Assembly: GCA_029255105.1 (NCBI GenBank)
Contig: JAQWWH010000072.1
Location: forward strand, 1-64,000
Source: Flavimaricola sp.
Lineage (GTDB): Bacteria > Pseudomonadota > Alphaproteobacteria > Rhodobacterales > Rhodobacteraceae
Length of the DNA stretch: 64,000 bases
Direction of reading: 5' to 3'
This document shows, one piece after another, positions 1 through 64,000 of the stretch. The first letter of the stretch is position 1; the number at the start of each line of letters is the position of its first letter. A program made the translations under genes and the position numbers. The notes beneath the pieces are model-generated. The model was given only the letters and a program-made list of their open reading frames with translations. It made no database searches and had not been told where the DNA came from.

Positions 1-35
1 AAGACCAGACCCAGCGCCAGAAGCGCTGTGGCCAT
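1..35 (-). CDS. DUF2065 family protein, first codons only
   Basis: Only the N-terminus is inside the window. It reads MATALLALGLV, which resembles the start of DUF2065 (YjeT-like) small membrane proteins. Its ATG overlaps the hflC stop codon as TGATG, so translation is probably coupled. DUF2065 genes often follow hflK-hflC in alphaproteobacteria, commonly with a DegP-type protease next. The assignment rests on 11 residues plus context. Confidence 0.6.
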   Translation of the reverse strand, partial: MATALLALGLV

Positions 36-925
36 CACTGAACCGTCTGTGTCGCGCTGTCGGCGTCATAGAGATAGTTGAAGAACGAACTATCCGGCGT
101 CAGCACCATGGTCGAATTCGCCCCTTTCAGAGCATTCTCATAGGCCTGCATGGACCGATAGAAGTCAAAGAACTCCGGATCGGCGCCATAGGCATTGGCG
201 AACGTGGCAGAGGCCAGAGCGTCGGCCTCACCTCGGGTGATCTGCCCGTCCCGGTCGGCGGCGGACAGGGTCTCTGTCACGGTCCGGTCGGCAAGGGCGC
301 GCACCCTTTGAGCGGCCTCGTTACCACGCGCGATCTCGTCGGCAGCTTCGCGTTCCCGCTCGGCCCGCATCCGCGAGAAGGTGGCATCAAGGTTCTGGCT
401 GGGCAGGTTGGTCTGCTTCAGTCGCACGTCGACCACATCAAGGCCAAGCGACAGGGCAGAGGCCCGGGCCTGATCACGGATACGGTTCATCAAGATGCGC
501 CGGTCTTCAGACAGGATCGTGTCGGACGTCACCTGATCGGCACCAAGAACTTCGCGGATCTGCGAGTTCAGGATGTCCGAAAGCCGGTCCTGAGCGGTGC
601 GCAGACCACCCACGCCAACAGCCTGACGGAAGCGGACAACATCCGCGATCCGGTAACGGGCAAAGGCGTCGACCACGAGGCGACGGTCATCCGAAGGCGT
701 GACTTCGATGGCGTCGGTGTCGATGGACAGGATGCGGTCATCGTATTTCACGACCTCCTGGATCAGCGGGATCTTGAACCCCAGACCCGGCGTTTCCTTG
801 ACCGTGACGATCTGACCGAATTGCAGGACCAGCGCCTTTTCCCGTTCGTCCACCACGTAGATGGAGGACAGGACACCAGCGACGACCACGGCGATCGCGG
901 GAAGAAGATATGCAGTTGCTTTCAT
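35..925 (-). CDS. hflC: Protease modulator HflC (SPFH family)
   Basis: HflC forms with HflK the membrane complex that surrounds and restrains the FtsH protease. The 296-residue product has one N-terminal membrane anchor (about residues 5-25). The SPFH/band 7 domain follows, with an early REKALVLQFGQ segment and the later TNLPSQNLDATFSRMRAERE segment leading into a charged helical coiled coil typical of HflC. Length is normal. It lies 3 nt after hflK and overlaps the next gene, so the two subunits are co-transcribed. The bulk of the protein is expected on the periplasmic side. Confidence 0.95.
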   Translation of the reverse strand: MKATAYLLPAIAVVVAGVLSSIYVVDEREKALVLQFGQIVTVKETPGLGFKIPLIQEVVKYDDRILSIDTDAIEVTPSDDRRLVVDAFARYRIADVVRFRQAVGVGGLRTAQDRLSDILNSQIREVLGADQVTSDTILSEDRRILMNRIRDQARASALSLGLDVVDVRLKQTNLPSQNLDATFSRMRAEREREAADEIARGNEAAQRVRALADRTVTETLSAADRDGQITRGEADALASATFANAYGADPEFFDFYRSMQAYENALKGANSTMVLTPDSSFFNYLYDADSATQTVQ

Positions 926-928
926 GAC

Positions 929-2113
929 TTAGTTCCCCTGCGTGGTGGCTGCGGCAGCGGCAGAGCCGTTGCGCATCAGGTCATTGAGCGGCAGGAACGG
1001 CACGACGCCCGTGCCACCGCCTTCACCACCGGCGACCGAAGGGTCAAGGATGATCTTGTTCACATCGCCCAGCACACGTTCCATCGTCTCAAGGTAGATA
1101 CGACGACGGGTCACATCCTCGGCGTTCTGATACTCGGTCAGGATGGCCGAAAATCGGCTTGCCTGACCCAGGGCATCGTTGGTCACCTGGGCGCGATAGC
1201 CTTCAGCGTCTTCGATGATCTGGGCGGCCTGACCACGGGCCTCGGCCAACACGCGGTTGGCGTAGGCGTCTGCAGTCCGCTGAAGTCGATCGCGTTCCTG
1301 CTCGGCGGCCTGAACGTCGCGGAAGGCGTCGATGACTTCAAGCGGCGGGTCGGCCTTGTCGAGGTTGACCCGGACGATCGAGATGCCGGCGTCGTACTCG
1401 TTCATTGTGTCCTGGATGTTGGTCCGGGCGGTATCGGCGATGATACCCCGGTCACGGTTGAGGATCGGGGCAAGGTTGGACGCCGCGATGATCTCACGCA
1501 TTACCGATTCAGACACAGCCTGCACGGTTTGCTGGGGATCGGACAAGTTGAACAGCAGTTTGGCCGGATCGCTTACGTTCCAGACCACCTGAAAGCCGAT
1601 ATCGACGATATTGGCGTCCGTCGTCAGCATCAGGCCGTTGTTGTCCGTCCGCGATCCACTTGAGCCAATGCTCTCGGTCCGTTCGGAGGTGACGTTGACG
1701 ATCTCGTAGGTGACGATGGGCCAGGGGGCAAAGTTCAGACCGGGATTGCCCGTGGCGGAGTAGGAGCCAAGGAACAATTCGACCGACTGTTCTTCGGGCC
1801 GGACTGTGTAAAAGGACATAAAGCCCCAAAGCACGACAGCCGCCAGAACGCCAAGACCAACGGTGCCACGGGTCAGCTTCGGACCCGAACCGCCACCAAG
1901 GCCGCCAGAGCCATTAGACCCGCGATTGCCGCCGCCCATGAGGACGCGCAATTGTTCGCGGCCCTTGTTCATAAGCTCGTCTATCTCGGGGATTTGCGGG
2001 CCTTCGCCAATTCCCGGTCTGCGCCCACCGACGGGGCGTCTGTCGTCGTCATCGTCACCACCTGGTCCGCGACCACCGCCGCCACCCCAGGGACCTCCAT
2101 TATTGCCAGCCAT
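929..2113 (-). CDS. hflK: Protease modulator HflK (SPFH family)
   Basis: HflK is the partner of HflC in the FtsH-regulating membrane complex. The chosen ATG gives 394 residues starting MAGNNGGPWGGGGG; a start 12 codons upstream is open but would displace this typical glycine-rich HflK N-terminus. After the Gly/Asp-rich cytoplasmic tail comes a single transmembrane segment (near LGVLAAVVLWGFMSF), the SPFH domain beginning RPEEQSVELFLG, and a coiled coil rich in Arg, Glu and Ala. It is the first gene of the hflK-hflC-DUF2065 unit, 81 bp downstream of gor on the same strand. Confidence 0.95.
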   Translation of the reverse strand: MAGNNGGPWGGGGGRGPGGDDDDDRRPVGGRRPGIGEGPQIPEIDELMNKGREQLRVLMGGGNRGSNGSGGLGGGSGPKLTRGTVGLGVLAAVVLWGFMSFYTVRPEEQSVELFLGSYSATGNPGLNFAPWPIVTYEIVNVTSERTESIGSSGSRTDNNGLMLTTDANIVDIGFQVVWNVSDPAKLLFNLSDPQQTVQAVSESVMREIIAASNLAPILNRDRGIIADTARTNIQDTMNEYDAGISIVRVNLDKADPPLEVIDAFRDVQAAEQERDRLQRTADAYANRVLAEARGQAAQIIEDAEGYRAQVTNDALGQASRFSAILTEYQNAEDVTRRRIYLETMERVLGDVNKIILDPSVAGGEGGGTGVVPFLPLNDLMRNGSAAAAATTQGN

Positions 2114-2194
2114 GTAGCTTACGTTTCCCTTCCATCTCGCCCGGAACACATTTCAGGCGCTTCCTCATTCAAATTGTGCGTCTTGTGCCCGAAT

Positions 2195-3640
2195 TCAAGC
2201 GCTGCGGACAGGATCTCGCATCGTAACAAGTTCTTCGGCCATGGTCGGATGCACGGCAACCGTCCGGTCGAAATCCTCTTTGGTTGCGCCCATCTTGACC
2301 GCAATGCCGGCCAGCTGGATCATCTCGCCCGCGTTGTCCGCGACGATATGACATCCCAAGATCTTGCGGTTGGCCTTGCTGACGACAAGCTTCATGAGAA
2401 CCCGGTCCTGCCGGCCTGCAAAGGCATGCATCATCGGTTTGAATGATGTGCAGTAGATATCCACGGGTTCCCGTTCGCGGGCCTCTTCTTCGGTCAGGCC
2501 GATCGTGCCGAGTTCAGGCTGGGTAAATACGGCCGAGGGGATCAGGTCGTGGTCCACCGGGGTCGGGTTGCCCTTGAACACGGTTTCCACAAAGGCCATC
2601 CCCTCGCGGATCGCGACGGGCGTCAGGTTCACCCGGTTGGTGACATCGCCAATGGCATAGATCGACGGGACCGAGGTCTGGGAAAAGGTGTCAACCTCGA
2701 CCTCTCCACGACGGCCGATGGTGACACCCGCGTCTTCCAGCCCAAGGCCCTTGGTGTTGGGTGTCCGCCCGGTGGCAAACAGGACGCGGTCAAACACCTG
2801 CTCGTGCCCGTTGGTCCACTTGACCCAGAGCGGCGCGGGACCTTGCGGGGCCTCTGCGCCGACATGCTCATCAATCGCTTCGTTCGGAATACCCATGTTG
2901 GCATCTTCCATCCCGGAGGCGTCTGAGGCGGGGCGCATTTGTACGATGTTGGTGCCCAGATGCAGGTCGATCCCCCGCTCGCGCATGGATTCGGCCACCA
3001 GGCCGCGGGCCTCGCCGTCAAAGCCGCGCAGGATCTGCGCGCCGCGGTAGTATTGCGTCACCTTGACCCCAAGACCATTCAGGATGCAGGCGAATTCACA
3101 GGCGATGTAGCCGCCGCCCACGATCAGGATCGATTTGGGCAGAGCCTCCATGTCAAAGATGTCATCCGACACCATCCCGAGGTTGGCGTATTTCATCTCG
3201 GGCCGGACGGGGTGGCCGCCGGTGGCGACAAGGATATGCTTGGCCGTCACGACCTTGCCATCCGCCAAACGGACCGAATGGGCATCGGCCAGCGTGGCCC
3301 GGGAATCATGGATTTCAACATTCGAGGAATTGAGGAGCTTGCGGTAGATCTGCTCAAGGCGGTCAAGCTCTGTATGGAGCCGGTCACGGAAAGGCAGCCA
3401 GTCAAAGTTGCCGTCCTCGACATCCCAGCCATAGGCGCGGGCGTCGGAAAACATCTCGCGATAGCCCGAGGCAAAGACCATCAGCTTTTTCGGGACACAT
3501 CCGCGGATGACGCAGGTGCCGCCCATACGGCTTTCCTCGGCCAGACCGACCTTGGCACCGGTTGCTGCCGCTACCCGGGCAGCCCGCACGCCACCGGAAC
3601 CACCGCCAATGACAAAAAGATCATAGTCGAATGTCGTCAC
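2195..3640 (-). CDS. gor: Glutathione-disulfide reductase
   Basis: A flavoprotein that reduces oxidised glutathione with NADPH in the cytoplasm. The 481 residues start with the FAD-binding GGGSGG motif, followed by the redox-active disulfide in GGTCVIRGCVPKK (Cys43 and Cys48). A second dinucleotide-binding motif, IVGGGYIACEFA, lies mid-protein, and the C-terminal dimerisation part carries the active-site histidine in AVHPTMAEE. About 30 extra residues (near GMEDANMGIPNEAIDEH) are inserted in the NADPH domain compared with the usual length of about 450. It follows rpiA, consistent with pentose-phosphate NADPH supply, though rpiA itself makes no NADPH. Confidence 0.95.
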   Translation of the reverse strand: MTTFDYDLFVIGGGSGGVRAARVAAATGAKVGLAEESRMGGTCVIRGCVPKKLMVFASGYREMFSDARAYGWDVEDGNFDWLPFRDRLHTELDRLEQIYRKLLNSSNVEIHDSRATLADAHSVRLADGKVVTAKHILVATGGHPVRPEMKYANLGMVSDDIFDMEALPKSILIVGGGYIACEFACILNGLGVKVTQYYRGAQILRGFDGEARGLVAESMRERGIDLHLGTNIVQMRPASDASGMEDANMGIPNEAIDEHVGAEAPQGPAPLWVKWTNGHEQVFDRVLFATGRTPNTKGLGLEDAGVTIGRRGEVEVDTFSQTSVPSIYAIGDVTNRVNLTPVAIREGMAFVETVFKGNPTPVDHDLIPSAVFTQPELGTIGLTEEEAREREPVDIYCTSFKPMMHAFAGRQDRVLMKLVVSKANRKILGCHIVADNAGEMIQLAGIAVKMGATKEDFDRTVAVHPTMAEELVTMRDPVRSA

Positions 3641-3798
3641 AGCCTGGCCTCCGTCAATACCGGCTCACTCTATTCCACAGGGGCGGGCGGATTGCCAGCG
3701 CGGCGGGCACCGCCGCCCAAGGATGGCTGTCGCACCGAAGGTGCGTCCGCTGGATCAGCCATCGACGGCTGCCCCGGTCCGTCACCCCAAACCAGGAG

Positions 3799-4587
3799 TC
3801 AGTCCGAGATATCGGTGAAGAGGTTGCCTTCTTCAAGAAAGTCGTAGCGCTCTTCCTCGACCGCGCCCTTGTTGATGTCACGCACCTCGACCCGCCCATC
3901 ACCAAAGCCGATGACAACCGCGTCACAGATATCAAGGAACAACCCGTTTTCGACCACGCCGGGGATCTGGTTGAGGACAAGGCTCAACTGCCGGGGATTG
4001 CCGATCCGGTTCAGGTGCAGATCGACGATGTGATTGCCCTCGTCGGTTACGAATGGATGATCACCGATCATCCGCAAGCTGGTTGTGCGGCCCAGCACAT
4101 CCATGCCGATCAACGTCTCCTCGACCAGCGCCTTGGTCGTTTGCCAGCCAAAGGGAATGACCTCAATCGGCAAGGGAAAGGCGCCCAGCGTATCCACTTG
4201 CTTGGAGATGTCGGCAATCACAACCATCTGGTCAGAGGCCGTCGCCACGATCTTTTCCTGCAGCAGGGCACCGCCACCGCCTTTGATCAGGTTCAGGTCA
4301 CTGTCATATTCGTCGGCCCCGTCGATCGTCAGGTCCAGCCACTTCGCCTCATCCAGCGAGATCACTTCGATCCCGACTTCGCGGGCCAGTTGGGCTGTCC
4401 GGCTTGAGGTCGGCACGCCCTTGATCCGCAATCCGTCGTCGCGCACCATTTCGCCCAGGCAGCGCACCAGCCAGGCAGCGGTCGAGCCGGTGCCAAGTCC
4501 CACCTTCATACCCGATTCCACATAGCGCGTGGCACGTTTGGCCGCGACGAACTTGGCCTTGTCGATGGGAGAGAGTTCAAACGTCAT
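3799..4587 (-). CDS. rpiA: Ribose-5-phosphate isomerase A
   Basis: Interconverts ribose 5-phosphate and ribulose 5-phosphate in the non-oxidative pentose phosphate pathway. The 262 residues contain the RpiA hallmarks GLGTGSTAAWLV near the N-terminus, the DGADE motif (in LTIDGADEYDSDLNLIKGGGGAL) and the KGGGGALLQEK lysine. I chose the ATG giving MTFELSPIDKAK; a GTG four codons earlier is possible. The gene heads a minus-strand cluster running into gor; the 158-bp gap between them contains a 6-bp GC-rich hairpin but no convincing gene. Confidence 0.95.
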   Translation of the reverse strand: MTFELSPIDKAKFVAAKRATRYVESGMKVGLGTGSTAAWLVRCLGEMVRDDGLRIKGVPTSSRTAQLAREVGIEVISLDEAKWLDLTIDGADEYDSDLNLIKGGGGALLQEKIVATASDQMVVIADISKQVDTLGAFPLPIEVIPFGWQTTKALVEETLIGMDVLGRTTSLRMIGDHPFVTDEGNHIVDLHLNRIGNPRQLSLVLNQIPGVVENGLFLDICDAVVIGFGDGRVEVRDINKGAVEEERYDFLEEGNLFTDISD

Positions 4588-5077
4588 GGGCAGCCTCACG
4601 AATTACGGTGCCCTGCTTATAATGTCAGCCACCGGCCGGGGCGAGTGGAAAGCGTGCCGCCGCACCCCTGAATCTGCCCCCCAAAGTTGCGCCGGGGCCT
4701 CTTGACAATCAGGCAGACCGCTCAATCGCCACATCGCCACAAACAGACGCGGCCAGAACCCCTTTCGAGATGTCATGCCCCCGATGTCGAGTTGGAACAC
4801 CCTGCCCACCTTCCGCCAGGCATGCCTCTTTTTCACAGGTCGGTTCCGACGCGGCCCGCGCTCCTGCCGCATCCGATGCCTGCTGCCCGGCCTTTGTCAT
4901 TGCCAGGGCCACAGTTCCTACCCTTTGCCACATTCTTGCTTGCCTCCTGGCCAGACCTTTACCCGCAGTCTGGTGCATCAAGGTTGACGATGTCCTAACG
5001 CCACCGGAAATCGCGATTTTCGCTTCAAAGGTCGGAAATGATGCAGTCCGGATGGTACTGGTGTCTAAGCTGCCGTG
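4588..5077. other. Gene-poor stretch with no recognised gene
   Basis: About 490 bp upstream of rpiA. Several open frames of 60-130 codons exist on both strands, but none has a recognisable domain, a good ribosome binding site or the codon pattern of its neighbours. The rpiA promoter must lie at its left end. The right end abuts a glutathione S-transferase remnant, so part of this stretch may be decayed sequence. Confidence 0.5.
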
Positions 5078-5425
5078 ATGGACCCCTATCGCATGCCCCA
5101 CGCCCCCGACAACGCCTCGCTCTGTGTCCGGCTGGCACTGGCCGAGGCCGGGCTTGCCTATGAGACGGTTCTTGTTGATCGGTCAAGGCAGGCCCAATCC
5201 TTGCCCGGCAATTTGGGGCTGAACCTTATCGGGTTGAGGTCCAGCCGGCAGTTGTCAGACCCTGCAAGGCAGAGGGGCCCGGGCCGCCCCCCCTTTTCCG
5301 CGCCGGGCCTGCCAGTTCGAACACAAGCCAAACCCGCCAGAAGCCAAACCCACCCAAAGGGAGTGCGACGTGACGCAGGCTTCGATGCGGGATCTTTCTC
5401 CACACCCCGCGCTGCATATGTATAG
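5078..5425 (+). pseudogene. Glutathione S-transferase remnant (N-terminal fragment)
   Basis: The first 50 or so codons look like a GST thioredoxin-fold N-terminus: HAPDNASLCVRLALAEAGL then AYETVLVDRSRQAQS, as in GSTs that continue with a proline-containing G-IPVLET segment. After LGLNLIG (about position 5233) the resemblance stops and the frame runs as low-complexity Arg/Pro-rich sequence until a stop. The cis-proline segment and whole C-terminal domain are missing and I did not find them in the other frames before the next gene. It lies just upstream of an intact GST, suggesting a decayed tandem copy. Confidence 0.65.
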
Positions 5426-5434
5426 GGTGGCCCG

Positions 5435-6112
5435 ATGACAGGATCGCCGATGTACAGGTTGCACCATTTCCCCGACTACGCCTCGCATTGTGTGCAGGTC
5501 ACGCTTGAAGAGATGGGTGTGCCCTATGACGTGCGCCCCATCGACTTTGACACCGATGATGCAGAGCGGCCCGAGTTTCGGGCCATCAGTCCCTTTGGCC
5601 TTGTCCCTGTCCTCGAAACGCCCGACGGGCCGATCTTTGAGACCGGAGCCATCCTGTTGTGGTTGTCAGAGCGGCACGGGATGGCGCCCGCTCCGACCAC
5701 GCCCGAACGGGCGGCGTTCCTGAAGTGGTTTATCTTCGTCGCCAATACCCTGCATCCCGGGGCCATGGTGCTTCTTCATCCCGAACGGCCCGCGGGGGAG
5801 GCCGCCGCCCGTGAGGTCAGCCGGATCGCAAGTGCGAACCTGAAGATGCAGATCGACGCCATCGAGGCGATGGTGCAGGCAGACGCCCCCGAATGGCTGT
5901 CAGGGACAACCCCCAGCGTTCTGGGTTACTATATCGCCATGCTTATCCGCTGGATCCAGTCATTCCCGCCCTACCCCGAAGACGCCGTCACCCTTGACCG
6001 CGCCCCGGCACTGCGGTCGGTTCTGGCTCTTCTTGAAACCCGGCCCGCTGTGCGGCGTGTGGCCGAGGCCGAGGGTCTGGGCGAGGCCATCTATACCATT
6101 CCCGCTGTTTGA
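5435..6112 (+). CDS. Glutathione S-transferase family protein
   Basis: A cytosolic GST-type protein of 225 residues. The N-terminal thioredoxin-like domain has the strand-helix start YRLHHFPDYASHCVQVTLEE, the cis-proline segment GLVPVLETPDG and the glutathione-contacting FETGAILLWLSERHG. An all-helical C-terminal domain follows. The substrate is unknown; it could act in detoxification or be a structural homologue. An ATG five codons further in (MYRLHHF) is equally plausible as the start. It follows a broken GST copy and precedes sdaA by 24 bp on the same strand. Confidence 0.85.
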   Translation: MTGSPMYRLHHFPDYASHCVQVTLEEMGVPYDVRPIDFDTDDAERPEFRAISPFGLVPVLETPDGPIFETGAILLWLSERHGMAPAPTTPERAAFLKWFIFVANTLHPGAMVLLHPERPAGEAAAREVSRIASANLKMQIDAIEAMVQADAPEWLSGTTPSVLGYYIAMLIRWIQSFPPYPEDAVTLDRAPALRSVLALLETRPAVRRVAEAEGLGEAIYTIPAV

Positions 6113-6136
6113 CCCCTTATCAGGACGCCATCCATC

Positions 6137-7510
6137 ATGTTCCTTTCGGTATTCGACATGTTCAAGGTAGGGGTCGGCCCCTCCTCATCCCACACCATCG
6201 GGCCCATGGTCGCCGCAGCCCGGTTCCTCGACCACCTGCGCGCCCTGCCGTTTTCGGTGGCAGGGCTTCAGGCGACGCTGCACGGCTCTTTGGCTTTCAC
6301 CGGGGTGGGGCATGCCACGGACCGGGCGGTGATCCTTGGCCTCGCCGGGATCGTGGTGGATCGCTATGACGCCGAAAAGGCCGAGGAGGAGCTGGCGCGG
6401 GTCAAGGCGGAGAGGACCGTCAAACCCGAGGGCCTGCCCCTGTTGACATTCGATCCGGCGAAGGACCTGACGTTCGACTATGGCCCGGCCTTGCCCGGTC
6501 ACGCCAACGGGCTGATCCTGAAGGGCACCGATGCCCAGGGCGACGTGATAACCCAAGTCACCTACTATTCCATCGGAGGTGGCTTTGTCCTGACCGAGGC
6601 GGAACTGGCCGCTGGCAAGGATAGCGACGATGGCCCGCCTGTTCCCTTTCCCTTCAAGAAAGCGTCTGAAATGCTCGATATGGCCGCCGAAAGCGGTCTG
6701 AGCGTCGCCCAGATGAAGCGGGCGAACGAGCTGACCCGGCGCAGCGCGCCGTCCCTCGATCAAGGCATGGCCCGGATCTGGGAGGTGATGAACACCTGCA
6801 TCGACCGGGGGCTGGCCACCGACGGGATCCTGCCAGGCGGACTAAAGGTCAAGCGGCGGGCCAAAGGCATTCATGAAAAGCTGATGGCAGAGCGGGGGAT
6901 GAACATGACAGCCCCCCATACGATCAACGACTGGATGTCGACCTTTGCCATGGCGGTGAACGAAGAGAACGCAGCCGGGGGACAGGTGGTCACCGCCCCC
7001 ACCAACGGGGCGGCCGGCGTGGTGCCCGCCACGATCCGCTACTGGCTCGACTTTGTGCCGGGTGCGCGGGCGGCGCTGGTGCCCGATTTTCTGCTGACAG
7101 CGGCGGCGATCGGCGGGCTGGTCAAATACAATGCCTCGATCTCGGGCGCGGAGGCCGGGTGTCAGGCCGAGGTGGGCAGTGCCGCCGCGATGGCGGCAGC
7201 CGGGCTTTGTGCCGTGATGGGGGGCACCCCGGAACAGGTCGAGAACGCCGCCGAGATTGCCCTTGAGCATCACCTCGGGATGACCTGCGACCCGATCCGG
7301 GGTCTGGTGCAGGTCCCTTGTATCGAGCGGAACGGGCTGGGCGCGATCAAGGCGGTCTCGGCCGCCTCGCTGGCCCTGCGCGGGGATGGAACCCACCTCG
7401 TTCCGTTGGACGCCGCGATCGAGACGATGCGACAGACCGGCGCGGATATGAGCGAGAAGTATAAAGAGACCGCGCTCGGTGGCCTTGCCGTCAATGTCCC
7501 CAATTGCTGA
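6137..7510 (+). CDS. sdaA: L-serine ammonia-lyase (iron-sulfur type)
   Basis: Converts L-serine to pyruvate and ammonia with an oxygen-sensitive [4Fe-4S] cluster. The 457-residue single chain has the N-terminal beta domain starting with [14 protein letters not shown] and the C-terminal catalytic domain. The three cluster cysteines are visible at 342 ([10 protein letters not shown]), 384 (MTCDPIRG) and 395 ([10 protein letters not shown]), with the spacing known for this family. The remaining iron ligand position is filled by substrate in known structures. Probably transcribed with the upstream GST. A 26-bp palindromic repeat begins 3 nt after the stop codon. Confidence 0.95.
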
Positions 7511-7513
7511 CAG

Positions 7514-7539
7514 GTAAGGTGGGTCATGACCCACCTTAC
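7514..7539. repeat. Palindromic intergenic repeat, copy 1
   Basis: A perfect 26-bp palindrome with arms GTAAGGTGGGTCA and TGACCCACCTTAC, 3 nt after the sdaA stop. Two near-identical copies lie at 47520 and 47584. There is no T-run, so it is not a standard intrinsic terminator, but the transcript would form a strong hairpin that could protect the sdaA 3' end. It resembles the REP-type elements mobilised by RAYT transposases in other bacteria. Confidence 0.85.
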
Positions 7540-7589
7540 GGGCAAAGCTGCCGATTGCCCTGCCTTGTGACGCCCCTTAGGATAATGGG

Positions 7590-8507
7590 ATGAGCAACCG
7601 ACCCGAGACCCTTGATCGCCCCTTGCTGGGCATTCTGTTCATGCTGGGCTTTTGCGTTCTGGCCCCTCTGGGCGATGCGATGGCAAAACTGCTGGGGGCG
7701 ACGGTGCCTTTGGTCCTGCTGTTGTTCAGCCGCTTTGCGATCCAGACCCTGCTTCTTTGGCCGCTGGTCCTGGCCGGGCGGCTTCGGTTCTGGACAGGCG
7801 GGCGGATGTTCGCCCTTTTGTTCCTGCGCAGCGCTTTGCATATCGTGGGGATCGGGGCGATGTTCGCCTCCTTGCGCTACCTGCCGCTGGCGGATGCCGT
7901 GGCCATCGCCTTTGTCATGCCCTTCATCATGCTCCTTCTGGGCAAGGTCGTTCTGGGCGAAGAGGTCGGGCCGCATCGGCTGTCGGCCTGTGCGGTCGGC
8001 TTTTGCGGCACCCTGCTGGTGATCCAGCCCAACTTTGTCGAGGTTGGCGCTCCGGCCCTGTTGCCCCTTGTCGTGGCCGTGGTCTTTGCCCTTTTCATGC
8101 TGGTGACGCGGATGCTGGCCAAGACCGTTGACCCGATCGCCCTGCAGGCGGTCAGCGGGGCACAGGCGACGCTTTTGCTACTGCCCGCGGTCCTGTTCTG
8201 GCCGGGCGAGCCATTGGGCCAGTCCTATGACGCGACGACCCTGATGCTGATCGGGACCATGGGTATCCTTGGCACCGGGGCCCACCTTATGATGACATGG
8301 TCGCTGCGCTTTGCCCCCGCGGCCACCCTTGCGCCGATGCAATACCTTGAGATCCCGGTGTCGACCCTAATCGGCTGGCTGATCTTTCGGGATCTGCCGA
8401 ACGGGTTGGCGGCTGTCGGGATCGCCGTCACCATCGCCGCGGGCCTTTACATCATCACCCGCGAGCGGACCATTGCCCGCAGGCTTCGCGGTCCAGCAGT
8501 GCCCTGA
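7590..8507 (+). CDS. EamA/DMT family transporter
   Basis: A 305-residue inner-membrane carrier with ten predicted transmembrane segments arranged as two EamA repeats (first near DAMAKLLGATVPLVLLLFSR, second from LLPLVVAVVFALFMLVTRM). The drug/metabolite superfamily usually exports small metabolites such as amino acids; the substrate cannot be read here. The last 53 bp overlap the end of the convergent thiamine pyrophosphokinase gene, so both C-termini are encoded by the same DNA. Confidence 0.85.
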   Translation: MSNRPETLDRPLLGILFMLGFCVLAPLGDAMAKLLGATVPLVLLLFSRFAIQTLLLWPLVLAGRLRFWTGGRMFALLFLRSALHIVGIGAMFASLRYLPLADAVAIAFVMPFIMLLLGKVVLGEEVGPHRLSACAVGFCGTLLVIQPNFVEVGAPALLPLVVAVVFALFMLVTRMLAKTVDPIALQAVSGAQATLLLLPAVLFWPGEPLGQSYDATTLMLIGTMGILGTGAHLMMTWSLRFAPAATLAPMQYLEIPVSTLIGWLIFRDLPNGLAAVGIAVTIAAGLYIITRERTIARRLRGPAVP

Positions 8508-9138
8508 CCGCCTCGCCCAGCGCAGAGCGCGGCAAGATAACCAGCATCTGGGGCGCATCGGGCGTCAGGGTGACCGGCCCGGTCACCTCATTGGATGTGC
8601 CGATCCGCCGATCCGGGGCAAAGTCGAGGCCTTCGGTCGCCCACCGCAATCCTGTCGACCCTGACCGAACACCCGCCATCGGGAACAGCGACAGCGTGGT
8701 GCCCGCCGGCAGATCGAGGGAGAGGTGTGGCGGACAAAGGAAGGTCAGGCTTTGCGCGCCAAGCGCGATGCACGCCCGGTCAGGATGACAAAGCAGCACA
8801 TGCACCATGGCGAGTTCGTGATCGAACCGACCGCCCGTCACCCCCAGCGCAAGAACCAGAGGGGCATCAATATGCCGAAGCGCCTTGTCAAAGTCGGTGC
8901 TCTCTTGTTCACTTACCCTGTGAAGGCGGTCGGACAACCGGTCCGAGGCCTCTGCACCAAGACTGTCCATGTCGCCTATGACGGCGACAGGCATCAAACC
9001 GGCCTTCAATACGGCCTCTGCCCCCCCGTCTGCCGCCACGAGGGTTGGGGCAAAGCCCAAGGCTGTGGTAAGGTCGTCCTTGCCCAGGTCGGCCCCACCG
9101 ACAAGAGTGACGGGCGCGTCTGAAGAAACAATCGTCAC
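8455..9138 (-). CDS. thiN: Thiamine diphosphokinase
   Basis: Transfers pyrophosphate from ATP to thiamine to make thiamine diphosphate. The 227 residues show the family pattern: LVAADGGAEAVLKAGLMP, the GDMDS motif, STDFDKAL and LALGVTGGRFDHELA, followed by the beta-rich C-terminal thiamine-binding domain. The start is GTG with an AAGGA ribosome binding site 7 nt upstream. Its 3' end overlaps the convergent DMT transporter gene by 53 bp. No thiamine riboswitch is evident in the 146-bp gap to the divergent gene at 9285. Confidence 0.9.
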   Translation of the reverse strand: MTIVSSDAPVTLVGGADLGKDDLTTALGFAPTLVAADGGAEAVLKAGLMPVAVIGDMDSLGAEASDRLSDRLHRVSEQESTDFDKALRHIDAPLVLALGVTGGRFDHELAMVHVLLCHPDRACIALGAQSLTFLCPPHLSLDLPAGTTLSLFPMAGVRSGSTGLRWATEGLDFAPDRRIGTSNEVTGPVTLTPDAPQMLVILPRSALGEAVRALLDREACGQWSARG

Positions 9139-9284
9139 GGCCAGTCCTTATTGTATCGTGTTTTGGAAACCTGCCTCAAAAGTGTCACGAAATGATACCT
9201 CCAAAAACCTGTTCCTGTTCCGTTTTGGGAACCAATGCAGGGTAAACAATTTGTTGCTGGGACTGGAAGAAAGCGAGCATACAA

Positions 9285-11939
9285 ATGGTTGGATCGAGTA
9301 AAATACTCACAGTGTCCTATGGGACATTCTCTTGCACCTTGGAAGGGTTCGACGATTCCTTTTCCACGATGAAGGCAATCGCGGAATATTTCCGGGACCT
9401 TGCGGCCGACGACCGATACTTCGGCGCCGAGCCTGCGACACCAGACGCCGAGATGCTGGCCCGAATCGCCGAGCGCGAAATCTCGCGTCGCGTCGAAGCC
9501 CGGACCGACGGATCCGAAATTGTCCTGCGGGCCGGCAACGCCATTGCAGCACCCACGACCGAAGGGCAGGCCGACGCACAGCCTGAGCAGCAGGCAGCCC
9601 CTGCCCCAACGCAAGACGCTCCGCAACAGAACACCCCTCTCGTCGAGGAAGAGACCGCCGTCGAAGCTGTCGCTGACCCCGAGGCGCAAGAGCCCGGTTC
9701 CGAAGGGGAGGAAATGTCCTCCGTGCTGCTCGCACCTTCGGAACCGGAGGCCGCGCAAACCGACGCCCCCCCTATGACATCATCTGTCGGGACACCCACC
9801 ATGCCTCCGGCACAGACACCCCCGTCCGTGCCGCGCCCGCGTACCGTCGGGGCAACAGATACTCCGGCTCAGGCCGCATCGGCGATCCGCCCCGCTGTGG
9901 CCCTGTCCGGTCATCCCGACGCCGAAAGCGTCGCCGCCAAACTTCAGCGCATCCGCGCTGTCGTAGGCCGCGGCGTCGCCACGCTCCCCCCAATCGAAGA
10001 GGACAACGTCCCACAGGAAGAAGAGCCGACCGCCCTTGCCTCTGAAGAGCTGATCGACGACGTCACCGACCATAACCTGCAGCACGACGTGCTGGCCGAT
10101 GCCAAGCTGTTCGACGCGGTCGAGACAGCAGCCGCAGCCATCACGGCCGACGACACTATCGCAGAACAGGACGCGGCTCCGGAAACCGACACGACCGACG
10201 CCGACACCTCTGATGTTGCGGCGACTGAGGACGGTTCGGCCGAGACAAGCGAAGCCGATATCCGGTCGGACCTTGAAGGCGGCGCAGAAGAAGGCGCCGA
10301 GGTTGCAGCCGAAACCGCTGCCGAAGATGACGTTGATCCGGAGTTGGCCCCGGCCTTTGATGTCCCTGCGCCGGTCCGGGTCCGTGTGATCCGCATGCGC
10401 CGCGACCCCAACGATGCCGATGCAACTGGTAGCGATGCTGCCGAGAGCACCGACAACGCGGAAGAAGAGACGAGCGGTATCTTTACTCCAAAGGCTGAGG
10501 CCCCCGAAACTGAAGGGCCCGAGACGGAAGACGCTGCCACGGCGGCCCGCAATGCCGCCGCCAAGTCCCTGTCCGCGACGGTCCGCGCCTCGATCTTTGG
10601 CGCAATGTCCAGCACAGACGCTGCCGTCGAAGAAACCACCGAGGCCGAGGATACCGCTGCCGACAATCTTGGCATGGACAGCCATGCTGAAGAAGAAGAC
10701 TTTGCGGATGCGGCTGAACTGAACGCGTTCGATGAGGACGCTCTGTCGGACGAGGTCCTGTCAGAACAAGAGCCATCGGACCAGGACCTTTCGGACCTTG
10801 CCCGGCTTGATGGCGCTGACGAAGACACCAGCGGTGAAACAGCGTTTACTCTGCCCGCCTCTGACCTGTCCGCCGAAGAAGAAGCCGATCTGTTGGCAGA
10901 GCTTGCCGCTGTCGAGGATGAGATCGACTTTAAGGTCGAGATCGAGGTCGAAGAAGAGCTGAAGATCGAGGACGACTTTGAGGATGACGACAGCTGGCCT
11001 GCCGACATCTCCAAATCGGCCGATGTTGACGCCGAAGGCGTGGCCGAGGCCGAGGCCGAAGCAAAGGACGACAGTCTGGCCGGGTTCGACGAGTTGGACG
11101 ATGTCCGGCGCGATCTTGGCACTAAGGCCACTGACGACGAAGACGAGGATGAGTACGAGGCTACCGCACAAGCAGAAGACTCTTACGAAACCGAAGCGGA
11201 AACCGAAGAAGAGTCCCCAGCACTGGCATCGCGCCGGTCGCTGATCCAACATGCCGACGAAGCTGCCATGTCCCGGATCAACGCCCAGGTCGACGTGCAA
11301 CTTAACGAGCCCGAGGCAAACCGCCGTCGTCAGGCCATCGCCCAGCTCAAGGCCGCCGTTGCCGCGACAGAAGCTGCCCGCCAAATGGGCGAGACCCGCG
11401 AGAAAAGCCCCGAGGTCGAGAATGCGTTCCGCAATGACCTCAAGCAGGTGGTGCGCCCTCGTCGTCCGATCCCGGCCGCTGAGGCCCGGACAGAGCGTCC
11501 CCGCGTCGCTCCGCTGAAGCTGGTTGCGGCCCAACGGATCGACACACCCGCCACGGCCGCGCAGCCCCAGGGCAGCATCCATCCTGTTCGGCCGCGCCGC
11601 GTTTCGGTTCAGCCCGAGGCAACGCAGCCTGTGGCACAAGAAGCAGCCCGCACGTCGGGGTCGTTTGCGGCCTTCGCCAAGGACATGGGGGCACATAGCC
11701 TGTCCGACCTGCTTGAAGCTGCTGCCGCCTACACAGCGTTCGTCGAAGGGTCCGAAGACTTCTCGCGTCCCCAACTGATGAACAAGGTCCGCGCCATGTC
11801 CGACGACGACTTCAGCCGCGAAGAAGGGCTGCGGTCCTTTGGCACCCTGCTTCGGGAAGGCCGGATCATGAAGACCCGCAACGGCCGTTTCCAGGTTTCC
11901 GACGAAACCCGTTTCAAGCCCGAGCGCCGCGCAGGCTAG
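9285..11939 (+). CDS. Large acidic protein of unknown function
   Basis: The 884 residues fall into three parts. Residues 1-85 (ILTVSYGTFSCTLEGFDDSF, then an AIAEYFRDLAADDRYFG helix and AEMLARIAEREISRRVE) look conserved and folded. Residues 90 to about 640 are low-complexity and strongly acidic, rich in Ala, Glu, Asp and Thr, and probably disordered. The C-terminal 250 residues become basic, with helices around 680-720 and a final compact domain (SGSFAAFAKDMGAHSLSDLL to the end). I recall similar proteins in Rhodobacterales, sometimes labelled CheA-like, but there is no kinase domain here. No signal peptide or membrane segment. A strong terminator follows. Confidence 0.8.
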   Translation: MVGSSKILTVSYGTFSCTLEGFDDSFSTMKAIAEYFRDLAADDRYFGAEPATPDAEMLARIAEREISRRVEARTDGSEIVLRAGNAIAAPTTEGQADAQPEQQAAPAPTQDAPQQNTPLVEEETAVEAVADPEAQEPGSEGEEMSSVLLAPSEPEAAQTDAPPMTSSVGTPTMPPAQTPPSVPRPRTVGATDTPAQAASAIRPAVALSGHPDAESVAAKLQRIRAVVGRGVATLPPIEEDNVPQEEEPTALASEELIDDVTDHNLQHDVLADAKLFDAVETAAAAITADDTIAEQDAAPETDTTDADTSDVAATEDGSAETSEADIRSDLEGGAEEGAEVAAETAAEDDVDPELAPAFDVPAPVRVRVIRMRRDPNDADATGSDAAESTDNAEEETSGIFTPKAEAPETEGPETEDAATAARNAAAKSLSATVRASIFGAMSSTDAAVEETTEAEDTAADNLGMDSHAEEEDFADAAELNAFDEDALSDEVLSEQEPSDQDLSDLARLDGADEDTSGETAFTLPASDLSAEEEADLLAELAAVEDEIDFKVEIEVEEELKIEDDFEDDDSWPADISKSADVDAEGVAEAEAEAKDDSLAGFDELDDVRRDLGTKATDDEDEDEYEATAQAEDSYETEAETEEESPALASRRSLIQHADEAAMSRINAQVDVQLNEPEANRRRQAIAQLKAAVAATEAARQMGETREKSPEVENAFRNDLKQVVRPRRPIPAAEARTERPRVAPLKLVAAQRIDTPATAAQPQGSIHPVRPRRVSVQPEATQPVAQEAARTSGSFAAFAKDMGAHSLSDLLEAAAAYTAFVEGSEDFSRPQLMNKVRAMSDDDFSREEGLRSFGTLLREGRIMKTRNGRFQVSDETRFKPERRAG

Positions 11940-11962
11940 GCCTACACCACAGCAAGAAACGC

Positions 11963-11988
11963 AAACGGGCTCCCTTGGGGCCCGTTTT
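11963..11988 (+). terminator. Intrinsic terminator after the acidic protein gene
   Basis: Arms AAACGGGC and GCCCGTTT, with an inner CCC/GGG pairing and TT loop, end in a run of four T. It lies 24 bp after the stop of the acidic protein gene. Confidence 0.85.
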
Positions 11989-12096
11989 CATTTGGCGCAC
12001 AGGTCTTTGAGTGGACATTTTGTCTCGGATCATTCTTTGGCCGCCAGATCGCTTTTGATCAATCACGCCGGGCGGCCCTCGCTCTAGTCTGCCGCA

Positions 12097-12846
12097 ATGA
12101 CGCAGACAAGGCACCCCCTTTCCCTGTTCGGAACCGCCCTATGGCACATCGAATCCGGCAAAGTGCCGGACTTGTCGTTGGATCGATTGGCTCGCCTGTG
12201 CGGCGTCAGCCCGGCTCATCTGGTCCGGGCGATGCGCCTTTCGACCGGTGTTTCGCCAATGGCCCTTGTCCGGGCCCGCGCCGTTGCTGCTGAAATCGGC
12301 ATTCAGCCCTGGGCCCTGCGACGGGGTACCCCCTGTCCACCCTTTCTCTCGCGGAGCCTGCCGATGCCCACCACAGCCAAAATGACCCTGCCTGCCCCAC
12401 ACCTCGAAAGCCGCGACGCATTCGAGGTCACCGGCATGTCCGATCACTTCACCTTTGGGTCGATCCCGACGATCCCTGCTGCTCTCTGGGCCGCCATGAA
12501 CGACCGCGAGGACGAGATCGTGTCGGTCCAGCCCTGTGCCTATGGCATCAGCTACGACACGACGATGGGGGAAGGGTTCCGCTATCTGGCAGGCTATGCC
12601 ACCGCGCTCGGAGCGGCGGTGCCTGCTGGCATGACCCTGCTCAAGGTCCCTGCCGGCAACTACGCCGTTTTCGTCCATGATGGCCATGTCAGCCAGATAC
12701 ACCAGACCATGCCGTCAATCTTTGATAGTGGCCTGCCCGATGTGGGTCTGACCGCACGTGCGGCACCCGAGGTTGAGATCTATGACAACCGGTTCGATCC
12801 AAAGACCGGGCTTGGCTCGGTCGAGCTGTGGATACCGGTCGAGTAG
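12097..12846 (+). CDS. AraC-type HTH fragment fused to GyrI-like effector-binding domain
   Basis: The first 60 residues resemble the first helix-turn-helix of an AraC regulator (LSLDRLARLCGVSPAHLVRAM, then STGVSPMALVRAR). The second AraC helix-turn-helix is missing: about 30 unrelated residues lead directly into a GyrI-like effector-binding domain of about 155 residues (from MTLPAPHLESRDAFEVTG, with LLKVPAGNYAVF and the C-terminal EIYDNRFD). Normal AraC-GyrI proteins have two HTHs and about 280-290 residues. I found no single frameshift restoring the lost part, so an internal deletion is likely. DNA binding may be impaired; the effector domain looks intact. Confidence 0.7.
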   Translation: MTQTRHPLSLFGTALWHIESGKVPDLSLDRLARLCGVSPAHLVRAMRLSTGVSPMALVRARAVAAEIGIQPWALRRGTPCPPFLSRSLPMPTTAKMTLPAPHLESRDAFEVTGMSDHFTFGSIPTIPAALWAAMNDREDEIVSVQPCAYGISYDTTMGEGFRYLAGYATALGAAVPAGMTLLKVPAGNYAVFVHDGHVSQIHQTMPSIFDSGLPDVGLTARAAPEVEIYDNRFDPKTGLGSVELWIPVE

Positions 12847-12900
12847 CCCGGCGTTTCAGTCGCGTCTGGCCGGATCGATCGGCCCGATCAATCGGCCCGT

Positions 12901-13125
12901 TCAATCAACCGGATCATTGGGATCGGCCTGCCCGACCCCGATAAAGACATTCTTGAACGGCAGTGCCCAAAGGATGCCAAGCACGAGGTAGACGACCAGT
13001 TCCACCCAGATGGGCGGACGGCCCAACAGATTCAGGATGGTCACGGCCACAACCACATAGACCGGCAGGCCGATCACCAGAATGACCAGCGACCAGCGCC
13101 GTTTCGCCTTGTGACTCAGCGCCAT
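12901..13125 (-). CDS. DUF2842 family membrane protein
   Basis: A 74-residue protein beginning MALSHKAKRRWSLVILVIG with two transmembrane helices and the conserved ending LWALPFKNVFIGVGQADP. Function is unknown; the family is mostly alphaproteobacterial. The start is set by a GGGAG ribosome binding site in the 10-bp gap after purA, so it is the last gene of a purA operon. A longer frame reading into purA is not needed. Confidence 0.85.
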   Translation of the reverse strand: MALSHKAKRRWSLVILVIGLPVYVVVAVTILNLLGRPPIWVELVVYLVLGILWALPFKNVFIGVGQADPNDPVD

Positions 13126-13135
13126 GACGTCTCCC

Positions 13136-14428
13136 TCAATCGGCGAACGGGTCAGTGACGAGGATGGTGTCATCCCGTTCCGGCGAGGTTGAAAGTAGGG
13201 CGACCGGGCAACCGATCAACTCTTCCACCCGGCGCACGTACTTGATCGCCTCGGCCGGAAGATCGGCCCAGCTGCGGGCGCCTTCGGTCGATCCGGACCA
13301 GCCGGGCATCTCTTCGTAGACCGGAACGCAGCGGGCCTGATGGTCGGCGGCTGTTGGCAGATAGTCCAGCACCTCGCCGTCCAGTTCATAACCCGTACAG
13401 ATCTTGAGCGTTTCGAACCCGTCCAGAACATCAAGCTTGGTCAGGGCGATGCCATTGACCCCGCTGGTGGCGCAGGTCTGGCGTACAAGGCAGGCATCGA
13501 ACCAGCCGCACCGACGCTTGCGGCCCGTCGTTGTGCCGAACTCATGCCCCCGCTCGCCCAGACGCTGGCCGTCATCGTCCAGAAGCTCGGTCGGGAACGG
13601 TCCTTCACCGACGCGGGTGGTATAGGCCTTCACGATCCCAAGAACGAAATCAATCGCCCCCGGGCCCATGCCAGACCCTGTCGCCGCTTGTCCCGCGATC
13701 ACGTTCGAAGACGTGACAAAAGGATAGGTGCCAAAGTCGATGTCCAAAAGCGCCCCCTGTGCGCCCTCGAACAGGATCCGCTTGCCCGCGCGGCGGGCCT
13801 CGTTCAGGACCTTCCAGACCGGGGCGGCATATTCCAGCACAGCCGGGGCGATGGCCTTCAATTCGGCCAAAAGGGCATCACGGTCGACGGGCGGCAGGCC
13901 CAGTCCACGGCGCAGGGCGTCGTGGTGCACGAGGGCCCGGTCGACCCGCAACTCGAGCGTGGCGTCATCCGCCAGATCGGCGACCCGGACGGACCGGCGG
14001 CCGACCTTGTCCTCATAGGCCGGGCCGATGCCGCGGCCTGTCGTGCCGATCTTGGCGACCGAATTCTGGCTTTCGCGGGCCCGGTCCAGCTCTCCGTGGA
14101 TGGGCAGGATCAGGGGGGCATTTTCGGCGATCATCAGTGTCTCGGGCGTGATCTCGACGCCCTGCTCGCGGATACCGGCGATTTCCTTGACCAGATGCCA
14201 GGGGTCCAGCACCACCCCGTTGCCGATCACCGACAACTTGCCACCGCGCACCACGCCAGAGGGCAGGATGTGCAATTTGTATACAGTGCCATCAACCACG
14301 AGAGTGTGCCCGGCATTATGCCCGCCCTGGAACCGGACGATCACGTCCGCCCGTTCCGACAGCCAGTCCACCAGCTTGCCCTTGCCCTCGTCGCCCCATT
14401 GGCACCCTACGACCACCACATTCGCCAT
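13136..14428 (-). CDS. purA: Adenylosuccinate synthase
   Basis: Joins IMP and aspartate using GTP, the first committed step of AMP synthesis. The 430-residue protein starts [18 protein letters not shown], containing the P-loop-like GDEGKGK and catalytic aspartate, followed by [26 protein letters not shown] and the GTP-binding [12 protein letters not shown] region. The ATG has a GGAAGGA ribosome binding site; an open frame extending 49 codons upstream is non-coding leader. Co-directional with DUF2842 and divergent from the DUF6524 gene. Confidence 0.97.
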
Positions 14429-14573
14429 TCTGATCCGTCCTTCCGGGTCCTTGTCCGGCCCCCCTATATCCTCCGGCTCAGACGGGTGAAACAGCCTTTT
14501 CGCAGGAAGGTGGCTGGACATGGCATGTCGACCCGGCCATCCTGAGCGCCAGTTGTCGCAAAGAGGTTGGGTC

Positions 14574-14969
14574 ATGGGGCTGTTTCTACGTTGGGTTTTT
14601 GCCTTTTTGCTGCTGGCCGCAACCTATAATCCCACGCCCTACAATTTTGTTAGCTGGGCCTTGGCAAGCTACCAGACCCAACTTCCGCTGATCGTTCTAT
14701 CGGGGCTGGTTCTTGTGGTGGCCTATATTGTCTATCTGACCGCGACCCTGCGCTCGATCGGGTTGTTCGGGATGATCCTTGTCCTTGCCATCGTGGCGGC
14801 GATTGTCTGGGTCTTGTACGACCGGGGCTTTATCAATCTTGCCAATCCGACGCTGAATACATGGATCGCGCTGTTTTCGCTTAGTCTGGTGCTGGCGATT
14901 GGCATGTATTGGTCGATCCTTTGGCGTCGTATTTCGGGGCAACTGGAAGTCGACGACAACGATCCCTGA
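14574..14969 (+). CDS. DUF6524 family membrane protein
   Basis: A 131-residue integral membrane protein with four predicted helices. The N-terminus [25 protein letters not shown] is characteristic of DUF6524, a family of unknown function; the helix pairs are split by [13 protein letters not shown]. The start follows an AGAGG ribosome binding site. Divergent from purA with a 145-bp shared upstream region. Confidence 0.85.
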
Positions 14970-15057
14970 CCAACCGACGCTTCATCGGCCAAGAGGGGTT
15001 GCGGTGCGGGCCTTGTGCTTCTAGATACCCGTTGTTCCGGAACCAAAGGTCTTCCCT

Positions 15058-15420
15058 ATGGAAAACGTCGTCCTTGTCGTGCATCTGATCCTCGCCCTCT
15101 CCTTGATTGGCGTGGTGCTCTTGCAGCGGTCCGAGGGTGGCGGGCTTGGGATGGGCGGCGGCGGTGGCGGCGTTGTGTCGGGCCGCGCGGCGGCCACGGC
15201 CCTCGGCAAAGTGACCTGGGGTCTGGCGATCGCCTTTATCTGTACCTCGATTGCCCTGACAATCATCGCGGCAGAACAATCAGCCGGAAGTTCGGTCATT
15301 GACCGGCTGACCGATGCCCCGACGCCGGCTCCGGCGGCACCCAGCCTGCCTGATCTGGGAGGCAGCCTGCTGCCCCCGACACCCGGCGAGGCGACACCAA
15401 TCGTTCCTTCGGCCGAATAA
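15058..15420 (+). CDS. secG: Preprotein translocase subunit SecG
   Basis: The small accessory subunit of the SecYEG channel. The 120 residues have two transmembrane helices (VVLVVHLILALSLIGVVLLQ and VTWGLAIAFICTSIALTII) joined by the conserved glycine-rich loop RSEGGGLGMGGG. The C-terminal 45 residues are a Pro/Ala-rich tail, common in alphaproteobacterial SecG. It precedes pyrG, as in many relatives, with a 169-bp gap. Confidence 0.93.
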   Translation: MENVVLVVHLILALSLIGVVLLQRSEGGGLGMGGGGGGVVSGRAAATALGKVTWGLAIAFICTSIALTIIAAEQSAGSSVIDRLTDAPTPAPAAPSLPDLGGSLLPPTPGEATPIVPSAE

Positions 15421-15589
15421 TCGAAGGCCACCCACAACCCGTTGCAGTCTTAGCGGCAACATCAACATTATGTAGCGGCAGCGGTTGCTTTCGCGGGGCG
15501 AATCCGGTTATTCTTAAATCCCGTGATACCGCGCATCTCTGCCTGCGCGTTTCCACCTATTCTGGACCATTCACGGGGGCCCCGCAGCC

Positions 15590-17233
15590 ATGGCGCGTTT
15601 CATCTTTATTACCGGCGGCGTCGTCTCCTCGCTTGGCAAAGGCCTCGCCTCTGCGGCCTTGGGGTCGTTGTTGCAGGCCCGCGGCTTTTCAGTGCGTTTG
15701 CGCAAACTTGACCCCTATCTGAACGTCGATCCCGGCACGATGAGCCCGTTTGAACACGGCGAGGTTTTCGTGACCGACGATGGCGCGGAAACTGACCTCG
15801 ACCTTGGCCACTACGAGCGGTTCACCGGCGTGGCTGCCCGCAAGACCGACTCGGTCTCGTCGGGTCGCATCTATTCCAACGTCCTCGAGAAAGAGCGGCG
15901 GGGCGACTATCTGGGCAAGACGATCCAGGTGATCCCGCACGTAACGAACGAGATCAAGGATTTCATCGCCATTGGCGAGGATGAGGTTGATTTCATGCTC
16001 TGCGAGATCGGGGGGACCGTGGGCGATATTGAAGGGCTTCCCTTCTTTGAGGCGATCCGCCAGTTCGCCCATGACCGTCCTCGCGGACAGTGTATCTTTA
16101 TGCACCTCACCCTGCTGCCCTACCTTGCCGCCAGTGGCGAGTTGAAGACCAAGCCGACCCAGCATTCGGTCAAGGAGCTCCGCTCGATCGGGATCGCGCC
16201 CGATGTTCTGGTCTGCCGGTCCGAACATCCGATCCCCGAGAAAGAGCGCGAGAAGATCGGCCTGTTCTGCAACGTGCGCAAGGACAGCGTGATCGCGGCC
16301 TATGACCTGAAGTCGATTTACGAGGCCCCCTTGGCCTATCACCGCGAGGGGCTTGATCAGGCAGTGCTGGATGCATTCGGCATCTCGCCCGCCCCGCGCC
16401 CCAACCTGTCGCGTTGGGAAGACGTGATGGACCGCCTAGTCAATGCCGAGGGCGAGGTCCGGGTGGCCATCGTGGGGAAATACACCCAGCTTGAAGATGC
16501 CTACAAATCCATCGCAGAGGCGCTGACCCACGGCGGCATGGCCAATCGCGTCCGGGTGCGGGTCGAATGGGTCGATGCAGAGCTGTTTGATCGCGAGGAC
16601 CCTGCCCCGCATCTTGAAGGTTTTCACGCCATCCTTGTGCCCGGCGGCTTTGGCGAACGCGGCACCGAAGGCAAGATCAAAGCAGCCCAGTTCGCCCGCG
16701 AGCGCAAGATCCCCTACCTTGGCATCTGCCTTGGCATGCAGATGGCCGTGATCGAGGCCGCCCGCAACGTGGCTGGTCTTGCCACCGCCGGGTCCGAGGA
16801 ATTCGATCACGAGGCCGGGAAAAAGCGTTTTGAACCGGTGGTCTATCACCTCAAGGAATGGGTGCAGGGCAATTATACCGTGAGCCGTTCTGTCGATGAC
16901 GCCAAGGGTGGCACGATGCGGCTGGGGGCCTATAGCGCCAATCTGACCGAAGGGTCGAAGGTGGCAGAGGTCTACGGCGCCACCACCATCGAAGAGCGTC
17001 ACCGCCACCGGTATGAAGTCGACACCAAGTACCGCAAGGCGCTTGAGGAAAAGGGCCTTTGCTTTTCCGGCATGTCTCCCGACGGTCGCCTGCCCGAAAT
17101 CGTCGAGTGGAAGGACCACCCTTGGTTCATCGGCGTTCAGTTTCACCCCGAGCTGAAATCAAAGCCGTTCGAGCCGCATCCGCTGTTCGCTGACTTTGTC
17201 AGGGCCGCCGTCGAAACGTCGCGGCTGGTATAG
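15590..17233 (+). CDS. pyrG: CTP synthase (glutamine hydrolysing)
   Basis: Makes CTP from UTP, ATP and glutamine. The 547 residues begin with the synthetase domain ([33 protein letters not shown]). The C-terminal class I glutamine amidotransferase domain has the nucleophile cysteine in [10 protein letters not shown] and the His-Glu pair in [10 protein letters not shown]. Length and order match the family exactly. A GC-rich hairpin follows 20 bp after the stop. Confidence 0.97.
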
Positions 17234-17253
17234 ATCACGGATAACCAAGGGCC

Positions 17254-17276
17254 GACGGGCGTCAATCGCGCCCGTC
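17254..17276. terminator. GC-rich hairpin between pyrG and the OmpV gene
   Basis: Arms GACGGGCG and CGCCCGTC with a 7-nt loop lie between two convergent genes. There is no clear T-run on either side, so it may be a bidirectional or Rho-assisted stop rather than a classical terminator. Confidence 0.45.
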
Positions 17277-17294
17277 GCCCGTCAGGCCCTGATT

Positions 17295-18125
17295 TCAGAA
17301 TTCAAAGCTGAACCGGCGCGTCGCCACGAGAGAGGCGCTGAACTGATCGGCAGAGCCTTGCAAGACAAGCGGGCTGTCCGCCGCATCGCCAGTCAAACGG
17401 TCCCAGCGCAGGGTGCCGTCCAGCCCCCATTGTCCGCCAAGGTCATACTGGGCCGTGATTTCGACGCCCGCGCTCAGGATACCGGCGCCAGACTGGTAGG
17501 CGTTGAACCCGCTTGCCGCGGCTTCGGCCGGGGTCACGCCGAAGTAAGTCGAGGAGAAGGTGTCGTCACCGTAAAGGGCTCGTGGCCCGCCCCGCAGCGT
17601 CAGGTCATCGGTGGGACGCAGGATTAGGTCCAACCCCATTTCGCCCACAGTCGCTTCGTGCCCGACAACGCCATAGCGCAGATCACCAAACACGCTCCAG
17701 TTCGATTGGGTAAAGCTGACGCCCGCCCCGAGTTCGAGAGCGAGTTCAATATCCGTAAGGCCGGTCAGTTCGGGATTGTCGGCTGCGGCGCGCGGGCTGA
17801 TAATCCGAAAGGACGGGCTAAAATCAAACCCAAGTGGTGCTTCCTGAGGCTCAAAAGAGCCGAACTCGCGCCCGCCCCACCGCAGGTATCCGGACGAAAA
17901 GCTGCCCGTCGGGCCGATCACATAGTCATCAGAGCCAAAATAGCTCGGCTTGACCTGCGGACCAAGGCCAAGGGTAAAGGCCAGGGCATTCCCTGACGGC
18001 ACCGGGGCCGAATATCCGTCATCCGTCGCCACCAGCATGCTGTCGCCTTCGGCCATCTGCTGGGCAGAGGCCATCAGGGGTGCCAAAACGGCCAGCGCAA
18101 TCACGGTGTTGGAAAAGAATCGCAT
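17295..18125 (-). CDS. MipA/OmpV family outer-membrane protein
   Basis: A 276-residue protein with a signal peptide (MRFFSNTVIALAVLAPLMASA, cut after SAQ or nearby) and a beta-barrel pattern of alternating residues ending in FSASLVATRRFSFEF; the terminal Phe is typical of outer-membrane proteins. The family includes MipA, a scaffold for murein enzymes, and OmpV-like porins. Motifs such as PSYFGSDDYVIGP are characteristic. Its exact role is unknown. Convergent with pyrG and divergent from rlmJ. Confidence 0.85.
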   Translation of the reverse strand: MRFFSNTVIALAVLAPLMASAQQMAEGDSMLVATDDGYSAPVPSGNALAFTLGLGPQVKPSYFGSDDYVIGPTGSFSSGYLRWGGREFGSFEPQEAPLGFDFSPSFRIISPRAAADNPELTGLTDIELALELGAGVSFTQSNWSVFGDLRYGVVGHEATVGEMGLDLILRPTDDLTLRGGPRALYGDDTFSSTYFGVTPAEAAASGFNAYQSGAGILSAGVEITAQYDLGGQWGLDGTLRWDRLTGDAADSPLVLQGSADQFSASLVATRRFSFEF

Positions 18126-18288
18126 ATCAATCTGCCCAGGTTCAGTTGCCTTCTGGATACCAGATCATTGGGCAAAGGCTGAGGCATCGGGCGCTGCAAA
18201 GTCAACTTGCCCAAGGGTGATGCCATTTTGCCAACGACTTGCCCGATGGCTGCCCAGTCTGTAGTCGTCTGACAAACGGAGCTGCCTC

Positions 18289-19071
18289 ATGTTGTCCTAC
18301 CAGCACATCTATCACGCCGGAAACCTGGCGGACGTGCACAAGCACGCGGCGCTGGCCTGGTCTCTCCAGTACATGACCCAAAAGCCCAAGCCATTCAGCT
18401 ACCTGGAGACCCACGCCGGTCGTGGCCTCTACCATCTGGACGCGTCCGAAGCCCGCAAGACAGGCGAGGCCGCACAAGGGATTGCAAAGGTCGAAGGCTG
18501 GTTTGCGCCGGACCATCCTTATCGCAAGGCCATTGCCGCAATCCGGGACCGACACGGACCTGATGCCTATCCCGGATCGCCTGTGATCGCCGACGCAATT
18601 CTGCGCCCGGGCGACCGCATGTCCCTGGCTGAATTGCACCCCCAAGAGGTCGAGGCACTCCGAGCCGCCATTCCCTTTGCCCGGGTCGAACAGCGCGAAG
18701 GATGCGAGATGCTCCGCGCCCTTTGCCCGCCCGATCCACGCCGGGGCCTGTGCCTGATCGACCCCTCGTATGAGGTCAAGGACGACTACCGCACTTTGCC
18801 GCCCGTCATCGCCCGCACCCATCGGGTCTGGGCGGTCAGCTGCATTATTCTGTGGTATCCGATACTTGAGGGCGCGGCCCACTTGCCGATGCTGGCCACG
18901 CTGCAAGAGGCGCTGCCAGACGGATTGCGCCACGAGGTTCGCTTTCCCCCGGCTCGTCCGGGACATCGCATGACAGGGTCCGGCCTCTTTATCGTCAACC
19001 CGCCCTATGGGCTGGACGCGGAACTTGCCCGCCTGTCGGGCCATTTCGCGACCCTCGCCCCGCAGGCGTAA
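18289..19071 (+). CDS. rlmJ: 23S rRNA (adenine(2030)-N6)-methyltransferase
   Basis: A SAM-dependent enzyme that methylates A2030 of 23S rRNA. The 260 residues start MLSYQHIYHAGNLADVHKH, typical of RlmJ, followed by YLETHAGRGLY (SAM site) and the catalytic motif DPSYE, the RlmJ version of (D/N)PP(Y/F). The late GSGLFIVNPPYGL segment is also typical. It is followed 5 bp later by the PhzF gene on the same strand. Confidence 0.93.
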   Translation: MLSYQHIYHAGNLADVHKHAALAWSLQYMTQKPKPFSYLETHAGRGLYHLDASEARKTGEAAQGIAKVEGWFAPDHPYRKAIAAIRDRHGPDAYPGSPVIADAILRPGDRMSLAELHPQEVEALRAAIPFARVEQREGCEMLRALCPPDPRRGLCLIDPSYEVKDDYRTLPPVIARTHRVWAVSCIILWYPILEGAAHLPMLATLQEALPDGLRHEVRFPPARPGHRMTGSGLFIVNPPYGLDAELARLSGHFATLAPQA

Positions 19072-19076
19072 GGTCC

Positions 19077-19979
19077 ATGATGCTGCCGTTCTACACTCTG
19101 GACGTGTTCACCGATCAGCCGTTTGCCGGAAACCCGCTGGCCGTCGTCCTTGAGGCGGACGGGTTGAGCACGGCGCAGATGCAGACCATCGCACGCGAAT
19201 TCAACCTGTCTGAAACCACCTTTGTCCGCAAACCCGTTGACCCGGCGCATACGGCAGAGGTTCGCATCTTTTTCCCAACCGCCGAGATCGCCTTTGCCGG
19301 TCATCCCACCATCGGTTGCGCCCTGTTGCTGGCCCAATTGGCCGCACTGGCCGGGGATGCCGTCAGCCATATCGTACTGGAAGAGCAGGCCGGACTGGTC
19401 CCGGTGTCCCTGACATCCGAGGGCGGGACACGGCAGGCGACCCTTACGGCCCCGGTCATTCCCTATCCCCGTCCCTGTGAGATCGACGCGGCGCTGCGGG
19501 CGCGGGCTGTCGATTTGGCGCCGGCCGACATTGGCTTTGCCAGCCATACCTGCGGCGTCTTTGCTGGTGGCCCGGCGTTTCTGTATGTCCCCCTTCAGGA
19601 CACAAAGGCGTTGGCCCGGGCCCGCCCGATCGAGCCGTTTTGGTCCCAACTGATGGAAGCCGCGGGTGTGGATTCAGCCTATCTTTACACCCCCGGCGAG
19701 GGCGCGGACTTCCAGGCCCGCATGTTTTCGCCCACCGCAGGCATCCCCGAAGATCCTGCAACCGGATCGGCAAGCGCAATCCTTGCGGGGGCCTTTCTGG
19801 CAGCAGGAACCTTGAGCGAGGGCACCACCACCTTCGCCCTTAGGCAGGGTGTCGAAATGGGCCGACCCTCCCGGATCGGGCTGGCTGTCGACGTTCTGGC
19901 AGGCCAGATCACAGCCGTTCGGGTGACAGGGACCATGGTGCGCATTTCCGAGGGCCGGATCATGGTCCCAACGCCCTAG
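19077..19979 (+). CDS. PhzF family isomerase/epimerase-like protein
   Basis: A 299-300-residue cytosolic protein with the two-lobed diaminopimelate-epimerase fold. Family motifs are DVFTDQPFAGNPLAVV, the conserved glutamate in NLSETTFV, FFPTAEIAFAGHPTIG and EDPATGSASAILA. PhzF enzymes isomerise small acids, but most homologues have unknown substrates. Two adjacent ATG codons are available. Co-directional with rlmJ and the downstream DMT transporter. Confidence 0.9.
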   Translation: MMLPFYTLDVFTDQPFAGNPLAVVLEADGLSTAQMQTIAREFNLSETTFVRKPVDPAHTAEVRIFFPTAEIAFAGHPTIGCALLLAQLAALAGDAVSHIVLEEQAGLVPVSLTSEGGTRQATLTAPVIPYPRPCEIDAALRARAVDLAPADIGFASHTCGVFAGGPAFLYVPLQDTKALARARPIEPFWSQLMEAAGVDSAYLYTPGEGADFQARMFSPTAGIPEDPATGSASAILAGAFLAAGTLSEGTTTFALRQGVEMGRPSRIGLAVDVLAGQITAVRVTGTMVRISEGRIMVPTP

Positions 19980-20105
19980 GGCCATACCCGAAAGCCCCGC
20001 TGGAGGGGCCGAAACCGACCCCCATAAAGGTCGCTCTGACGACAGACCGGGCGGGCTGGACTTGCCATTTCTGCCGCCAGAAGAGGCGGTCCGGAAGGAG
20101 CGGCA

Positions 20106-21008
20106 GTGCAACCGATCTCATACAGAACTGGCGTGATCCTCGTCCTTGTCGCCGCGACCCTGTGGTCCATCATGGGCCTGATGATCCGGGCCTTGGGGGA
20201 TATGGGGACATGGCAGGTGCTGTTCTGGCGGTCGGCAGGCATGCTGCCCGTCGTCATCGCCTATGTCACCTGGCGCTCCAACGGCGCCCTTTTTGCCCGG
20301 ATCAGGACAGCCGGACTGCCCGCCACATTGGGCGGCCTTGGCCTGGTGGCCGCGTTTTCCGGGGCGATCTATGCCATTCAATCGACGACGGTGGCCAATG
20401 CGGTGTTCCTGTTCGCCGCCGCCCCCGTCATGACCGCCCTTCTGGGCTGGATCCTGTTGGGGGAACGGGTGTTGCTCCGGACATGGATCGCCATCGCCGT
20501 AGCCCTTTTTGGCATGCTGATCATGGTGCGCGAAGGGCTGGCGGCGGGGGCGCTTTCGGGCAATATCGCGGCCCTCTTGTCCGCCCTTGGCTTTGCTGCC
20601 TTCACCGTTGCCCTGCGGCGCGGCAAGACCGGCGATATGATGCCTGCAATCATTCTGGGCGGCGTCTTTTCCATGATCGTCGCCGCCATTGTCATCACGT
20701 CGCGGGGTGAGGCACTGTTGCCCTCGGCGGGTCAGGCGGGATTGGCTGCGGCCATGGGGGCCGTGATCCTTGGGCTAGGACTGTCCTTTTATACCCTTGG
20801 AAGCCGCGCGGTTGAGGCGGCCAACCTTGCCCTCCTGAGCCTGCTTGAGGTCATCCTTGCCCCGATCTGGGTCTGGTTCTTTCTGGGCGAAACAGCGAGC
20901 ATCATGACATTTGTCGGGGGAGTGATCGTGCTGGCCGCTGTTACACTTAATGCCCTGGCCGGGATCGGTAGCCGCAAACCGGCCCCACCGCCGGGCGCGC
21001 TTTTGTGA
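20106..21008 (+). CDS. EamA/DMT family transporter
   Basis: A 300-residue inner-membrane carrier with two EamA repeats and about ten helices (VILVLVAATLWSIMGLMIRAL; second repeat from GNIAALLSALGFAAFTVAL). It starts at GTG behind a strong GGAAGGAG ribosome binding site. The substrate is unknown. It is the second DMT carrier in the window and not closely similar by eye to the one at 7590. Confidence 0.85.
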   Translation: MQPISYRTGVILVLVAATLWSIMGLMIRALGDMGTWQVLFWRSAGMLPVVIAYVTWRSNGALFARIRTAGLPATLGGLGLVAAFSGAIYAIQSTTVANAVFLFAAAPVMTALLGWILLGERVLLRTWIAIAVALFGMLIMVREGLAAGALSGNIAALLSALGFAAFTVALRRGKTGDMMPAIILGGVFSMIVAAIVITSRGEALLPSAGQAGLAAAMGAVILGLGLSFYTLGSRAVEAANLALLSLLEVILAPIWVWFFLGETASIMTFVGGVIVLAAVTLNALAGIGSRKPAPPPGALL

Positions 21009-21060
21009 CAGCTCTTTTGCGGCCCTGCCCCTTTTCGTCGCGGTTTAACCACCCTATAGA

Positions 21061-21510
21061 ATGACGATGTTTGCAGATTTCCTTCGCCGCCTGACGGCCC
21101 CCGAACCCACCCGCCTGCCTGACCCGGACGCCCGCCTTGCGCTGACGGCCCTTCTTGTGCGCCTTGCCAAGTCGGACGGGGACTATGCCCAGGACGAGAT
21201 CGAACGGATCGATCGCATCATCCAGCGCCGCTTTGGGATCAGCCCGTTCGAGGCGACCAAGCTGCGCGGCGATGCCGAAGGGCTGGAGGCCGAGGCCCCG
21301 GACACCGTCCGCTTTACCCGCTCCATCAAGGATGCGGTGGCCTACGAGGACCGCCTCGGTGTGATCGAGGCCATGTGGGAGGTCGTTTTGGCCGACGGTG
21401 TCCGCGATTCTGACGAGGATGCGTTGCTGCGCCTTGTTGCGCCGATGCTTGGGGTGACCGATCAGGAATCCGCTCTTGCGCGGCAGAAGATCGTCGGCGC
21501 GCGCGGCTGA
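21061..21510 (+). CDS. TerB family tellurite-resistance-like protein
   Basis: A 149-residue helical protein matching the TerB/TerB-like fold: ALTALLVRLAKSDGDYAQDE and the second copy-like segment VIEAMWEVVLADGVRDSDED each hold the conserved acidic loop. Members bind divalent metal and occur in stress and membrane-associated settings; a direct role in tellurite resistance is not implied. The next gene starts 7 bp after the stop. Confidence 0.85.
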   Translation: MTMFADFLRRLTAPEPTRLPDPDARLALTALLVRLAKSDGDYAQDEIERIDRIIQRRFGISPFEATKLRGDAEGLEAEAPDTVRFTRSIKDAVAYEDRLGVIEAMWEVVLADGVRDSDEDALLRLVAPMLGVTDQESALARQKIVGARG

Positions 21511-21517
21511 TCCAACC

Positions 21518-22276
21518 ATGTTTGCCAGCCTGCCCATGTACGCCCGGCCACAGAACGCGGCCGCGCATGATGCCCTTTGGACGTTGATCCGGGATGGCCT
21601 TCGGGACCGGGGTATTGCCGCACCCGACGCGCTCGACCAGGATTTTCGCCATGTCGAGGGCTGGGGCCGCGAGGATCTGGTTCTGGGCCAGATTTGCAAC
21701 CTGCCCTATCGGGCGGTTTTCCGCGACCGGGTCACAGCGATCGGATCAGCAGACTATGATCTGCCCGAGGTGGAGCCGGGCCAGTACTTCAGCCAGTGGG
21801 TTGTCCGGGCCGATGACCCGGCCCAGCGCCTCGAGGACTGCGATGGCTACCGGTTGGCCTACAATGATGCCCTGTCCCATTCCGGCTGGGGCGCGGCCGA
21901 GGCGAATGCGGAACGGCGCGGTTTGCGCCTGTTGCCCCATCTGTCGACCGGCGCCCATCGCGCCAGCATGCAGGCGGTTGCGACGGGAGAGGCCGATCTG
22001 GCCTGTATCGATGCCGTCACATGGCGCATGGCCAAACGGTGGGATCCCGTGGCGGACAAGCTGCGCGTGATCGGGCGCTCGGACGGCAGCCCGGGCATGA
22101 CCTTCATCACCCGCCCGGGCCAGGATCCGGCCCCCTATTTCGCGGCCATTGCCGCCGCGATTGCCGATCTGGACGACGCGCACAGGGCGACGCTGGGGCT
22201 GCGGGCGATCGTGTCGCTACCAACCTCGGCCTACGATATCCCGCTTGCCAGCGATCCGGCGGGCTATCCCGCCTGA
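21518..22276 (+). CDS. PhnD-like substrate-binding protein without signal peptide
   Basis: A 252-residue protein resembling periplasmic phosphate/phosphonate-binding proteins (PhnD type): FASLPMYARPQNAAAHDALW at the start, and the C-terminal lobe GEADLACIDAVTWRMAKRW. There is no signal peptide or lipobox, so it is probably cytoplasmic and may be an enzyme-like or sensory derivative. I chose the ATG 7 bp after the TerB stop rather than one inside that gene. No ABC permease or ATPase for it is nearby. Confidence 0.8.
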   Translation: MFASLPMYARPQNAAAHDALWTLIRDGLRDRGIAAPDALDQDFRHVEGWGREDLVLGQICNLPYRAVFRDRVTAIGSADYDLPEVEPGQYFSQWVVRADDPAQRLEDCDGYRLAYNDALSHSGWGAAEANAERRGLRLLPHLSTGAHRASMQAVATGEADLACIDAVTWRMAKRWDPVADKLRVIGRSDGSPGMTFITRPGQDPAPYFAAIAAAIADLDDAHRATLGLRAIVSLPTSAYDIPLASDPAGYPA

Positions 22277-22344
22277 GGCGAACCATGGCTTTGCCAAAGG
22301 CCTCCGATGTGCAAGCTTTGCGCCTTCAAGAAGGAGCACGGATC

Positions 22345-23158
22345 ATGTCGTTGGCAGATGAATACTTTGGCACGCCCGCCCAACAGGATCTGGCGCGCCG
22401 TGCCCGGGCCCTGTTTGACGTGGTCAAGGACGATCCCCGGTTCACCTACTACGGGCGCGGCGTCGGGATCGTCCGGCCCCAAGACGGTGGCATCGACCTT
22501 ATGAGCGCGGTCATCGCACTTTCGGGCGCCTGCCATTTTGCCGCGACGGCGGACGACGAGGTCCCGCAGATCGAGGCCACGTTGCAGGACCGGGGTCTGA
22601 GTACCACGGTGTTTGTCCGCTGGACCGGCGGTGATGATGCGATCGCCAAGGCGCGGGACATCGTGGCGCAAACCGCATGCCCCACAGACGTGACCATCCA
22701 TAATCTCAACGCCGACAGCCCGCCAGAACACCTCATCAAACTTGCCGAGGTTGCGGAAACGGGCGGCGTTCTGGCCCCGGCAGGCTCTGTCCTGCGGGGG
22801 CAGACCCGACCAGGGGCTGGGCATCCTAGCCCTCGACGCCCAAGGACGGGCGGTGTCTTGCGCGGGGGCTGCCGGGTTCTGCCATCCCGATCACCCGGAA
22901 TACGCCTCGCAATGTTGGTGGGGGATGTTGGCGACGCATCCCGACCGGCGTGGGGAACGACTTGCCCTTGTCCTTGGAGCGATGGCGTTGATCGAAATGC
23001 GCGACCGCTACGGCTTTGCCTCATTCATGACCGGCGTGGTCGCAGGAAACGCCGCCTCTGAGGCGCTGTGCAAGCGATTGGGACTGTCGCCTGACGGCAA
23101 AAGCGTCGTCTCGGCCGTGGACGCCACTATGGTTCCCGGGGGTCGGATCACAAAATAA
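22345..23158 (+). pseudogene. GNAT-type acetyltransferase split by a frameshift
   Basis: Translation begins at an ATG with an AAGGAG site 8 nt upstream and reads 150 residues (MSLADEYFGTPAQQDLARRA onwards). The frame then loses coherence. Shifting by one base near the G5 run at 22796-22800 continues naturally as GLGILALDAQGRAVSCAGAA and a GNAT C-terminal part (CWWGMLATHPDRRGERLALV, GNAASEALCKRLGLSP). Removing one G joins the halves into a single protein of about 270 residues. It may be a true pseudogene, a sequencing error in the homopolymer, or a phase-variable locus. Substrate unknown. Confidence 0.75.
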
Positions 23159-23320
23159 AAACTCAGAGCACCGGTTTCAGGCAGCCAATTGCGCAAAGTC
23201 TCGTCATACTCCGCCCAGACTGACCTCCAAGGACAGGTGACGCAGCGAAAACCCGCGACGAAGCGTTGCATTTAGAGCGGTTTTGCGTCCTACTCTCCCA
23301 CCAAACAGGGAAAAAACATC

Positions 23321-24097
23321 GTGAGAACCGCAACGCCGGTCATCGAGATTCGTGACCTACACAAGTCGTATGGAAGTCTGGAAGTCCTGAAGGGCGTGGA
23401 TATTTCGGCGCCTGCAGGGCACGTCGTGTCTTTGATCGGCTCGTCCGGTTCGGGGAAGTCGACACTGTTGCGCTGCGCAAACCTTCTGGAAGACAGCGAG
23501 CGGGGCGACGTGCTGTTCTGCGGTGAGCCGGTGAAATGGAAGGGATCTGGCCTTGCCCGCCATCCAGCTGACCGCGCCCAGATGGTCCGCATCCGGACCA
23601 ACCTGTCGATGGTGTTCCAGCAGTTCAACCTTTGGGCCCATATGACGATCCTTCAAAACGTGATGGAGGCCCCTGTCACCGTCCTGCGCCGCGATCCGGC
23701 CGAGGTCGAAGCCGCCGCACGCAAGTACCTCGACAAGGTCGGCATTGGCGACAAATGCGATGCCTATCCAGCGATGTTGTCGGGCGGCCAACAACAGCGC
23801 GCCGCCATTGCCCGCGCCCTTTGCATGGAGCCCAAGGCCCTGCTGTTTGATGAGCCGACGTCCGCCCTTGACCCTGAGCTTGAGCAAGAGGTTGTGCGCG
23901 TTATCAAGGCGCTGGCCGAAGAAGGCAGGACGATGATCATCGTGACCCATGACATGCGCCTGGCCGGTGATGTCAGCGACCATGTCGTGTTTCTGCACCA
24001 GGGCCGGATCGAGGAAGAAGGTCCGCCGTCCGAGCTATTTCGCAACCCCAAGACCGAGCGTCTCAAGGGGTTTCTGTCTGCCACGGTGCCTGCGTGA
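23321..24097 (+). CDS. Amino-acid-type ABC transporter ATP-binding protein
   Basis: The ATPase of a polar-amino-acid (PAAT/HisP-type) importer, 258 residues, start GTG with an AGGGA ribosome binding site. Walker A is SSGSGKST (residues 41-48), followed by the Q-loop MVFQQFNLW, signature LSGGQQQRAAIARAL, Walker B ALLFDEPTSALD and the switch histidine IIVTHDM. It opens the 23.3-33.7 kb operon. Its stop overlaps the next gene as GTGA. Confidence 0.95.
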   Translation: MRTATPVIEIRDLHKSYGSLEVLKGVDISAPAGHVVSLIGSSGSGKSTLLRCANLLEDSERGDVLFCGEPVKWKGSGLARHPADRAQMVRIRTNLSMVFQQFNLWAHMTILQNVMEAPVTVLRRDPAEVEAAARKYLDKVGIGDKCDAYPAMLSGGQQQRAAIARALCMEPKALLFDEPTSALDPELEQEVVRVIKALAEEGRTMIIVTHDMRLAGDVSDHVVFLHQGRIEEEGPPSELFRNPKTERLKGFLSATVPA

Positions 24098-24819
24098 CGA
24101 AACGCTTGATACTTTGCCTGTGCCTTTGGCTTTTGACTGCGCTGGCTGCCGCAGCCGAAACCATACGGATCGGGACCGAGCCTGCGTTTCCGCCCTATAT
24201 CCAGCTGGATGCACAGGGCGAGATCACCGGCTTTGACCGCCAGATGACCGATGAGCTATGCCGCCGCGCCGGACTTTATTGCGTATGGATCGCAACCACG
24301 TTCGACAATCTGCTGCCGGGCGTCCTTTCGGGGCGGTTCGATCTTGCGATCTCGGGCCTTGGAAACAGCCCCGAGCGGCGGCGGATTGTAGACTTTACAA
24401 GAGTTTACCTTCCGTCGAGCGAACCGTCTGCCTATGCCGGGCATTTGAATGCCCCGCCGCCGGATCGCGCCCTGATCGGGGTGCAGGCCGGCACAATCCA
24501 TGAAAGCCATGTCCTAGAGATGGGTCGCCGTTTTCGGGCCTATCCAAGCGCGAAAGAGGCCTTGGATGCTGTTGTTGCCGGACAGATTGATCTGGTCTTC
24601 GGGTCATCCAGCTTTTTCACCGATGTTCTGCCCCGCGAATTTCCGTCGCTGCGCATCCTGCAATTCGAGCCTGTGGGCGTCGAAGGTGCGGCAATTGCGC
24701 TCGCGAAGGGGCGGCCAGACTTGCGCGAGCTTCTCAACACTGAGATTGCTGCCATGCTGGAAGACGGCACCATACAGGCCCTTGCCCGATTCTGGTTCAC
24801 GCCCCGGAGCGACACTTGA
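24094..24819 (+). CDS. Family 3 extracellular solute-binding protein (first of two)
   Basis: A 241-residue periplasmic protein with a signal peptide (MTKRLILCLCLWLLTALAAAA) and the family 3 pattern: ETIRIGTEPAFPPYIQLD, then GEITGFDRQMTDELCRRAGL. The start is GTG overlapping the ATPase stop. It is more diverged than the second binding protein at 24858; for example, the usual substrate-contacting R-D pair region is altered (SGLGNSPERRRIVDFTRVYL keeps the arginine). It may widen the substrate range of the shared permease. Confidence 0.85.
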   Translation: MTKRLILCLCLWLLTALAAAAETIRIGTEPAFPPYIQLDAQGEITGFDRQMTDELCRRAGLYCVWIATTFDNLLPGVLSGRFDLAISGLGNSPERRRIVDFTRVYLPSSEPSAYAGHLNAPPPDRALIGVQAGTIHESHVLEMGRRFRAYPSAKEALDAVVAGQIDLVFGSSSFFTDVLPREFPSLRILQFEPVGVEGAAIALAKGRPDLRELLNTEIAAMLEDGTIQALARFWFTPRSDT

Positions 24820-24857
24820 TGCTCCAATACCTGCCTTCATGTACACGGGAGATTTCT

Positions 24858-25589
24858 ATGAAGACACTGATCCTGACGACCGCCGCCCTGACCCTTGGGT
24901 CCACAATGGCCTTTGCCGAGGCCCATAGCACTGTCCGCATGGGCACCGAGGGCGCCTACCCTCCCTACAACTTCATCAACGACAACGGTGAGGTCGACGG
25001 GTTCGAACGGGAACTGGGCGACGAGATGTGCGCCCGCGCCGAATTGACCTGCGAATGGGTGACCAACGACTGGGATTCGATCATCCCCAACCTCGTGTCG
25101 GGCAACTACGACACCATCATCGCCGGCATGAGCATCACCGCCGAGCGGGACGAGGTCATCGACTTTACCCAAGACTACTACCCCCCGACCGAGTCGGCCT
25201 TTGTGGCGGCCTCTGCCGATGTCGACGTGATGTCGGGTGTCGTTTCGGCCCAGACCTCGACCATTCAGGCAGGCTATGTCGCTGAAAGCGGCGCAACCCT
25301 CCTGGAGTATGCAACCCCGGACGAGACGATCGCCGCCGTGCGCAACGGTGAGGCTGATGCTGTCTTTGCGGACTATGACTACCTTGCCCCGATCGTTGAG
25401 GCCTCGGGTGGAGAACTGATGTTCACCGGTGAGCGTGTTGCCCTTGGCGGTGGCGTCGGCATGGGCCTGCGCGAAAGCGACACCGAACTGCGCGACAAGT
25501 TTGACGCGGCCATCACCTCGATGAAGGACGACGGCACGCTGAATGCCCTTCTCGTTAAGTGGTTTGGCGACGAAGTCGGCACCTACTGA
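24858..25589 (+). CDS. Family 3 extracellular solute-binding protein (second)
   Basis: A 243-residue periplasmic binding protein. Signal peptide MKTLILTTAALTLGSTMAFA, then VRMGTEGAYPPYNFINDNGE and GFERELGDEMCARAELTCEW typical of lysine/arginine/ornithine/opine-type binding proteins, with IIAGMSITAERDEVIDFTQDY. The ATG follows a GGGAGA site; the longer upstream frame is discarded. A 9-bp GC hairpin downstream may stabilise this cistron's mRNA. The substrate is inferred only as a cationic or amine-like compound from the neighbouring enzymes. Confidence 0.9.
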   Translation: MKTLILTTAALTLGSTMAFAEAHSTVRMGTEGAYPPYNFINDNGEVDGFERELGDEMCARAELTCEWVTNDWDSIIPNLVSGNYDTIIAGMSITAERDEVIDFTQDYYPPTESAFVAASADVDVMSGVVSAQTSTIQAGYVAESGATLLEYATPDETIAAVRNGEADAVFADYDYLAPIVEASGGELMFTGERVALGGGVGMGLRESDTELRDKFDAAITSMKDDGTLNALLVKWFGDEVGTY

Positions 25590-25597
25590 TCAGGACA

Positions 25598-25627
25598 GGC
25601 CCGGGCGGGATAACCCCTGCCCGGGCC
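25598..25627 (+). other. Intercistronic GC hairpin after the binding protein gene
   Basis: Arms GGCCCGGGC and GCCCGGGCC with a 12-nt loop lie between the binding protein and permease genes, with no T-run. Such hairpins commonly let binding proteins be made in excess over membrane subunits by protecting the upstream mRNA. Confidence 0.7.
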
Positions 25628-25637
25628 GCACCCGGAC

Positions 25638-26522
25638 ATGTTTGCATTTTGCACCGATCCTGAAACGCTAAGCTCGCTGAGCTGGATGTTGTGTTACCTC
25701 ACAACGGCAAAGCACATGGGGCTTTATTACGCCTTTGGAACGGTTCTGTTGCTTTTGGCGATCACCGCCCCCGCCGCCCTTGCCTTTGGTTTTGGCGGGG
25801 CCGTCATGGCCCGGTCGCGCATCCCGCCCATCGCCTGGATTGGCAAGGGCTATGTGTCGGTCGTGCGCGGCGTGCCCGATATCGCCTTTTTCCTGTTTTT
25901 CGTTATCGCTCTGGACCAAGCCTTTGAATGGCTGCGCCATCAGGTCAAATGTCCCGACTGGGGCCAGCCGGTCCGGCAGGGCAATGACTTTGTCGTCTGC
26001 CCCGAGGCCAAGCTGCCCTTGGGCAATGCCCCCCAATGGGTGCATGAATCCTACGGCTTTTCCCTTGCTGTCCTGACCTTTGCCATCGTTTTTGGCGCCT
26101 TTGCCGCCAACGTCCTTTACGGCGCGATGCGGGCCGTCCCCAAGGCCCAGATCGAAACCGCCGAGGCCTATGGCATGAGCCACCGTCAGGCGTTTCGCCG
26201 GGTGCTGGTGCCACAGATGTGGGTCTATGCCTTGCCCGGCCTGTCCAACCTCTGGATGGTGCTGATCAAGGCCACGCCGCTGCTGTTCCTGCTTGGGGTT
26301 GAGGATATCGTGTACTGGGCACGCGAGTTGGGCGGAACCAAGACGCCCCAGTTCACCGCCTATCCGCATGGAGACTGGCGAATGTGGTACTTCCTGTTCC
26401 TGCTGATCTTTTACCTTTGCTTTACCAAGGTCTCTGAGGTGGTGCTGGAGCGGGTAATGAAGCGGCTGACCAAGGGCCAGGCCACCACGGGTGGCGAAAG
26501 CCAACGGAAGGCTGCTGCATGA
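25638..26522 (+). CDS. Amino-acid-type ABC transporter permease (HisQ-like)
   Basis: A 294-residue inner-membrane protein. The EAA loop that contacts the ATPase is visible as ETAEAYGMSHRQAFRRVLVP. It is longer than a typical 230-residue HisQ, with about 45 extra residues, including two cysteines, in a loop between helices (QVKCPDWGQPVRQGNDFVVC). Its end overlaps the next permease gene as ATGA. The two permeases should form the heterodimeric channel. Confidence 0.9.
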   Translation: MFAFCTDPETLSSLSWMLCYLTTAKHMGLYYAFGTVLLLLAITAPAALAFGFGGAVMARSRIPPIAWIGKGYVSVVRGVPDIAFFLFFVIALDQAFEWLRHQVKCPDWGQPVRQGNDFVVCPEAKLPLGNAPQWVHESYGFSLAVLTFAIVFGAFAANVLYGAMRAVPKAQIETAEAYGMSHRQAFRRVLVPQMWVYALPGLSNLWMVLIKATPLLFLLGVEDIVYWARELGGTKTPQFTAYPHGDWRMWYFLFLLIFYLCFTKVSEVVLERVMKRLTKGQATTGGESQRKAAA

Positions 26523-27325
26523 GCTGTTGGGAAACCGTTGCCGACTACGCCTTTCGGTCCCTTGGCTACGGCGAGAGGCTGTTGCCGCGAAGTGACTTTA
26601 CCCTGTGTCAGCAGGTCACCCTGATCGGGTCGGGGATGATCTGGAATGTCTATTTCGGGTTTGTCGCCCTGATCTCGGGCTTTTTCCTTGCCACGGCGGT
26701 GGCCCTGGGCAAGGCATCACGCCACTTCTGGCTGCGCAAGCCTGCCGAATGGTTCGTGTTCGTGTTTCGCGGATCGCCCCTCTTTATCCAGTTCTTCTTT
26801 GCCTATTTCCTGTTCCTGTCGCTCAAAGGGCAGGTCCCCTTTCTGGGGGCCTTTACCTCGGCCTGGCTTGGGGCGGCTGTTGTGTTGTTCTTCAACACTG
26901 CCGCCTATTCGGCAGAAATCTTTTACGGGGCGCTCAGGTCTATCCCGAAGGGTGATGTAGAGGCGGCGGATGCCTATGGGCTGACGGGCTGGTCCCGGTT
27001 CCGCCGGGTGGTCTGGCCAACGATGCTGCGTCTGGCCTGGCCTGCCTATACGAATGAGGCGATCTTTCTGTTCCATGCCACGACGCTGGTCTTCTTTTCC
27101 GGCTTTCCAGCCAGCCAGCAAAAGGGGGACGCGCTGTATTATGCGTCCTATTTTGCAGACAAGACCTTCAACCCCTTTGTTCCTTATCCGATCCTTGCGG
27201 GCTACTTCATCCTCGTCACCCTGACGATAATAGGCGTTTTTGGACTGGTAAACCGGCGTTTGAACCGCCATTTGCCACAGGATAGGAAAACCCGAATGGT
27301 GTTCCGACCCCAGGTGATCAGATGA
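26519..27325 (+). CDS. Amino-acid-type ABC transporter permease (HisM-like)
   Basis: The second membrane subunit, 268 residues. The segment VFRGSPLFIQFFFAYFLF is the characteristic RG-P motif of PAAT permeases, and the EAA loop reads EAADAYGLTGWSRFRRVVWP. The gene overlaps both its neighbours by 4 nt (ATGA). The downstream partner is the ligase at 27322, linking import directly to gamma-glutamylation. Confidence 0.9.
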   Translation: MSCWETVADYAFRSLGYGERLLPRSDFTLCQQVTLIGSGMIWNVYFGFVALISGFFLATAVALGKASRHFWLRKPAEWFVFVFRGSPLFIQFFFAYFLFLSLKGQVPFLGAFTSAWLGAAVVLFFNTAAYSAEIFYGALRSIPKGDVEAADAYGLTGWSRFRRVVWPTMLRLAWPAYTNEAIFLFHATTLVFFSGFPASQQKGDALYYASYFADKTFNPFVPYPILAGYFILVTLTIIGVFGLVNRRLNRHLPQDRKTRMVFRPQVIR

Positions 27326-28851
27326 CCTTCCAAGACAAGTTCTTTGCAGCTTTCGCCGCCAGCGGTGTGTCGATTGCAGAGCTCAGCAAGCGGAGCGGCG
27401 TGAGCCGGTCAGTCATCGGCCGCATTCTGGACCGGGACATGTCCGCCCTGTCGCTGGAAAACGGTATGGCCCTGATGGACGCCCTGCGCGAGGCCGGGGC
27501 CAAGCTGCCGATCCAGAAGCAGTCCTGGCTCGACGAACATCCCGACGTGCGCAACATCCGCTGCGGGGCGGCCGATCTGAACGGCCAGGCGCGGGGCAAG
27601 CGGGTTCCGATCCGATTTGCCCGCAAGCTGGAAGAGGAAGGCACCCGCTTTCCGCTGTCGGTCCTCAACCTTGATATCTGGGGTGAGGATGTCGAGGACA
27701 GCCCACTTGTGTTTGAAACCGGCGACCCGGATGGTGTCCTGTTGCCGACCGAACGGGGCTATGTGCCAATGCCATGGCTGAAGACGCCAAGCGCGCTTTT
27801 GCCGCTGTGGATGCATTACGAGGACGGGCGGCCGTTTGAGGGCGATCCCCGCCACGCCCTGCGCGCGGTTCTGGACGGCTTTGCCGCAAGAGGGCTGACA
27901 CCGGTAGTGGCCACGGAAATGGAATTCTACCTTGTCGACGATTCCGGTGACGGCATTCGCCAGCCGAAATCCCCCCGCTCGGGCAAGCGCCGTCCGGGGG
28001 CGGAAATCCTGTCGCTCCGGGCGCTGGATGCCTTCGACAACTTCTTTACCGAGCTTTATGACGCCTGCGACCTGATGGACATCCCGGCCGAGGCCGCCAT
28101 CTCGGAAGTGGGAATGGGCCAGTTCGAGATCAACCTTGAACATGTCCCGGACGCCTTGAAAGCCGCCGACGACGCCTGGCTGTTCAAGATGCTGGTCCGA
28201 GGTCTGGCACGCAATCATGGGATGGCTGCAAGTTTCATGGCCAAGCCCTATGAGGAATATGCCGGCAACGGGCTGCACACCCATTTCAGCCTGATCGACA
28301 AGGACGGTAACAACGTGTTTGCCAATGGCAGCTTCGAAGGCACGCCCTTGCTGCACAATGCCATTGCAGGCTGCCTCAAGGCGATCCCGGACTGCGCCCT
28401 GATCTTTGCCCCCCATGGCAACAGCTATGACCGGCTGGTCCCGGAAAGCCACGCACCGACCGGGATCTGCTGGGCCTATGACAACCGAACCGCATCCGTC
28501 CGGGTGCCGGGGGGATCCCCGAACGCCCGCCGGATCGAGCATCGGGTCGCGGGCGGAGACGTGAACCCCTACCTGTTCCTTGCGGCCGTTCTGGGGGCTG
28601 CCCTGATCGGGATCGAGGACAACCTGACCCCGCCGCCACCCATATCGGGAAATGCCTACGATCAGGATCTGGCCCAGATTCCTGATACCTGGGAAGGCGC
28701 CATCGACCGGTTCGAGACCAGCCAGATCGCCCGCCGCATCTTTCCCGAGATCCTGGTCAAGAACCTTGTCATGACCAAGCGCCAGGAGCTGCACTACTTC
28801 AAGGAACTGTCCCTGGAGCAACAGCTGGAGCTGTACCTCGATACGGTTTGA
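27322..28851 (+). CDS. Glutamine-synthetase-like ligase with N-terminal helix-turn-helix
   Basis: The 509 residues combine two modules. Residues 1-60 look like an XRE-type helix-turn-helix (SIAELSKRSGVSRSVIGRIL, with a following helix). From about residue 75 a glutamine-synthetase fold follows: the beta-grasp part (CGAADLNGQARGKRVP), the metal-binding EMEFYLVDD, GMGQFEINLEH, HTHFSLIDKDGNN and NRTASVRVPGGSPNARRIEHR. It resembles PuuA-type gamma-glutamyl-amine ligases rather than nitrogen-assimilating GlnA. The HTH suggests a ligase that also binds DNA, or a regulatory oligomerisation module. The 4-nt overlap with the permease supports co-translation. Confidence 0.85.
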   Translation: MTFQDKFFAAFAASGVSIAELSKRSGVSRSVIGRILDRDMSALSLENGMALMDALREAGAKLPIQKQSWLDEHPDVRNIRCGAADLNGQARGKRVPIRFARKLEEEGTRFPLSVLNLDIWGEDVEDSPLVFETGDPDGVLLPTERGYVPMPWLKTPSALLPLWMHYEDGRPFEGDPRHALRAVLDGFAARGLTPVVATEMEFYLVDDSGDGIRQPKSPRSGKRRPGAEILSLRALDAFDNFFTELYDACDLMDIPAEAAISEVGMGQFEINLEHVPDALKAADDAWLFKMLVRGLARNHGMAASFMAKPYEEYAGNGLHTHFSLIDKDGNNVFANGSFEGTPLLHNAIAGCLKAIPDCALIFAPHGNSYDRLVPESHAPTGICWAYDNRTASVRVPGGSPNARRIEHRVAGGDVNPYLFLAAVLGAALIGIEDNLTPPPPISGNAYDQDLAQIPDTWEGAIDRFETSQIARRIFPEILVKNLVMTKRQELHYFKELSLEQQLELYLDTV

Positions 28852-28876
28852 TCCCTGCCGCAGGTCGTCCAAAGGA

Positions 28877-28970
28877 GCGCCTTCGGCGCGTTGCTGTTTG
28901 CTGGGAAGGGGGCTCTGCCCCCCGCGCCTGCGGCGCGTCCCCCGGGATATTTGTGGCGAGATGAGAAGGA
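28877..28970 (+). repeat. Rhodobacterales-type intergenic hairpin repeat
   Basis: The gap after the ligase gene holds three consecutive hairpins: GCGCC-TTC-GGCGC (28877-28889), GGGGGC-TCT-GCCCCC (28908-28922) and CGCGCC-TGC-GGCGCG (28923-28937). They are followed by TCCCCCGGGATATTTGTGGC and a purine-rich end. I recall this hairpins-plus-GGGATATTT arrangement from many intergenic spaces of Rhodobacterales genomes; a diverged partner lies at 32384. It probably stops or stabilises transcripts between two parts of the operon. Confidence 0.7.
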
Positions 28971-29034
28971 TTGCCCCCGCTTGCCCTGCCCATGGCGCCA
29001 AGATACTGTCGTGCCATCAAACCATCGGTGACTC

Positions 29035-29718
29035 ATGAAAATCGGCATTCTTCAAACCGGCACAACGCCAGAGGCGATGCGTGCGCACTTTGGCGAGTAT
29101 GGGGATCTGTTTGTAAACCTTCTGGCAGACCAGGGCCTGACCTTTCAGATCTGGGATGTGGAGCATATGGACTTTCCGTCAGGACCGCATGATGCGGATG
29201 GGTGGCTGATCACAGGCTCGCGCCATGGGTCCTATGAGGATCACCCTTTCATCCCCCCCCTCGAGGAGCTGATCCGGTCCATTTATGCCGAGGGCGTCCC
29301 TCTTGTCGGCATCTGCTTTGGCCACCAGATCATCGCACAGGCCCTTGGCGGCAAGGTCGAGAAGTTTGCTGGCGGCTGGTCCGTCGGCCCGACCGACTAC
29401 GATTTTTCCGGTGAGCCGATCCGCCTGAACGCCTGGCATCAGGATCAGGTGACAGTCCGGCCCGCAGAGGCCGAAGTTTGTGGCCGCTCTGAGCACTGCG
29501 AGAATGCGGCCCTTGTCTATGGCAAACGGGCCTATACCGTGCAGGCCCATCCCGAGCATTCGAGGGACTTCTTTGTGAACCTGGCGGAAAGCAGGGGCCG
29601 GGGCCTTGTTCCCGACCCGCTCCTGGAGGCCGCACTGGCCCGCAAGGACCTGAGCCTCGACAACCAGAAGCTGGCCCACCGTATCGCCGGCTTTTTTCGT
29701 GAAGGAGTGATCGCGTGA
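29035..29718 (+). CDS. Class I glutamine amidotransferase-like protein
   Basis: A 227-residue stand-alone GATase1 domain. The nucleophile cysteine is Cys94 in VGICFGHQII, and the His-Glu pair is His172/Glu174 in QAHPEHS; the oxyanion region is GSRHGSYED. Between two gamma-glutamyl ligase genes it most likely hydrolyses a gamma-glutamyl amide, the job PuuD does in putrescine breakdown, although PuuD belongs to a different amidotransferase subfamily. Its end overlaps the next ligase gene as GTGA. Confidence 0.9.
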   Translation: MKIGILQTGTTPEAMRAHFGEYGDLFVNLLADQGLTFQIWDVEHMDFPSGPHDADGWLITGSRHGSYEDHPFIPPLEELIRSIYAEGVPLVGICFGHQIIAQALGGKVEKFAGGWSVGPTDYDFSGEPIRLNAWHQDQVTVRPAEAEVCGRSEHCENAALVYGKRAYTVQAHPEHSRDFFVNLAESRGRGLVPDPLLEAALARKDLSLDNQKLAHRIAGFFREGVIA

Positions 29719-31067
29719 CCTGGACCGACAGTATTCCCGAGGCCGCCCGCGTTTACCTCGAAAACCACCGTCTGGACGAGGTGGAATGCGTGATCGCCGA
29801 CCTTCCGGGTATCGCTCGGGGCAAGGCCGTCCCTGCCGCCAAATGGGAAAAGCAGCAGCATTTTCACTTGCCCAATTCCATCTTCTTTCAGACCATCACG
29901 GGTGACTGGGGCGAGGCTGCCGGACCCGAAGGCTTTGTCGAGCCTGACATGATCCTGAAGCCTGACCTGTCCACCACCACCGCAGCCCCCTGGGCCTCGG
30001 ACGGGACGTTGCAGGTGATCCACGATGCCTATGACCAGAAGGGTCGGCCTGTTGGTGCCGCCCCGCGCAATGTCCTGCGTCGGGTGGTGGACCTTTACAA
30101 GGCCCGTGGCTGGACCCCGGTCGTGGCCCCGGAGATGGAGTTCTACCTGGTCGGCCGCAACATCGACCCGGCCAAGGCGATCGAGCCGATGATGGGCCGG
30201 ACCGGACGCCCTGCGGCTGGCCGCCAAGCCTATTCGATGACTGCGGTCGACGACTACGGCCCGGTGATCGACGACATCTATGAATACGCCGAGATCCAGG
30301 GGATCGAGATCGACGGGATCACCCAGGAGGGCGGCGCCGGCCAGCTTGAGATCAACCTGCGCCATGGTGATCCCATCAAGCTTGCCGATGAGGTGTTCTT
30401 TTTCAAGCGCCTGATCCGCGAGGCGGCGTTGAAGCACAACTGCTTTGCCACCTTCATGGCCAAGCCGATCGAGGGCGAGCCTGGCAGCGCCATGCATGTC
30501 CACCATTCGATCATCGATACCAAGGGCCGTAACCTGTTCGTCGGCCCGCAGGGTGGCGAGACGGATGATTTCTTTCACTTTATCGGCGGCCTGCAGGAAC
30601 ACCTGCCCTCTGTCATCGCCGTGGTCGCCCCCTATGTGAACAGCTACCGCCGCTATGTCCGGGATCACGCCGCCCCGATCAACCTGGAATGGGGCCGCGA
30701 CAACCGCACCACCGGCATCCGCATCCCCGTCAGCCCCCCCGAGGCCCGTCGGATCGAGAACCGTTTGGCCGGAATGGACTGCAACCCCTACCTTTGCATC
30801 GCCGCCTCTCTGGCCTGCGGCTACCTTGGCATGGTCAACGAGATCCGGCCCGACAAGCGGTTTCGGGGCGATGCCTATGAGGCCGAGAACGAGATCCCAC
30901 AGGGCCTTTATTCGGCCCTCGACCTGTTTGACGAGGCGAAAGAGATCCACGAGGTGCTAGGTCCCGAGTTTGCCCGGGTCTATTCGATCGTAAAACGCAC
31001 CGAGTATAACGAGTTCCTTCAGGTGATCAGCCCTTGGGAACGTGAGCATCTATTGTTGAACGTATGA
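29715..31067 (+). CDS. Glutamine-synthetase-like gamma-glutamyl ligase (PuuA type)
   Basis: A 450-residue ligase with the glutamine synthetase fold and no HTH. Motifs include CVIADLPGIARGKAVP, EMEFYLVG, GAGQLEINL, HVHHSIIDTKGRN and the NRTTGIRIPVSPPEARRIENR active-site loop. PuuA-type enzymes attach glutamate to an amine using ATP. The start is GTG, overlapping the amidotransferase stop. Together with the fused ligase at 27322 it gives two non-identical ligases, which may form a mixed oligomer or act on different amines. Confidence 0.9.
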   Translation: MTWTDSIPEAARVYLENHRLDEVECVIADLPGIARGKAVPAAKWEKQQHFHLPNSIFFQTITGDWGEAAGPEGFVEPDMILKPDLSTTTAAPWASDGTLQVIHDAYDQKGRPVGAAPRNVLRRVVDLYKARGWTPVVAPEMEFYLVGRNIDPAKAIEPMMGRTGRPAAGRQAYSMTAVDDYGPVIDDIYEYAEIQGIEIDGITQEGGAGQLEINLRHGDPIKLADEVFFFKRLIREAALKHNCFATFMAKPIEGEPGSAMHVHHSIIDTKGRNLFVGPQGGETDDFFHFIGGLQEHLPSVIAVVAPYVNSYRRYVRDHAAPINLEWGRDNRTTGIRIPVSPPEARRIENRLAGMDCNPYLCIAASLACGYLGMVNEIRPDKRFRGDAYEAENEIPQGLYSALDLFDEAKEIHEVLGPEFARVYSIVKRTEYNEFLQVISPWEREHLLLNV

Positions 31068-32371
31068 ACCCACTTTATCGCAACGACCCGCCGGGCCAAT
31101 ATCCCCCCTCCTGGTATGCCGAGACAGCAGTGCTTGATGCCGAAAGACCGGCCCTCACAGGGGCGGTCCGCGTGGACCTGGCCATCGTGGGTGCAGGCTT
31201 CACCGGGCTTTGGGCTGCGCTGACGGCAGCGCGGGCCGGGCTGTCGGTCGTGGTACTCGATGCCCATCGCGTTGGCTTTGGGGCATCAGGGCGCAATGGC
31301 GGCCAGGTCGGCACGGGCCTGCGGATGGATCAGGGCTGGCTTGAAGGCCAGATCGGCAAGGGCCCAGCCCGGGCGGTCTGGGATGTGTCCGAAGCGGGCA
31401 AAGAACAGCTGCGCGATTTCTGCGCCAGCCATGCGCCCGAGGCTGCCTACACCCCCGGAGTGGCCAGTGGCCACTATAGCGCCGGCGAAGCCCGGCATTA
31501 CGCGGAAGAGACAGAGCGGCTTGCCACCAACTACGGCTACACGGATATCGAAATCCTGGATGCCGCCGCGATGCAGGCGCTGGTCAAGACGACATCCTAC
31601 ACCGGCGGCATCCTCGACATGGGCGCCGGTCACATCCACCCCCTGCGCTATGCCCTCGCCCTTGGGCGCGCGGCCGAGGCGGCCGGGGCGGTGATCCACG
31701 AACGCTCCGAAGTGACGCACATAACACCGGGCGAAAAAGTCACTCTGCACACGCCGAGCGGACAGGTCACCGCAGACCATGTGATCATTGGTGCGAATGG
31801 CTACCTGCCGCCGGGGATCTGTCCGCAGGTCGACGCACGGGTCATGCCGATCAACAGCTTTATCGCCGCGACCGAACCCCTGCCCGACCGGTGGCAAGAG
31901 GTGCTGGCCCGCGATATCGCCGTGGCGGACGACAAGTTCGTGGTGAACTACTACCGCTTTTCCGAGGACCGCCGCTTTCTCTTTGGCGGGCGGGAAAGCT
32001 ATTCGATCGGCTTCCCGACCGAGATGAAGGGGGCCTTGGCCCAACGCATGACGACGCTCTTTCCGCAACTCAAAGGCGTGCGGATCGACTACGCTTGGGG
32101 CGGGACCTTGGGCATCACCATGAACCGGCTGCCCTCGGTCCAGCGGATCGGGCCCAATATCCTGTCAGGTGCGGGCTTTTCCGGGCATGGGGTCGCCCTG
32201 TCCGGCATCACCGGGCGGATCATGGCAGAGGCGGTGATCGGACAGGCCGGGCGGTTCGACGTGATGGCCGACCTGCCGTTCCAGCGTTTCCCTGGCGGGT
32301 CCGCCCTCCGTGGCCCGCTCAACACACTCGCCATGACCTGGTACGCCCTGCGTGACCGGCTGGGTGTCTGA
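31064..32371 (+). CDS. FAD-dependent oxidoreductase (PuuB-like)
   Basis: A 435-residue DAO-family flavoprotein. The FAD-binding motif is DLAIVGAGFTGLWAAL, followed by GFGASGRNGGQV, typical of gamma-glutamylputrescine oxidase and related amine oxidases, and the C-terminal GAGFSGHGVALSG. It should oxidise the gamma-glutamylated amine to an aldehyde. It overlaps the ligase by 4 nt (ATGA). The aldehyde dehydrogenase expected next in such a pathway is not in this window. Confidence 0.9.
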   Translation: MNPLYRNDPPGQYPPSWYAETAVLDAERPALTGAVRVDLAIVGAGFTGLWAALTAARAGLSVVVLDAHRVGFGASGRNGGQVGTGLRMDQGWLEGQIGKGPARAVWDVSEAGKEQLRDFCASHAPEAAYTPGVASGHYSAGEARHYAEETERLATNYGYTDIEILDAAAMQALVKTTSYTGGILDMGAGHIHPLRYALALGRAAEAAGAVIHERSEVTHITPGEKVTLHTPSGQVTADHVIIGANGYLPPGICPQVDARVMPINSFIAATEPLPDRWQEVLARDIAVADDKFVVNYYRFSEDRRFLFGGRESYSIGFPTEMKGALAQRMTTLFPQLKGVRIDYAWGGTLGITMNRLPSVQRIGPNILSGAGFSGHGVALSGITGRIMAEAVIGQAGRFDVMADLPFQRFPGGSALRGPLNTLAMTWYALRDRLGV

Positions 32372-32383
32372 CAACCCTTCCGC

Positions 32384-32430
32384 TTTTTCTTGCCAGAAAT
32401 ATTCCCGCCGGAGGCTCCGACAGCGCCGCC
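32384..32430 (-). repeat. Diverged copy of the GGGATATTT intergenic repeat
   Basis: Read on the minus strand this contains a CTCCGGCGGGAATATTTCTGG core and AGAAAAAGCGGAAGG, resembling the end of the repeat at 28923-28970 (CCCCGGGATATTTGTGG, AGATGAGAAGG). It lies in the 134-bp gap between the oxidoreductase and the DegT-type gene, in the opposite orientation. Confidence 0.55.
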
Positions 32431-32505
32431 GGGCACTTCGTCATGGATTTGTCACAAGCCGCATGTTAAGTTTAACCGAAAGCTATATTCGGGAAATCGG
32501 AAAAC

Positions 32506-33690
32506 ATGAGCCTCGACACCCTCCCTGCGCCAAACGCCTATGACGCCGAACCCATCCCCGCTGCCGCGCTGGCCGAGGTTGAGCGTATCCTGTCGACCGG
32601 CGATCTGTTCCGCTACACCTCTGACAAGTCTCCGGTCACCCTGCTCGAGGATGAATTCGCGGCAATGATCGGCAGCAAATACGCGTTGGCGGTTTCGTCC
32701 TGCTCGGCCGCGCTTTTCCTGTCGCTCAAGGCGCTGGACCTGCCCCGTGACGCCCGCGTCATGATCCCGGGCTTTACCTTCGCCGCTGTCCCCTCCTCTA
32801 TCGTCCATGCCGATTGCGTTCCGGTTCTGTGCGAATGTGGCGACAACTACCGCATCGACCTTGACGATTTCGCGGCCAAGCTGCCCAAGGTTCAGGCCGT
32901 CATCATCAGCCATATGCGCGGACATACCTCGGATATGGATGCCATCATGGCGCTCTGCGATGCCGCAGGCGTGCCGGTGATCGAAGATGCCGCACATTCC
33001 CTCGGGACGACCTGGAGCGGGCGCAATATCGGCACCATCGGGCGGATCGGCTGCTTCAGCTTTCAGTCGTACAAGCTGCTGAATGCGGGTGAAGGCGGCA
33101 TCATGATCACCGATGACCCCGATCTGATCGCGCGCGCTGTCATCATGTCAGGTGCCTATGAGCATAACTGGAAAAAGCACACTGTCCTGCACGAGGCGCT
33201 TGCCCGGTGGCAGAACAAGCTGCCGCTTTACAATCTGCGCCTCAACACCCTTTCGGCGGCCATCATCCGACCACAACTGGACGAGCTGCCCCGGCGGGTG
33301 CGCGACGGTCGCCGCAACCACGACCATGTGGCGGCCCTTCTGAACGCCTCGCCCTGGATCACGGTGCCGGAAAAGCTTGGGCCAGAGGTGCGTGCCCCGG
33401 ATTCCATCCAGTTCAACCTTGATGACCTGACCGAAGCCGAGACCGAGACCTTCGTGGCAGGGGCTGCCGCATCGGGGGTCAAGGTTCAGGTGTTTGGCCA
33501 GTCAGCAGACAATGCCCGCGCGTTCTGGAACTGGCAGTTCCTTGGCGACACGCCCGAGCTTCCACAGACCCGCGCGATGCTGATGCGCGCCTGTGACGTC
33601 CGCTTGCCTGCCCGGCTGACGCTTACGGAATGCGAGCTGATTGCTCAAGTTCTGACCGATGCTGCGCAAAGCGCAACTGCAGACCGGTAG
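32506..33690 (+). CDS. DegT/DnrJ/EryC1 family PLP-dependent aminotransferase
   Basis: A 394-residue fold-type I PLP enzyme. The PLP lysine is Lys190 in FSFQSYKLLNAGEGG; other family marks are SCSAALFLSLKALD, PGFTFAAVPSSIVHADC and IEDAAHSLGTTW. Most relatives transaminate keto sugars, but there are no sugar-nucleotide genes nearby. In this position it may act on a product of the amine pathway or be an independent gene. It is separated from the operon by 134 bp containing a repeat, so co-transcription is uncertain. Confidence 0.85.
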   Translation: MSLDTLPAPNAYDAEPIPAAALAEVERILSTGDLFRYTSDKSPVTLLEDEFAAMIGSKYALAVSSCSAALFLSLKALDLPRDARVMIPGFTFAAVPSSIVHADCVPVLCECGDNYRIDLDDFAAKLPKVQAVIISHMRGHTSDMDAIMALCDAAGVPVIEDAAHSLGTTWSGRNIGTIGRIGCFSFQSYKLLNAGEGGIMITDDPDLIARAVIMSGAYEHNWKKHTVLHEALARWQNKLPLYNLRLNTLSAAIIRPQLDELPRRVRDGRRNHDHVAALLNASPWITVPEKLGPEVRAPDSIQFNLDDLTEAETETFVAGAAASGVKVQVFGQSADNARAFWNWQFLGDTPELPQTRAMLMRACDVRLPARLTLTECELIAQVLTDAAQSATADR

Positions 33691-33706
33691 AGCACCGATG
33701 ATCGGA

Positions 33707-34666
33707 TCAGGCCAGCCGAAGCTGGCCTTCCAGCCAGGGATGTTCCGCCACAGCAGGCGCCACGATCATGTCCGACAGAAGGATCCGCAGCCGGGCGGCG
33801 ATGTCGGCCGGCAGCTCGTCCAGCACGCCCCGCCGGGCAGTCAGCGAAATGGTGCGCGACAAGGGCGGGACCGGCAAGGGCAGGATGTCCACCCGGTCCC
33901 GGAAACGCTGCGCCCGCAACCAGCCAAGCGGCGTCAGGATGGTCCAGCCGGTCCCTTCGGCAACCATCGCCATGATGGCGTGATAGCTATCCATCTCAAA
34001 CCGATGGGTCAGTATCATGTTGTGGCGTGACAGATGGGCGGCAATGACCCGGCCCATATGATGGCGGGTTGTGTATTGGATCAGGGGCAGGCGCCGCAAC
34101 TGGCGTAGGCTGTCTTCTGTCACCAGCCCCCTCGGGGCGGCCACGACAAAGGGTTCTTCAAGGATCGGATGTATCTCCATCCCCTCAAGGGCCACGCCCA
34201 TGTCCGCCGCCACGATCACGTCCAGCGCGCGCGAGTCGAGCAGGTCATAGAGCCGGTGACTGGCCCCAGTTTCCAACAGGAACTGACAGTTCTTCAATGT
34301 CTCACCCATGCCGGATAGCAGTCGTGGTGTCACGTCTGCATCGAAATCCTCGATCATGCCCAGCCGGAAACGGGTCAGTCGGGACAGGTCACGCATGGCG
34401 AGTTCGGCCCGCGCCTGATCGGCCTCGTTCAGGATGGTGTTTGCACGCCGCAAGAACATTTCGCCCGCAGGGGTCAGGCTTACCGGTCGCTCGCCCCGGT
34501 TCAGAAGCGAGGTCCCGATGGCCCCTTCAAGGTTGGTCAATTGCTGACTTACGGTCGCCGCGGACGCGCCAAGCCTGCGGGCCGCCGCCGATATCGACGC
34601 CTCTTCAGCGGTAGCGACAAAGACCTCAACCCCCCACAGAGTGATCCGACCCGATGACGCGGTCAT
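33707..34666 (-). CDS. LysR family transcriptional regulator
   Basis: A 319-residue regulator. The N-terminal winged helix-turn-helix (FVATAEEASISAAARRLGAS, then TVSQQLTNLEGAIGTSLLNR) is followed by a periplasmic-binding-protein-like effector domain. It converges on the DegT-type gene and follows phaR on the same strand with a 37-bp gap, so it is not in the usual divergent position to a target. It could govern the amine operon in trans, but the sequence does not show this. Confidence 0.9.
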   Translation of the reverse strand: MTASSGRITLWGVEVFVATAEEASISAAARRLGASAATVSQQLTNLEGAIGTSLLNRGERPVSLTPAGEMFLRRANTILNEADQARAELAMRDLSRLTRFRLGMIEDFDADVTPRLLSGMGETLKNCQFLLETGASHRLYDLLDSRALDVIVAADMGVALEGMEIHPILEEPFVVAAPRGLVTEDSLRQLRRLPLIQYTTRHHMGRVIAAHLSRHNMILTHRFEMDSYHAIMAMVAEGTGWTILTPLGWLRAQRFRDRVDILPLPVPPLSRTISLTARRGVLDELPADIAARLRILLSDMIVAPAVAEHPWLEGQLRLA

Positions 34667-34703
34667 CCCAACCTCCAGTTTCGCGCCCTTGATCGCGCCC
34701 GCG

Positions 34704-35249
34704 CTACTTGCCCATCTTGTTCAGTTTGGCCTGAAGCTCAGCCAGCTGCTGCTTAATCGTTTCAAGGTTGTCGTCGGGCGAAGAAGGCTTTGCCGCGCCG
34801 CCCAATGTATTGGTAAGCCCGCCGGTCATGGCTTTGAAGAAGGCTTCTTGCTGGACGCGCATGGCATCAAAACCTGGCATGGCGGCCATCGGGTTGGCTT
34901 TGCCCATCGACTCCAGAGCCTTGGACTGGCCTTCGCGCAGCATCTCAAAAGACGCGGCCAGGAATTCGGGTACCACGCTTGCGGCCTGACTGGTGTAGCT
35001 GCGGACCAGATCAGTCAGCACGTCGACCGGAAGCACGCTTTCCCCACGGCTTTCGTGTTCTGCAATGATTTGCAGAAGATATTGCCGTGTCAGATCATCG
35101 CCTGATTTGAGGTCGACGATCTGAACCTCGCGCCCTTCGCGAATAAAGGAGGCGATATCTTCCAGCGTCACGTAATCACTGGTCTCGGTGTTGTAGAGGC
35201 GGCGGCTGGCGTAGCGCTTGATCAGGAGCGGCTTGGCTGTGTCGGCCAT
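34704..35249 (-). CDS. phaR: Polyhydroxyalkanoate synthesis repressor PhaR
   Basis: A 181-residue repressor that senses polyhydroxybutyrate granules and controls phasin genes. The N-terminal PHB/PHA accumulation regulator domain is clear (LLIKRYASRRLYNTETSDYV, TLEDIASFIREGREVQIVD), followed by a helical C-terminal part. I chose MADTAKP; the 30-codon upstream extension has no ribosome binding site. A CTGCAATGCAA element lies 22 bp upstream, suggesting autoregulation. Confidence 0.93.
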   Translation of the reverse strand: MADTAKPLLIKRYASRRLYNTETSDYVTLEDIASFIREGREVQIVDLKSGDDLTRQYLLQIIAEHESRGESVLPVDVLTDLVRSYTSQAASVVPEFLAASFEMLREGQSKALESMGKANPMAAMPGFDAMRVQQEAFFKAMTGGLTNTLGGAAKPSSPDDNLETIKQQLAELQAKLNKMGK

Positions 35250-35270
35250 GATCGGCTCTCCCTTGCGATG

Positions 35271-35281
35271 TTGCATTGCAG
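35271..35281 (-). promoter_or_regulatory. Likely PhaR operator upstream of phaR
   Basis: CTGC-AAT-GCAA on the minus strand matches the CTGCN3GCAG PhaR site described in Rhodobacter except for the last base. It lies just ahead of the phaR start codon. Confidence 0.55.
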
Positions 35282-35321
35282 AAAGCCTATGCCGCCCTTG
35301 CAGAAAAAGAAAGCGCCACAT

Positions 35322-35355
35322 GAAAAAGCCGGGCCGCACTGTGTGCGACCCGGCT
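35322..35355 (-). terminator. Intrinsic terminator of phaP
   Basis: Read on the minus strand, arms AGCCGGGTCGCAC and GTGCGGCCCGGCT form a long stem (with one mismatch) followed directly by TTTTTC. It lies 51 bp past the phasin stop and separates phaP from phaR. Confidence 0.9.
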
Positions 35356-35406
35356 CGTTCAGTCAGTCATTGTCCGGGAAGGGAGGAACCCGGGAGACCG
35401 ACTTGA

Positions 35407-35850
35407 TTACTTCGCAGCGGCTTTCTTGGCAGCAGCGGTGACTTCGGCAGTTGCCTTCTTGGCGGCTGCAGTCATGTCCTCGGACACGTCCTTGCCAGCG
35501 GCCAGCATCAGCTCGAGGGTCTCGGTCTGAACTTTCTTCGCGATTTCGGCAAAGGCGGCCATGTGCTCGGCGGCGGATTCGGCGGTCGTCGACATGAAGT
35601 CGGTCATGGTCTTGGCGTAGTCAGCAGGCTCTGCCTTGGTGGAGGCCATAGCGGACAGCTTGGTCAGCGTGTCCTGGGCCCACTTGGCGGACAAGTCGGT
35701 CGACTTCTGAGCGGCGTCGATAGCGACGGCCGACATCTTTTCGGTCATGGCCGACTGGCTCTTGAACATGTCTTCCATGCTTTTGGTGTCGACGGGGAAA
35801 GAGCCCATCATGTCTTTGAAGATCGCGGTGTAGTCTTGGGTCTTAGCCAT
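35407..35850 (-). CDS. phaP: Phasin (polyhydroxyalkanoate granule protein)
   Basis: A 147-residue amphipathic helical protein that coats storage granules. It starts MAKTQDYTAIFKDMMGSFP, has heptad-like Ala/Met-rich helices, and ends in an Ala/Lys-rich tail (TAAAKKATAEVTAAAKKAAA). The upstream 25 codons in frame are leader. Two CTGCACCGCAG operators lie 70-107 bp upstream, and a strong terminator follows, so it is a monocistronic, highly regulated gene. Confidence 0.92.
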   Translation of the reverse strand: MAKTQDYTAIFKDMMGSFPVDTKSMEDMFKSQSAMTEKMSAVAIDAAQKSTDLSAKWAQDTLTKLSAMASTKAEPADYAKTMTDFMSTTAESAAEHMAAFAEIAKKVQTETLELMLAAGKDVSEDMTAAAKKATAEVTAAAKKAAAK

Positions 35851-35916
35851 TTTCTCTAACCTTTTAAAAGGAAGGGCGGGATAGACCCGCGGTGTGTTTC
35901 GATGACCAGTACATAC

Positions 35917-35957
35917 ATGCTGCACCGCAGCATTTCAAGTATCTTTCTGCACCGCAG
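35917..35957. promoter_or_regulatory. Two PhaR operators upstream of phaP
   Basis: Identical 11-bp inverted repeats CTGCACCGCAG occur at 35920-35930 and 35947-35957, 27 bp centre to centre. The first extends to ATGCTGCACCGCAGCAT. They match the published PhaR consensus CTGCN3GCAG and sit in the phaP-phaC gap, where repression of phaP is expected. Confidence 0.85.
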
Positions 35958-36002
35958 CATAAAAAATCAGCACCAACTGAAAATGCGCGAGTTTACTGGA
36001 AG

Positions 36003-37820
36003 TTAGGTTTTGGGGACCGCTGTCACATAGGTTCCGGGCGCTTTGCAGAGCGGCGGATGGCGGGAATCGCCCGGTTGGCGGGCGGCGATCTTCTTGCCCG
36101 ATTTCTTCGACAGCCAGGCCTCCCAACGATGCCACCAGGACCCGGCATGCTTGTCCCCGCCAGCCTGCCAGTCGTCCGCGGTCAGACCCAGTTCGGGGTT
36201 CGTCCAATGGCCATACTTGTTCTTGCTGGGCGGGTTGACGATCCCGGCGATATGACCAGATTCGGAAAGAACGAAGGTCTTGTCCTTCGATCCCATCTTC
36301 TGGACCCCCGCATAGCTGGATTTCCACGCGGCGATATGGTCGGTCTCGCAGGCGACGGCAAAGACGGGCAATGTCACGTCCGACAGGCGTACAACCTCTC
36401 CCCCGATCTCGATCCCGGTGGTGGCGAACAGGTCCTTCTGACAGAGCCCGCGCAGGTATTCGACGGCCATCCGGGCCGGCAGATTCGTGCCGTCGCCATT
36501 CCAGAACAGCAAGTCAAAGGCGGGCGGCGTCTTGCCCAGCATGTAGCTTTTGATCGCGGGCTGATAGATCAGGTCGTTGGAGCGCAGATAGGAGAACGTC
36601 CGGGCCATGTAGAAGGATTCAAGGATCCCCTTCTCGGCCACCTCTGCCTCGATCCCGTCGACAAAGTCATCGTCCAGAAACACTCCGACCTCACCCTGGT
36701 CCGAGAAATCGGTGAGGGTGGTAAAGAAGGTGGCGGCGTTGATCGAGGTATCCTTGCGCTTTTTCGACAGCGCAATCGTCATCGCAAGGGTGGTCCCCGC
36801 GATGCAATAGCCCACCGCGTTCACCTTTTTAGTGCCGCAGATCGCCTTGGCCTCGGCGATTGCGGTCAGATAGCCCTCTTCGACGTAGTCGGTCAGATCG
36901 GTGTCGCGGTAGGTGGCATCGGGGTTGACCCAGGATACCACGAACAGGGTGTAGCCCTGATCGACAATCCAGTTGATCAGGCTGTTCTGGGGTTTCAGGT
37001 CCAGCACGTAGAACTTGTTGATCCAGGGGGGAAAGATGATCAGCGGGGTCTCATGGACCTCTTTGGTCGTCGGGCTGTACTGGATCAACTCAAACATATG
37101 GTTGCGAAACACGACTTCGCCGGGGGTGGTCGCCAGATTCTCGCCCACGACAAACGCGCCCTTGTCGGCCAGAGTGACCACCAGATCGCCGTTATGCGCC
37201 TCAAGGTCGTGGATCAGGTTCTCAAGCCCTTTGACCAGGCTTTCGCCTTCGGTCTGGACCGCCAATTCCAGGGCCTCGGGGTTGGTCGCCAGAAAATTGG
37301 TCGGGCTGACAAGATCGATGATCTGGCGCGAGAAATACTCAAGCCGCTTCTTTTCAGCCGGTTCCAGCCCTTCGATCGAGGCGACAGCCGTCTGGATCGC
37401 CTCGGTGTTGAGCATGTATTGCTGCTTGATAAAGTTGAAATAGGGATGCGTTTCCCACAACGGGTTCGAAAACCGGCGGTCGGTGGGCGTGGGATCGGGC
37501 GGGGCCGACAGGTTACCCTTGGTCAGGGCCTGCTGCGCCTCGACATAGTGTTTGACGGTCTTGCCCCAGTATCCGATCTGATGCTCAAGCATCTTGGCCG
37601 GATTGTTCATCATTTCCGTCATATAGGCGGCACCCGCCTTAACGTAGAGATCCTGAGACGGGCCCTGCAGCGACGGTGGAACGATCCGTCCCGACGACAT
37701 CGCCACCATAAGGCGTTGAGTCAGCTCTTCGATTTTCGCCAGGTTTTCATCCAACCGACCGATATTTTTGTCGGTTTCTGCACCCGTGGAAACATTGTCG
37801 CCAGAATCATTGGTTGTCAT
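36003..37820 (-). CDS. phaC: Class I polyhydroxyalkanoate synthase
   Basis: Polymerises hydroxyacyl-CoA into storage polyester. The 605-residue protein has the N-terminal PhaC domain and an alpha/beta-hydrolase core; the lipase-like box is VGYCIAGT with the catalytic cysteine at about 339. Conserved PhaC segments include RNHMFELIQY, WINKFYVLDL and the late SESGHIAGIVNPP histidine region. An ATG start (MTTNDSG) is preferred; a GTG two codons earlier is possible. It is divergent from phaZ and followed by phaP. Confidence 0.95.
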   Translation of the reverse strand: MTTNDSGDNVSTGAETDKNIGRLDENLAKIEELTQRLMVAMSSGRIVPPSLQGPSQDLYVKAGAAYMTEMMNNPAKMLEHQIGYWGKTVKHYVEAQQALTKGNLSAPPDPTPTDRRFSNPLWETHPYFNFIKQQYMLNTEAIQTAVASIEGLEPAEKKRLEYFSRQIIDLVSPTNFLATNPEALELAVQTEGESLVKGLENLIHDLEAHNGDLVVTLADKGAFVVGENLATTPGEVVFRNHMFELIQYSPTTKEVHETPLIIFPPWINKFYVLDLKPQNSLINWIVDQGYTLFVVSWVNPDATYRDTDLTDYVEEGYLTAIAEAKAICGTKKVNAVGYCIAGTTLAMTIALSKKRKDTSINAATFFTTLTDFSDQGEVGVFLDDDFVDGIEAEVAEKGILESFYMARTFSYLRSNDLIYQPAIKSYMLGKTPPAFDLLFWNGDGTNLPARMAVEYLRGLCQKDLFATTGIEIGGEVVRLSDVTLPVFAVACETDHIAAWKSSYAGVQKMGSKDKTFVLSESGHIAGIVNPPSKNKYGHWTNPELGLTADDWQAGGDKHAGSWWHRWEAWLSKKSGKKIAARQPGDSRHPPLCKAPGTYVTAVPKT

Positions 37821-37925
37821 ATTCACTTCTCGCGCCTAGTTTGCAGTTGCAGCATTGGACCGGCCTCGCGGCACGGACCCGATGTGACGAAGCCGATTTG
37901 CCGCGCCGATGCCGGAGTCTCTCGC
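37821..37925. promoter_or_regulatory. Divergent phaC-phaZ promoter region
   Basis: About 100 bp between the two start codons. It contains TTTGCAGTTGCAGCATT (37840-37856), a TGC-rich element like an imperfect PhaR site, which could link synthesis and breakdown genes to the same repressor. No clear -10/-35 pair was assigned. Confidence 0.5.
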
Positions 37926-39212
37926 ATGAAGTATATGTTGACCTACGACCTGATGGAAAGCATGCGCAACACCAATCAGTGGATGGGTGCGACAGCAAGA
38001 GCGTTCGGATCGTATCCTGCGATGGCCATGACAACCAATCCTATGGTCGAATGGATCGAGGCCTGGGGCGAAGTGACTGAGCGCAGTTTCGCCCGAATGG
38101 TCGCCAAACCGGACTGGGGCATCCCCACTGTCACCGTCGAGGATGGCAAGGACCACGCCGTCCGCGTCATGAAGCTGGTCGAAAAGCCTTTTGGCGATCT
38201 GATCCACTTCAAGGTTCCCGGCCGTACCCCGCGCAAGCGTCGTGTCTTGTTGGTCGCTCCGATGTCCGGCCACTATGCCACGTTGCTGCGAAAGACCGTC
38301 ATTTCTTTGTTGCCCGACTGCGAAGTGTTCATCACCGATTGGCACAACGCCCGCGACATTCCCGTCAGCGCCGGCAAGTTCGATGTTGAGGATTACACCC
38401 TCTACCTGATGGAATTCATGAAGCATCTGGGCAATGACCTGCATGTCATCGCCGTCTGCCAGCCGGTCCCGCTGGCCCTGGCGGCCACGGCCTATCTGGC
38501 CGAGCAGGACCCCGATGCCCAGCCCCGGTCGCTGACCCTGATCGGCGGTCCCGTCGACCCCGAGGCGAACCACACGGATGTCACAGACTTTGGCCGTTCG
38601 GTCACCATGGGCCAGTTGGAAGAGACGATGATCCAGCGGGTCGGTTTCAAATACGCTGGCGTGGGCCGCATGGTCTATCCGGGCCTGTTGCAACTCGCCT
38701 CCTTCATCTCGATGAATGCGGGCACCCATATGCAGGCCTTCCAGGACCAGATCCTGCGTGTCGCTAAGGGCGAAGCTGGCGATCATGACAAGCACAACGC
38801 CTTTTATGATGAGTATCTGGCCGTCATGGACATGACGGCGGAATTCTACCTGTCCACGGTAGAGCGCATCTTCAAAGGCCGCGACATTGCCCGCAACGAC
38901 TTTGTTGTCGCTGGCCACAAGGTCGACATCGGCAAGATCACGACCGTTGCCGTCAAGGTGGTCGAGGGCGAGGATGACGACATTTCCGCCCCCGGCCAAT
39001 GTCTTGCCGCGCTTGCGCTTTTGACCGGGCTGCCCCCCGAAAAGAAGGCCAAGCATCTTGAGCGTGGTGCAGGACATTACGGAATCTTTGCTGGTCGCTC
39101 GTGGCGCAACAACATCCGCCCGCTGGTCCTGAAGTTCATCGACGACAACAGCGAGCCTGCGCCTACCAAGACCGCAAGGGGCAAACCCGCCAACAAGAAC
39201 GCCGCTGCCTGA
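37926..39212 (+). CDS. phaZ: Intracellular polyhydroxyalkanoate depolymerase
   Basis: Breaks down stored polyhydroxybutyrate inside the cell. The 428-residue product starts MKYMLTYDLMESMRNTNQWM; the nucleophile cysteine is about Cys178 in VIAVCQPVPLALAA, the CQPxP pattern of intracellular depolymerases, and the C-terminal GHYGIFAGRSWR segment is typical. The frame stays open for 678 codons further upstream only because it runs antisense through phaC. Divergent from phaC. Confidence 0.93.
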   Translation: MKYMLTYDLMESMRNTNQWMGATARAFGSYPAMAMTTNPMVEWIEAWGEVTERSFARMVAKPDWGIPTVTVEDGKDHAVRVMKLVEKPFGDLIHFKVPGRTPRKRRVLLVAPMSGHYATLLRKTVISLLPDCEVFITDWHNARDIPVSAGKFDVEDYTLYLMEFMKHLGNDLHVIAVCQPVPLALAATAYLAEQDPDAQPRSLTLIGGPVDPEANHTDVTDFGRSVTMGQLEETMIQRVGFKYAGVGRMVYPGLLQLASFISMNAGTHMQAFQDQILRVAKGEAGDHDKHNAFYDEYLAVMDMTAEFYLSTVERIFKGRDIARNDFVVAGHKVDIGKITTVAVKVVEGEDDDISAPGQCLAALALLTGLPPEKKAKHLERGAGHYGIFAGRSWRNNIRPLVLKFIDDNSEPAPTKTARGKPANKNAAA

Positions 39213-39222
39213 GACGAGGCCG

Positions 39223-39801
39223 ATGGTCGATATCGCCTTTGCCTGCAACTGTGGCAAACTCAGGGGTGAATTGGCCGGTGTTGGCGGCGGACAGGGCACG
39301 CATACCTTGTGCTATTGTTCGTCCTGCCGGTCGGCCGAAATCGTCCTTGGCCAGCCTGATCCCCACCCCGCGCCGGTGTCCCTGTACCTGACAACGCCGG
39401 ATCATATCAGGATCAATGCGGGGGCCGAGCACCTTGCGGTTCTGCGCATATCTGACAAAACCAAGACCTATCGCTGGTATGCCGCATGTTGCGGCGCGCC
39501 GCTGGCCATCACAGGCGACAGCCCCGGATTTCCGTTCGCCAGCGTTGCGGTGGGCCGATTGGCGGATGCCGCAGCACTGGGGCCGGTCCAATGCGAAGCC
39601 TTCCTGCCCAAAGCGGGCGGTGGCACGCGCCATACCAACGTCGCCCGCTTTGCCTGGGGGATGCTGTCACGCTCGGTCATTGCCCGGCTGTCGGGGCGCT
39701 GGAAGGACACACCCTTTTTTGACGTGGTGACCAAAGCCCCTAACGGGCCGATCTGCCTGCTCTCCTCGCAAGAACGCGCGGCCCTGCCCCTAAAGCCCTG
39801 A
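39223..39801 (+). CDS. DUF6151 (GFA-like) protein
   Basis: A 192-residue protein of unknown function with a cysteine pattern like zinc-binding GFA proteins: Cys8 and Cys10 (FACNCGKLRG), Cys30, Cys32 and Cys35 (LCYCSSC), and a later AACCGAPLA. Probably binds zinc; GFA-domain proteins include glutathione-dependent formaldehyde-activating enzymes, but activity is not assured. It follows phaZ by 10 bp. Its stop codon lies in a small tandem AAGCCCTG repeat (three copies, about 39793-39817). Confidence 0.8.
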   Translation: MVDIAFACNCGKLRGELAGVGGGQGTHTLCYCSSCRSAEIVLGQPDPHPAPVSLYLTTPDHIRINAGAEHLAVLRISDKTKTYRWYAACCGAPLAITGDSPGFPFASVAVGRLADAAALGPVQCEAFLPKAGGGTRHTNVARFAWGMLSRSVIARLSGRWKDTPFFDVVTKAPNGPICLLSSQERAALPLKP

Positions 39802-39829
39802 AGCCCTGAAGCCCTGAGAGGCGTTGGGG

Positions 39830-40471
39830 TCAGTCTGGCATTTGCAGGGCCAGCCCGGCCAAAGCAGGAAAATCCGCATATCGCGCTGCGCGCACCTCAC
39901 CCGGTTCCGCAGGCTCTGCCCCTTTTGCCAAAAGCGTCCCTTTGGGGGCGATATAGCTTGAGATTTTGCGCCAGGGCCTTGGCCGCCAGCTTAGGTTGAA
40001 GGCCGCGAGCTTGGGAAAGAACCACATCTCTGAATAGGGCAGATGGTCTTGGACCCACCAGGCCATGTCGCGCCAGTCGCGCCCTTGGGCGTATTGGTCG
40101 GCAAACCATGGGACCACGATCGACGCTCCGGCGATCATCGCCTCTCCCCCTGCCCGATCCCAGATGTGACACTCTTCGGGGTAGTCGTTTCGGGCGCAGT
40201 TCAGGCGGTTTTCATTGCCAAATGCATTCAGCGCCGCCGACCGATAGCCCGACCGTATGGTGACGCGACCAAAGGTGTCCTCTAACGGGTCCAGAAGCTG
40301 GGTGCAAAAGGCCCGGCCCGCCACGATAGCCAAATCGGGGTCATCGGGAATGTTCGGGATACCATAAAGGTTCCCGATCTCGGAATGCAGGAAATCGCGC
40401 AGAAAGAAGTGCCGTGACAGGCGAACGCGGCCCAGATCCTCCAGTCCGCGCATCGACCGGGGTTTTCGCAT
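39830..40471 (-). CDS. Peptidase-M15-like protein
   Basis: A 213-residue protein resembling a family often annotated as M15-type peptidase in this order: LSRHFFLRDFLHSEIGNLYG, IRSGYRSAALNAFGNENRLNCARND and CHIWDRAGGEA, with conserved His and Asp residues that could bind zinc. There is no signal peptide, so a cell-wall role is doubtful. The start MRKPRSMRG avoids reading into the hydrolase gene. Co-directional with that hydrolase. Confidence 0.65.
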   Translation of the reverse strand: MRKPRSMRGLEDLGRVRLSRHFFLRDFLHSEIGNLYGIPNIPDDPDLAIVAGRAFCTQLLDPLEDTFGRVTIRSGYRSAALNAFGNENRLNCARNDYPEECHIWDRAGGEAMIAGASIVVPWFADQYAQGRDWRDMAWWVQDHLPYSEMWFFPKLAAFNLSWRPRPWRKISSYIAPKGTLLAKGAEPAEPGEVRAARYADFPALAGLALQMPD

Positions 40472-40491
40472 GGCTCCCCCCCTTCTGTCGG

Positions 40492-41355
40492 TCAGGCAGT
40501 CGCCCACCACTCAAGGACCTGTGAAATCATCCGCTCGGTCTGGCCGGGGCTGAACACATCGCCCGCAATGACATGGCCGTTGGCGTCATCGCCGGGCCCC
40601 ATCGTCATCGAAAGCGCCCGCGTTGGCCCGCCCCAACGGGCCATTATGCGCGCTGTTTCAGCGGGGTCTACGACAGTGTCGTCGGGGCAGGTCGCGAAGA
40701 GGCAAGGGACCGTGATCCGCGACAGGTCCAATGACCGCACCGCCCGGACAGAGGCGGCCATGGGAAAGAGTGCTATCGTCGGATAGCGAAGCGTCCAATA
40801 GGCGGCGTGGCCATCGTTGATCGCCGGGATGTTGCGGGTCTTGCCAGTGAGCCAGGGCGCCCAGGTCCGCGCAAACGGCGCATCAAGGATCGCCTGCACG
40901 ATCCGGGACCGCAGCCGGTAGTTGGGCGACACCATGACCGCCCCGGCCACCTTGGCACCCTTGGCAAGCGCCAGGGTGATCAGCGTGCAGCCGGTTGAGC
41001 AGCCGATGACCAACACCTTTTCGCCCAGCGCCGCCCCGATGGACAACGCCTCGGCCACGTCGGCCTCCCATTCCGGCAGGGTGACGGCCCCCATGGCGGC
41101 CCCGTCTTGCCCGTGGCCCGTCAGCCGCGTCGAAAAGACAGGCGCCCCAAGCGCGGCCCCAACCCGTTCCGGCACTGGGCTGATTTCAAGCGGAGAGGCG
41201 GAATAGCCATGAATATAGACGACCGAGACAGGGGCCTTGGCGACAACCCCATCCGGCCAGACGATCCGTTTGGCGCAGCCATTGCGGATGTTCGGAACCG
41301 CCGCCTCGCGCGATGCAAGCCATGCGTCAAGTTGGGTGATGTCAGGCAGTGACAT
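40492..41355 (-). CDS. Alpha/beta hydrolase
   Basis: A 287-residue cytosolic hydrolase. Visible motifs are the oxyanion VVYIHGYSASPLEISP segment, the nucleophile elbow VIGCSTGCTL, the acid region CPDDTVVDP and the histidine in DDANGHVI. Carboxylesterase-like; substrate unknown. The ATG chosen has GAGG 6 nt upstream and overlaps the end of the MFS gene by 14 bp, suggesting translational coupling to the transporter. Confidence 0.85.
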   Translation of the reverse strand: MSLPDITQLDAWLASREAAVPNIRNGCAKRIVWPDGVVAKAPVSVVYIHGYSASPLEISPVPERVGAALGAPVFSTRLTGHGQDGAAMGAVTLPEWEADVAEALSIGAALGEKVLVIGCSTGCTLITLALAKGAKVAGAVMVSPNYRLRSRIVQAILDAPFARTWAPWLTGKTRNIPAINDGHAAYWTLRYPTIALFPMAASVRAVRSLDLSRITVPCLFATCPDDTVVDPAETARIMARWGGPTRALSMTMGPGDDANGHVIAGDVFSPGQTERMISQVLEWWATA

Positions 41356-42751
41356 TGTCATCCTCGATCGTGGCAGGCTCGTCCTGCGCCGGAGCAGCTG
41401 CCCGGGCCTTGGATGCCGCCCGCGCCCGCCGCAGGGCCGGAAGATAAAAGACGGCGAGCCCAAGAATGGACAGCCCAAGGATCACAGCCGGGACAAGGGT
41501 GATGGACACCTGCAGCGCCCCAAGGGCGGCCTCCGTCTGCTCGGTCTGCCCTTCGGTCGTCTCCTGCCAGCCCCAAAGACCAAGGATCGCCCCCAGCACC
41601 AGCGGCGCGAGGGCATTGGCCACCTTTTGGCCAAACAGCCAGACCGCGCTGAACGCCCCTTCGATGGCCTCGCCGGTCTCGTTTCGGGTGACGTCCATCA
41701 GGTCGGGATAGATGGCCCATGGGATTTGCTGATAGGCGCCGTTCGTCATGCCCGCCAGAATGAACAGGCCCGCCACAAGGGTCACGTCAACCGAGGGCAG
41801 TTGGGTGTACAAAAGGTACAACAGCGCCATGTAGAGGCCCAGCCCAAGGATCAGCGCCCCCACTTTGGTCAGGATCCGAGACAGCAGGACCCAGACTGCC
41901 TGGCTCAGGATCGAGCCCACGACAAATGCCGCAAACAAAAGCGACAGTGTCGTCAGCGCCCGCGCCGCGCCGGACAGCATCGTGTCGCCCGAGTCCACGA
42001 TCAGGTAGATCGCCGCAAACGGCAGCCCCGCCGTGATCAGCGCGATGGCCAGCGTCATCAGCCCGTACAGCAGGGTCAGAACCATGAATGGTCTGTTGGC
42101 CAGTACCAGTCGCGCCATGCCCATGGGTGGCAGGCTTGACGGGGCGGCGATGCGCGGGGCCTTGCGGGTGGCCCATAGCGACAGCCAGATCGCCCCGATG
42201 ATGAGCGGCGAGACGACGATTGCTGCGTTGGCGTATCCAAGGCCAGAGGCAAGTCCCGGGATCAACGCCCCGCCGACCAGAATGCCGACGCTGGCAAACC
42301 CCATCCGCCATGCCGTCATCGCGGACCTTTCGCGGGGGTCCTGGGTGATCTCGCCCGACATTGCGCCATAGGGGATCGCGACCATGGTAAAGCCGATGGT
42401 TGCCAGCACGAAAAAGCCCGCGACCCAACCGATATTGCGCCAAAGGGTCAGCCCCTCGGGCACGGCAAATAGGCCGATCATCCCACCTGCCATCACGACC
42501 GCTCCGACAGCCATCCAAGGCGCCCGCCGGCCCCAGCGGGTGTTCGTCCGGTCACTAAGGTATCCGACAAGCGGGTCGGTGATGACGTCGAAGATCAGGA
42601 CGGCGGTCGTCACAGCCCCGGCCAGCCCGACCGGCACCCCAAGAACCGAGGTCAGAAAGGCAAAGACCAGAAGCTGTTTGACCACGACAAAGACGACGAC
42701 CCCCATATCGGTGAGCCCCCATCCAGCCTTTTGCGACAGTGATAATGCCAT
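41342..42751 (-). CDS. MFS transporter, GPH (glycoside-pentoside-hexuronide) type
   Basis: A 469-residue inner-membrane carrier with 12 predicted helices. The N-terminal DPLVGYLSDRTNTRWGRRAPWM is the classic cytoplasmic loop of sodium/sugar GPH symporters, and ITQDPRERSAMTAWRMGFA is also characteristic. The substrate is probably a glycoside or sugar-like compound, but some GPH members carry other solutes. It is coupled to the downstream hydrolase gene, which could act on the imported compound. Confidence 0.85.
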   Translation of the reverse strand: MALSLSQKAGWGLTDMGVVVFVVVKQLLVFAFLTSVLGVPVGLAGAVTTAVLIFDVITDPLVGYLSDRTNTRWGRRAPWMAVGAVVMAGGMIGLFAVPEGLTLWRNIGWVAGFFVLATIGFTMVAIPYGAMSGEITQDPRERSAMTAWRMGFASVGILVGGALIPGLASGLGYANAAIVVSPLIIGAIWLSLWATRKAPRIAAPSSLPPMGMARLVLANRPFMVLTLLYGLMTLAIALITAGLPFAAIYLIVDSGDTMLSGAARALTTLSLLFAAFVVGSILSQAVWVLLSRILTKVGALILGLGLYMALLYLLYTQLPSVDVTLVAGLFILAGMTNGAYQQIPWAIYPDLMDVTRNETGEAIEGAFSAVWLFGQKVANALAPLVLGAILGLWGWQETTEGQTEQTEAALGALQVSITLVPAVILGLSILGLAVFYLPALRRARAASKARAAAPAQDEPATIEDDNVTA

Positions 42752-42853
42752 GTCCGATCGCCTCCCCGTTGCGCCATGCTACCGGGGCCAGAGCGGAACG
42801 CCATAGCGAAACGTGGCGTCAGGAGGGGCCTTTGCTGCCACCGCGTCGCCCGT

Positions 42854-43597
42854 TCAGGCGACCTTGCCCAGAACCTCCGCAACCGCCGCCTCGATCAGGG
42901 CAAGGCAATCTGGGTCCGAGAACCGGTGATCCGCCCCCTTGACCAGCGACAGCCGGATGTCCGGCCCCGAGGCATGGTCCAGCAAACGCAAGGCGACTGA
43001 CATATCCACATCGGCATCCGCCGTCCCTTGCAGGGACCGCACCGGGAACGGCAGGGCAAGCGGCTCTCTCAGGACAAGGTGCTTTCGCCCATCCTCGATC
43101 AGCCGCCGGGTGATGATGTAGGGGTCGCCATAGTCCGATGGTAACGCCACCTGTCCGTCCTGCTCCAAACTCGCCCGCTGATCGGGGGTGAACCCCTCCC
43201 ACATGGAATCCTCGGTAAAATCGGGGGCGGCGGCGATGGTGACGAGGCCCGCGACCTTGTGTGGCATCCGCTTGGCCAGCAACAGCGAGATCCAGCCCCC
43301 CATGCTGGACCCGACAAGGACCTGCCGCCCAGGGGCCTGTTCCAGCACCGCCGCGGCATCCTCTGCCCAGTCACCGATGCAGCCCTCTTCGAATGCGCCC
43401 TCGCTGATGCCGTGGCCGGAATAGTCGAACCGGGTGAAGGCCCGACCCTGCCGGGCTGCCCAGTCCCGCAGGTGGATGGCCTTGGTGCCTTCCATGTCAG
43501 ACTTGAACCCACCCAGGAACATCACGCCCGGACCGGTCCCACCTAGGGTTTCATAGGCCAGACGGCGCCCCTGCGATGTGTTGATCCAGTCGGTCAT
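42854..43597 (-). CDS. Alpha/beta hydrolase (ABHD10-like)
   Basis: A 247-residue serine hydrolase. Motifs: VMFLGGFKSDMEGTKA (oxyanion loop), FDYSGHGISEG, nucleophile elbow VLVGSSMGGWISLLLA, acid in QGTADADVDMS and the late GADHRFSDPD histidine. It resembles bacterial relatives of the mammalian thioesterase/esterase ABHD10. Probably a cytosolic thioesterase or esterase. It lies 102 bp upstream of the MFS gene on the same strand and is divergent from the ArsR-type gene. Confidence 0.85.
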   Translation of the reverse strand: MTDWINTSQGRRLAYETLGGTGPGVMFLGGFKSDMEGTKAIHLRDWAARQGRAFTRFDYSGHGISEGAFEEGCIGDWAEDAAAVLEQAPGRQVLVGSSMGGWISLLLAKRMPHKVAGLVTIAAAPDFTEDSMWEGFTPDQRASLEQDGQVALPSDYGDPYIITRRLIEDGRKHLVLREPLALPFPVRSLQGTADADVDMSVALRLLDHASGPDIRLSLVKGADHRFSDPDCLALIEAAVAEVLGKVA

Positions 43598-43684
43598 CGG
43601 ACCCTCCCTGCTGATTGCGCGGCCAGTCTGCCGCCCCAGTGCGAAAGAGGCCAGAAGGCAGGCTGCATTTTATTTAGGTTACCA

Positions 43685-43702
43685 TATTGTCACGTGACAA
43701 TA
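43685..43702. promoter_or_regulatory. 18-bp palindromic operator upstream of the ArsR-SRPBCC gene
   Basis: TATTGTCACGTGACAATA is a perfect palindrome 20 bp before the ATG. Its size and position fit an autoregulatory site for the ArsR-type dimer encoded next. Confidence 0.7.
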
Positions 43703-43722
43703 GAATCACCTATAAGCCTTTC

Positions 43723-44481
43723 ATGGATGCGATTTTCAAAGCCCTCAACGACCCTGCCCGCCGCGCGCTGCTCGATTCCCTGCGTGCAAAGGACGGACAG
43801 ACCCTGACCGAACTGGAAGAGCAGATCGACATGACCCGGTTCGGCGTGATGAAGCATCTCAAGGTCCTAGAAGAGGCGCATCTGATCGTCACGACCAAGG
43901 TCGGGCGGTTCAAATACCACTACCTCAATGTCCTGCCTTTGCAGGAAATGCTCGATCGCTGGATCGAGCCGCTTCTCGCCCGGCCTGCGGCCAGGGCGAT
44001 GATTGACCTCAAAACCAAGCTTGAAGGACCAAACGAGATGACAAAACCCGACTTCGTTATGCAAACCATGATCCGCTGCACCCAGGACGCCCTTTGGGAT
44101 GCCCTGACCTCGGCGGAGGCGATGCCGCACTTTCACTTTTTGTCCAACCGGATCGAACGCAACGGCAACGCGCTGGTCTACTACATGGCCGACGGCAACA
44201 AGATGCTTGTCTGCGCGGAGACCGAACTAACGCCCAAGACCCGGATCGCAGCGACGTTCGAGCCGCACTTTGCAGGGCCAGACGTGCCCATGCCGGTGTC
44301 CCGCTATGTCTATGACATCGAACCGCAAGGCGCGTTCTGCAAGCTGACACTTAGCCACTATGACCTGCCAGAGGCGCAGATGTCCGGTGTGTCGGACGGT
44401 TGGTTGCGAATGCTGTCGGGTCTGAAGTCCTGGCTTGAAACCGGCAAGGACGCCAACTTTGGTTCGGAGTCCGCGGCATGA
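43723..44481 (+). CDS. ArsR-type HTH fused to SRPBCC (AHSA1) domain
   Basis: A 252-residue two-domain protein. Residues 1-90 form an ArsR winged helix (IFKALNDPARRALLDSLRAK, LEEQIDMTRFGVMKHLKVLE) without the metal-binding cysteine motif of SmtB/ArsR. After a linker, about residues 110-240 form an SRPBCC/AHSA1 ligand-binding fold (TMIRCTQDALWDALTSAEAM). In many bacteria these are separate neighbouring genes; here one chain probably senses a small hydrophobic ligand and releases DNA. The ATG is set by context; a GTG 12 codons upstream lies inside the palindrome. It overlaps the MAPEG gene as ATGA. Confidence 0.88.
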   Translation: MDAIFKALNDPARRALLDSLRAKDGQTLTELEEQIDMTRFGVMKHLKVLEEAHLIVTTKVGRFKYHYLNVLPLQEMLDRWIEPLLARPAARAMIDLKTKLEGPNEMTKPDFVMQTMIRCTQDALWDALTSAEAMPHFHFLSNRIERNGNALVYYMADGNKMLVCAETELTPKTRIAATFEPHFAGPDVPMPVSRYVYDIEPQGAFCKLTLSHYDLPEAQMSGVSDGWLRMLSGLKSWLETGKDANFGSESAA

Positions 44482-44876
44482 CGATAGAGCTCTATGCCCT
44501 CACGGCGCTCACGCTTTTGGCGTCGTCGCTGTGGATCCCCTATATCGTCGGTGTGAACACTTCGCCCTCGGGTAGCACAGATTTCAGCCGGCCACAGGAC
44601 CCTTCCGTTCATCCGGCCTGGGTTCACAGGGCCTTTCGGGCGCATCTGAATCTGTTGGAACAGGGAATGCCCTTCGCTGTGCTGGTTCTTGTTGCCCATC
44701 TGGCGGGGGTCTCGACACCTGTCACCGTCTGGGCGTCGGTCCTGTTCCTGGCCCTGCGGCTTGTCCATGCGGTGGGAATGATCACGGGACTGGCGGTCTT
44801 TCCCTTTCGATCCGTGGTCTTCAGCCTTGGCTGGCTGTGCATCCTGGCAATCGGGGCGGTCGTCCTTATGGCCTGA
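44478..44876 (+). CDS. MAPEG family membrane protein
   Basis: A 132-residue protein with four transmembrane helices. The segment HRAFRAHLNLLEQGMPFAVL carries the RA-x-N-x-E pattern of MAPEG (membrane-associated eicosanoid/glutathione metabolism) proteins. The bacterial role is uncertain, possibly glutathione-dependent detoxification. The ATGA overlap with the ArsR-SRPBCC gene suggests it is the regulated output of that sensor. A strong terminator follows. Confidence 0.85.
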   Translation: MTIELYALTALTLLASSLWIPYIVGVNTSPSGSTDFSRPQDPSVHPAWVHRAFRAHLNLLEQGMPFAVLVLVAHLAGVSTPVTVWASVLFLALRLVHAVGMITGLAVFPFRSVVFSLGWLCILAIGAVVLMA

Positions 44877-44916
44877 GGCTGCGAAACGGTCACAGGCCGC
44901 TGCATCATGCGACCTT

Positions 44917-44947
44917 GGGGTGTCAGCCTTGGCTTGACACCCCTTTT
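44917..44947 (+). terminator. Intrinsic terminator after the MAPEG gene
   Basis: Arms GGGGTGTCA and TGACACCCC, with an inner GCC/GGC pairing, are followed by four T. It separates the ArsR-MAPEG unit from thrS. Confidence 0.9.
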
Positions 44948-45029
44948 CGCGCGGGCCATCACTCGCCCCGACACATAACCCGCAACCGGGCGCTCCGTGG
45001 GCGCCAAACCGACGAGGAGCTTGGCCGCA

Positions 45030-46976
45030 ATGAGCCAGATTTCCCTGACCTTCCCCGATGGCAACGTCCGCTCATATGAGGCGGGGATCACCCCTGCCGA
45101 AGTGGCCGCCTCTATCGCCCCGAGCCTTGCAAAACGGGCCATCAGCGCGACCGTGAACGGTCAGCACTGGGATCTGCAATGGCCGATCCAGTCCGATGCG
45201 CCCATCGCCATCAACTCCATGAAGGATCCGGCCCCGGCGCTTGAGCTGATCCGGCACGATTTGGCCCATATCATGGCCCGCGCGGTGCAAGAACTGTGGC
45301 CGGACGTTCAGGTGACCATCGGGCCGGTGATTGAGAACGGCTGGTACTACGACTTTGACCGGGCCGAGCCGTTCACGCCCGAGGACCTTGGCGTCATCGA
45401 AAAGAAGATGAAGGAAATCATCAACAAACGCGATCCTGTCCGGACCGAGGTCTGGCCCCGTGACAAGGCGGTCGCCTACTATCAGGAGCGGGGCGAGCCC
45501 TATAAGGTCGAGTTGATCGACGCCATTCCAGGCGATGAGCCGCTGCGCATGTACTGGCATGGCGACTGGCAAGACCTTTGCCGGGGACCGCATTTGCAAA
45601 ACACCGGACAAGTACCGGGCGACTCGTGGAAGCTGATGACCATTGCGGGCGCCTACTGGCGCGGCGACAGCAAACGGGCACAGTTGCAGCGGATCTATGG
45701 CGTGGCCTTCCAGAACAAGGAAGACCTGAAGGCCCATCTGCACATGCTCGAGGAGGCGGCCAAGCGCGACCACCGCAAGCTGGGCCGCGAGATGGACCTG
45801 TTTCACATGCAAGAAGAGGCCCCCGGGCAGGTCTTCTGGCATCCCAACGGCTGGACGATCTATGTCCAGTTGCAGGACTACATGCGGCGGCGACAGCGGG
45901 CGGGCGGATATGTGGAGGTCAATACCCCACAAGTCGTCGACCGGCGGTTGTGGGAGGCCTCGGGCCATTGGGAAAAGTACCAGGAGCATATGTTCATCGT
46001 CGAAGTCGACGAAGAGCATGCCCGGGAAAAGGCGGTCAACGCCCTCAAACCGATGAACTGCCCGTGCCATGTCCAGATCTTTAACGTCGGGCTCAAATCC
46101 TACCGGGACCTGCCCTTGCGGATGGCTGAATTCGGATCGTGCAACCGGTACGAGCCATCGGGCGCCCTGCACGGGATCATGCGGGTACGCGGGTTCACTC
46201 AGGACGACGGGCACATCTTCTGCCGCGAAGACCAGATCGAAAGCGAAACCGCCCGCTTTATCGAGTTTCTGTCCAAGACCTACAAGGACCTCGGGTTCGA
46301 GAGCTTCAAGGTCAAATTCTCGGACCGGCCTGAAAGCCGGGCAGGCTCGGACGAGGTCTGGGACAAGGCGGAAGCCGCCCTTCTGGCAGCCACCCGGGCG
46401 GCGGGCATCGAGCCGGAACTGAACCCCGGCGAAGGGGCGTTCTACGGACCAAAGCTGGAATTCGTGCTGACCGACGCAATCGGCCGGGACTGGCAGTGCG
46501 GCACACATCAGGTGGACTTTGTCCTGCCCGAACGGCTGGATGCCAGCTATGTGGCCGAGGATGGGGCCAAGCACCGGCCCGTCATGCTGCACCGCGCCAC
46601 GCTGGGATCGTTCGAGCGGTTTATTGGCATCCTGATCGAGGAACACGCGGGCAAGCTGCCCTTCTGGCTGGCCCCGCGTCAGATCGTCGTGGCCTCGATC
46701 GTGTCCTCGGCAGACGACTATGTGAACGAAGTGGTCGCGACGCTACGGGCGGCCGGGGTCCGGGCCGAGGCCGACACCCGCAACGAAAAGATCAACTACA
46801 AGGTGCGCGAGCATTCCGTGGGCAAGGTTCCCGTGATTCTTGCCGTGGGCGGACGCGAGGTCGAGGACCGCACGGTGAGCGTGCGGCGGCTGGGTGAGAC
46901 CCAAACCTCTGTAACATCTCTTGAGGAGATCACTGCAGAACTGGCCAAAGCCGCCACGCCGCCCGATTTGCTGTAA
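45030..46976 (+). CDS. thrS: Threonine-tRNA ligase
   Basis: Charges tRNA-Thr. The 648 residues comprise the TGS domain ([16 protein letters not shown]), the editing domain with HxxxH ([12 protein letters not shown]) and its later cysteine, the class II catalytic core ([10 protein letters not shown] with the zinc cysteine, [30 protein letters not shown]) and the anticodon-binding domain. The ATG follows a GAGGAG site. No T-box or attenuator was seen, although the preceding terminator lies 83 bp upstream. Confidence 0.97.
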
Positions 46977-47000
46977 CAAACCACAGTCGCACTGTAACGA

Positions 47001-47036
47001 ACCCGCCCGGCGCAATCCGGGCGGGTCCTTTCTTTT
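47001..47036 (+). terminator. Intrinsic terminator of thrS
   Basis: A perfect 10-bp stem, ACCCGCCCGG and CCGGGCGGGT, with loop CGCAAT, is followed by CCTTTCTTTT. It lies 24 bp after the thrS stop. Confidence 0.93.
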
Positions 47037-47149
47037 CCGCATCTTGCCGCAGCGCGGCGAACCCGAACCCTTGTGAATTGGGTAACGTATCCTCACGGGG
47101 ACGCGATGCACAGCCCTGTGAGTGGCTTGGCGGAAAGCCGAACCGCTAA

Positions 47150-47201
47150 CCTTTGATCATCACCTGATTGAGGTGACGGCTCAACACTCTGCGATCAAAG
47201 G
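47150..47201 (+). promoter_or_regulatory. bufA leader with inverted repeat over the ribosome binding site
   Basis: CCTTTGATC (47150-47158) is perfectly complementary to GATCAAAGG (47193-47201), which contains the AAAGG ribosome binding site of bufA (ATG at 47209). Nested between them is a smaller hairpin, TCACCT-GATTG-AGGTGA (47160-47176). If the long stem forms, bufA translation would be blocked. Whether it is a real switch is inferred. Confidence 0.6.
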
Positions 47202-47208
47202 AAAACTC

Positions 47209-47511
47209 ATGTCCAACGTCTCCAAGTCCCTCGTCCTTGCCGCCTCTGTCGCCACCGCCATTGCCGGTCTGGCCACCACTGCAGCCGCACAGGACAACGA
47301 AAAGTGCTATGGCATCAGCCTGGCGGGCGAAAATGACTGCGCGGCTGGCCCCGGCACCACCTGCGCCGGCACCTCGACCGTCGACTACCAGGGTAACGCA
47401 TGGACCTTTGTCCCCGCCGGAACCTGCGCCAGCGTGGAAGTGCCCGCGATGGCCGACGGCACCGAGCGTATGGGCTCGCTCGAAGCCCTCGACCGCGACA
47501 TGGCCAGCTAA
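47209..47511 (+). CDS. bufA: Bufferin precursor peptide BufA1 (DUF2282)
   Basis: The precursor of a ribosomally made, post-translationally modified copper-binding peptide (bufferin). The 100 residues have a signal peptide (ending about LATTAAAQ) and a short mature part with four conserved cysteines, Cys33, Cys44, Cys52 and Cys73, in [35 protein letters not shown] and VPAGTC. In the studied Caulobacter bufferins cysteines are converted to thiooxazoles by the BufB/BufC pair and the product acts in the periplasm. The leader upstream is not translated in this frame despite being open. Confidence 0.9.
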
Positions 47512-47519
47512 GGTCTGAC

Positions 47520-47545
47520 GTAAGGTGGGTCTTGACCCACCTTAC
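47520..47545. repeat. Palindromic intergenic repeat, copy 2
   Basis: Arms GTAAGGTGGGTC and GACCCACCTTAC around a central TT, 8 nt after the bufA stop. It is the same element as at 7514 except for the centre. Confidence 0.85.
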
Positions 47546-47583
47546 CCCCCGCCCCCTGCCCCCCCCCGCTGGGCAGAACTGCG

Positions 47584-47609
47584 GTAAAGTGGGTCTTGAC
47601 CCACCTTAC
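47584..47609. repeat. Palindromic intergenic repeat, copy 3
   Basis: Arms GTAAAGTGGGTC and GACCCACCTTAC around TT, with one mismatch, 38 bp after copy 2 and 21 bp before bufB. The spacer between the two copies is almost pure C. The pair would form two hairpins, or one large one, between bufA and bufB. Confidence 0.85.
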
Positions 47610-47630
47610 TGCTGCAAGAAAGTTTCGCCC

Positions 47631-48488
47631 ATGCTCGATGCCAGCCTCCCCGATCCCGGCCTGCCCGCCCGTCCCGGCGTGGGCTACAAGGCCCAGCATT
47701 TCAATGCCTTGCTCTCTGATCCCGGTCCGGCCGCATGGCTCGAGGTCCATGCCGAGAACTACATGGGCGACGGTGGCCGACCTCTGGCCCAGTTGCGCCA
47801 TCTGGCAGAGCGCTTTCCCCTCTCCGTTCATGGCGTCGGCCTGTCCATCGGTGGTGAAGGGCCCCTTGACCCCGATCACCTGGCCCGGCTGCGGCATCTG
47901 GTCGGCTGGCTCAATCCCGCCAGCTTTTCCGAGCATCTGGCCTGGTCCACCCACGACAGCCATTTCCTGAACGATCTTCTGCCCCTGCCCTACACGCAGT
48001 CCACCCTGTCCCGCGTGGCGACCCATATCGACCAGCTGCAAGAGGCGATCGGTCGGCAGATGCTTTTGGAAAACCCGTCCTCCTACCTCGCTTTCGACGA
48101 AAGCGAGCTGACCGAGACCGAGTTTCTGCGCGAGGTCGTCGCCCGCACGGGCTGCGGGCTATTACTCGACGTAAACAACGTCTTCGTCTCAGCCACCAAC
48201 CTCAAGACATCGCCGCGCGCCTATATCGATGCCTTTCCTCTTGAGGCCGTGGGCGAGATCCACCTGGGCGGCCATGACGAAGACAAGGATGACCACGGCG
48301 AGACCTTGCTGATCGACAGCCATGGACGCGAGGTCGTCGATCCGGTCTGGGCGCTATTGGACTACACCCTCGCCAAAAGCGGCCCCAAACCGATCCTGAT
48401 CGAATGGGACAACGACGTGCCAGACTGGCCGATCCTGGCCGCCGAAGCCGACCGCGCCCAGGCGGCCCTCGCCCTGATCCCGTCATGA
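47631..48488 (+). CDS. bufB: Bufferin modification enzyme BufB (DUF692, multinuclear iron)
   Basis: A 285-residue TIM-barrel DUF692 enzyme related to MbnB of methanobactin synthesis; the family uses two or three iron ions to oxidise cysteines of a peptide. Family marks are PGVGYKAQHF, EVHAENYMGDGG, PLSVHGVGLSIGG, FSEHLAW, ENPSSYL, LLLDVNNVFVSATN and EIHLGGH, supplying His, Glu, Asp and Asn ligands. It should act with BufC on BufA cysteines. It overlaps bufC as ATGA. Confidence 0.92.
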   Translation: MLDASLPDPGLPARPGVGYKAQHFNALLSDPGPAAWLEVHAENYMGDGGRPLAQLRHLAERFPLSVHGVGLSIGGEGPLDPDHLARLRHLVGWLNPASFSEHLAWSTHDSHFLNDLLPLPYTQSTLSRVATHIDQLQEAIGRQMLLENPSSYLAFDESELTETEFLREVVARTGCGLLLDVNNVFVSATNLKTSPRAYIDAFPLEAVGEIHLGGHDEDKDDHGETLLIDSHGREVVDPVWALLDYTLAKSGPKPILIEWDNDVPDWPILAAEADRAQAALALIPS

Positions 48489-49219
48489 CCGTTCAACAAG
48501 CCGACTTCACCGCAGCCCTGCTTGACCCCACGCGAGCCGCCCCACCGGGCCTGAGCGATGGTGCCGGGCGGCCCGCTGGAAAGCGTTATGACGTCTATCG
48601 CAACAACGTGGTCGTGGCCCTGTCTGATGCGCTGGAAACCGCCTTTCCGGTGATCCGGAAACTGCTCGGCGACCAGTTTTTCCGCGCCATGGCTGGGGTT
48701 TACGTCAGGGCGCACCCTCCGGCATCTCCCTTGATGATGCACTACGGGGCAGACTTCCCCACCTTCCTCGCAGGCTTTCCCCCTGCGCAGGGCCTGCCCT
48801 ATCTGCCGGACGTGGCACGCGTCGAACTGGCCTTGCGCCGGGCCTATCACGCGGCTGACGCAGCCCCCATTGCGGCCACGGCACTGGCCGAGGTGCCGCC
48901 CGACCGCCTCGGCGACATCCGCCTTTCCTTTGCCCCCGCCGTCAGCCTGATCCCGTCGGACTATCCGATCCACGGCATCTGGACGGCCAACGCCATGGGC
49001 GGGCCAAACCCCAAACCGGTGGCGGAATCCGCCCTTGTCGCTCGGCCCGGCCTTGATCCAAGCCTGAGCCTGATCACCCCCGGAACGCTGCCTGTGCTGA
49101 CCGCGCTAATGTCCGGAGCGACCTTGGGCGATGCGCTTGACCTTGCAGGCGACGGCTTTGACCTGTCCGCCCTCTTGTCCCTCCTCCTGTCCCAAGGCGC
49201 GATCACCGCGCTTAACTGA
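48485..49219 (+). CDS. bufC: Bufferin partner protein BufC (DUF2063)
   Basis: A 244-residue DUF2063 protein, the recognition partner of DUF692 enzymes (MbnC-like). N-terminal marks are RYDVYRNNVVVALSDALETA and FPVIRKLLGDQFFRAMA; the C-terminal half has a winged-helix-like part, so databases often call the N-terminal domain putative DNA-binding. Together with BufB it is expected to bind the BufA leader and modify it. Translationally coupled to bufB and 11 bp before the DoxX gene. Confidence 0.9.
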   Translation: MTVQQADFTAALLDPTRAAPPGLSDGAGRPAGKRYDVYRNNVVVALSDALETAFPVIRKLLGDQFFRAMAGVYVRAHPPASPLMMHYGADFPTFLAGFPPAQGLPYLPDVARVELALRRAYHAADAAPIAATALAEVPPDRLGDIRLSFAPAVSLIPSDYPIHGIWTANAMGGPNPKPVAESALVARPGLDPSLSLITPGTLPVLTALMSGATLGDALDLAGDGFDLSALLSLLLSQGAITALN

Positions 49220-49230
49220 AAGGCCCCGCC

Positions 49231-49770
49231 ATGCTTGCCCCCGTTTTCCGCATCGCAGAGGGCCTTGACCGGGTGTCCGGCCCTGTCCTCAGCACCCTTG
49301 CCCGGGTCATCTTTGCCGCTGTCCTGTTGCGCTACTATTGGGCGTCTGGCCTGACCAAGCTTGGCGACGGGTTGACCGGCATCTTTAGCCCCAGCGTTGG
49401 CGGCTATGCCCAGATCTTTCCCCGCGCGATGGAGGCTGTCGGCTTTAACATCGCGGAAATGAGCTGGTTTCACTGGGGGGTTGTCGTTGCCGGAACGCTG
49501 GCCGAATTCATCCTGCCCCTGCTGATCGTTCTGGGACTTCTGACGCGGCTGGCGGCACTGGGGATGATCGGCTTTGTCGTCATGCAAAGCCTGACCGACA
49601 TCGTTGGGCACGGGGCAGACGCGGCGACCATCGGGGCGTGGTTCGACAGGGCGTCGGGGGCGTTGATCCTGGATCAGCGGGCCTTTTGGGTGCTGGCCCT
49701 GCTGGTGCTGGTGTTCAAGGGGGCCGGGCCGCTGTCGCTGGACCGGCTTTGGTTCAGAAGTGCGCCTTAG
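49231..49770 (+). CDS. DoxX family membrane protein of the bufferin operon
   Basis: A 179-residue membrane protein with four helices and the DoxX start LARVIFAAVLLRYYWASGLTK, plus VVVAGTLAEFILPLLIVLGL. DoxX genes regularly close bufferin operons; function is not settled (possible redox partner or quinone-linked protein). Its last 17 bp overlap the end of a convergent gene. Confidence 0.85.
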   Translation: MLAPVFRIAEGLDRVSGPVLSTLARVIFAAVLLRYYWASGLTKLGDGLTGIFSPSVGGYAQIFPRAMEAVGFNIAEMSWFHWGVVVAGTLAEFILPLLIVLGLLTRLAALGMIGFVVMQSLTDIVGHGADAATIGAWFDRASGALILDQRAFWVLALLVLVFKGAGPLSLDRLWFRSAP

Positions 49771-50119
49771 GCTCGTCCGGTTTGCCGGCGGCGAGGGCCA
49801 GAACGCCGCCAAGACCGGCCATCGCGATGGGGAACATCGTGGCCACGTTAAAGCCAAAGGCAGAATACATCAGCGCCGCTGACACAATCAGGGCAATGCC
49901 GCCCCACAGGGCGCGGACCTTGGCCATCGCGCCGCCCGCAATCGCCAGAATAGGGCCAAGGATCGCGACAGCGCGGATGAATTGCGGATTATCGACGCTA
50001 AAGAACTGGGCCGCTTCGGGGCGGTTTGCCAGCACTTCGGTCCAGCCAAAGCTGACAAGACCCACGATCATGCCGATCAGGCCTGCGATAATGCCAAGGG
50101 TAAGGGCCGCGTTGCGCAT
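49754..50119 (-). CDS. Small four-helix membrane protein
   Basis: A 121-residue protein with four predicted transmembrane helices (ALTLGIIAGLIGMIVGLVSF, FIRAVAILGPILAIAGGAMA, ALWGGIALIVSAALMYSAFG, and a final one). A charged loop with PEAAQFFSVDNP separates helices 1 and 2. I recognise it only as resembling small DUF4064-like membrane proteins. Function unknown. Convergent with DoxX, overlapping by 17 bp. Confidence 0.7.
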   Translation of the reverse strand: MRNAALTLGIIAGLIGMIVGLVSFGWTEVLANRPEAAQFFSVDNPQFIRAVAILGPILAIAGGAMAKVRALWGGIALIVSAALMYSAFGFNVATMFPIAMAGLGGVLALAAGKPDEPKAHF

Positions 50120-50150
50120 TTGAAGTCCTTTTCTGCGGTACCTGTCAGAG

Positions 50151-50495
50151 CTAGTCACCGCCAGCCGGTTTGCCAAGCCATGTGGCCTGGGCATCGGCAG
50201 CCCAGCCTAGGGTCATCTGGCCCCCCTCTTCGATCACCGGGCGCTTCATCAGGGTGGGATGGGCGGCCAGAAGGTCGACGGGATCGGTGGCGCGGTCGGC
50301 CTCGGACAAGGCGCGCCAGGTCGTGGAAGAGCGGTTCACCGCCTTGTCACCAAAGGCCGCCACGATGGCCTCAAGGTCGGCGCGGGCGACACCATCTGCC
50401 CGGACATCGACAACCGTAGGGTCAAGCCCGGCGGCCCGCAGCGCGGACAGCGCTTTGCGACAGGTATCGCATGTCTTTAGACCAATAAACCTCAT
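50151..50495 (-). CDS. ArsC/Spx family reductase-like protein
   Basis: A 114-residue thioredoxin-fold protein with the Cys-x-x-Cys start FIGLKTCDTCRKAL (Cys9, Cys12) as in YffB/Spx-type members. The ArsC-type RPVIEEGG segment is present. Such proteins are usually glutathione- or Spx-like, not true arsenate reductases. A second copy at 51302 is clearly paralogous. Confidence 0.88.
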   Translation of the reverse strand: MRFIGLKTCDTCRKALSALRAAGLDPTVVDVRADGVARADLEAIVAAFGDKAVNRSSTTWRALSEADRATDPVDLLAAHPTLMKRPVIEEGGQMTLGWAADAQATWLGKPAGGD

Positions 50496-50673
50496 GAATG
50501 CCTCCGATTTGAGCAGCCCCTCCGGGCATTACACAGAGTTGATAAGTTGTCATTTGCCTTTTTCCAAAGCCACCTAATTGTAAAAATCACTAGGCTGACG
50601 GAAGACCGCCATGTCGCGGGGCCGTGAAGACCTGCCCCTGCCATTCTTTGGCATCGATGTGAAGGAGACAGAT

Positions 50674-50880
50674 ATGTCTAAAGGCACAGTTAAGTGGTTT
50701 AACACAACAAAAGGCTACGGGTTCATTGCGCCCGAAGATGGCGGCAAGGATATCTTTGTCCACATCTCGGCGGTTGAACAGTCGGGACTGACCGGACTGG
50801 CGGACAACGAGGCCATCGAATTCGACATGATCGAAGGGCGCGACGGCCGCAAGATGGCCGGGAACCTGCGCAAAGGCTAG
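50674..50880 (+). CDS. cspA: Cold shock protein (CspA family)
   Basis: A 68-residue single-stranded nucleic acid-binding protein with RNP1 (KGYGFIAPE) and RNP2 (DIFVHIS). Start fixed by a strong GAAGGAG site 7 nt upstream. It is divergent from the ArsC-like gene with a leader of about 180 bp, which in CspA genes often carries temperature-responsive structure; I did not resolve one here. Confidence 0.95.
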   Translation: MSKGTVKWFNTTKGYGFIAPEDGGKDIFVHISAVEQSGLTGLADNEAIEFDMIEGRDGRKMAGNLRKG

Positions 50881-50902
50881 GGCTACGGTCAGGCGGGATC
50901 GG

Positions 50903-51202
50903 TCAGGCAGGATCGGTGGGGAGGGTGGTTTGCCAATGCTCTCCCATCGCCACGATGCAGGACACGCCGCGGGCGTAGGTTGCGACCATCGTCCAGCTTT
51001 GGCCGTCGTCGGCGGCCCAGATCTCCATCACCTGCTCCGGGTCGCGGACACCGGTGCCGACGCGGTTTTCTCCGAATTGAGTGATCAGACGCTCGGTCAT
51101 CTCATCGGTGGGGGCGCAGATCACCTCGGCTATCGGGTTGGCCGCAAGGGGGGCTGCGGACAGGGCGAGGATGGCTGCAAGGGACAGGGCTGGTCGGGAC
51201 AT
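50903..51202 (-). CDS. Small secreted protein of unknown function
   Basis: A 99-residue protein with a clear signal peptide (MSRPALSLAAILALSAAPLAA). The mature part holds two cysteines (EVICAPTD and GVSCIVAMGEHW), likely a disulfide in the periplasm, and the segment MEIWAADDGQSWTMVATYA. I recall similar small proteins in alphaproteobacteria without known function. Convergent with the cold shock gene. Confidence 0.75.
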   Translation of the reverse strand: MSRPALSLAAILALSAAPLAANPIAEVICAPTDEMTERLITQFGENRVGTGVRDPEQVMEIWAADDGQSWTMVATYARGVSCIVAMGEHWQTTLPTDPA

Positions 51203-51301
51203 GGCGGGCTCCGCTCTTATTGGCTCAAGCCCCTAATGTAACATATAAATGACGATTTGGTAACGGTTTGATGACAGCCGTTTTGCCGTGGCCGGGCGGG
51301 C

Positions 51302-51637
51302 CTAGTCTGCCTTTGGCAACCAGAGGGCCTGCGTCGCCGCGTCCCAGCCAAGGGTCCAGCGGGTGCCGTCGGTGATGACGGGGCGGGCCATGAGGGCGGG
51401 TTGGGCGGACAGCTGATCCTCGGCCTCGGATTCCTTCATCCATGCGTTGAGGTTGCGGTAGGTCTGGGTCGAGCGGTCGACGAGGTTCGACCCGAACTCT
51501 TGCAACAGCGGCGCCCATTCGGCGGCTGTGAGCGGATCGGCCCGGACATCACGAAAGGTCACAGACACCCCCGCCGCGTCAAACGCCTTGAGGGCTGCAG
51601 TGCAGAGCGAGCAGGTGGGGAGGCCGTAGAGGGTCAT
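51302..51637 (-). CDS. ArsC/Spx family reductase-like protein (second copy)
   Basis: A 111-residue paralogue of the 50151 gene: start LYGLPTCSLCTAALKAFDAAG (Cys9, Cys12), the central LVDRSTQTYRNL and the ARPVITDG segment. Both keep the CxxC pair but differ elsewhere, so they may have separate partners. Confidence 0.85.
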   Translation of the reverse strand: MTLYGLPTCSLCTAALKAFDAAGVSVTFRDVRADPLTAAEWAPLLQEFGSNLVDRSTQTYRNLNAWMKESEAEDQLSAQPALMARPVITDGTRWTLGWDAATQALWLPKAD

Positions 51638-51801
51638 GGGGGGCTTTCCTTGTGGATCGCCGCTGTTCTAGCAACAAACCAAACAGCTTGCGACCCGGCA
51701 TCGCGGTGCCATTTTCACAAGCGACGCGCCCGGCACGAGGGTGGGTGCGGAACGCGCCCGCCCTGGGGGCGGGTCGGGCGCGTGCGAAACGAAGTTTCGC
51801 T

Positions 51802-52842
51802 TTAGTATTTGGCAACCGTCGCTCTAATGCGGTCCGCAAAGTCCAACATATCATCGAGGCTCGATATTGGCTGTCTATCCTCGACTTCACCGTCGAAGAG
51901 CCCAAGGTATTTCTGAGCACGATTGAAGTGCATTCTGACTAAAGGTCTTCGATTGTTGTCATCCAAAAGAACCGCACAATAAGATTTCGCATCCCTCATC
52001 GCAATGCGGTTCGTATCCAAAGTTCCGCGCAGCATCGACTTAACTAGAAGATAACCCTCTATTTCCTCTTCTGTTGTGATGATATCCTCAGAATTCTTGG
52101 GAAGTGGTGTGTCGTCTTCGGCCTCTGGCTCTTGCAAAGCCGTATTCAACCTCGCCCTGACTCTCTCGCGCAGCAATTCTCGGTAAGCTGATTTAATCGC
52201 AATGGTGAGAGTTTCCCTGACTTGCTGTGAGAGGCGTCCGTCATAGACTGCTGCTGCAATGAGCTTGACGAAATCGTCGGAGGGCTCCTCCATTAACCCG
52301 TTGAGTACAGGCTTGATTGCCGCCACATACTTGAGTCGTTCCGCTTGCGCCAATATATTCTCAACGTCGAAAGATGCATTTGAAAACTTGCTCAACTCCT
52401 CGACCGATGCCTCATTGTAGTCAAGCAAATTAAATACGAAGAACGGTCGGCTATCGAGCTTGTTTGGAGCTTTGAGGTCAGTATAGAAATGATAATATTG
52501 ACCATTGGTTAGTATCGCAAACCTCGCATTGGTAACTGTAAAATATCGATACAGTTGCGCAAGGTGCTTTTCATTTAACTCCGTGTTTAGACTTTTGCAT
52601 TCCACAAGCATTGAGACATCTTTGTCACGCAAAATCGCGTAGTCGACCTTCTCACCCTTCTTACCATATGTATCGGCGGTGAACTCTGGAACCATTTCAG
52701 CAGGATTGAATACATCATACCCCAACGCCTGAAAGAACGGGAGAATGACAGATGTCTTTATAGCTTCTTCCGTACTGATGGCGTGGCCATGATCTTTCAG
52801 TCGATTTGCTAGACTGGCGAGTGCTTCGGAACCAATAGACAC
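51802..52842 (-). CDS. HsdR-N-like nuclease-fold protein, probably acquired
   Basis: A 346-residue protein resembling the N-terminal nuclease region of type I restriction R subunits. The PD-(D/E)xK core is visible as EKVDYAILRDKDVSMLVECKSL with Asp67, Glu81 and Lys83; the EEAIKTSVILPFFQALGYDV helix upstream is typical. There is no helicase part, no HsdM or HsdS, and the rest is helical and of unknown role. Base use is unlike its neighbours: two 60-base lines counted here are 42-43 % GC against 60 % in thyX, pointing to transfer. Could be a solitary defence or nuclease-like protein. Confidence 0.8.
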   Translation of the reverse strand: MSIGSEALASLANRLKDHGHAISTEEAIKTSVILPFFQALGYDVFNPAEMVPEFTADTYGKKGEKVDYAILRDKDVSMLVECKSLNTELNEKHLAQLYRYFTVTNARFAILTNGQYYHFYTDLKAPNKLDSRPFFVFNLLDYNEASVEELSKFSNASFDVENILAQAERLKYVAAIKPVLNGLMEEPSDDFVKLIAAAVYDGRLSQQVRETLTIAIKSAYRELLRERVRARLNTALQEPEAEDDTPLPKNSEDIITTEEEIEGYLLVKSMLRGTLDTNRIAMRDAKSYCAVLLDDNNRRPLVRMHFNRAQKYLGLFDGEVEDRQPISSLDDMLDFADRIRATVAKY

Positions 52843-52883
52843 TTTTTACTTCCCTTTACGATACAGATAAGCGCTTTAGCGGC

Positions 52884-53807
52884 TCACCTGTCAATCACAC
52901 CTTCAAACTCACGCCATTCCCCCTTGCTCATGCCAGAGGTTTCCTGCGTCACCACTTCACCTTTCAGCATTCGCCGCAAACAGTCCAATCCTTTTGCAGA
53001 CAAAACCGCCCCACCCATCCGGTAATCCTCGAACGCGCCATAGGCGGCGGGGACCCAATCGGCGACGACTTTGCAGATCGCCTCGGCATAGACCCGGATT
53101 TCGTATTGCGCATGGGCGTCCGCCCGCAGCCGCAGGAAATGGAACAGATTGTGCAGATCGACCTTCCAATACCATTGGGTGTAGATATTGGCGGGCAGGT
53201 TCATCCGCGCCAGTTCCCGCGCCAGCCCCTGCTTTGCCTCGCCCTCGGGTGAGGTTTCCGAGATCATCTCTTCGTAGTGGTCATAGGTCCGCGCCGCGTC
53301 GCCCTTGAGGATGTCGAGGACCCGCGCCGCCTCGGCCGGGGTCAGCGCCGCGCCCCTGCCCTGATTGTTGACGACCGATTGGGCGGCCAGCTGCGAGGCT
53401 TCGGGAATATAGAACTCCCGATCCAGGATCGAATAGCGGGCAGAGTATTCGTTGACGTTGGCCGTCCGGTGCCGGATCCACTGGCGGGCCACAAAGACGG
53501 GCAGCTTGACGTGCAGCTTGACCTCGCACATCTCGAACGGGGTCGAGTGCCAGTGCCGCATGAGGTAGCGGATCAGCCCTTCGTCGTTCTGCACGCTCTT
53601 GGTGCCCTTGCCGTAGGACACACGGGCGGCCTGACAGATGGCGGCATCGTCGCCCATATAGTCGATCACCCGGACAAAGCCGTGGTCGAGGACGGGAATG
53701 GCCTTGTAGAGATGCGCCTCCATCCCTTCGGACACGGCGCGAAGCGTCTGCCGCGGCTGGCTGCGCAGGGCGTCAATCTCGGCCTGTTGGTCTGGGGTGA
53801 TGGGCAT
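52884..53807 (-). CDS. thyX: FAD-dependent thymidylate synthase
   Basis: Makes dTMP from dUMP using flavin and methylene-tetrahydrofolate. The 307 residues contain the ThyX motif [11 protein letters not shown] at residues 112-122. The segment [18 protein letters not shown] is also typical. Start MPITPDQQ follows an AAGGAGA site; an upstream in-frame extension is discarded. Not linked to other folate genes here. Confidence 0.95.
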
Positions 53808-53991
53808 GGCGCTCTCCTTGGGGGTGACTCGCCTTCTACTATATCTTGGGTAGGGCGGCGCTGAAAACGCAATATTGGCGTGGCAATCCGGGAACAATGC
53901 CCGCAAGCGCGCCTTCAATCCAGCAAAGTGACGTTGACTTGCTGTCCGCTTGCCGGGATTGTACCGAAAAACTCATCGAGTGAGGGCAGTC

Positions 53992-55071
53992 ATGATCCGT
54001 AAACTTTGCGCCGTGGCCTTGGTCGCCGTGGTCTCCGGCTGCGGGGACGGGCAGCCGTTCTCTGATTTGCAGACGACAGACACGACAACCGATCCGGCCA
54101 CCGATCCGGGAACCACGGATACCACCGGTATCGGAGGCGACGGCACACCGACTGCGACGGCACAACCACCCGGCACCGCAGCCCCCACCCCGGATGCGTC
54201 GATCTTCCGCTACGAGGAATCCAACGACTTGGGCGGCGGATTTGTGCAGGATGTGTCGTACAATGCGACCGACGACACCTTTTCGGTCGACAACCTCGCC
54301 TTTGACGGTTTCAACACCTATACCCGCGACGGTCTCGTCGGAACCCTGTCTAGCCCGGGCAACCCCACGGTATATGCCGTTTACGAAGGCGCTCAAACGG
54401 TCGCGGATTCCCTGACGGGCAATCCCATCGACCAGTTCGATTATCGCGCGATCTACGGCGTCAGCGCCAATACCACTGTCGTCAACGGCGTCACCCTGCC
54501 CCGGTCGCGCTTTGCCATCGTCCGTACCGGTAGCTACGTCGACTATGGCTTTGGCGGTTTCGTTTACGAACGCAATGGCAGCGTTGTCATGCCCAGCACG
54601 GGGCAGGCTATCTACATGGGTGACTATGCCGGTATCCGCGTCTTCCAGAATGCGAGCGGCATCGAATATGTTACTGCCGAGATGGAAATCGCAATCGACT
54701 TCAACGACTTCAATGCCGGCGACGCGGTCCGCGGCCGCATTTCGAACCGCGAGTTCTTTGAAGAGGACGGAACAGCCATCGGTATTGGCACAGGTGCTAA
54801 CCAGCTTCCCGATGCCCCGGTCACCTTTGCAGTCGGCCCGAATTCAACGACGGTCAACGGCGAGATTGCTGGCGAATTGGCAAGCTATACCCTGGACGAC
54901 GCCGGTGCCGAGACCATCTATGAAACGGGCACTTACTACGGAATTATTGGGGGTCCGAATGCGGATGAGGTTGTCGGCATCGTGGTTCTGGAGTCGGCCG
55001 ATCCCCGGACGGACGGCGTTAATGCCCAAGAAACCGGAGGCTTTGTCCTTTACCGTGATCCGCCGACCTGA
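53992..55071 (+). CDS. Surface lipoprotein, TbpB-like (Slam substrate)
   Basis: A 359-residue lipoprotein: signal peptide with lipobox VSGC (Cys17), then a Thr/Asp/Pro-rich linker (TTDTTTDPATDPGTTDTTG) and a beta-rich domain ending with GGFVLYRDPP. The GNPTVYAVYEGAQ and FGGFVYERNG segments fit the transferrin-binding-protein-like beta-barrel fold of Slam-exported lipoproteins. It is immediately followed by the Slam gene. The ligand is unknown; iron or haem binding is only analogy. Confidence 0.75.
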   Translation: MIRKLCAVALVAVVSGCGDGQPFSDLQTTDTTTDPATDPGTTDTTGIGGDGTPTATAQPPGTAAPTPDASIFRYEESNDLGGGFVQDVSYNATDDTFSVDNLAFDGFNTYTRDGLVGTLSSPGNPTVYAVYEGAQTVADSLTGNPIDQFDYRAIYGVSANTTVVNGVTLPRSRFAIVRTGSYVDYGFGGFVYERNGSVVMPSTGQAIYMGDYAGIRVFQNASGIEYVTAEMEIAIDFNDFNAGDAVRGRISNREFFEEDGTAIGIGTGANQLPDAPVTFAVGPNSTTVNGEIAGELASYTLDDAGAETIYETGTYYGIIGGPNADEVVGIVVLESADPRTDGVNAQETGGFVLYRDPPT

Positions 55072-56470
55072 TCGTGTGAAAGGGCTGCTGGCAACGGCGG
55101 CCCTTGTTGCGTTTCTGTTGCCAGCGTCTGTTCAAGCTCAAGCTTCGCTGGTGCTTGATCCGGGTGGCATGCGTGCTCTTGCGGCCGAAAGCCTTCGCGC
55201 CTCCAACTGGTCCGACGCCCGCCGCCTGTCCGGCGCACTCTTGCAACGCGACCCGGAGGATCTGGTTGCTCTGACAATCCTTGCGCAATCCTCGTTCCAA
55301 CTGGGCGATATGGACACCGCCTATGAAGCGGCGGCCAGCATCTACCGCAGCGATGCCCCCGACAGTGAACGATACCAGGCCGCCCGCCTGGCGGCCCTCG
55401 CATCCGCAAATCAGGACAGGTTCACCCTGGGCGAGATCTGGCTGCGCCGGGCTCTCACTGTCGCCCCGAGTGCCGAGGACGCGGCCCAAACCCTCACCGA
55501 TGCGGCCGGTCTGCGACGCGTCAACCCCTGGAGCACGTCGGTCAGCCTGTCTTTCGCCCCCTCAAACAACGTGAACGGCGGTGCTGAATCCAACATCAAC
55601 GTCATCGACGGCGTTCCCATTGTGGGGATCCTGAGCGAGTCCGCGCAAGCGTTGTCCGGCTGGCTGGGCGAGACGGACATCCGTACGACCTACCGGTTCC
55701 GCGAAAGCAACGAGTATCGGACATTCCTGTCGGCCAGGTTCGCGGCCCGTGGTGTGATCCTGTCGCAAGAGTCCAAGGATCGCCTGGAGGCCGACAACGC
55801 CAGGGGATTCAACCAGATCTCAGCGAGCGATTTTTCGACCCGACGCCTGGAATTCTCCATCGGCCATGATCAAGCCGCCCGTCGGGGTGTTTTCGGCCTC
55901 GACCTTTATGGCGGCGGCTATTGGTCAGGCACCGACTACAGCTATTCCTACCTTCGGGCCTCGGGCGACAGGACCGTTGCCGTCACTCAGCAGGTGGCGG
56001 TGAAGGGATCGGCGTTTTATGAACAGCGCTTTGATCCGGACAGCAATGCCCGCGCTGATACGGTCTTTGGCGGGCAGGCAGAGGTCATCAGCCGCCTTCA
56101 GAACGGCGGCCAGCTAAGCGCGACAATCGCCTACAGCGCGCGCGAGAGTGACCTGCTGAACAACGTGTCTGACACATGGACGGCGCATGTCGGATATGCC
56201 CATGGAGATTTGGTCGGTCCAGCACAGCTTAGCGGCTATGCGGGTGTCCAATTATCGGATTTCCCCGACTATGCCGTTGGATTTATCCGTGTTCCCGGCG
56301 GGCGCCAGGATCAACGCATCTTTGCCGCGTTGGAAGCCGCGTTTCCGAACTACAGTTATGCAGGTTTTGCCCCGGTCTTGTCCCTCAACCTCGGTCAGAC
56401 CGAAAGCAATGTTAGCCGGTTCAACCTGGATGACATCGGGATCAAGTTCGGTATCCGGTCCACATTTTGA
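55055..56470 (+). CDS. Surface lipoprotein assembly modifier (Slam, DUF560)
   Basis: An outer-membrane protein that moves lipoproteins to the cell surface. About 471 residues: signal peptide, TPR-like helical repeats (residues about 35-165; SGALLQRDPEDLVALTILAQ), then a 14-strand-type barrel (from STSVSLSFAPSNNVNGG) ending GIKFGIRSTF, all Slam features. The GTG at 55055 has GGAGG 14 nt upstream; the GTG at 55076, 5 nt after the lipoprotein stop, is an alternative. It overlaps its presumed client gene, supporting dedicated partnership. Confidence 0.88.
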   Translation: MIRRPDRVKGLLATAALVAFLLPASVQAQASLVLDPGGMRALAAESLRASNWSDARRLSGALLQRDPEDLVALTILAQSSFQLGDMDTAYEAAASIYRSDAPDSERYQAARLAALASANQDRFTLGEIWLRRALTVAPSAEDAAQTLTDAAGLRRVNPWSTSVSLSFAPSNNVNGGAESNINVIDGVPIVGILSESAQALSGWLGETDIRTTYRFRESNEYRTFLSARFAARGVILSQESKDRLEADNARGFNQISASDFSTRRLEFSIGHDQAARRGVFGLDLYGGGYWSGTDYSYSYLRASGDRTVAVTQQVAVKGSAFYEQRFDPDSNARADTVFGGQAEVISRLQNGGQLSATIAYSARESDLLNNVSDTWTAHVGYAHGDLVGPAQLSGYAGVQLSDFPDYAVGFIRVPGGRQDQRIFAALEAAFPNYSYAGFAPVLSLNLGQTESNVSRFNLDDIGIKFGIRSTF

Positions 56471-56558
56471 TCCGGACTGCTGGGCCATTGCGGGGTGGCC
56501 GCGCCTGATAGGCATGCTAGGTTGATGAGTGAAGAAATCACTACCGAAAGGGCCAGAC

Positions 56559-56987
56559 ATGGCACTCACCTATTTGCACACCATGGTCCGGGTGAAGGAC
56601 CTTGAGGCCTCCAAGGCGTTTTACGAGCTTCTGGGTCTGACTGAGATCCGGCGCCATGACAGCGAAGGCGGCCGGTTCAGCCTGATCTTCATGGCCGCAC
56701 CGGGCCAGGAAGACACCCCAATCGAGCTGACCTATAACTGGGATGGTGACGATGGACTGCCGTCCGACGGGCGGCACTTTGGCCACCTCGCCTATCGTGT
56801 CGATGACATCTACGCCCTTTGCCAAAAACTCATGGACAATGGCGTCGTCATCAATCGCCCGCCGCGCGACGGTCACATGGCGTTTGTGCGGTCGCCCGAC
56901 AATATCTCGATCGAGTTGCTCCAGGCCGGCGAGAGCAAGCCGCCCGCAGAGCCTTGGGCATCGATGCCCAACACCGGGCACTGGTAG
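56559..56987 (+). CDS. gloA: Glyoxalase I-like protein (lactoylglutathione lyase)
   Basis: A 142-residue vicinal-oxygen-chelate protein: HTMVRVKDLEASKAFYELLG, the metal ligands in HTM and FGHLAYRVDD, and the late SPDNISIELLQ glutamate. It matches glyoxalase I, which detoxifies methylglyoxal with glutathione, and fits with gor and GSTs in this genome. The start follows an AAAGG site. Confidence 0.85.
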   Translation: MALTYLHTMVRVKDLEASKAFYELLGLTEIRRHDSEGGRFSLIFMAAPGQEDTPIELTYNWDGDDGLPSDGRHFGHLAYRVDDIYALCQKLMDNGVVINRPPRDGHMAFVRSPDNISIELLQAGESKPPAEPWASMPNTGHW

Positions 56988-56997
56988 GACGCCAGGC

Positions 56998-57708
56998 GTG
57001 CGGTCGGCCGGTCTAGCCCTTCTGTCCGCGCTTCTTGCCGTGACAGCGGGTTCCGCCGATGCGACCTGTCGCCTTGCCCTTGTACTGGCGCTTGACGTGT
57101 CGTCCTCGGTCGATCCGATCGAGGACCGACAACAGCGGATCGGACTGGCAGGGGCCCTGCGGGACCCGCAGGTTCAGGCGGCGTTTCTGGCCTCTCCGGA
57201 TCCGGTTGCCCTTTATGCCTTTGAATGGAGTGGAAAGTTCGATCAGGTCTCCCTGTTGCCAGACTGGATGATGATCGCATCTACCCGCGACCTGGATCAG
57301 GCGGCTGGCCTTATCGCCTCTAGCCCTCGGTCCCGCGAGGACATGCCAACCGCCCTCGGTTCGGCTCTTGGGCATGCGGTGACGATGTTGCGCCGGGGGC
57401 CGAATTGCCCGTTTCGCACCATTGATGTCTCGGCAGATGGGCCGAACAACGAAAGCTTTGGCCCGCAAAGCGCCTATGACGCCTTCCCGTTCGAGGATGT
57501 GACCGTCAACGCGCTCGTGATCCCATCTCAGGGCGACAACAGCATCGTTCGTTACTATCGTGACCATGTGATCCGCGGCCCCGGGTCTTTCGTCGAAATC
57601 GCCCAAGGCTATAGCGACTACGGCCCTGCCATGCGCCGCAAATTATTGGCCGAATTGTCGGTCCAGATGCTTGGCTCCGTTCAAAAGGAAGGTGCGTTAC
57701 CAGGATGA
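56998..57708 (+). CDS. DUF1194 family VWA-like secreted protein (first copy)
   Basis: A 236-residue exported protein, GTG start, signal peptide ending near SADA. The metal-site motif LALDVSSSVDPIED is the MIDAS-like DxSxS of von Willebrand A domains; ALYAFEWSGKFDQV and DVSADGPNNES follow. DUF1194 function is unknown; the VWA fold suggests protein binding in the periplasm. Overlaps the second copy as ATGA. Confidence 0.82.
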   Translation: MRSAGLALLSALLAVTAGSADATCRLALVLALDVSSSVDPIEDRQQRIGLAGALRDPQVQAAFLASPDPVALYAFEWSGKFDQVSLLPDWMMIASTRDLDQAAGLIASSPRSREDMPTALGSALGHAVTMLRRGPNCPFRTIDVSADGPNNESFGPQSAYDAFPFEDVTVNALVIPSQGDNSIVRYYRDHVIRGPGSFVEIAQGYSDYGPAMRRKLLAELSVQMLGSVQKEGALPG

Positions 57709-58448
57709 TGAGATTAGCGGCCCTTTGCATGTTGCTGGCCGGACCGGCCTTGGCCGAGTGTCGGCAGGCCCTCGCCCTTGGGTTGGATGTTTCGGGCTCG
57801 GTCGACGCGCGGGAGTATCGGTTGCAGATCGAAGGGCTTGCCGCCGCGTTGAACGCCCCCGAGGTGCGCGAGGCCCTGCTCGGTCAGCCCGAAGCGCCGG
57901 TGCGCCTGACGGTCTATGAATGGAGCGGTCCTGTCGGGCAGGCTGTCCTTCTGCCCTGGATCGAAATAGACGATAGCGCTGCACTGGATTCAGCCATCAA
58001 CCAATTGCTGGCCTCTCGCCGGCGCAGTGTGGACCTGACCACCGCGATCGGGTCGGCCATTCTGACGGGCTACGATCTTTTGGGTCAACAACCGGACTGC
58101 CTGACCCGGACCCTTGACCTGTCAGGCGACGGACAATCGAACACCGGACCGCGTCCCCAGGATGTGGACGGCGGCAACAGGGCCCAGGGGATCGTGGTCA
58201 ATGGACTCGTCATCGGAGGGTCGGACACCAACGGCGACCTGCGCCTGGCCGAAATCAAGGAACTGTCCTCCTATTACTCGGCCTATGTGATCCGCGGCCT
58301 TGGGTCGTTCGTGGAAACCGCTTTGGGGTTCGAGGACTACGAGACCGCCATGCGGCGCAAGTTATTAAGGGAACTAACGAGCCTTGCCATCGGGCAAACC
58401 ACCCCCCAAAGGGATGCGGTTGTGGTTCTCGTCAAGGCAGACCACTAG
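57705..58448 (+). CDS. DUF1194 family VWA-like secreted protein (second copy)
   Basis: A 247-residue paralogue of its neighbour: signal peptide MMRLAALCMLLAGPALA, MIDAS-like LGLDVSGSVDAREY, VYEWSGPVGQAV, DLSGDGQSN and the shared ending FVETALGFEDYETAMRRKL. Tandem and translationally coupled, so the two probably work together. Function unknown. Confidence 0.85.
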   Translation: MMRLAALCMLLAGPALAECRQALALGLDVSGSVDAREYRLQIEGLAAALNAPEVREALLGQPEAPVRLTVYEWSGPVGQAVLLPWIEIDDSAALDSAINQLLASRRRSVDLTTAIGSAILTGYDLLGQQPDCLTRTLDLSGDGQSNTGPRPQDVDGGNRAQGIVVNGLVIGGSDTNGDLRLAEIKELSSYYSAYVIRGLGSFVETALGFEDYETAMRRKLLRELTSLAIGQTTPQRDAVVVLVKADH

Positions 58449-58486
58449 CTGCACCGGCTATGTCCGGCCCAAAGCCCGCATCGCAC

Positions 58487-58518
58487 AGTATCTGGCCGGA
58501 TTAGTATCTGGCCGGATT
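58487..58518. repeat. 16-bp tandem duplication
   Basis: Two exact copies of AGTATCTGGCCGGATT, the second overlapping the stop codon of the MarR gene. Likely a recent slippage; no function seen. Confidence 0.9.
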
Positions 58519-59026
58519 AGTAGATGTAGCGGATCTGGTCGCTCCAATACCTTTCGACCCGGCGCAGGGATGTCGTGATCTGATCGATGCCGTCCAGGTC
58601 CAGCACACCGCGCGAAATCAGCCCCTCGGAATGGCGAGCAAAAAGTTCGGCCACGATGTCCTTTATCCTGCGTCCCTTTTCGGTCAGCCGGACCCTCACC
58701 GAACGGCGGTCAATCTCGCACCGCTGATGGTGCATGTAGCCGGTTTCGACCAACTTCTTGAGGTTATAGCTGACGTTCGAGCCCTGGTAGTAGCCCCGCG
58801 ACTTCAACTCGCCTGCGGTAACTTCGTTCTCGCCGATGTTGAACAAAAGGAGCGCCTGGACCGCGTTGATCTCAATCACGCCGACCCTTTCGAATTCGTC
58901 CTTGATCACGTCCAGCAGCAGGCGATGTAGCCTTTCGACAAGGTTCAGCGACTCCAGATAGCCCATCATAAAGGCGGCTTGGCTGCCTGCAGAATTGCGG
59001 CGATCAAGGTTCGTATGGACACTCAT
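58517..59026 (-). CDS. MarR family regulator (LdtR-like)
   Basis: A 169-residue MarR-type winged helix: NAVQALLLFNIGENEVTAGE, SNVSYNLKKLVETGYMHHQR and RCEIDRRSVRVRLTEKGRR. The N-terminal LDRRNSAGSQAAFMMGYLES stretch is strongly reminiscent of LdtR, which controls L,D-transpeptidase and stress genes in Rhizobiales. The ATG chosen has GGAG 8 nt upstream. The target is not in view. Confidence 0.85.
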   Translation of the reverse strand: MSVHTNLDRRNSAGSQAAFMMGYLESLNLVERLHRLLLDVIKDEFERVGVIEINAVQALLLFNIGENEVTAGELKSRGYYQGSNVSYNLKKLVETGYMHHQRCEIDRRSVRVRLTEKGRRIKDIVAELFARHSEGLISRGVLDLDGIDQITTSLRRVERYWSDQIRYIY

Positions 59027-59153
59027 CAGCATGCTCCGTCTTGGCGTGTGGACAAAGCAGTGAGGGAAAAAGTCCAAGAGTTGGTTAAGCAGACAGCCCG
59101 CCCGCGCAATTTGCTCAAAGAAACCACAATAACTTTAGACAAATCTCCAAGGC

Positions 59154-59426
59154 TTACCTTGGACGGACGATGCCTTTTGCCCCTTTGGCAATCTGGGCGA
59201 CCATGGCCGCATAGAGGCTGGGCGCCTCGGTCTGACCGTTGACCCAGGCGTAGATATCGTGGTCGTTCTCTTCGAGCAGCTGGTCATAAAGCGCCAGCTC
59301 GTCATCCGACAGCACGGCCAGATGGCGCCCGGCAAAGTCTGACAGGATCAAGTCCATTTCCTTGATGCCCCGGCGCATGGAGCGCATGGCAAGGCGTCGT
59401 TCGGCGGTGTCGCGGCTCTCTGTCAC
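59154..59426 (-). CDS. sdhE: FAD assembly factor SdhE
   Basis: A 90-residue helical protein that helps attach FAD to succinate dehydrogenase. The RGxxE motif is at residues 19-23 (RRGIKEMDLIL), followed by LYDQLLEENDHDIYAWVNG. Its start overlaps the upstream XRE gene as ATGA. No sdh genes are nearby. Confidence 0.92.
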   Translation of the reverse strand: MTESRDTAERRLAMRSMRRGIKEMDLILSDFAGRHLAVLSDDELALYDQLLEENDHDIYAWVNGQTEAPSLYAAMVAQIAKGAKGIVRPR

Positions 59427-59854
59427 AGTCCCTCTTTCATTGACTTTCGCAGACGTTTTTCCAACTGCCCAAGGCGGACGGCATTGGATTCCATCTGGGT
59501 GCGCATTGTCCTGATCTCGGCCAGAAGGGCGAGCATGTCAACGCTTAGCGGCACTTCGTCGTCGGGACCGTCGGGGCCGTCACCGACACCGGTCAAAAGC
59601 CAGCTGAGCGAGACGCCCAGCATTCCGGCCAGCATCTGCAGGCGGTTCGCCCGAGGCTCGGCCAGGTCATCTTCCCAGCGGATCAGGGTGGCAAGCTTGA
59701 TGCCGAGCTTTTCGGCAAGCGACCTTTGGGTCAGTCCAGCGGCTTCTCTCGCTCCGGCTAGCCGGTCTCCGAAGGTGGCTGTTTCTTCAGCATACCAGCC
59801 GCCGCTTCCGTCGGTCTGGTCCTTGGGGCCTCCGTAAGCGTCTGTTTCGGACAT
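59423..59854 (-). CDS. XRE family helix-turn-helix protein
   Basis: A 143-residue regulator: HTH at about residues 28-85 (FGDRLAGAREAAGLTQRSLA, KLGIKLATLIRWEDDLAEPR, ANRLQMLAGMLGVSLSWLL), then a C-terminal coiled-coil-like helix. Start set by an AGGAGG site. Coupled to sdhE; possible regulation of respiration or of the divergent aminotransferase is inferred only. Confidence 0.85.
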   Translation of the reverse strand: MSETDAYGGPKDQTDGSGGWYAEETATFGDRLAGAREAAGLTQRSLAEKLGIKLATLIRWEDDLAEPRANRLQMLAGMLGVSLSWLLTGVGDGPDGPDDEVPLSVDMLALLAEIRTMRTQMESNAVRLGQLEKRLRKSMKEGL

Positions 59855-59915
59855 ATCGTCCTCCTTCTCGCTTGATCGGGTGTAGTGGGGGTCATATGAC
59901 ACGCTCATGCCTTGA

Positions 59916-61142
<1,227 letters not shown>

Positions 61143-61202
61143 CCCGCCTTTCGTGCCCTTGGCCACGGGCCTGCAAAATCGGCATGATCCACGCTTGCTG
61201 CT

Positions 61203-61231
61203 TTGACAGGTGCAAGCGGGGCCAATAAAGT
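61203..61231 (+). promoter_or_regulatory. Candidate sigma-70 promoter
   Basis: TTGACA, a 17-bp spacer and TAAAGT lie 33 bp before the chosen start of the gene at 61264. The -35 is perfect; the -10 is 4/6. Confidence 0.55.
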
Positions 61232-61263
61232 ACTCGTGACTGTTTTTAGAGTGTTTGAGCCCC

Positions 61264-61677
61264 GTGTCAGATCTACCGCAATATTACTTTCGCATTCGCG
61301 AAAACGGGGCCGCCGTATTTCGGGTGGATACCGAGAACCGTCAGCGTCGGATCGAGATGGACCAGATCGCGGTGATCAACGTCCGCAATGGCGATATCAA
61401 ACCTCAGGGCGATACCATCCTGTCAGAGGCAGACCTTGCCACGATCAAGGACTGGCTGGAACGCCGGGTCGCCCTGCTGGCCGCTCGCGACATCGACGAT
61501 ATTCACCGGGCAGTCGACTACCTGAACCTGACGACACAGTGGGTTCAGTCGAAGGCTAGCGATGAGCAGCTTGAGGATGTGACAGACGCCCTTTTGCTGG
61601 CCATGCATGACCTCCGCTCGGTGCTGGTGCGCAAGAAGGCTGATCGTTTGACAAAGGGCGATCAGGCCGCCGAATAG
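61264..61677 (+). CDS. Conserved hypothetical protein
   Basis: A 137-residue soluble protein with GTG start (MSDLPQYYFRIRENGAAVFR). It contains charged helices (LERRVALLAARDIDDIHRAV, QLEDVTDALLLAMHDLRSVL) and no signal peptide. I recognise similar sequences in Rhodobacterales without a known function. A TTG three codons upstream is an alternative start. Confidence 0.75.
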   Translation: MSDLPQYYFRIRENGAAVFRVDTENRQRRIEMDQIAVINVRNGDIKPQGDTILSEADLATIKDWLERRVALLAARDIDDIHRAVDYLNLTTQWVQSKASDEQLEDVTDALLLAMHDLRSVLVRKKADRLTKGDQAAE

Positions 61678-61683
61678 TCAGCG

Positions 61684-63066
61684 TCAGCCGTGCTTGAGGC
61701 TGATCCTCACGGAATGGCCCCAGAACCTCACCATAAGCAAAAGCGACGCGACCGACAGCCCGACCACAAGGCCAAGCCAGACCCCGACAGCCCCAAAGCC
61801 AAAGGCGAACCCTAACAAGTAGCTTGAGGGCATCCCGACCACCCAATAGCTGATCACCGCCATGCCGAACGGCACGGCTGTATCCTGCACACCGCGCAAC
61901 AGGCCCAGCGCCATGACCTGCGCCGCGTCCACCAGTTGAAACAGGGCCGCCATCGCCAAAAGCCCAACCCCAACGACAATCAACCCATCCCGCGCCGGTT
62001 CAGTCGGGTCGATGAAGGCTGATACCAGCACCTCGGGAAAGCTCAGAAACACGGCAACTGTGACGGCGGCGAAGGTCAGCGACACCATGATCGCGGTGAT
62101 GCCACCGCGCCGCAGGGCAAGCTCATCCCGCCGCCCCAGCGCCGTGCCGGCCCGGATTGTTGCGGCCTGGCTCATCCCGAGGTGAAACATGAACGTCATG
62201 GAGGCCAGCTGAATGGCGATCCCATGGGCTGCCAGTTCCAGTGGCCCGATCCAGCCGACAAGGACAGCGCTGGCCGAAAACAGCGACCCTTCGGCAAGGG
62301 AGGTCAGCCCGATAGGAAGACCGATCCGGGCCACCTGCCCCATGATCTGACCGTCGCTTTTCCACCAGCGCTGGTACAGGCGGTATTCCGGCAAGGCGAT
62401 CTGGATGTAGACCCCGATCGCCAGCATCGCCAGAACGTTCATCATCACCGAGGCCGTGGCCGCCCCCCGGATACCCATTTCCGGCGCGCCCCAGTTTCCA
62501 AAGATCAGGGCGTAGTTGATGATTGCGTTCAGGACGAGGCTGATAAGGGTGATCCAGAGGATCACCTTGGTCTTTTCCAACGCGGACAGGAACGACCGCA
62601 ACGCTTGCGCCGCCATTGCCGGGATCAGCCCCCAGGCGGCAATCGTCAGATAGTCGCCTGCCAGCGCCGAAACTTCCGGGTCCTGACCGATGGCCAGAAA
62701 GATCGCCTCTCCGTACAGTAGCGGGATCAGGGCGACGCAGGTGTAAAGGATTGACAGCCACAGCCCCATCCGCGTCACGCGCCGGGCCCGGACCTCATCA
62801 CCTTCGGCGGCGGCGGCGGCGACCATTGGCATGACGGCATTGGCAAAGCCCGCCCCAAGGATAAATGTGATGAACCAGAAGGTTGTGGCCAGAACCGCCG
62901 CGGCAAGCGAGGTGACGTCGTACCAGCCCAGCATCACCGTGTCGGTCAGATTGATCAGGTATTGCGCCAGCGACGAGCCGACAAGCGGCATGCCCAGAAC
63001 CAGAATGGCCCGGAAGTGCTGTTTGTAGGTAACCGCAGGGGGCCGAGAGGTGGTGCGTGACGTCAT
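61684..63066 (-). CDS. MATE family multidrug exporter (NorM-like)
   Basis: A 460-residue inner-membrane protein with 12 predicted helices in two halves. Early LGMPLVGSSLAQYLINLTDT, the GAGFANAVMPMVAAA stretch and the second-half LASMTFMFHLGMSQAATIRAG are MATE features. Probably exports cationic drugs or metabolites by sodium or proton exchange. Converges with the small gene ending at 61677. Confidence 0.9.
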   Translation of the reverse strand: MTSRTTSRPPAVTYKQHFRAILVLGMPLVGSSLAQYLINLTDTVMLGWYDVTSLAAAVLATTFWFITFILGAGFANAVMPMVAAAAAEGDEVRARRVTRMGLWLSILYTCVALIPLLYGEAIFLAIGQDPEVSALAGDYLTIAAWGLIPAMAAQALRSFLSALEKTKVILWITLISLVLNAIINYALIFGNWGAPEMGIRGAATASVMMNVLAMLAIGVYIQIALPEYRLYQRWWKSDGQIMGQVARIGLPIGLTSLAEGSLFSASAVLVGWIGPLELAAHGIAIQLASMTFMFHLGMSQAATIRAGTALGRRDELALRRGGITAIMVSLTFAAVTVAVFLSFPEVLVSAFIDPTEPARDGLIVVGVGLLAMAALFQLVDAAQVMALGLLRGVQDTAVPFGMAVISYWVVGMPSSYLLGFAFGFGAVGVWLGLVVGLSVASLLLMVRFWGHSVRISLKHG

Positions 63067-63093
63067 GGCTGCCTCTTAAGGCGGCACAGCTTC

Positions 63094-63135
63094 CCAGTCC
63101 AGATGTGCCAGTCCAGATGTACCAGTCCAGATGAG
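63094..63135. repeat. 14-bp tandem repeat in the MATE-DUF2461 gap
   Basis: Three copies of CCAGTCCAGATG plus two variable bases (TG, TA, AG), followed by a partial fourth (CCAGATG). It lies upstream of the MATE gene and could alter promoter spacing if copy number varies. Confidence 0.9.
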
Positions 63136-63212
63136 CGGCCAGATGTTGCGACAGTGGACAGCCGTTGCAAGAGGCCGCATGATCGGCTCTGTCCACGCCG
63201 GAGCAGAAAACA

Positions 63213-63854
63213 ATGTCCGAATTTGATACCCTTGTGCAGGATGCCCAGGCCTTCTGCGCAACCCTTGCTACCAATAATAACAAAGGCTGGTGGGACGCGA
63301 ACAAGGCGACCTATGACGCCAAGCTCAAACGCCCTGCCCTTGCCCTGCTCGAGGCGATGACAGCCCCCCTCAAAGAGGTGACGGGCCACGACGCGACGCC
63401 AAAACTGTTCCGCCCCTACCGCGATGTCCGCTTTTCCAAGGACAAGACCCCGTATCAGACCCATCTGCACATGATGTGGTCGCTGGATGCCGGGGGTCGG
63501 CAGGATCCAGTCATCTTCTTTGGGATCGATATCGACAGCGTCACCTTTGGCGGCGGGGTCGTCAGCTTTGACAAAGAGGTTCTGGCCGACTGGCGCAAGA
63601 TGATCGATCTGGACGGTGACAGGATCGGCACGATCCTTGGAACTGCAGAAGCGCAGGGCTTTGGCTATTATGGCGAGGCGCTCAAACGGGTGCCGCCACC
63701 CTTTCCCAAGAACCATCCGCAGGCGGAACACCTCAAACGAAAGGGGCTGGTCCTGACACGTCCGCTTGCCAGTTCCGGCCCGCTTACCGACCGGATTACG
63801 GCCGGAGTTGGGGACTTGGTGCCGGTGCTGAAGATGCTGGACAGCGTGCTTTAA
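63213..63854 (+). CDS. DUF2461 (TIGR02453) family protein
   Basis: A 213-residue protein starting MSEFDTLVQDAQAFCATLAT with the family segments NNNKGWWDANKATYD, FRPYRDVRFSKDKTPYQTHL and the final basic region. Function unknown. Its last 4 bp overlap the end of the convergent gene. Confidence 0.88.
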   Translation: MSEFDTLVQDAQAFCATLATNNNKGWWDANKATYDAKLKRPALALLEAMTAPLKEVTGHDATPKLFRPYRDVRFSKDKTPYQTHLHMMWSLDAGGRQDPVIFFGIDIDSVTFGGGVVSFDKEVLADWRKMIDLDGDRIGTILGTAEAQGFGYYGEALKRVPPPFPKNHPQAEHLKRKGLVLTRPLASSGPLTDRITAGVGDLVPVLKMLDSVL

Positions 63855-64000
63855 CTGCCGGTCGCCTTGAACTTGTCCATCAGGTATGGCCCCGACAGGA
63901 CCGGTTCATAACTGTCCGACCCATCCAGCGGCACGATTTCGGCCGACCAGTTGGGCTGGTGGAAAAAGGCAAGGCTTTGCCGGGCAGGTTGATCCGGGCG
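63851..64000 (-). CDS. Isopenicillin-N-synthase-like dioxygenase, C-terminal end
   Basis: Only the last 49 codons are inside the window. The reading RQSLAFFHQPNWSAEIVPLD and SGPYLMDKFKATGS up to the TAA matches the C-terminus of 2-oxoglutarate/Fe(II) dioxygenases of the isopenicillin N synthase family, where the RxSxxFF arginine region binds the cosubstrate. Substrate unknown. Confidence 0.75.
   Translation of the reverse strand, partial: RPDQPARQSLAFFHQPNWSAEIVPLDGSDSYEPVLSGPYLMDKFKATGS

Follow-up and report, generated by a model that had tools for sequence, protein, structure and literature searches.

How is a bufferin operon switched on in a genome that lacks the sigma factor system known to control such operons elsewhere? 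The question is raised by a locus of Flavimaricola sp. that lies within the window, as we call the whole stretch of 64,000 nt of DNA that was analyzed. In Caulobacter, SigF and the anti-sigma factor NrsF govern the expression of the bufferin operons via GTAACC-N16-CGAA promoters (PMC3511200). NrsF is absent from the genome studied here. The operon itself merely extends the list of examples of a copper-protection peptide that is already known, widespread, and common in a major marine family. What is new here is the absence of the metal-sensing sigma switch that usually accompanies it, and the presence of a conserved, putative DNA control site in its place. The promoter region, rather than the peptide, is the part worth following up, and the conserved site offers a direct handle on how bufferins are switched on without sigF-nrsF.

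The operon and its gene products

A complete bufferin operon in the recognized order had been claimed in the preliminary description of this DNA, and all four genes were indeed found, in the standard order and with support from Pfam and NCBIfam models. The Pfam domains DUF2282, MbnB_TglH_ChrH, DUF2063, and DoxX follow each other in gene order, each of them above its curated cut-off; thus, the profile searches that had been suggested as a check (BufA/DUF2282, DUF692, and DUF2063) all gave matches. The genes are located on the plus strand. The first gene, bufA (47209..47511), encodes the bufferin precursor of 100 aa (PF10048, 85.7 bits versus a cut-off of 22.4; 2.1e-24). It is followed by bufB (47631..48488), which was assigned by NF050167, PF05114, and its ligand positions and encodes a multinuclear non-heme iron enzyme (MNIO), the bufferin maturase. 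The gene for the BufB partner, bufC (48485..49219), encodes DUF2063 and a C-terminal domain (PF09836, 97.2 bits, 7e-28), and its start overlaps the end of bufB by 4 bp (ATGA). The last gene of the operon (49231..49770) encodes a DoxX-family membrane protein (PF07681, 28.5 bits versus a cut-off of 23.6). The DUF2282 and DUF692 genes of the operon are the only ones in the assembly, which is 92.6% complete. Judged by sequence, bufA-bufB-bufC-DoxX has all the genes of a type-1 bufferin operon and is a conventional member of this previously described class.

Upstream of the operon lies a probable intrinsic terminator of thrS (47003..47038, plus strand), which consists of a GC-rich hairpin, with a 10-bp stem on folding, and a subsequent T-rich run. 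At the downstream end, the minus strand of the window from 49754 to 50495 encodes two proteins, a small membrane protein that matches no Pfam model and one that is ArsC/Spx-like. The same arrangement is common among 80 loci that were fetched by BufA similarity and that belong to the Rhodobacteraceae as far as the record titles tell: the small membrane protein adjoins the operon in 52 of the 80, and the ArsC/Spx-like protein in 68. BufB and BufC adjoin BufA in 79 of these loci, DoxX is present in 77, and thrS lies upstream in 76. The closest named relative in this set is Flavimaricola marinus, with 83% BufA identity. In a survey of 198 Rhodobacteraceae genomes, each of a different genus, DUF2282 was present in 140. 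The bufferin locus is a long-standing resident and not an acquired cluster. At one other locus (L106:5352-6742), transposase-like genes lie directly 3' of bufA and bufBC-DoxX was not found within 5 kb; apparently, this bufA is an orphan precursor.

The four cysteines claimed for BufA, Cys33, Cys44, Cys52, and Cys73, are all present. By reading, the N-terminus has a basic start, a hydrophobic stretch, and an Ala-rich end ahead of Cys33, which by eye makes about residues 1–27 a probable Sec signal peptide. The spacing C-x10-C-x7-C-x20-C is identical in 108 of 109 BufA relatives, the sole exception having an extra cysteine. A further locus (L076) was missed by the search pattern, but on reading its BufA agrees with the others in the four cysteines and in their spacing. 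At the level of sequence, the spacing is thus a constant of the family. The spacing had earlier been proposed as a possible determinant of which cysteines undergo modification; it was not supported as a distinguishing feature, because the spacing is common to nearly all relatives and the modified pair has already been published (PMC12452194). In bufferins, the two central cysteines are converted to thiooxazoles and the outer two form a disulfide (PMC12452194). The 5-thiooxazoles are installed by pairs of an MNIO and a DUF2063 protein (PMC13097082), and the bufferin signal peptide serves as the leader for the modification, according to work cited in PMC13419390. Two variants of the precursor were seen in other genomes: a BufA in which an additional, fifth cysteine lies two residues past the third (TTCACTS; L078:5001-5294), and a tandem bufA pair, that is, two DUF2282 matches 340–440 bp apart, at L029 and on contig C45 of genome G100.

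BufB scored 345.8 bits against PF05114 and passed the NCBIfam equivalog NF050167 MNIO_BufB (bufferin maturase) with 373 bits at a cut-off of 310; the HvfB model of NCBIfam gave 234 bits and its cut-off of 360 was not reached. In TglH, the iron ligands are His71, His107, Glu151, Asp184, His216, and Glu258, and the third iron site is formed by Asp184, Asn187, Asp229, and His231 (PMC10880893). In the alignment, these residues map to H67, H102, E147, D180, H211, E258, N183, D229, and H231 of BufB, and the nine positions are invariant in 28 of 28 related BufB sequences. The lack of iron ligands in BufB had been named beforehand as an observation that would speak against the bufferin interpretation; all nine are kept. 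The best PDB matches of the BufB AlphaFold model (pLDDT 84.7) are the DUF692 structures 3bww (5e-20), TglH (8hci), and MbnB (7fc0). The AlphaFold model of BufC (pLDDT 93) has two domains and matches TglI (8hci_A) and NGO1945 (3dee); its predicted fold is of the DUF2063 plus RRE partner type. The two models corroborated the claim of an MbnB-like enzyme with its partner. Sequence searches with BufA and with BufC against the PDB yielded nothing relevant. BufC did not reach the cut-off of the NCBIfam HvfC model, and the match of DoxX to an HvfX-type model was likewise below the cut-off, so that neither protein is called by these models.

The hairpin between bufA and bufB

The region between bufA and bufB contains two copies of a palindrome, both given here for the plus strand. 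Copy 1, GTAAGGTGGGTCTTGACCCACCTTAC (47520..47545), is perfect, and copy 2 (47584..47609) differs from it by one base. The GTAAGGTGGGTCTTGACCCACCTTAC palindromes form a dispersed repeat family with about 80 near-identical sites throughout the genome (at ≤3 mismatches, 81 matches in forward and 83 in reverse orientation, the near-equal counts reflecting that a palindrome matches on both strands). With so many sites, the hairpins between bufA and bufB might be mere insertions of the repeat that have no function here. However, a strong hairpin (below −15 kcal/mol) is found after bufA in 77 of 81 loci, and only 20 of the loci with such a hairpin carry the GTAAGGTGGGTCTTGACCCACCTTAC family. Thus, it is the structure and not the sequence that is conserved, and we regard functionless insertion as rather unlikely. 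The structure has been kept while the sequence was replaced.

The post-bufA hairpin is significant against shuffled sequences (z below −2) in 68 loci. The hairpin of the window has a folding energy of −20.9 kcal/mol and a z of just −1.4 against its own shuffles, because the gap between bufA and bufB is very GC-rich. In the window, no T-run follows the hairpin, and thus it is probably not a terminator there. Its likeliest role would be in RNA stabilization or processing, with the result that bufA message is more abundant than bufBC message.

The twin box and the SigF-NrsF switch

Upstream of bufA, a 29-bp twin box, TCACGGGGACGCGATGCACAGCCCTGTGA (47093..47121, plus strand), is a candidate regulator-binding site composed of a pair of imperfect 14-bp palindromes, spaced 15 bp apart. 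Its consensus is TnACG-n4-YGYGA-nn-CACG-n4-YGTGA, and in most relatives it is located about 90–140 bp upstream of the bufA start codon. With a scoring pattern that was derived from the 80-locus set itself, at least 15 of the 19 consensus positions were matched in 73 of 81 loci, compared with a score of about 11 for shuffled sequence. The pattern occurs once in this genome at ≤2 mismatches. Across the 198 family genomes, 54 distinct box sites were found at ≤1 mismatch and none with the reversed pattern as a control; 47 of the 54 are at bufA, 181–340 bp from the DUF2282 domain. The seven sites away from bufA showed no obvious gene in common, and several of them are inside coding frames; the notion of a twin-box regulon was rejected on these grounds. 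Among the conserved neighbors, that is, thrS, the small membrane protein, and the ArsC-like protein, none is a regulator.

A candidate −10 element of the buf promoter, TAACCT (47147..47152, plus strand), was deduced from an aligned TAnnnT, whose positions T54, A55, and T59, numbered from the start of the box, are enriched in the relatives. The box lies just upstream of this element, a placement that would fit the binding site of an activator or of a repressor. Further downstream, the bufA leader of the window contains a short stem (ATCACC...GGTGA, 47156-47178), and similar stems with changed bases are present in many relatives. A conserved leader stem was rejected as a candidate, given that RNAalifold yielded no consensus structure for the relatives and that the number of stems was just moderately above that of shuffles.

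The box could instead be part of the core promoter or of the leader RNA and be kept for the needs of transcription or translation. This reading agrees with its position next to the conserved TAnnnT and with the weakly supported leader stem. However, the 29 bp of the box, 8 positions of which are invariant, lie upstream of the −10 element and are more than a core promoter would account for, and the box is nearly restricted to bufA and almost never occurs together with linked SigF-NrsF. In addition, perfect complementarity is not maintained within its two units, since T or C is found at position 11 opposite an invariant A, and this imperfect pairing speaks against an RNA hairpin. A pure core-promoter or leader function is therefore clearly improbable in our judgment, and we infer from the sequences that the twin box is probably a regulator site.

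The relation of the box to SigF-NrsF was seen in three views. Linked sigF-nrsF is present in 3 of the 80 loci (L064, L083, and L097), all of which are devoid of the box and two of which have a SigF-type promoter. Among 30 further family loci, the box was found in 1 of 9 with a linked sigma factor, as a partial box, versus 18 of 21 without one (Fisher 2e-4, a value that overstates independence because the loci share descent; the 80- and 30-locus sets may also share species). At the level of genomes, the box was present at bufA in 0 of 23 with both bufA and NrsF versus 47 of 117 in which bufA occurs but NrsF is lacking (Fisher 5e-5, likewise overstated because the genomes are related by descent). 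The three views are in agreement. They are most naturally read as the replacement of SigF-NrsF at the bufferin operon by another, putative regulator. Taken together, the twin box and the post-bufA hairpin suggest a replaced metal switch and expression of the precursor in excess of the enzyme. We lean slightly towards the more general view that in most Rhodobacteraceae the bufferin operon was released from SigF-NrsF in favor of a dedicated metal-responsive regulator on the twin 15-bp box, a site that is nearly absent from the rest of these genomes, and that the conserved hairpin sets the ratio of precursor to enzyme.

Proposed mechanism and comparison with known systems

The best explanation for the whole locus, to which we assign a probability of roughly 0.85, is a type-1 bufferin that is modified by BufBC and binds copper in the periplasm, with a twin-box promoter and a dosage set by the hairpin. 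It builds on the gene content and order, the conservation of the iron ligands, the folds, the box with its exclusion of SigF-NrsF, and the hairpin, all observed here, and takes the chemistry, the export, and the copper role from the literature. Transcription would start from a promoter under a putative regulator at the twin box (47093-47121), not under SigF-NrsF, and the hairpin just after bufA would hold the precursor transcript above the enzyme transcript. In the cytoplasm, the BufB-BufC complex would recognize BufA through its signal peptide, and the di-iron enzyme BufB would oxidize the central Cys44 and Cys52 to 5-thiooxazoles. The modified BufA would then be exported by Sec, the outer Cys33 and Cys73 would form a disulfide, and the peptide would bind excess copper in the periplasm, with the assistance of DoxX.

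Homology would assign thiooxazole formation and copper binding to BufA and copper induction to the operon, and copper is the presumed inducing signal. Conceivably, the bufferin is made but mainly targets, or is mainly induced by, a metal other than copper, such as cadmium, chromate, gold, or zinc: in Caulobacter, dichromate and cadmium induce the two DUF2282 operons via SigF (PMC3511200), and MerC-bufferin fusions point to other metals in some lineages (PMC12452194). However, the published role of Buf1 bufferins is copper buffering (PMC12452194), and the dichromate and cadmium tolerance of the Caulobacter mutants was unchanged (PMC3511200), which makes another metal very doubtful.

Related systems share some features with the operon and differ from it in others. 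Oxazolin/HvfABC(X) of Haemophilus influenzae and the EGKCG-repeat captophorins (fontiphorin and bulbicupramide) share with it the pair of MNIO and DUF2063 protein and a cysteine-rich precursor, along with Sec export, which is probable here, and the 5-thiooxazole chemistry (PMC13097082), which is predicted here. However, their precursors consist of EGKCG repeats, whereas the precursor here is a DUF2282 protein, and BufB stays below the HvfB cut-off (234 vs 360). The methanobactin system MbnABC and the pearlin system TglHI have the enzyme fold and the iron ligands in common with BufB, but they lack a DUF2282 precursor and make different products, and their precursors have typical leader peptides rather than Sec signal peptides (PMC12452194).

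The closest counterpart is the Buf1 operon of Caulobacter vibrioides (CC3254-CC3257), which shares the gene content and order DUF2282/DUF692/DUF2063/DoxX, the four cysteines, and, as a probable feature here, the signal peptide. In C. vibrioides, sigF-nrsF is adjacent and the promoter is of the SigF type, whereas the present operon has the twin box in a genome without NrsF; the post-bufA hairpin is a further feature that sets it against Buf1. With neither NrsF nor a conserved SigF promoter, the operon falls outside the SigF-NrsF-controlled subset. A SigF-type promoter in the window, for which GTAACG-N16-CGAT at 47082-47107 resembles the Caulobacter consensus (PMC3511200), was rejected as highly improbable, since the match is loose, has no counterpart at the corresponding position of close relatives, overlaps the twin box, occurs in a genome devoid of NrsF, and is likely due to chance, the pattern having 2 genome-wide matches versus 11 for the reversed control. 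The situation may differ in another member of the family (L012, genome G135), whose bufA locus has neither the box nor a linked sigF and whose NrsF gene is located on another contig; unlinked SigF control is possible there.
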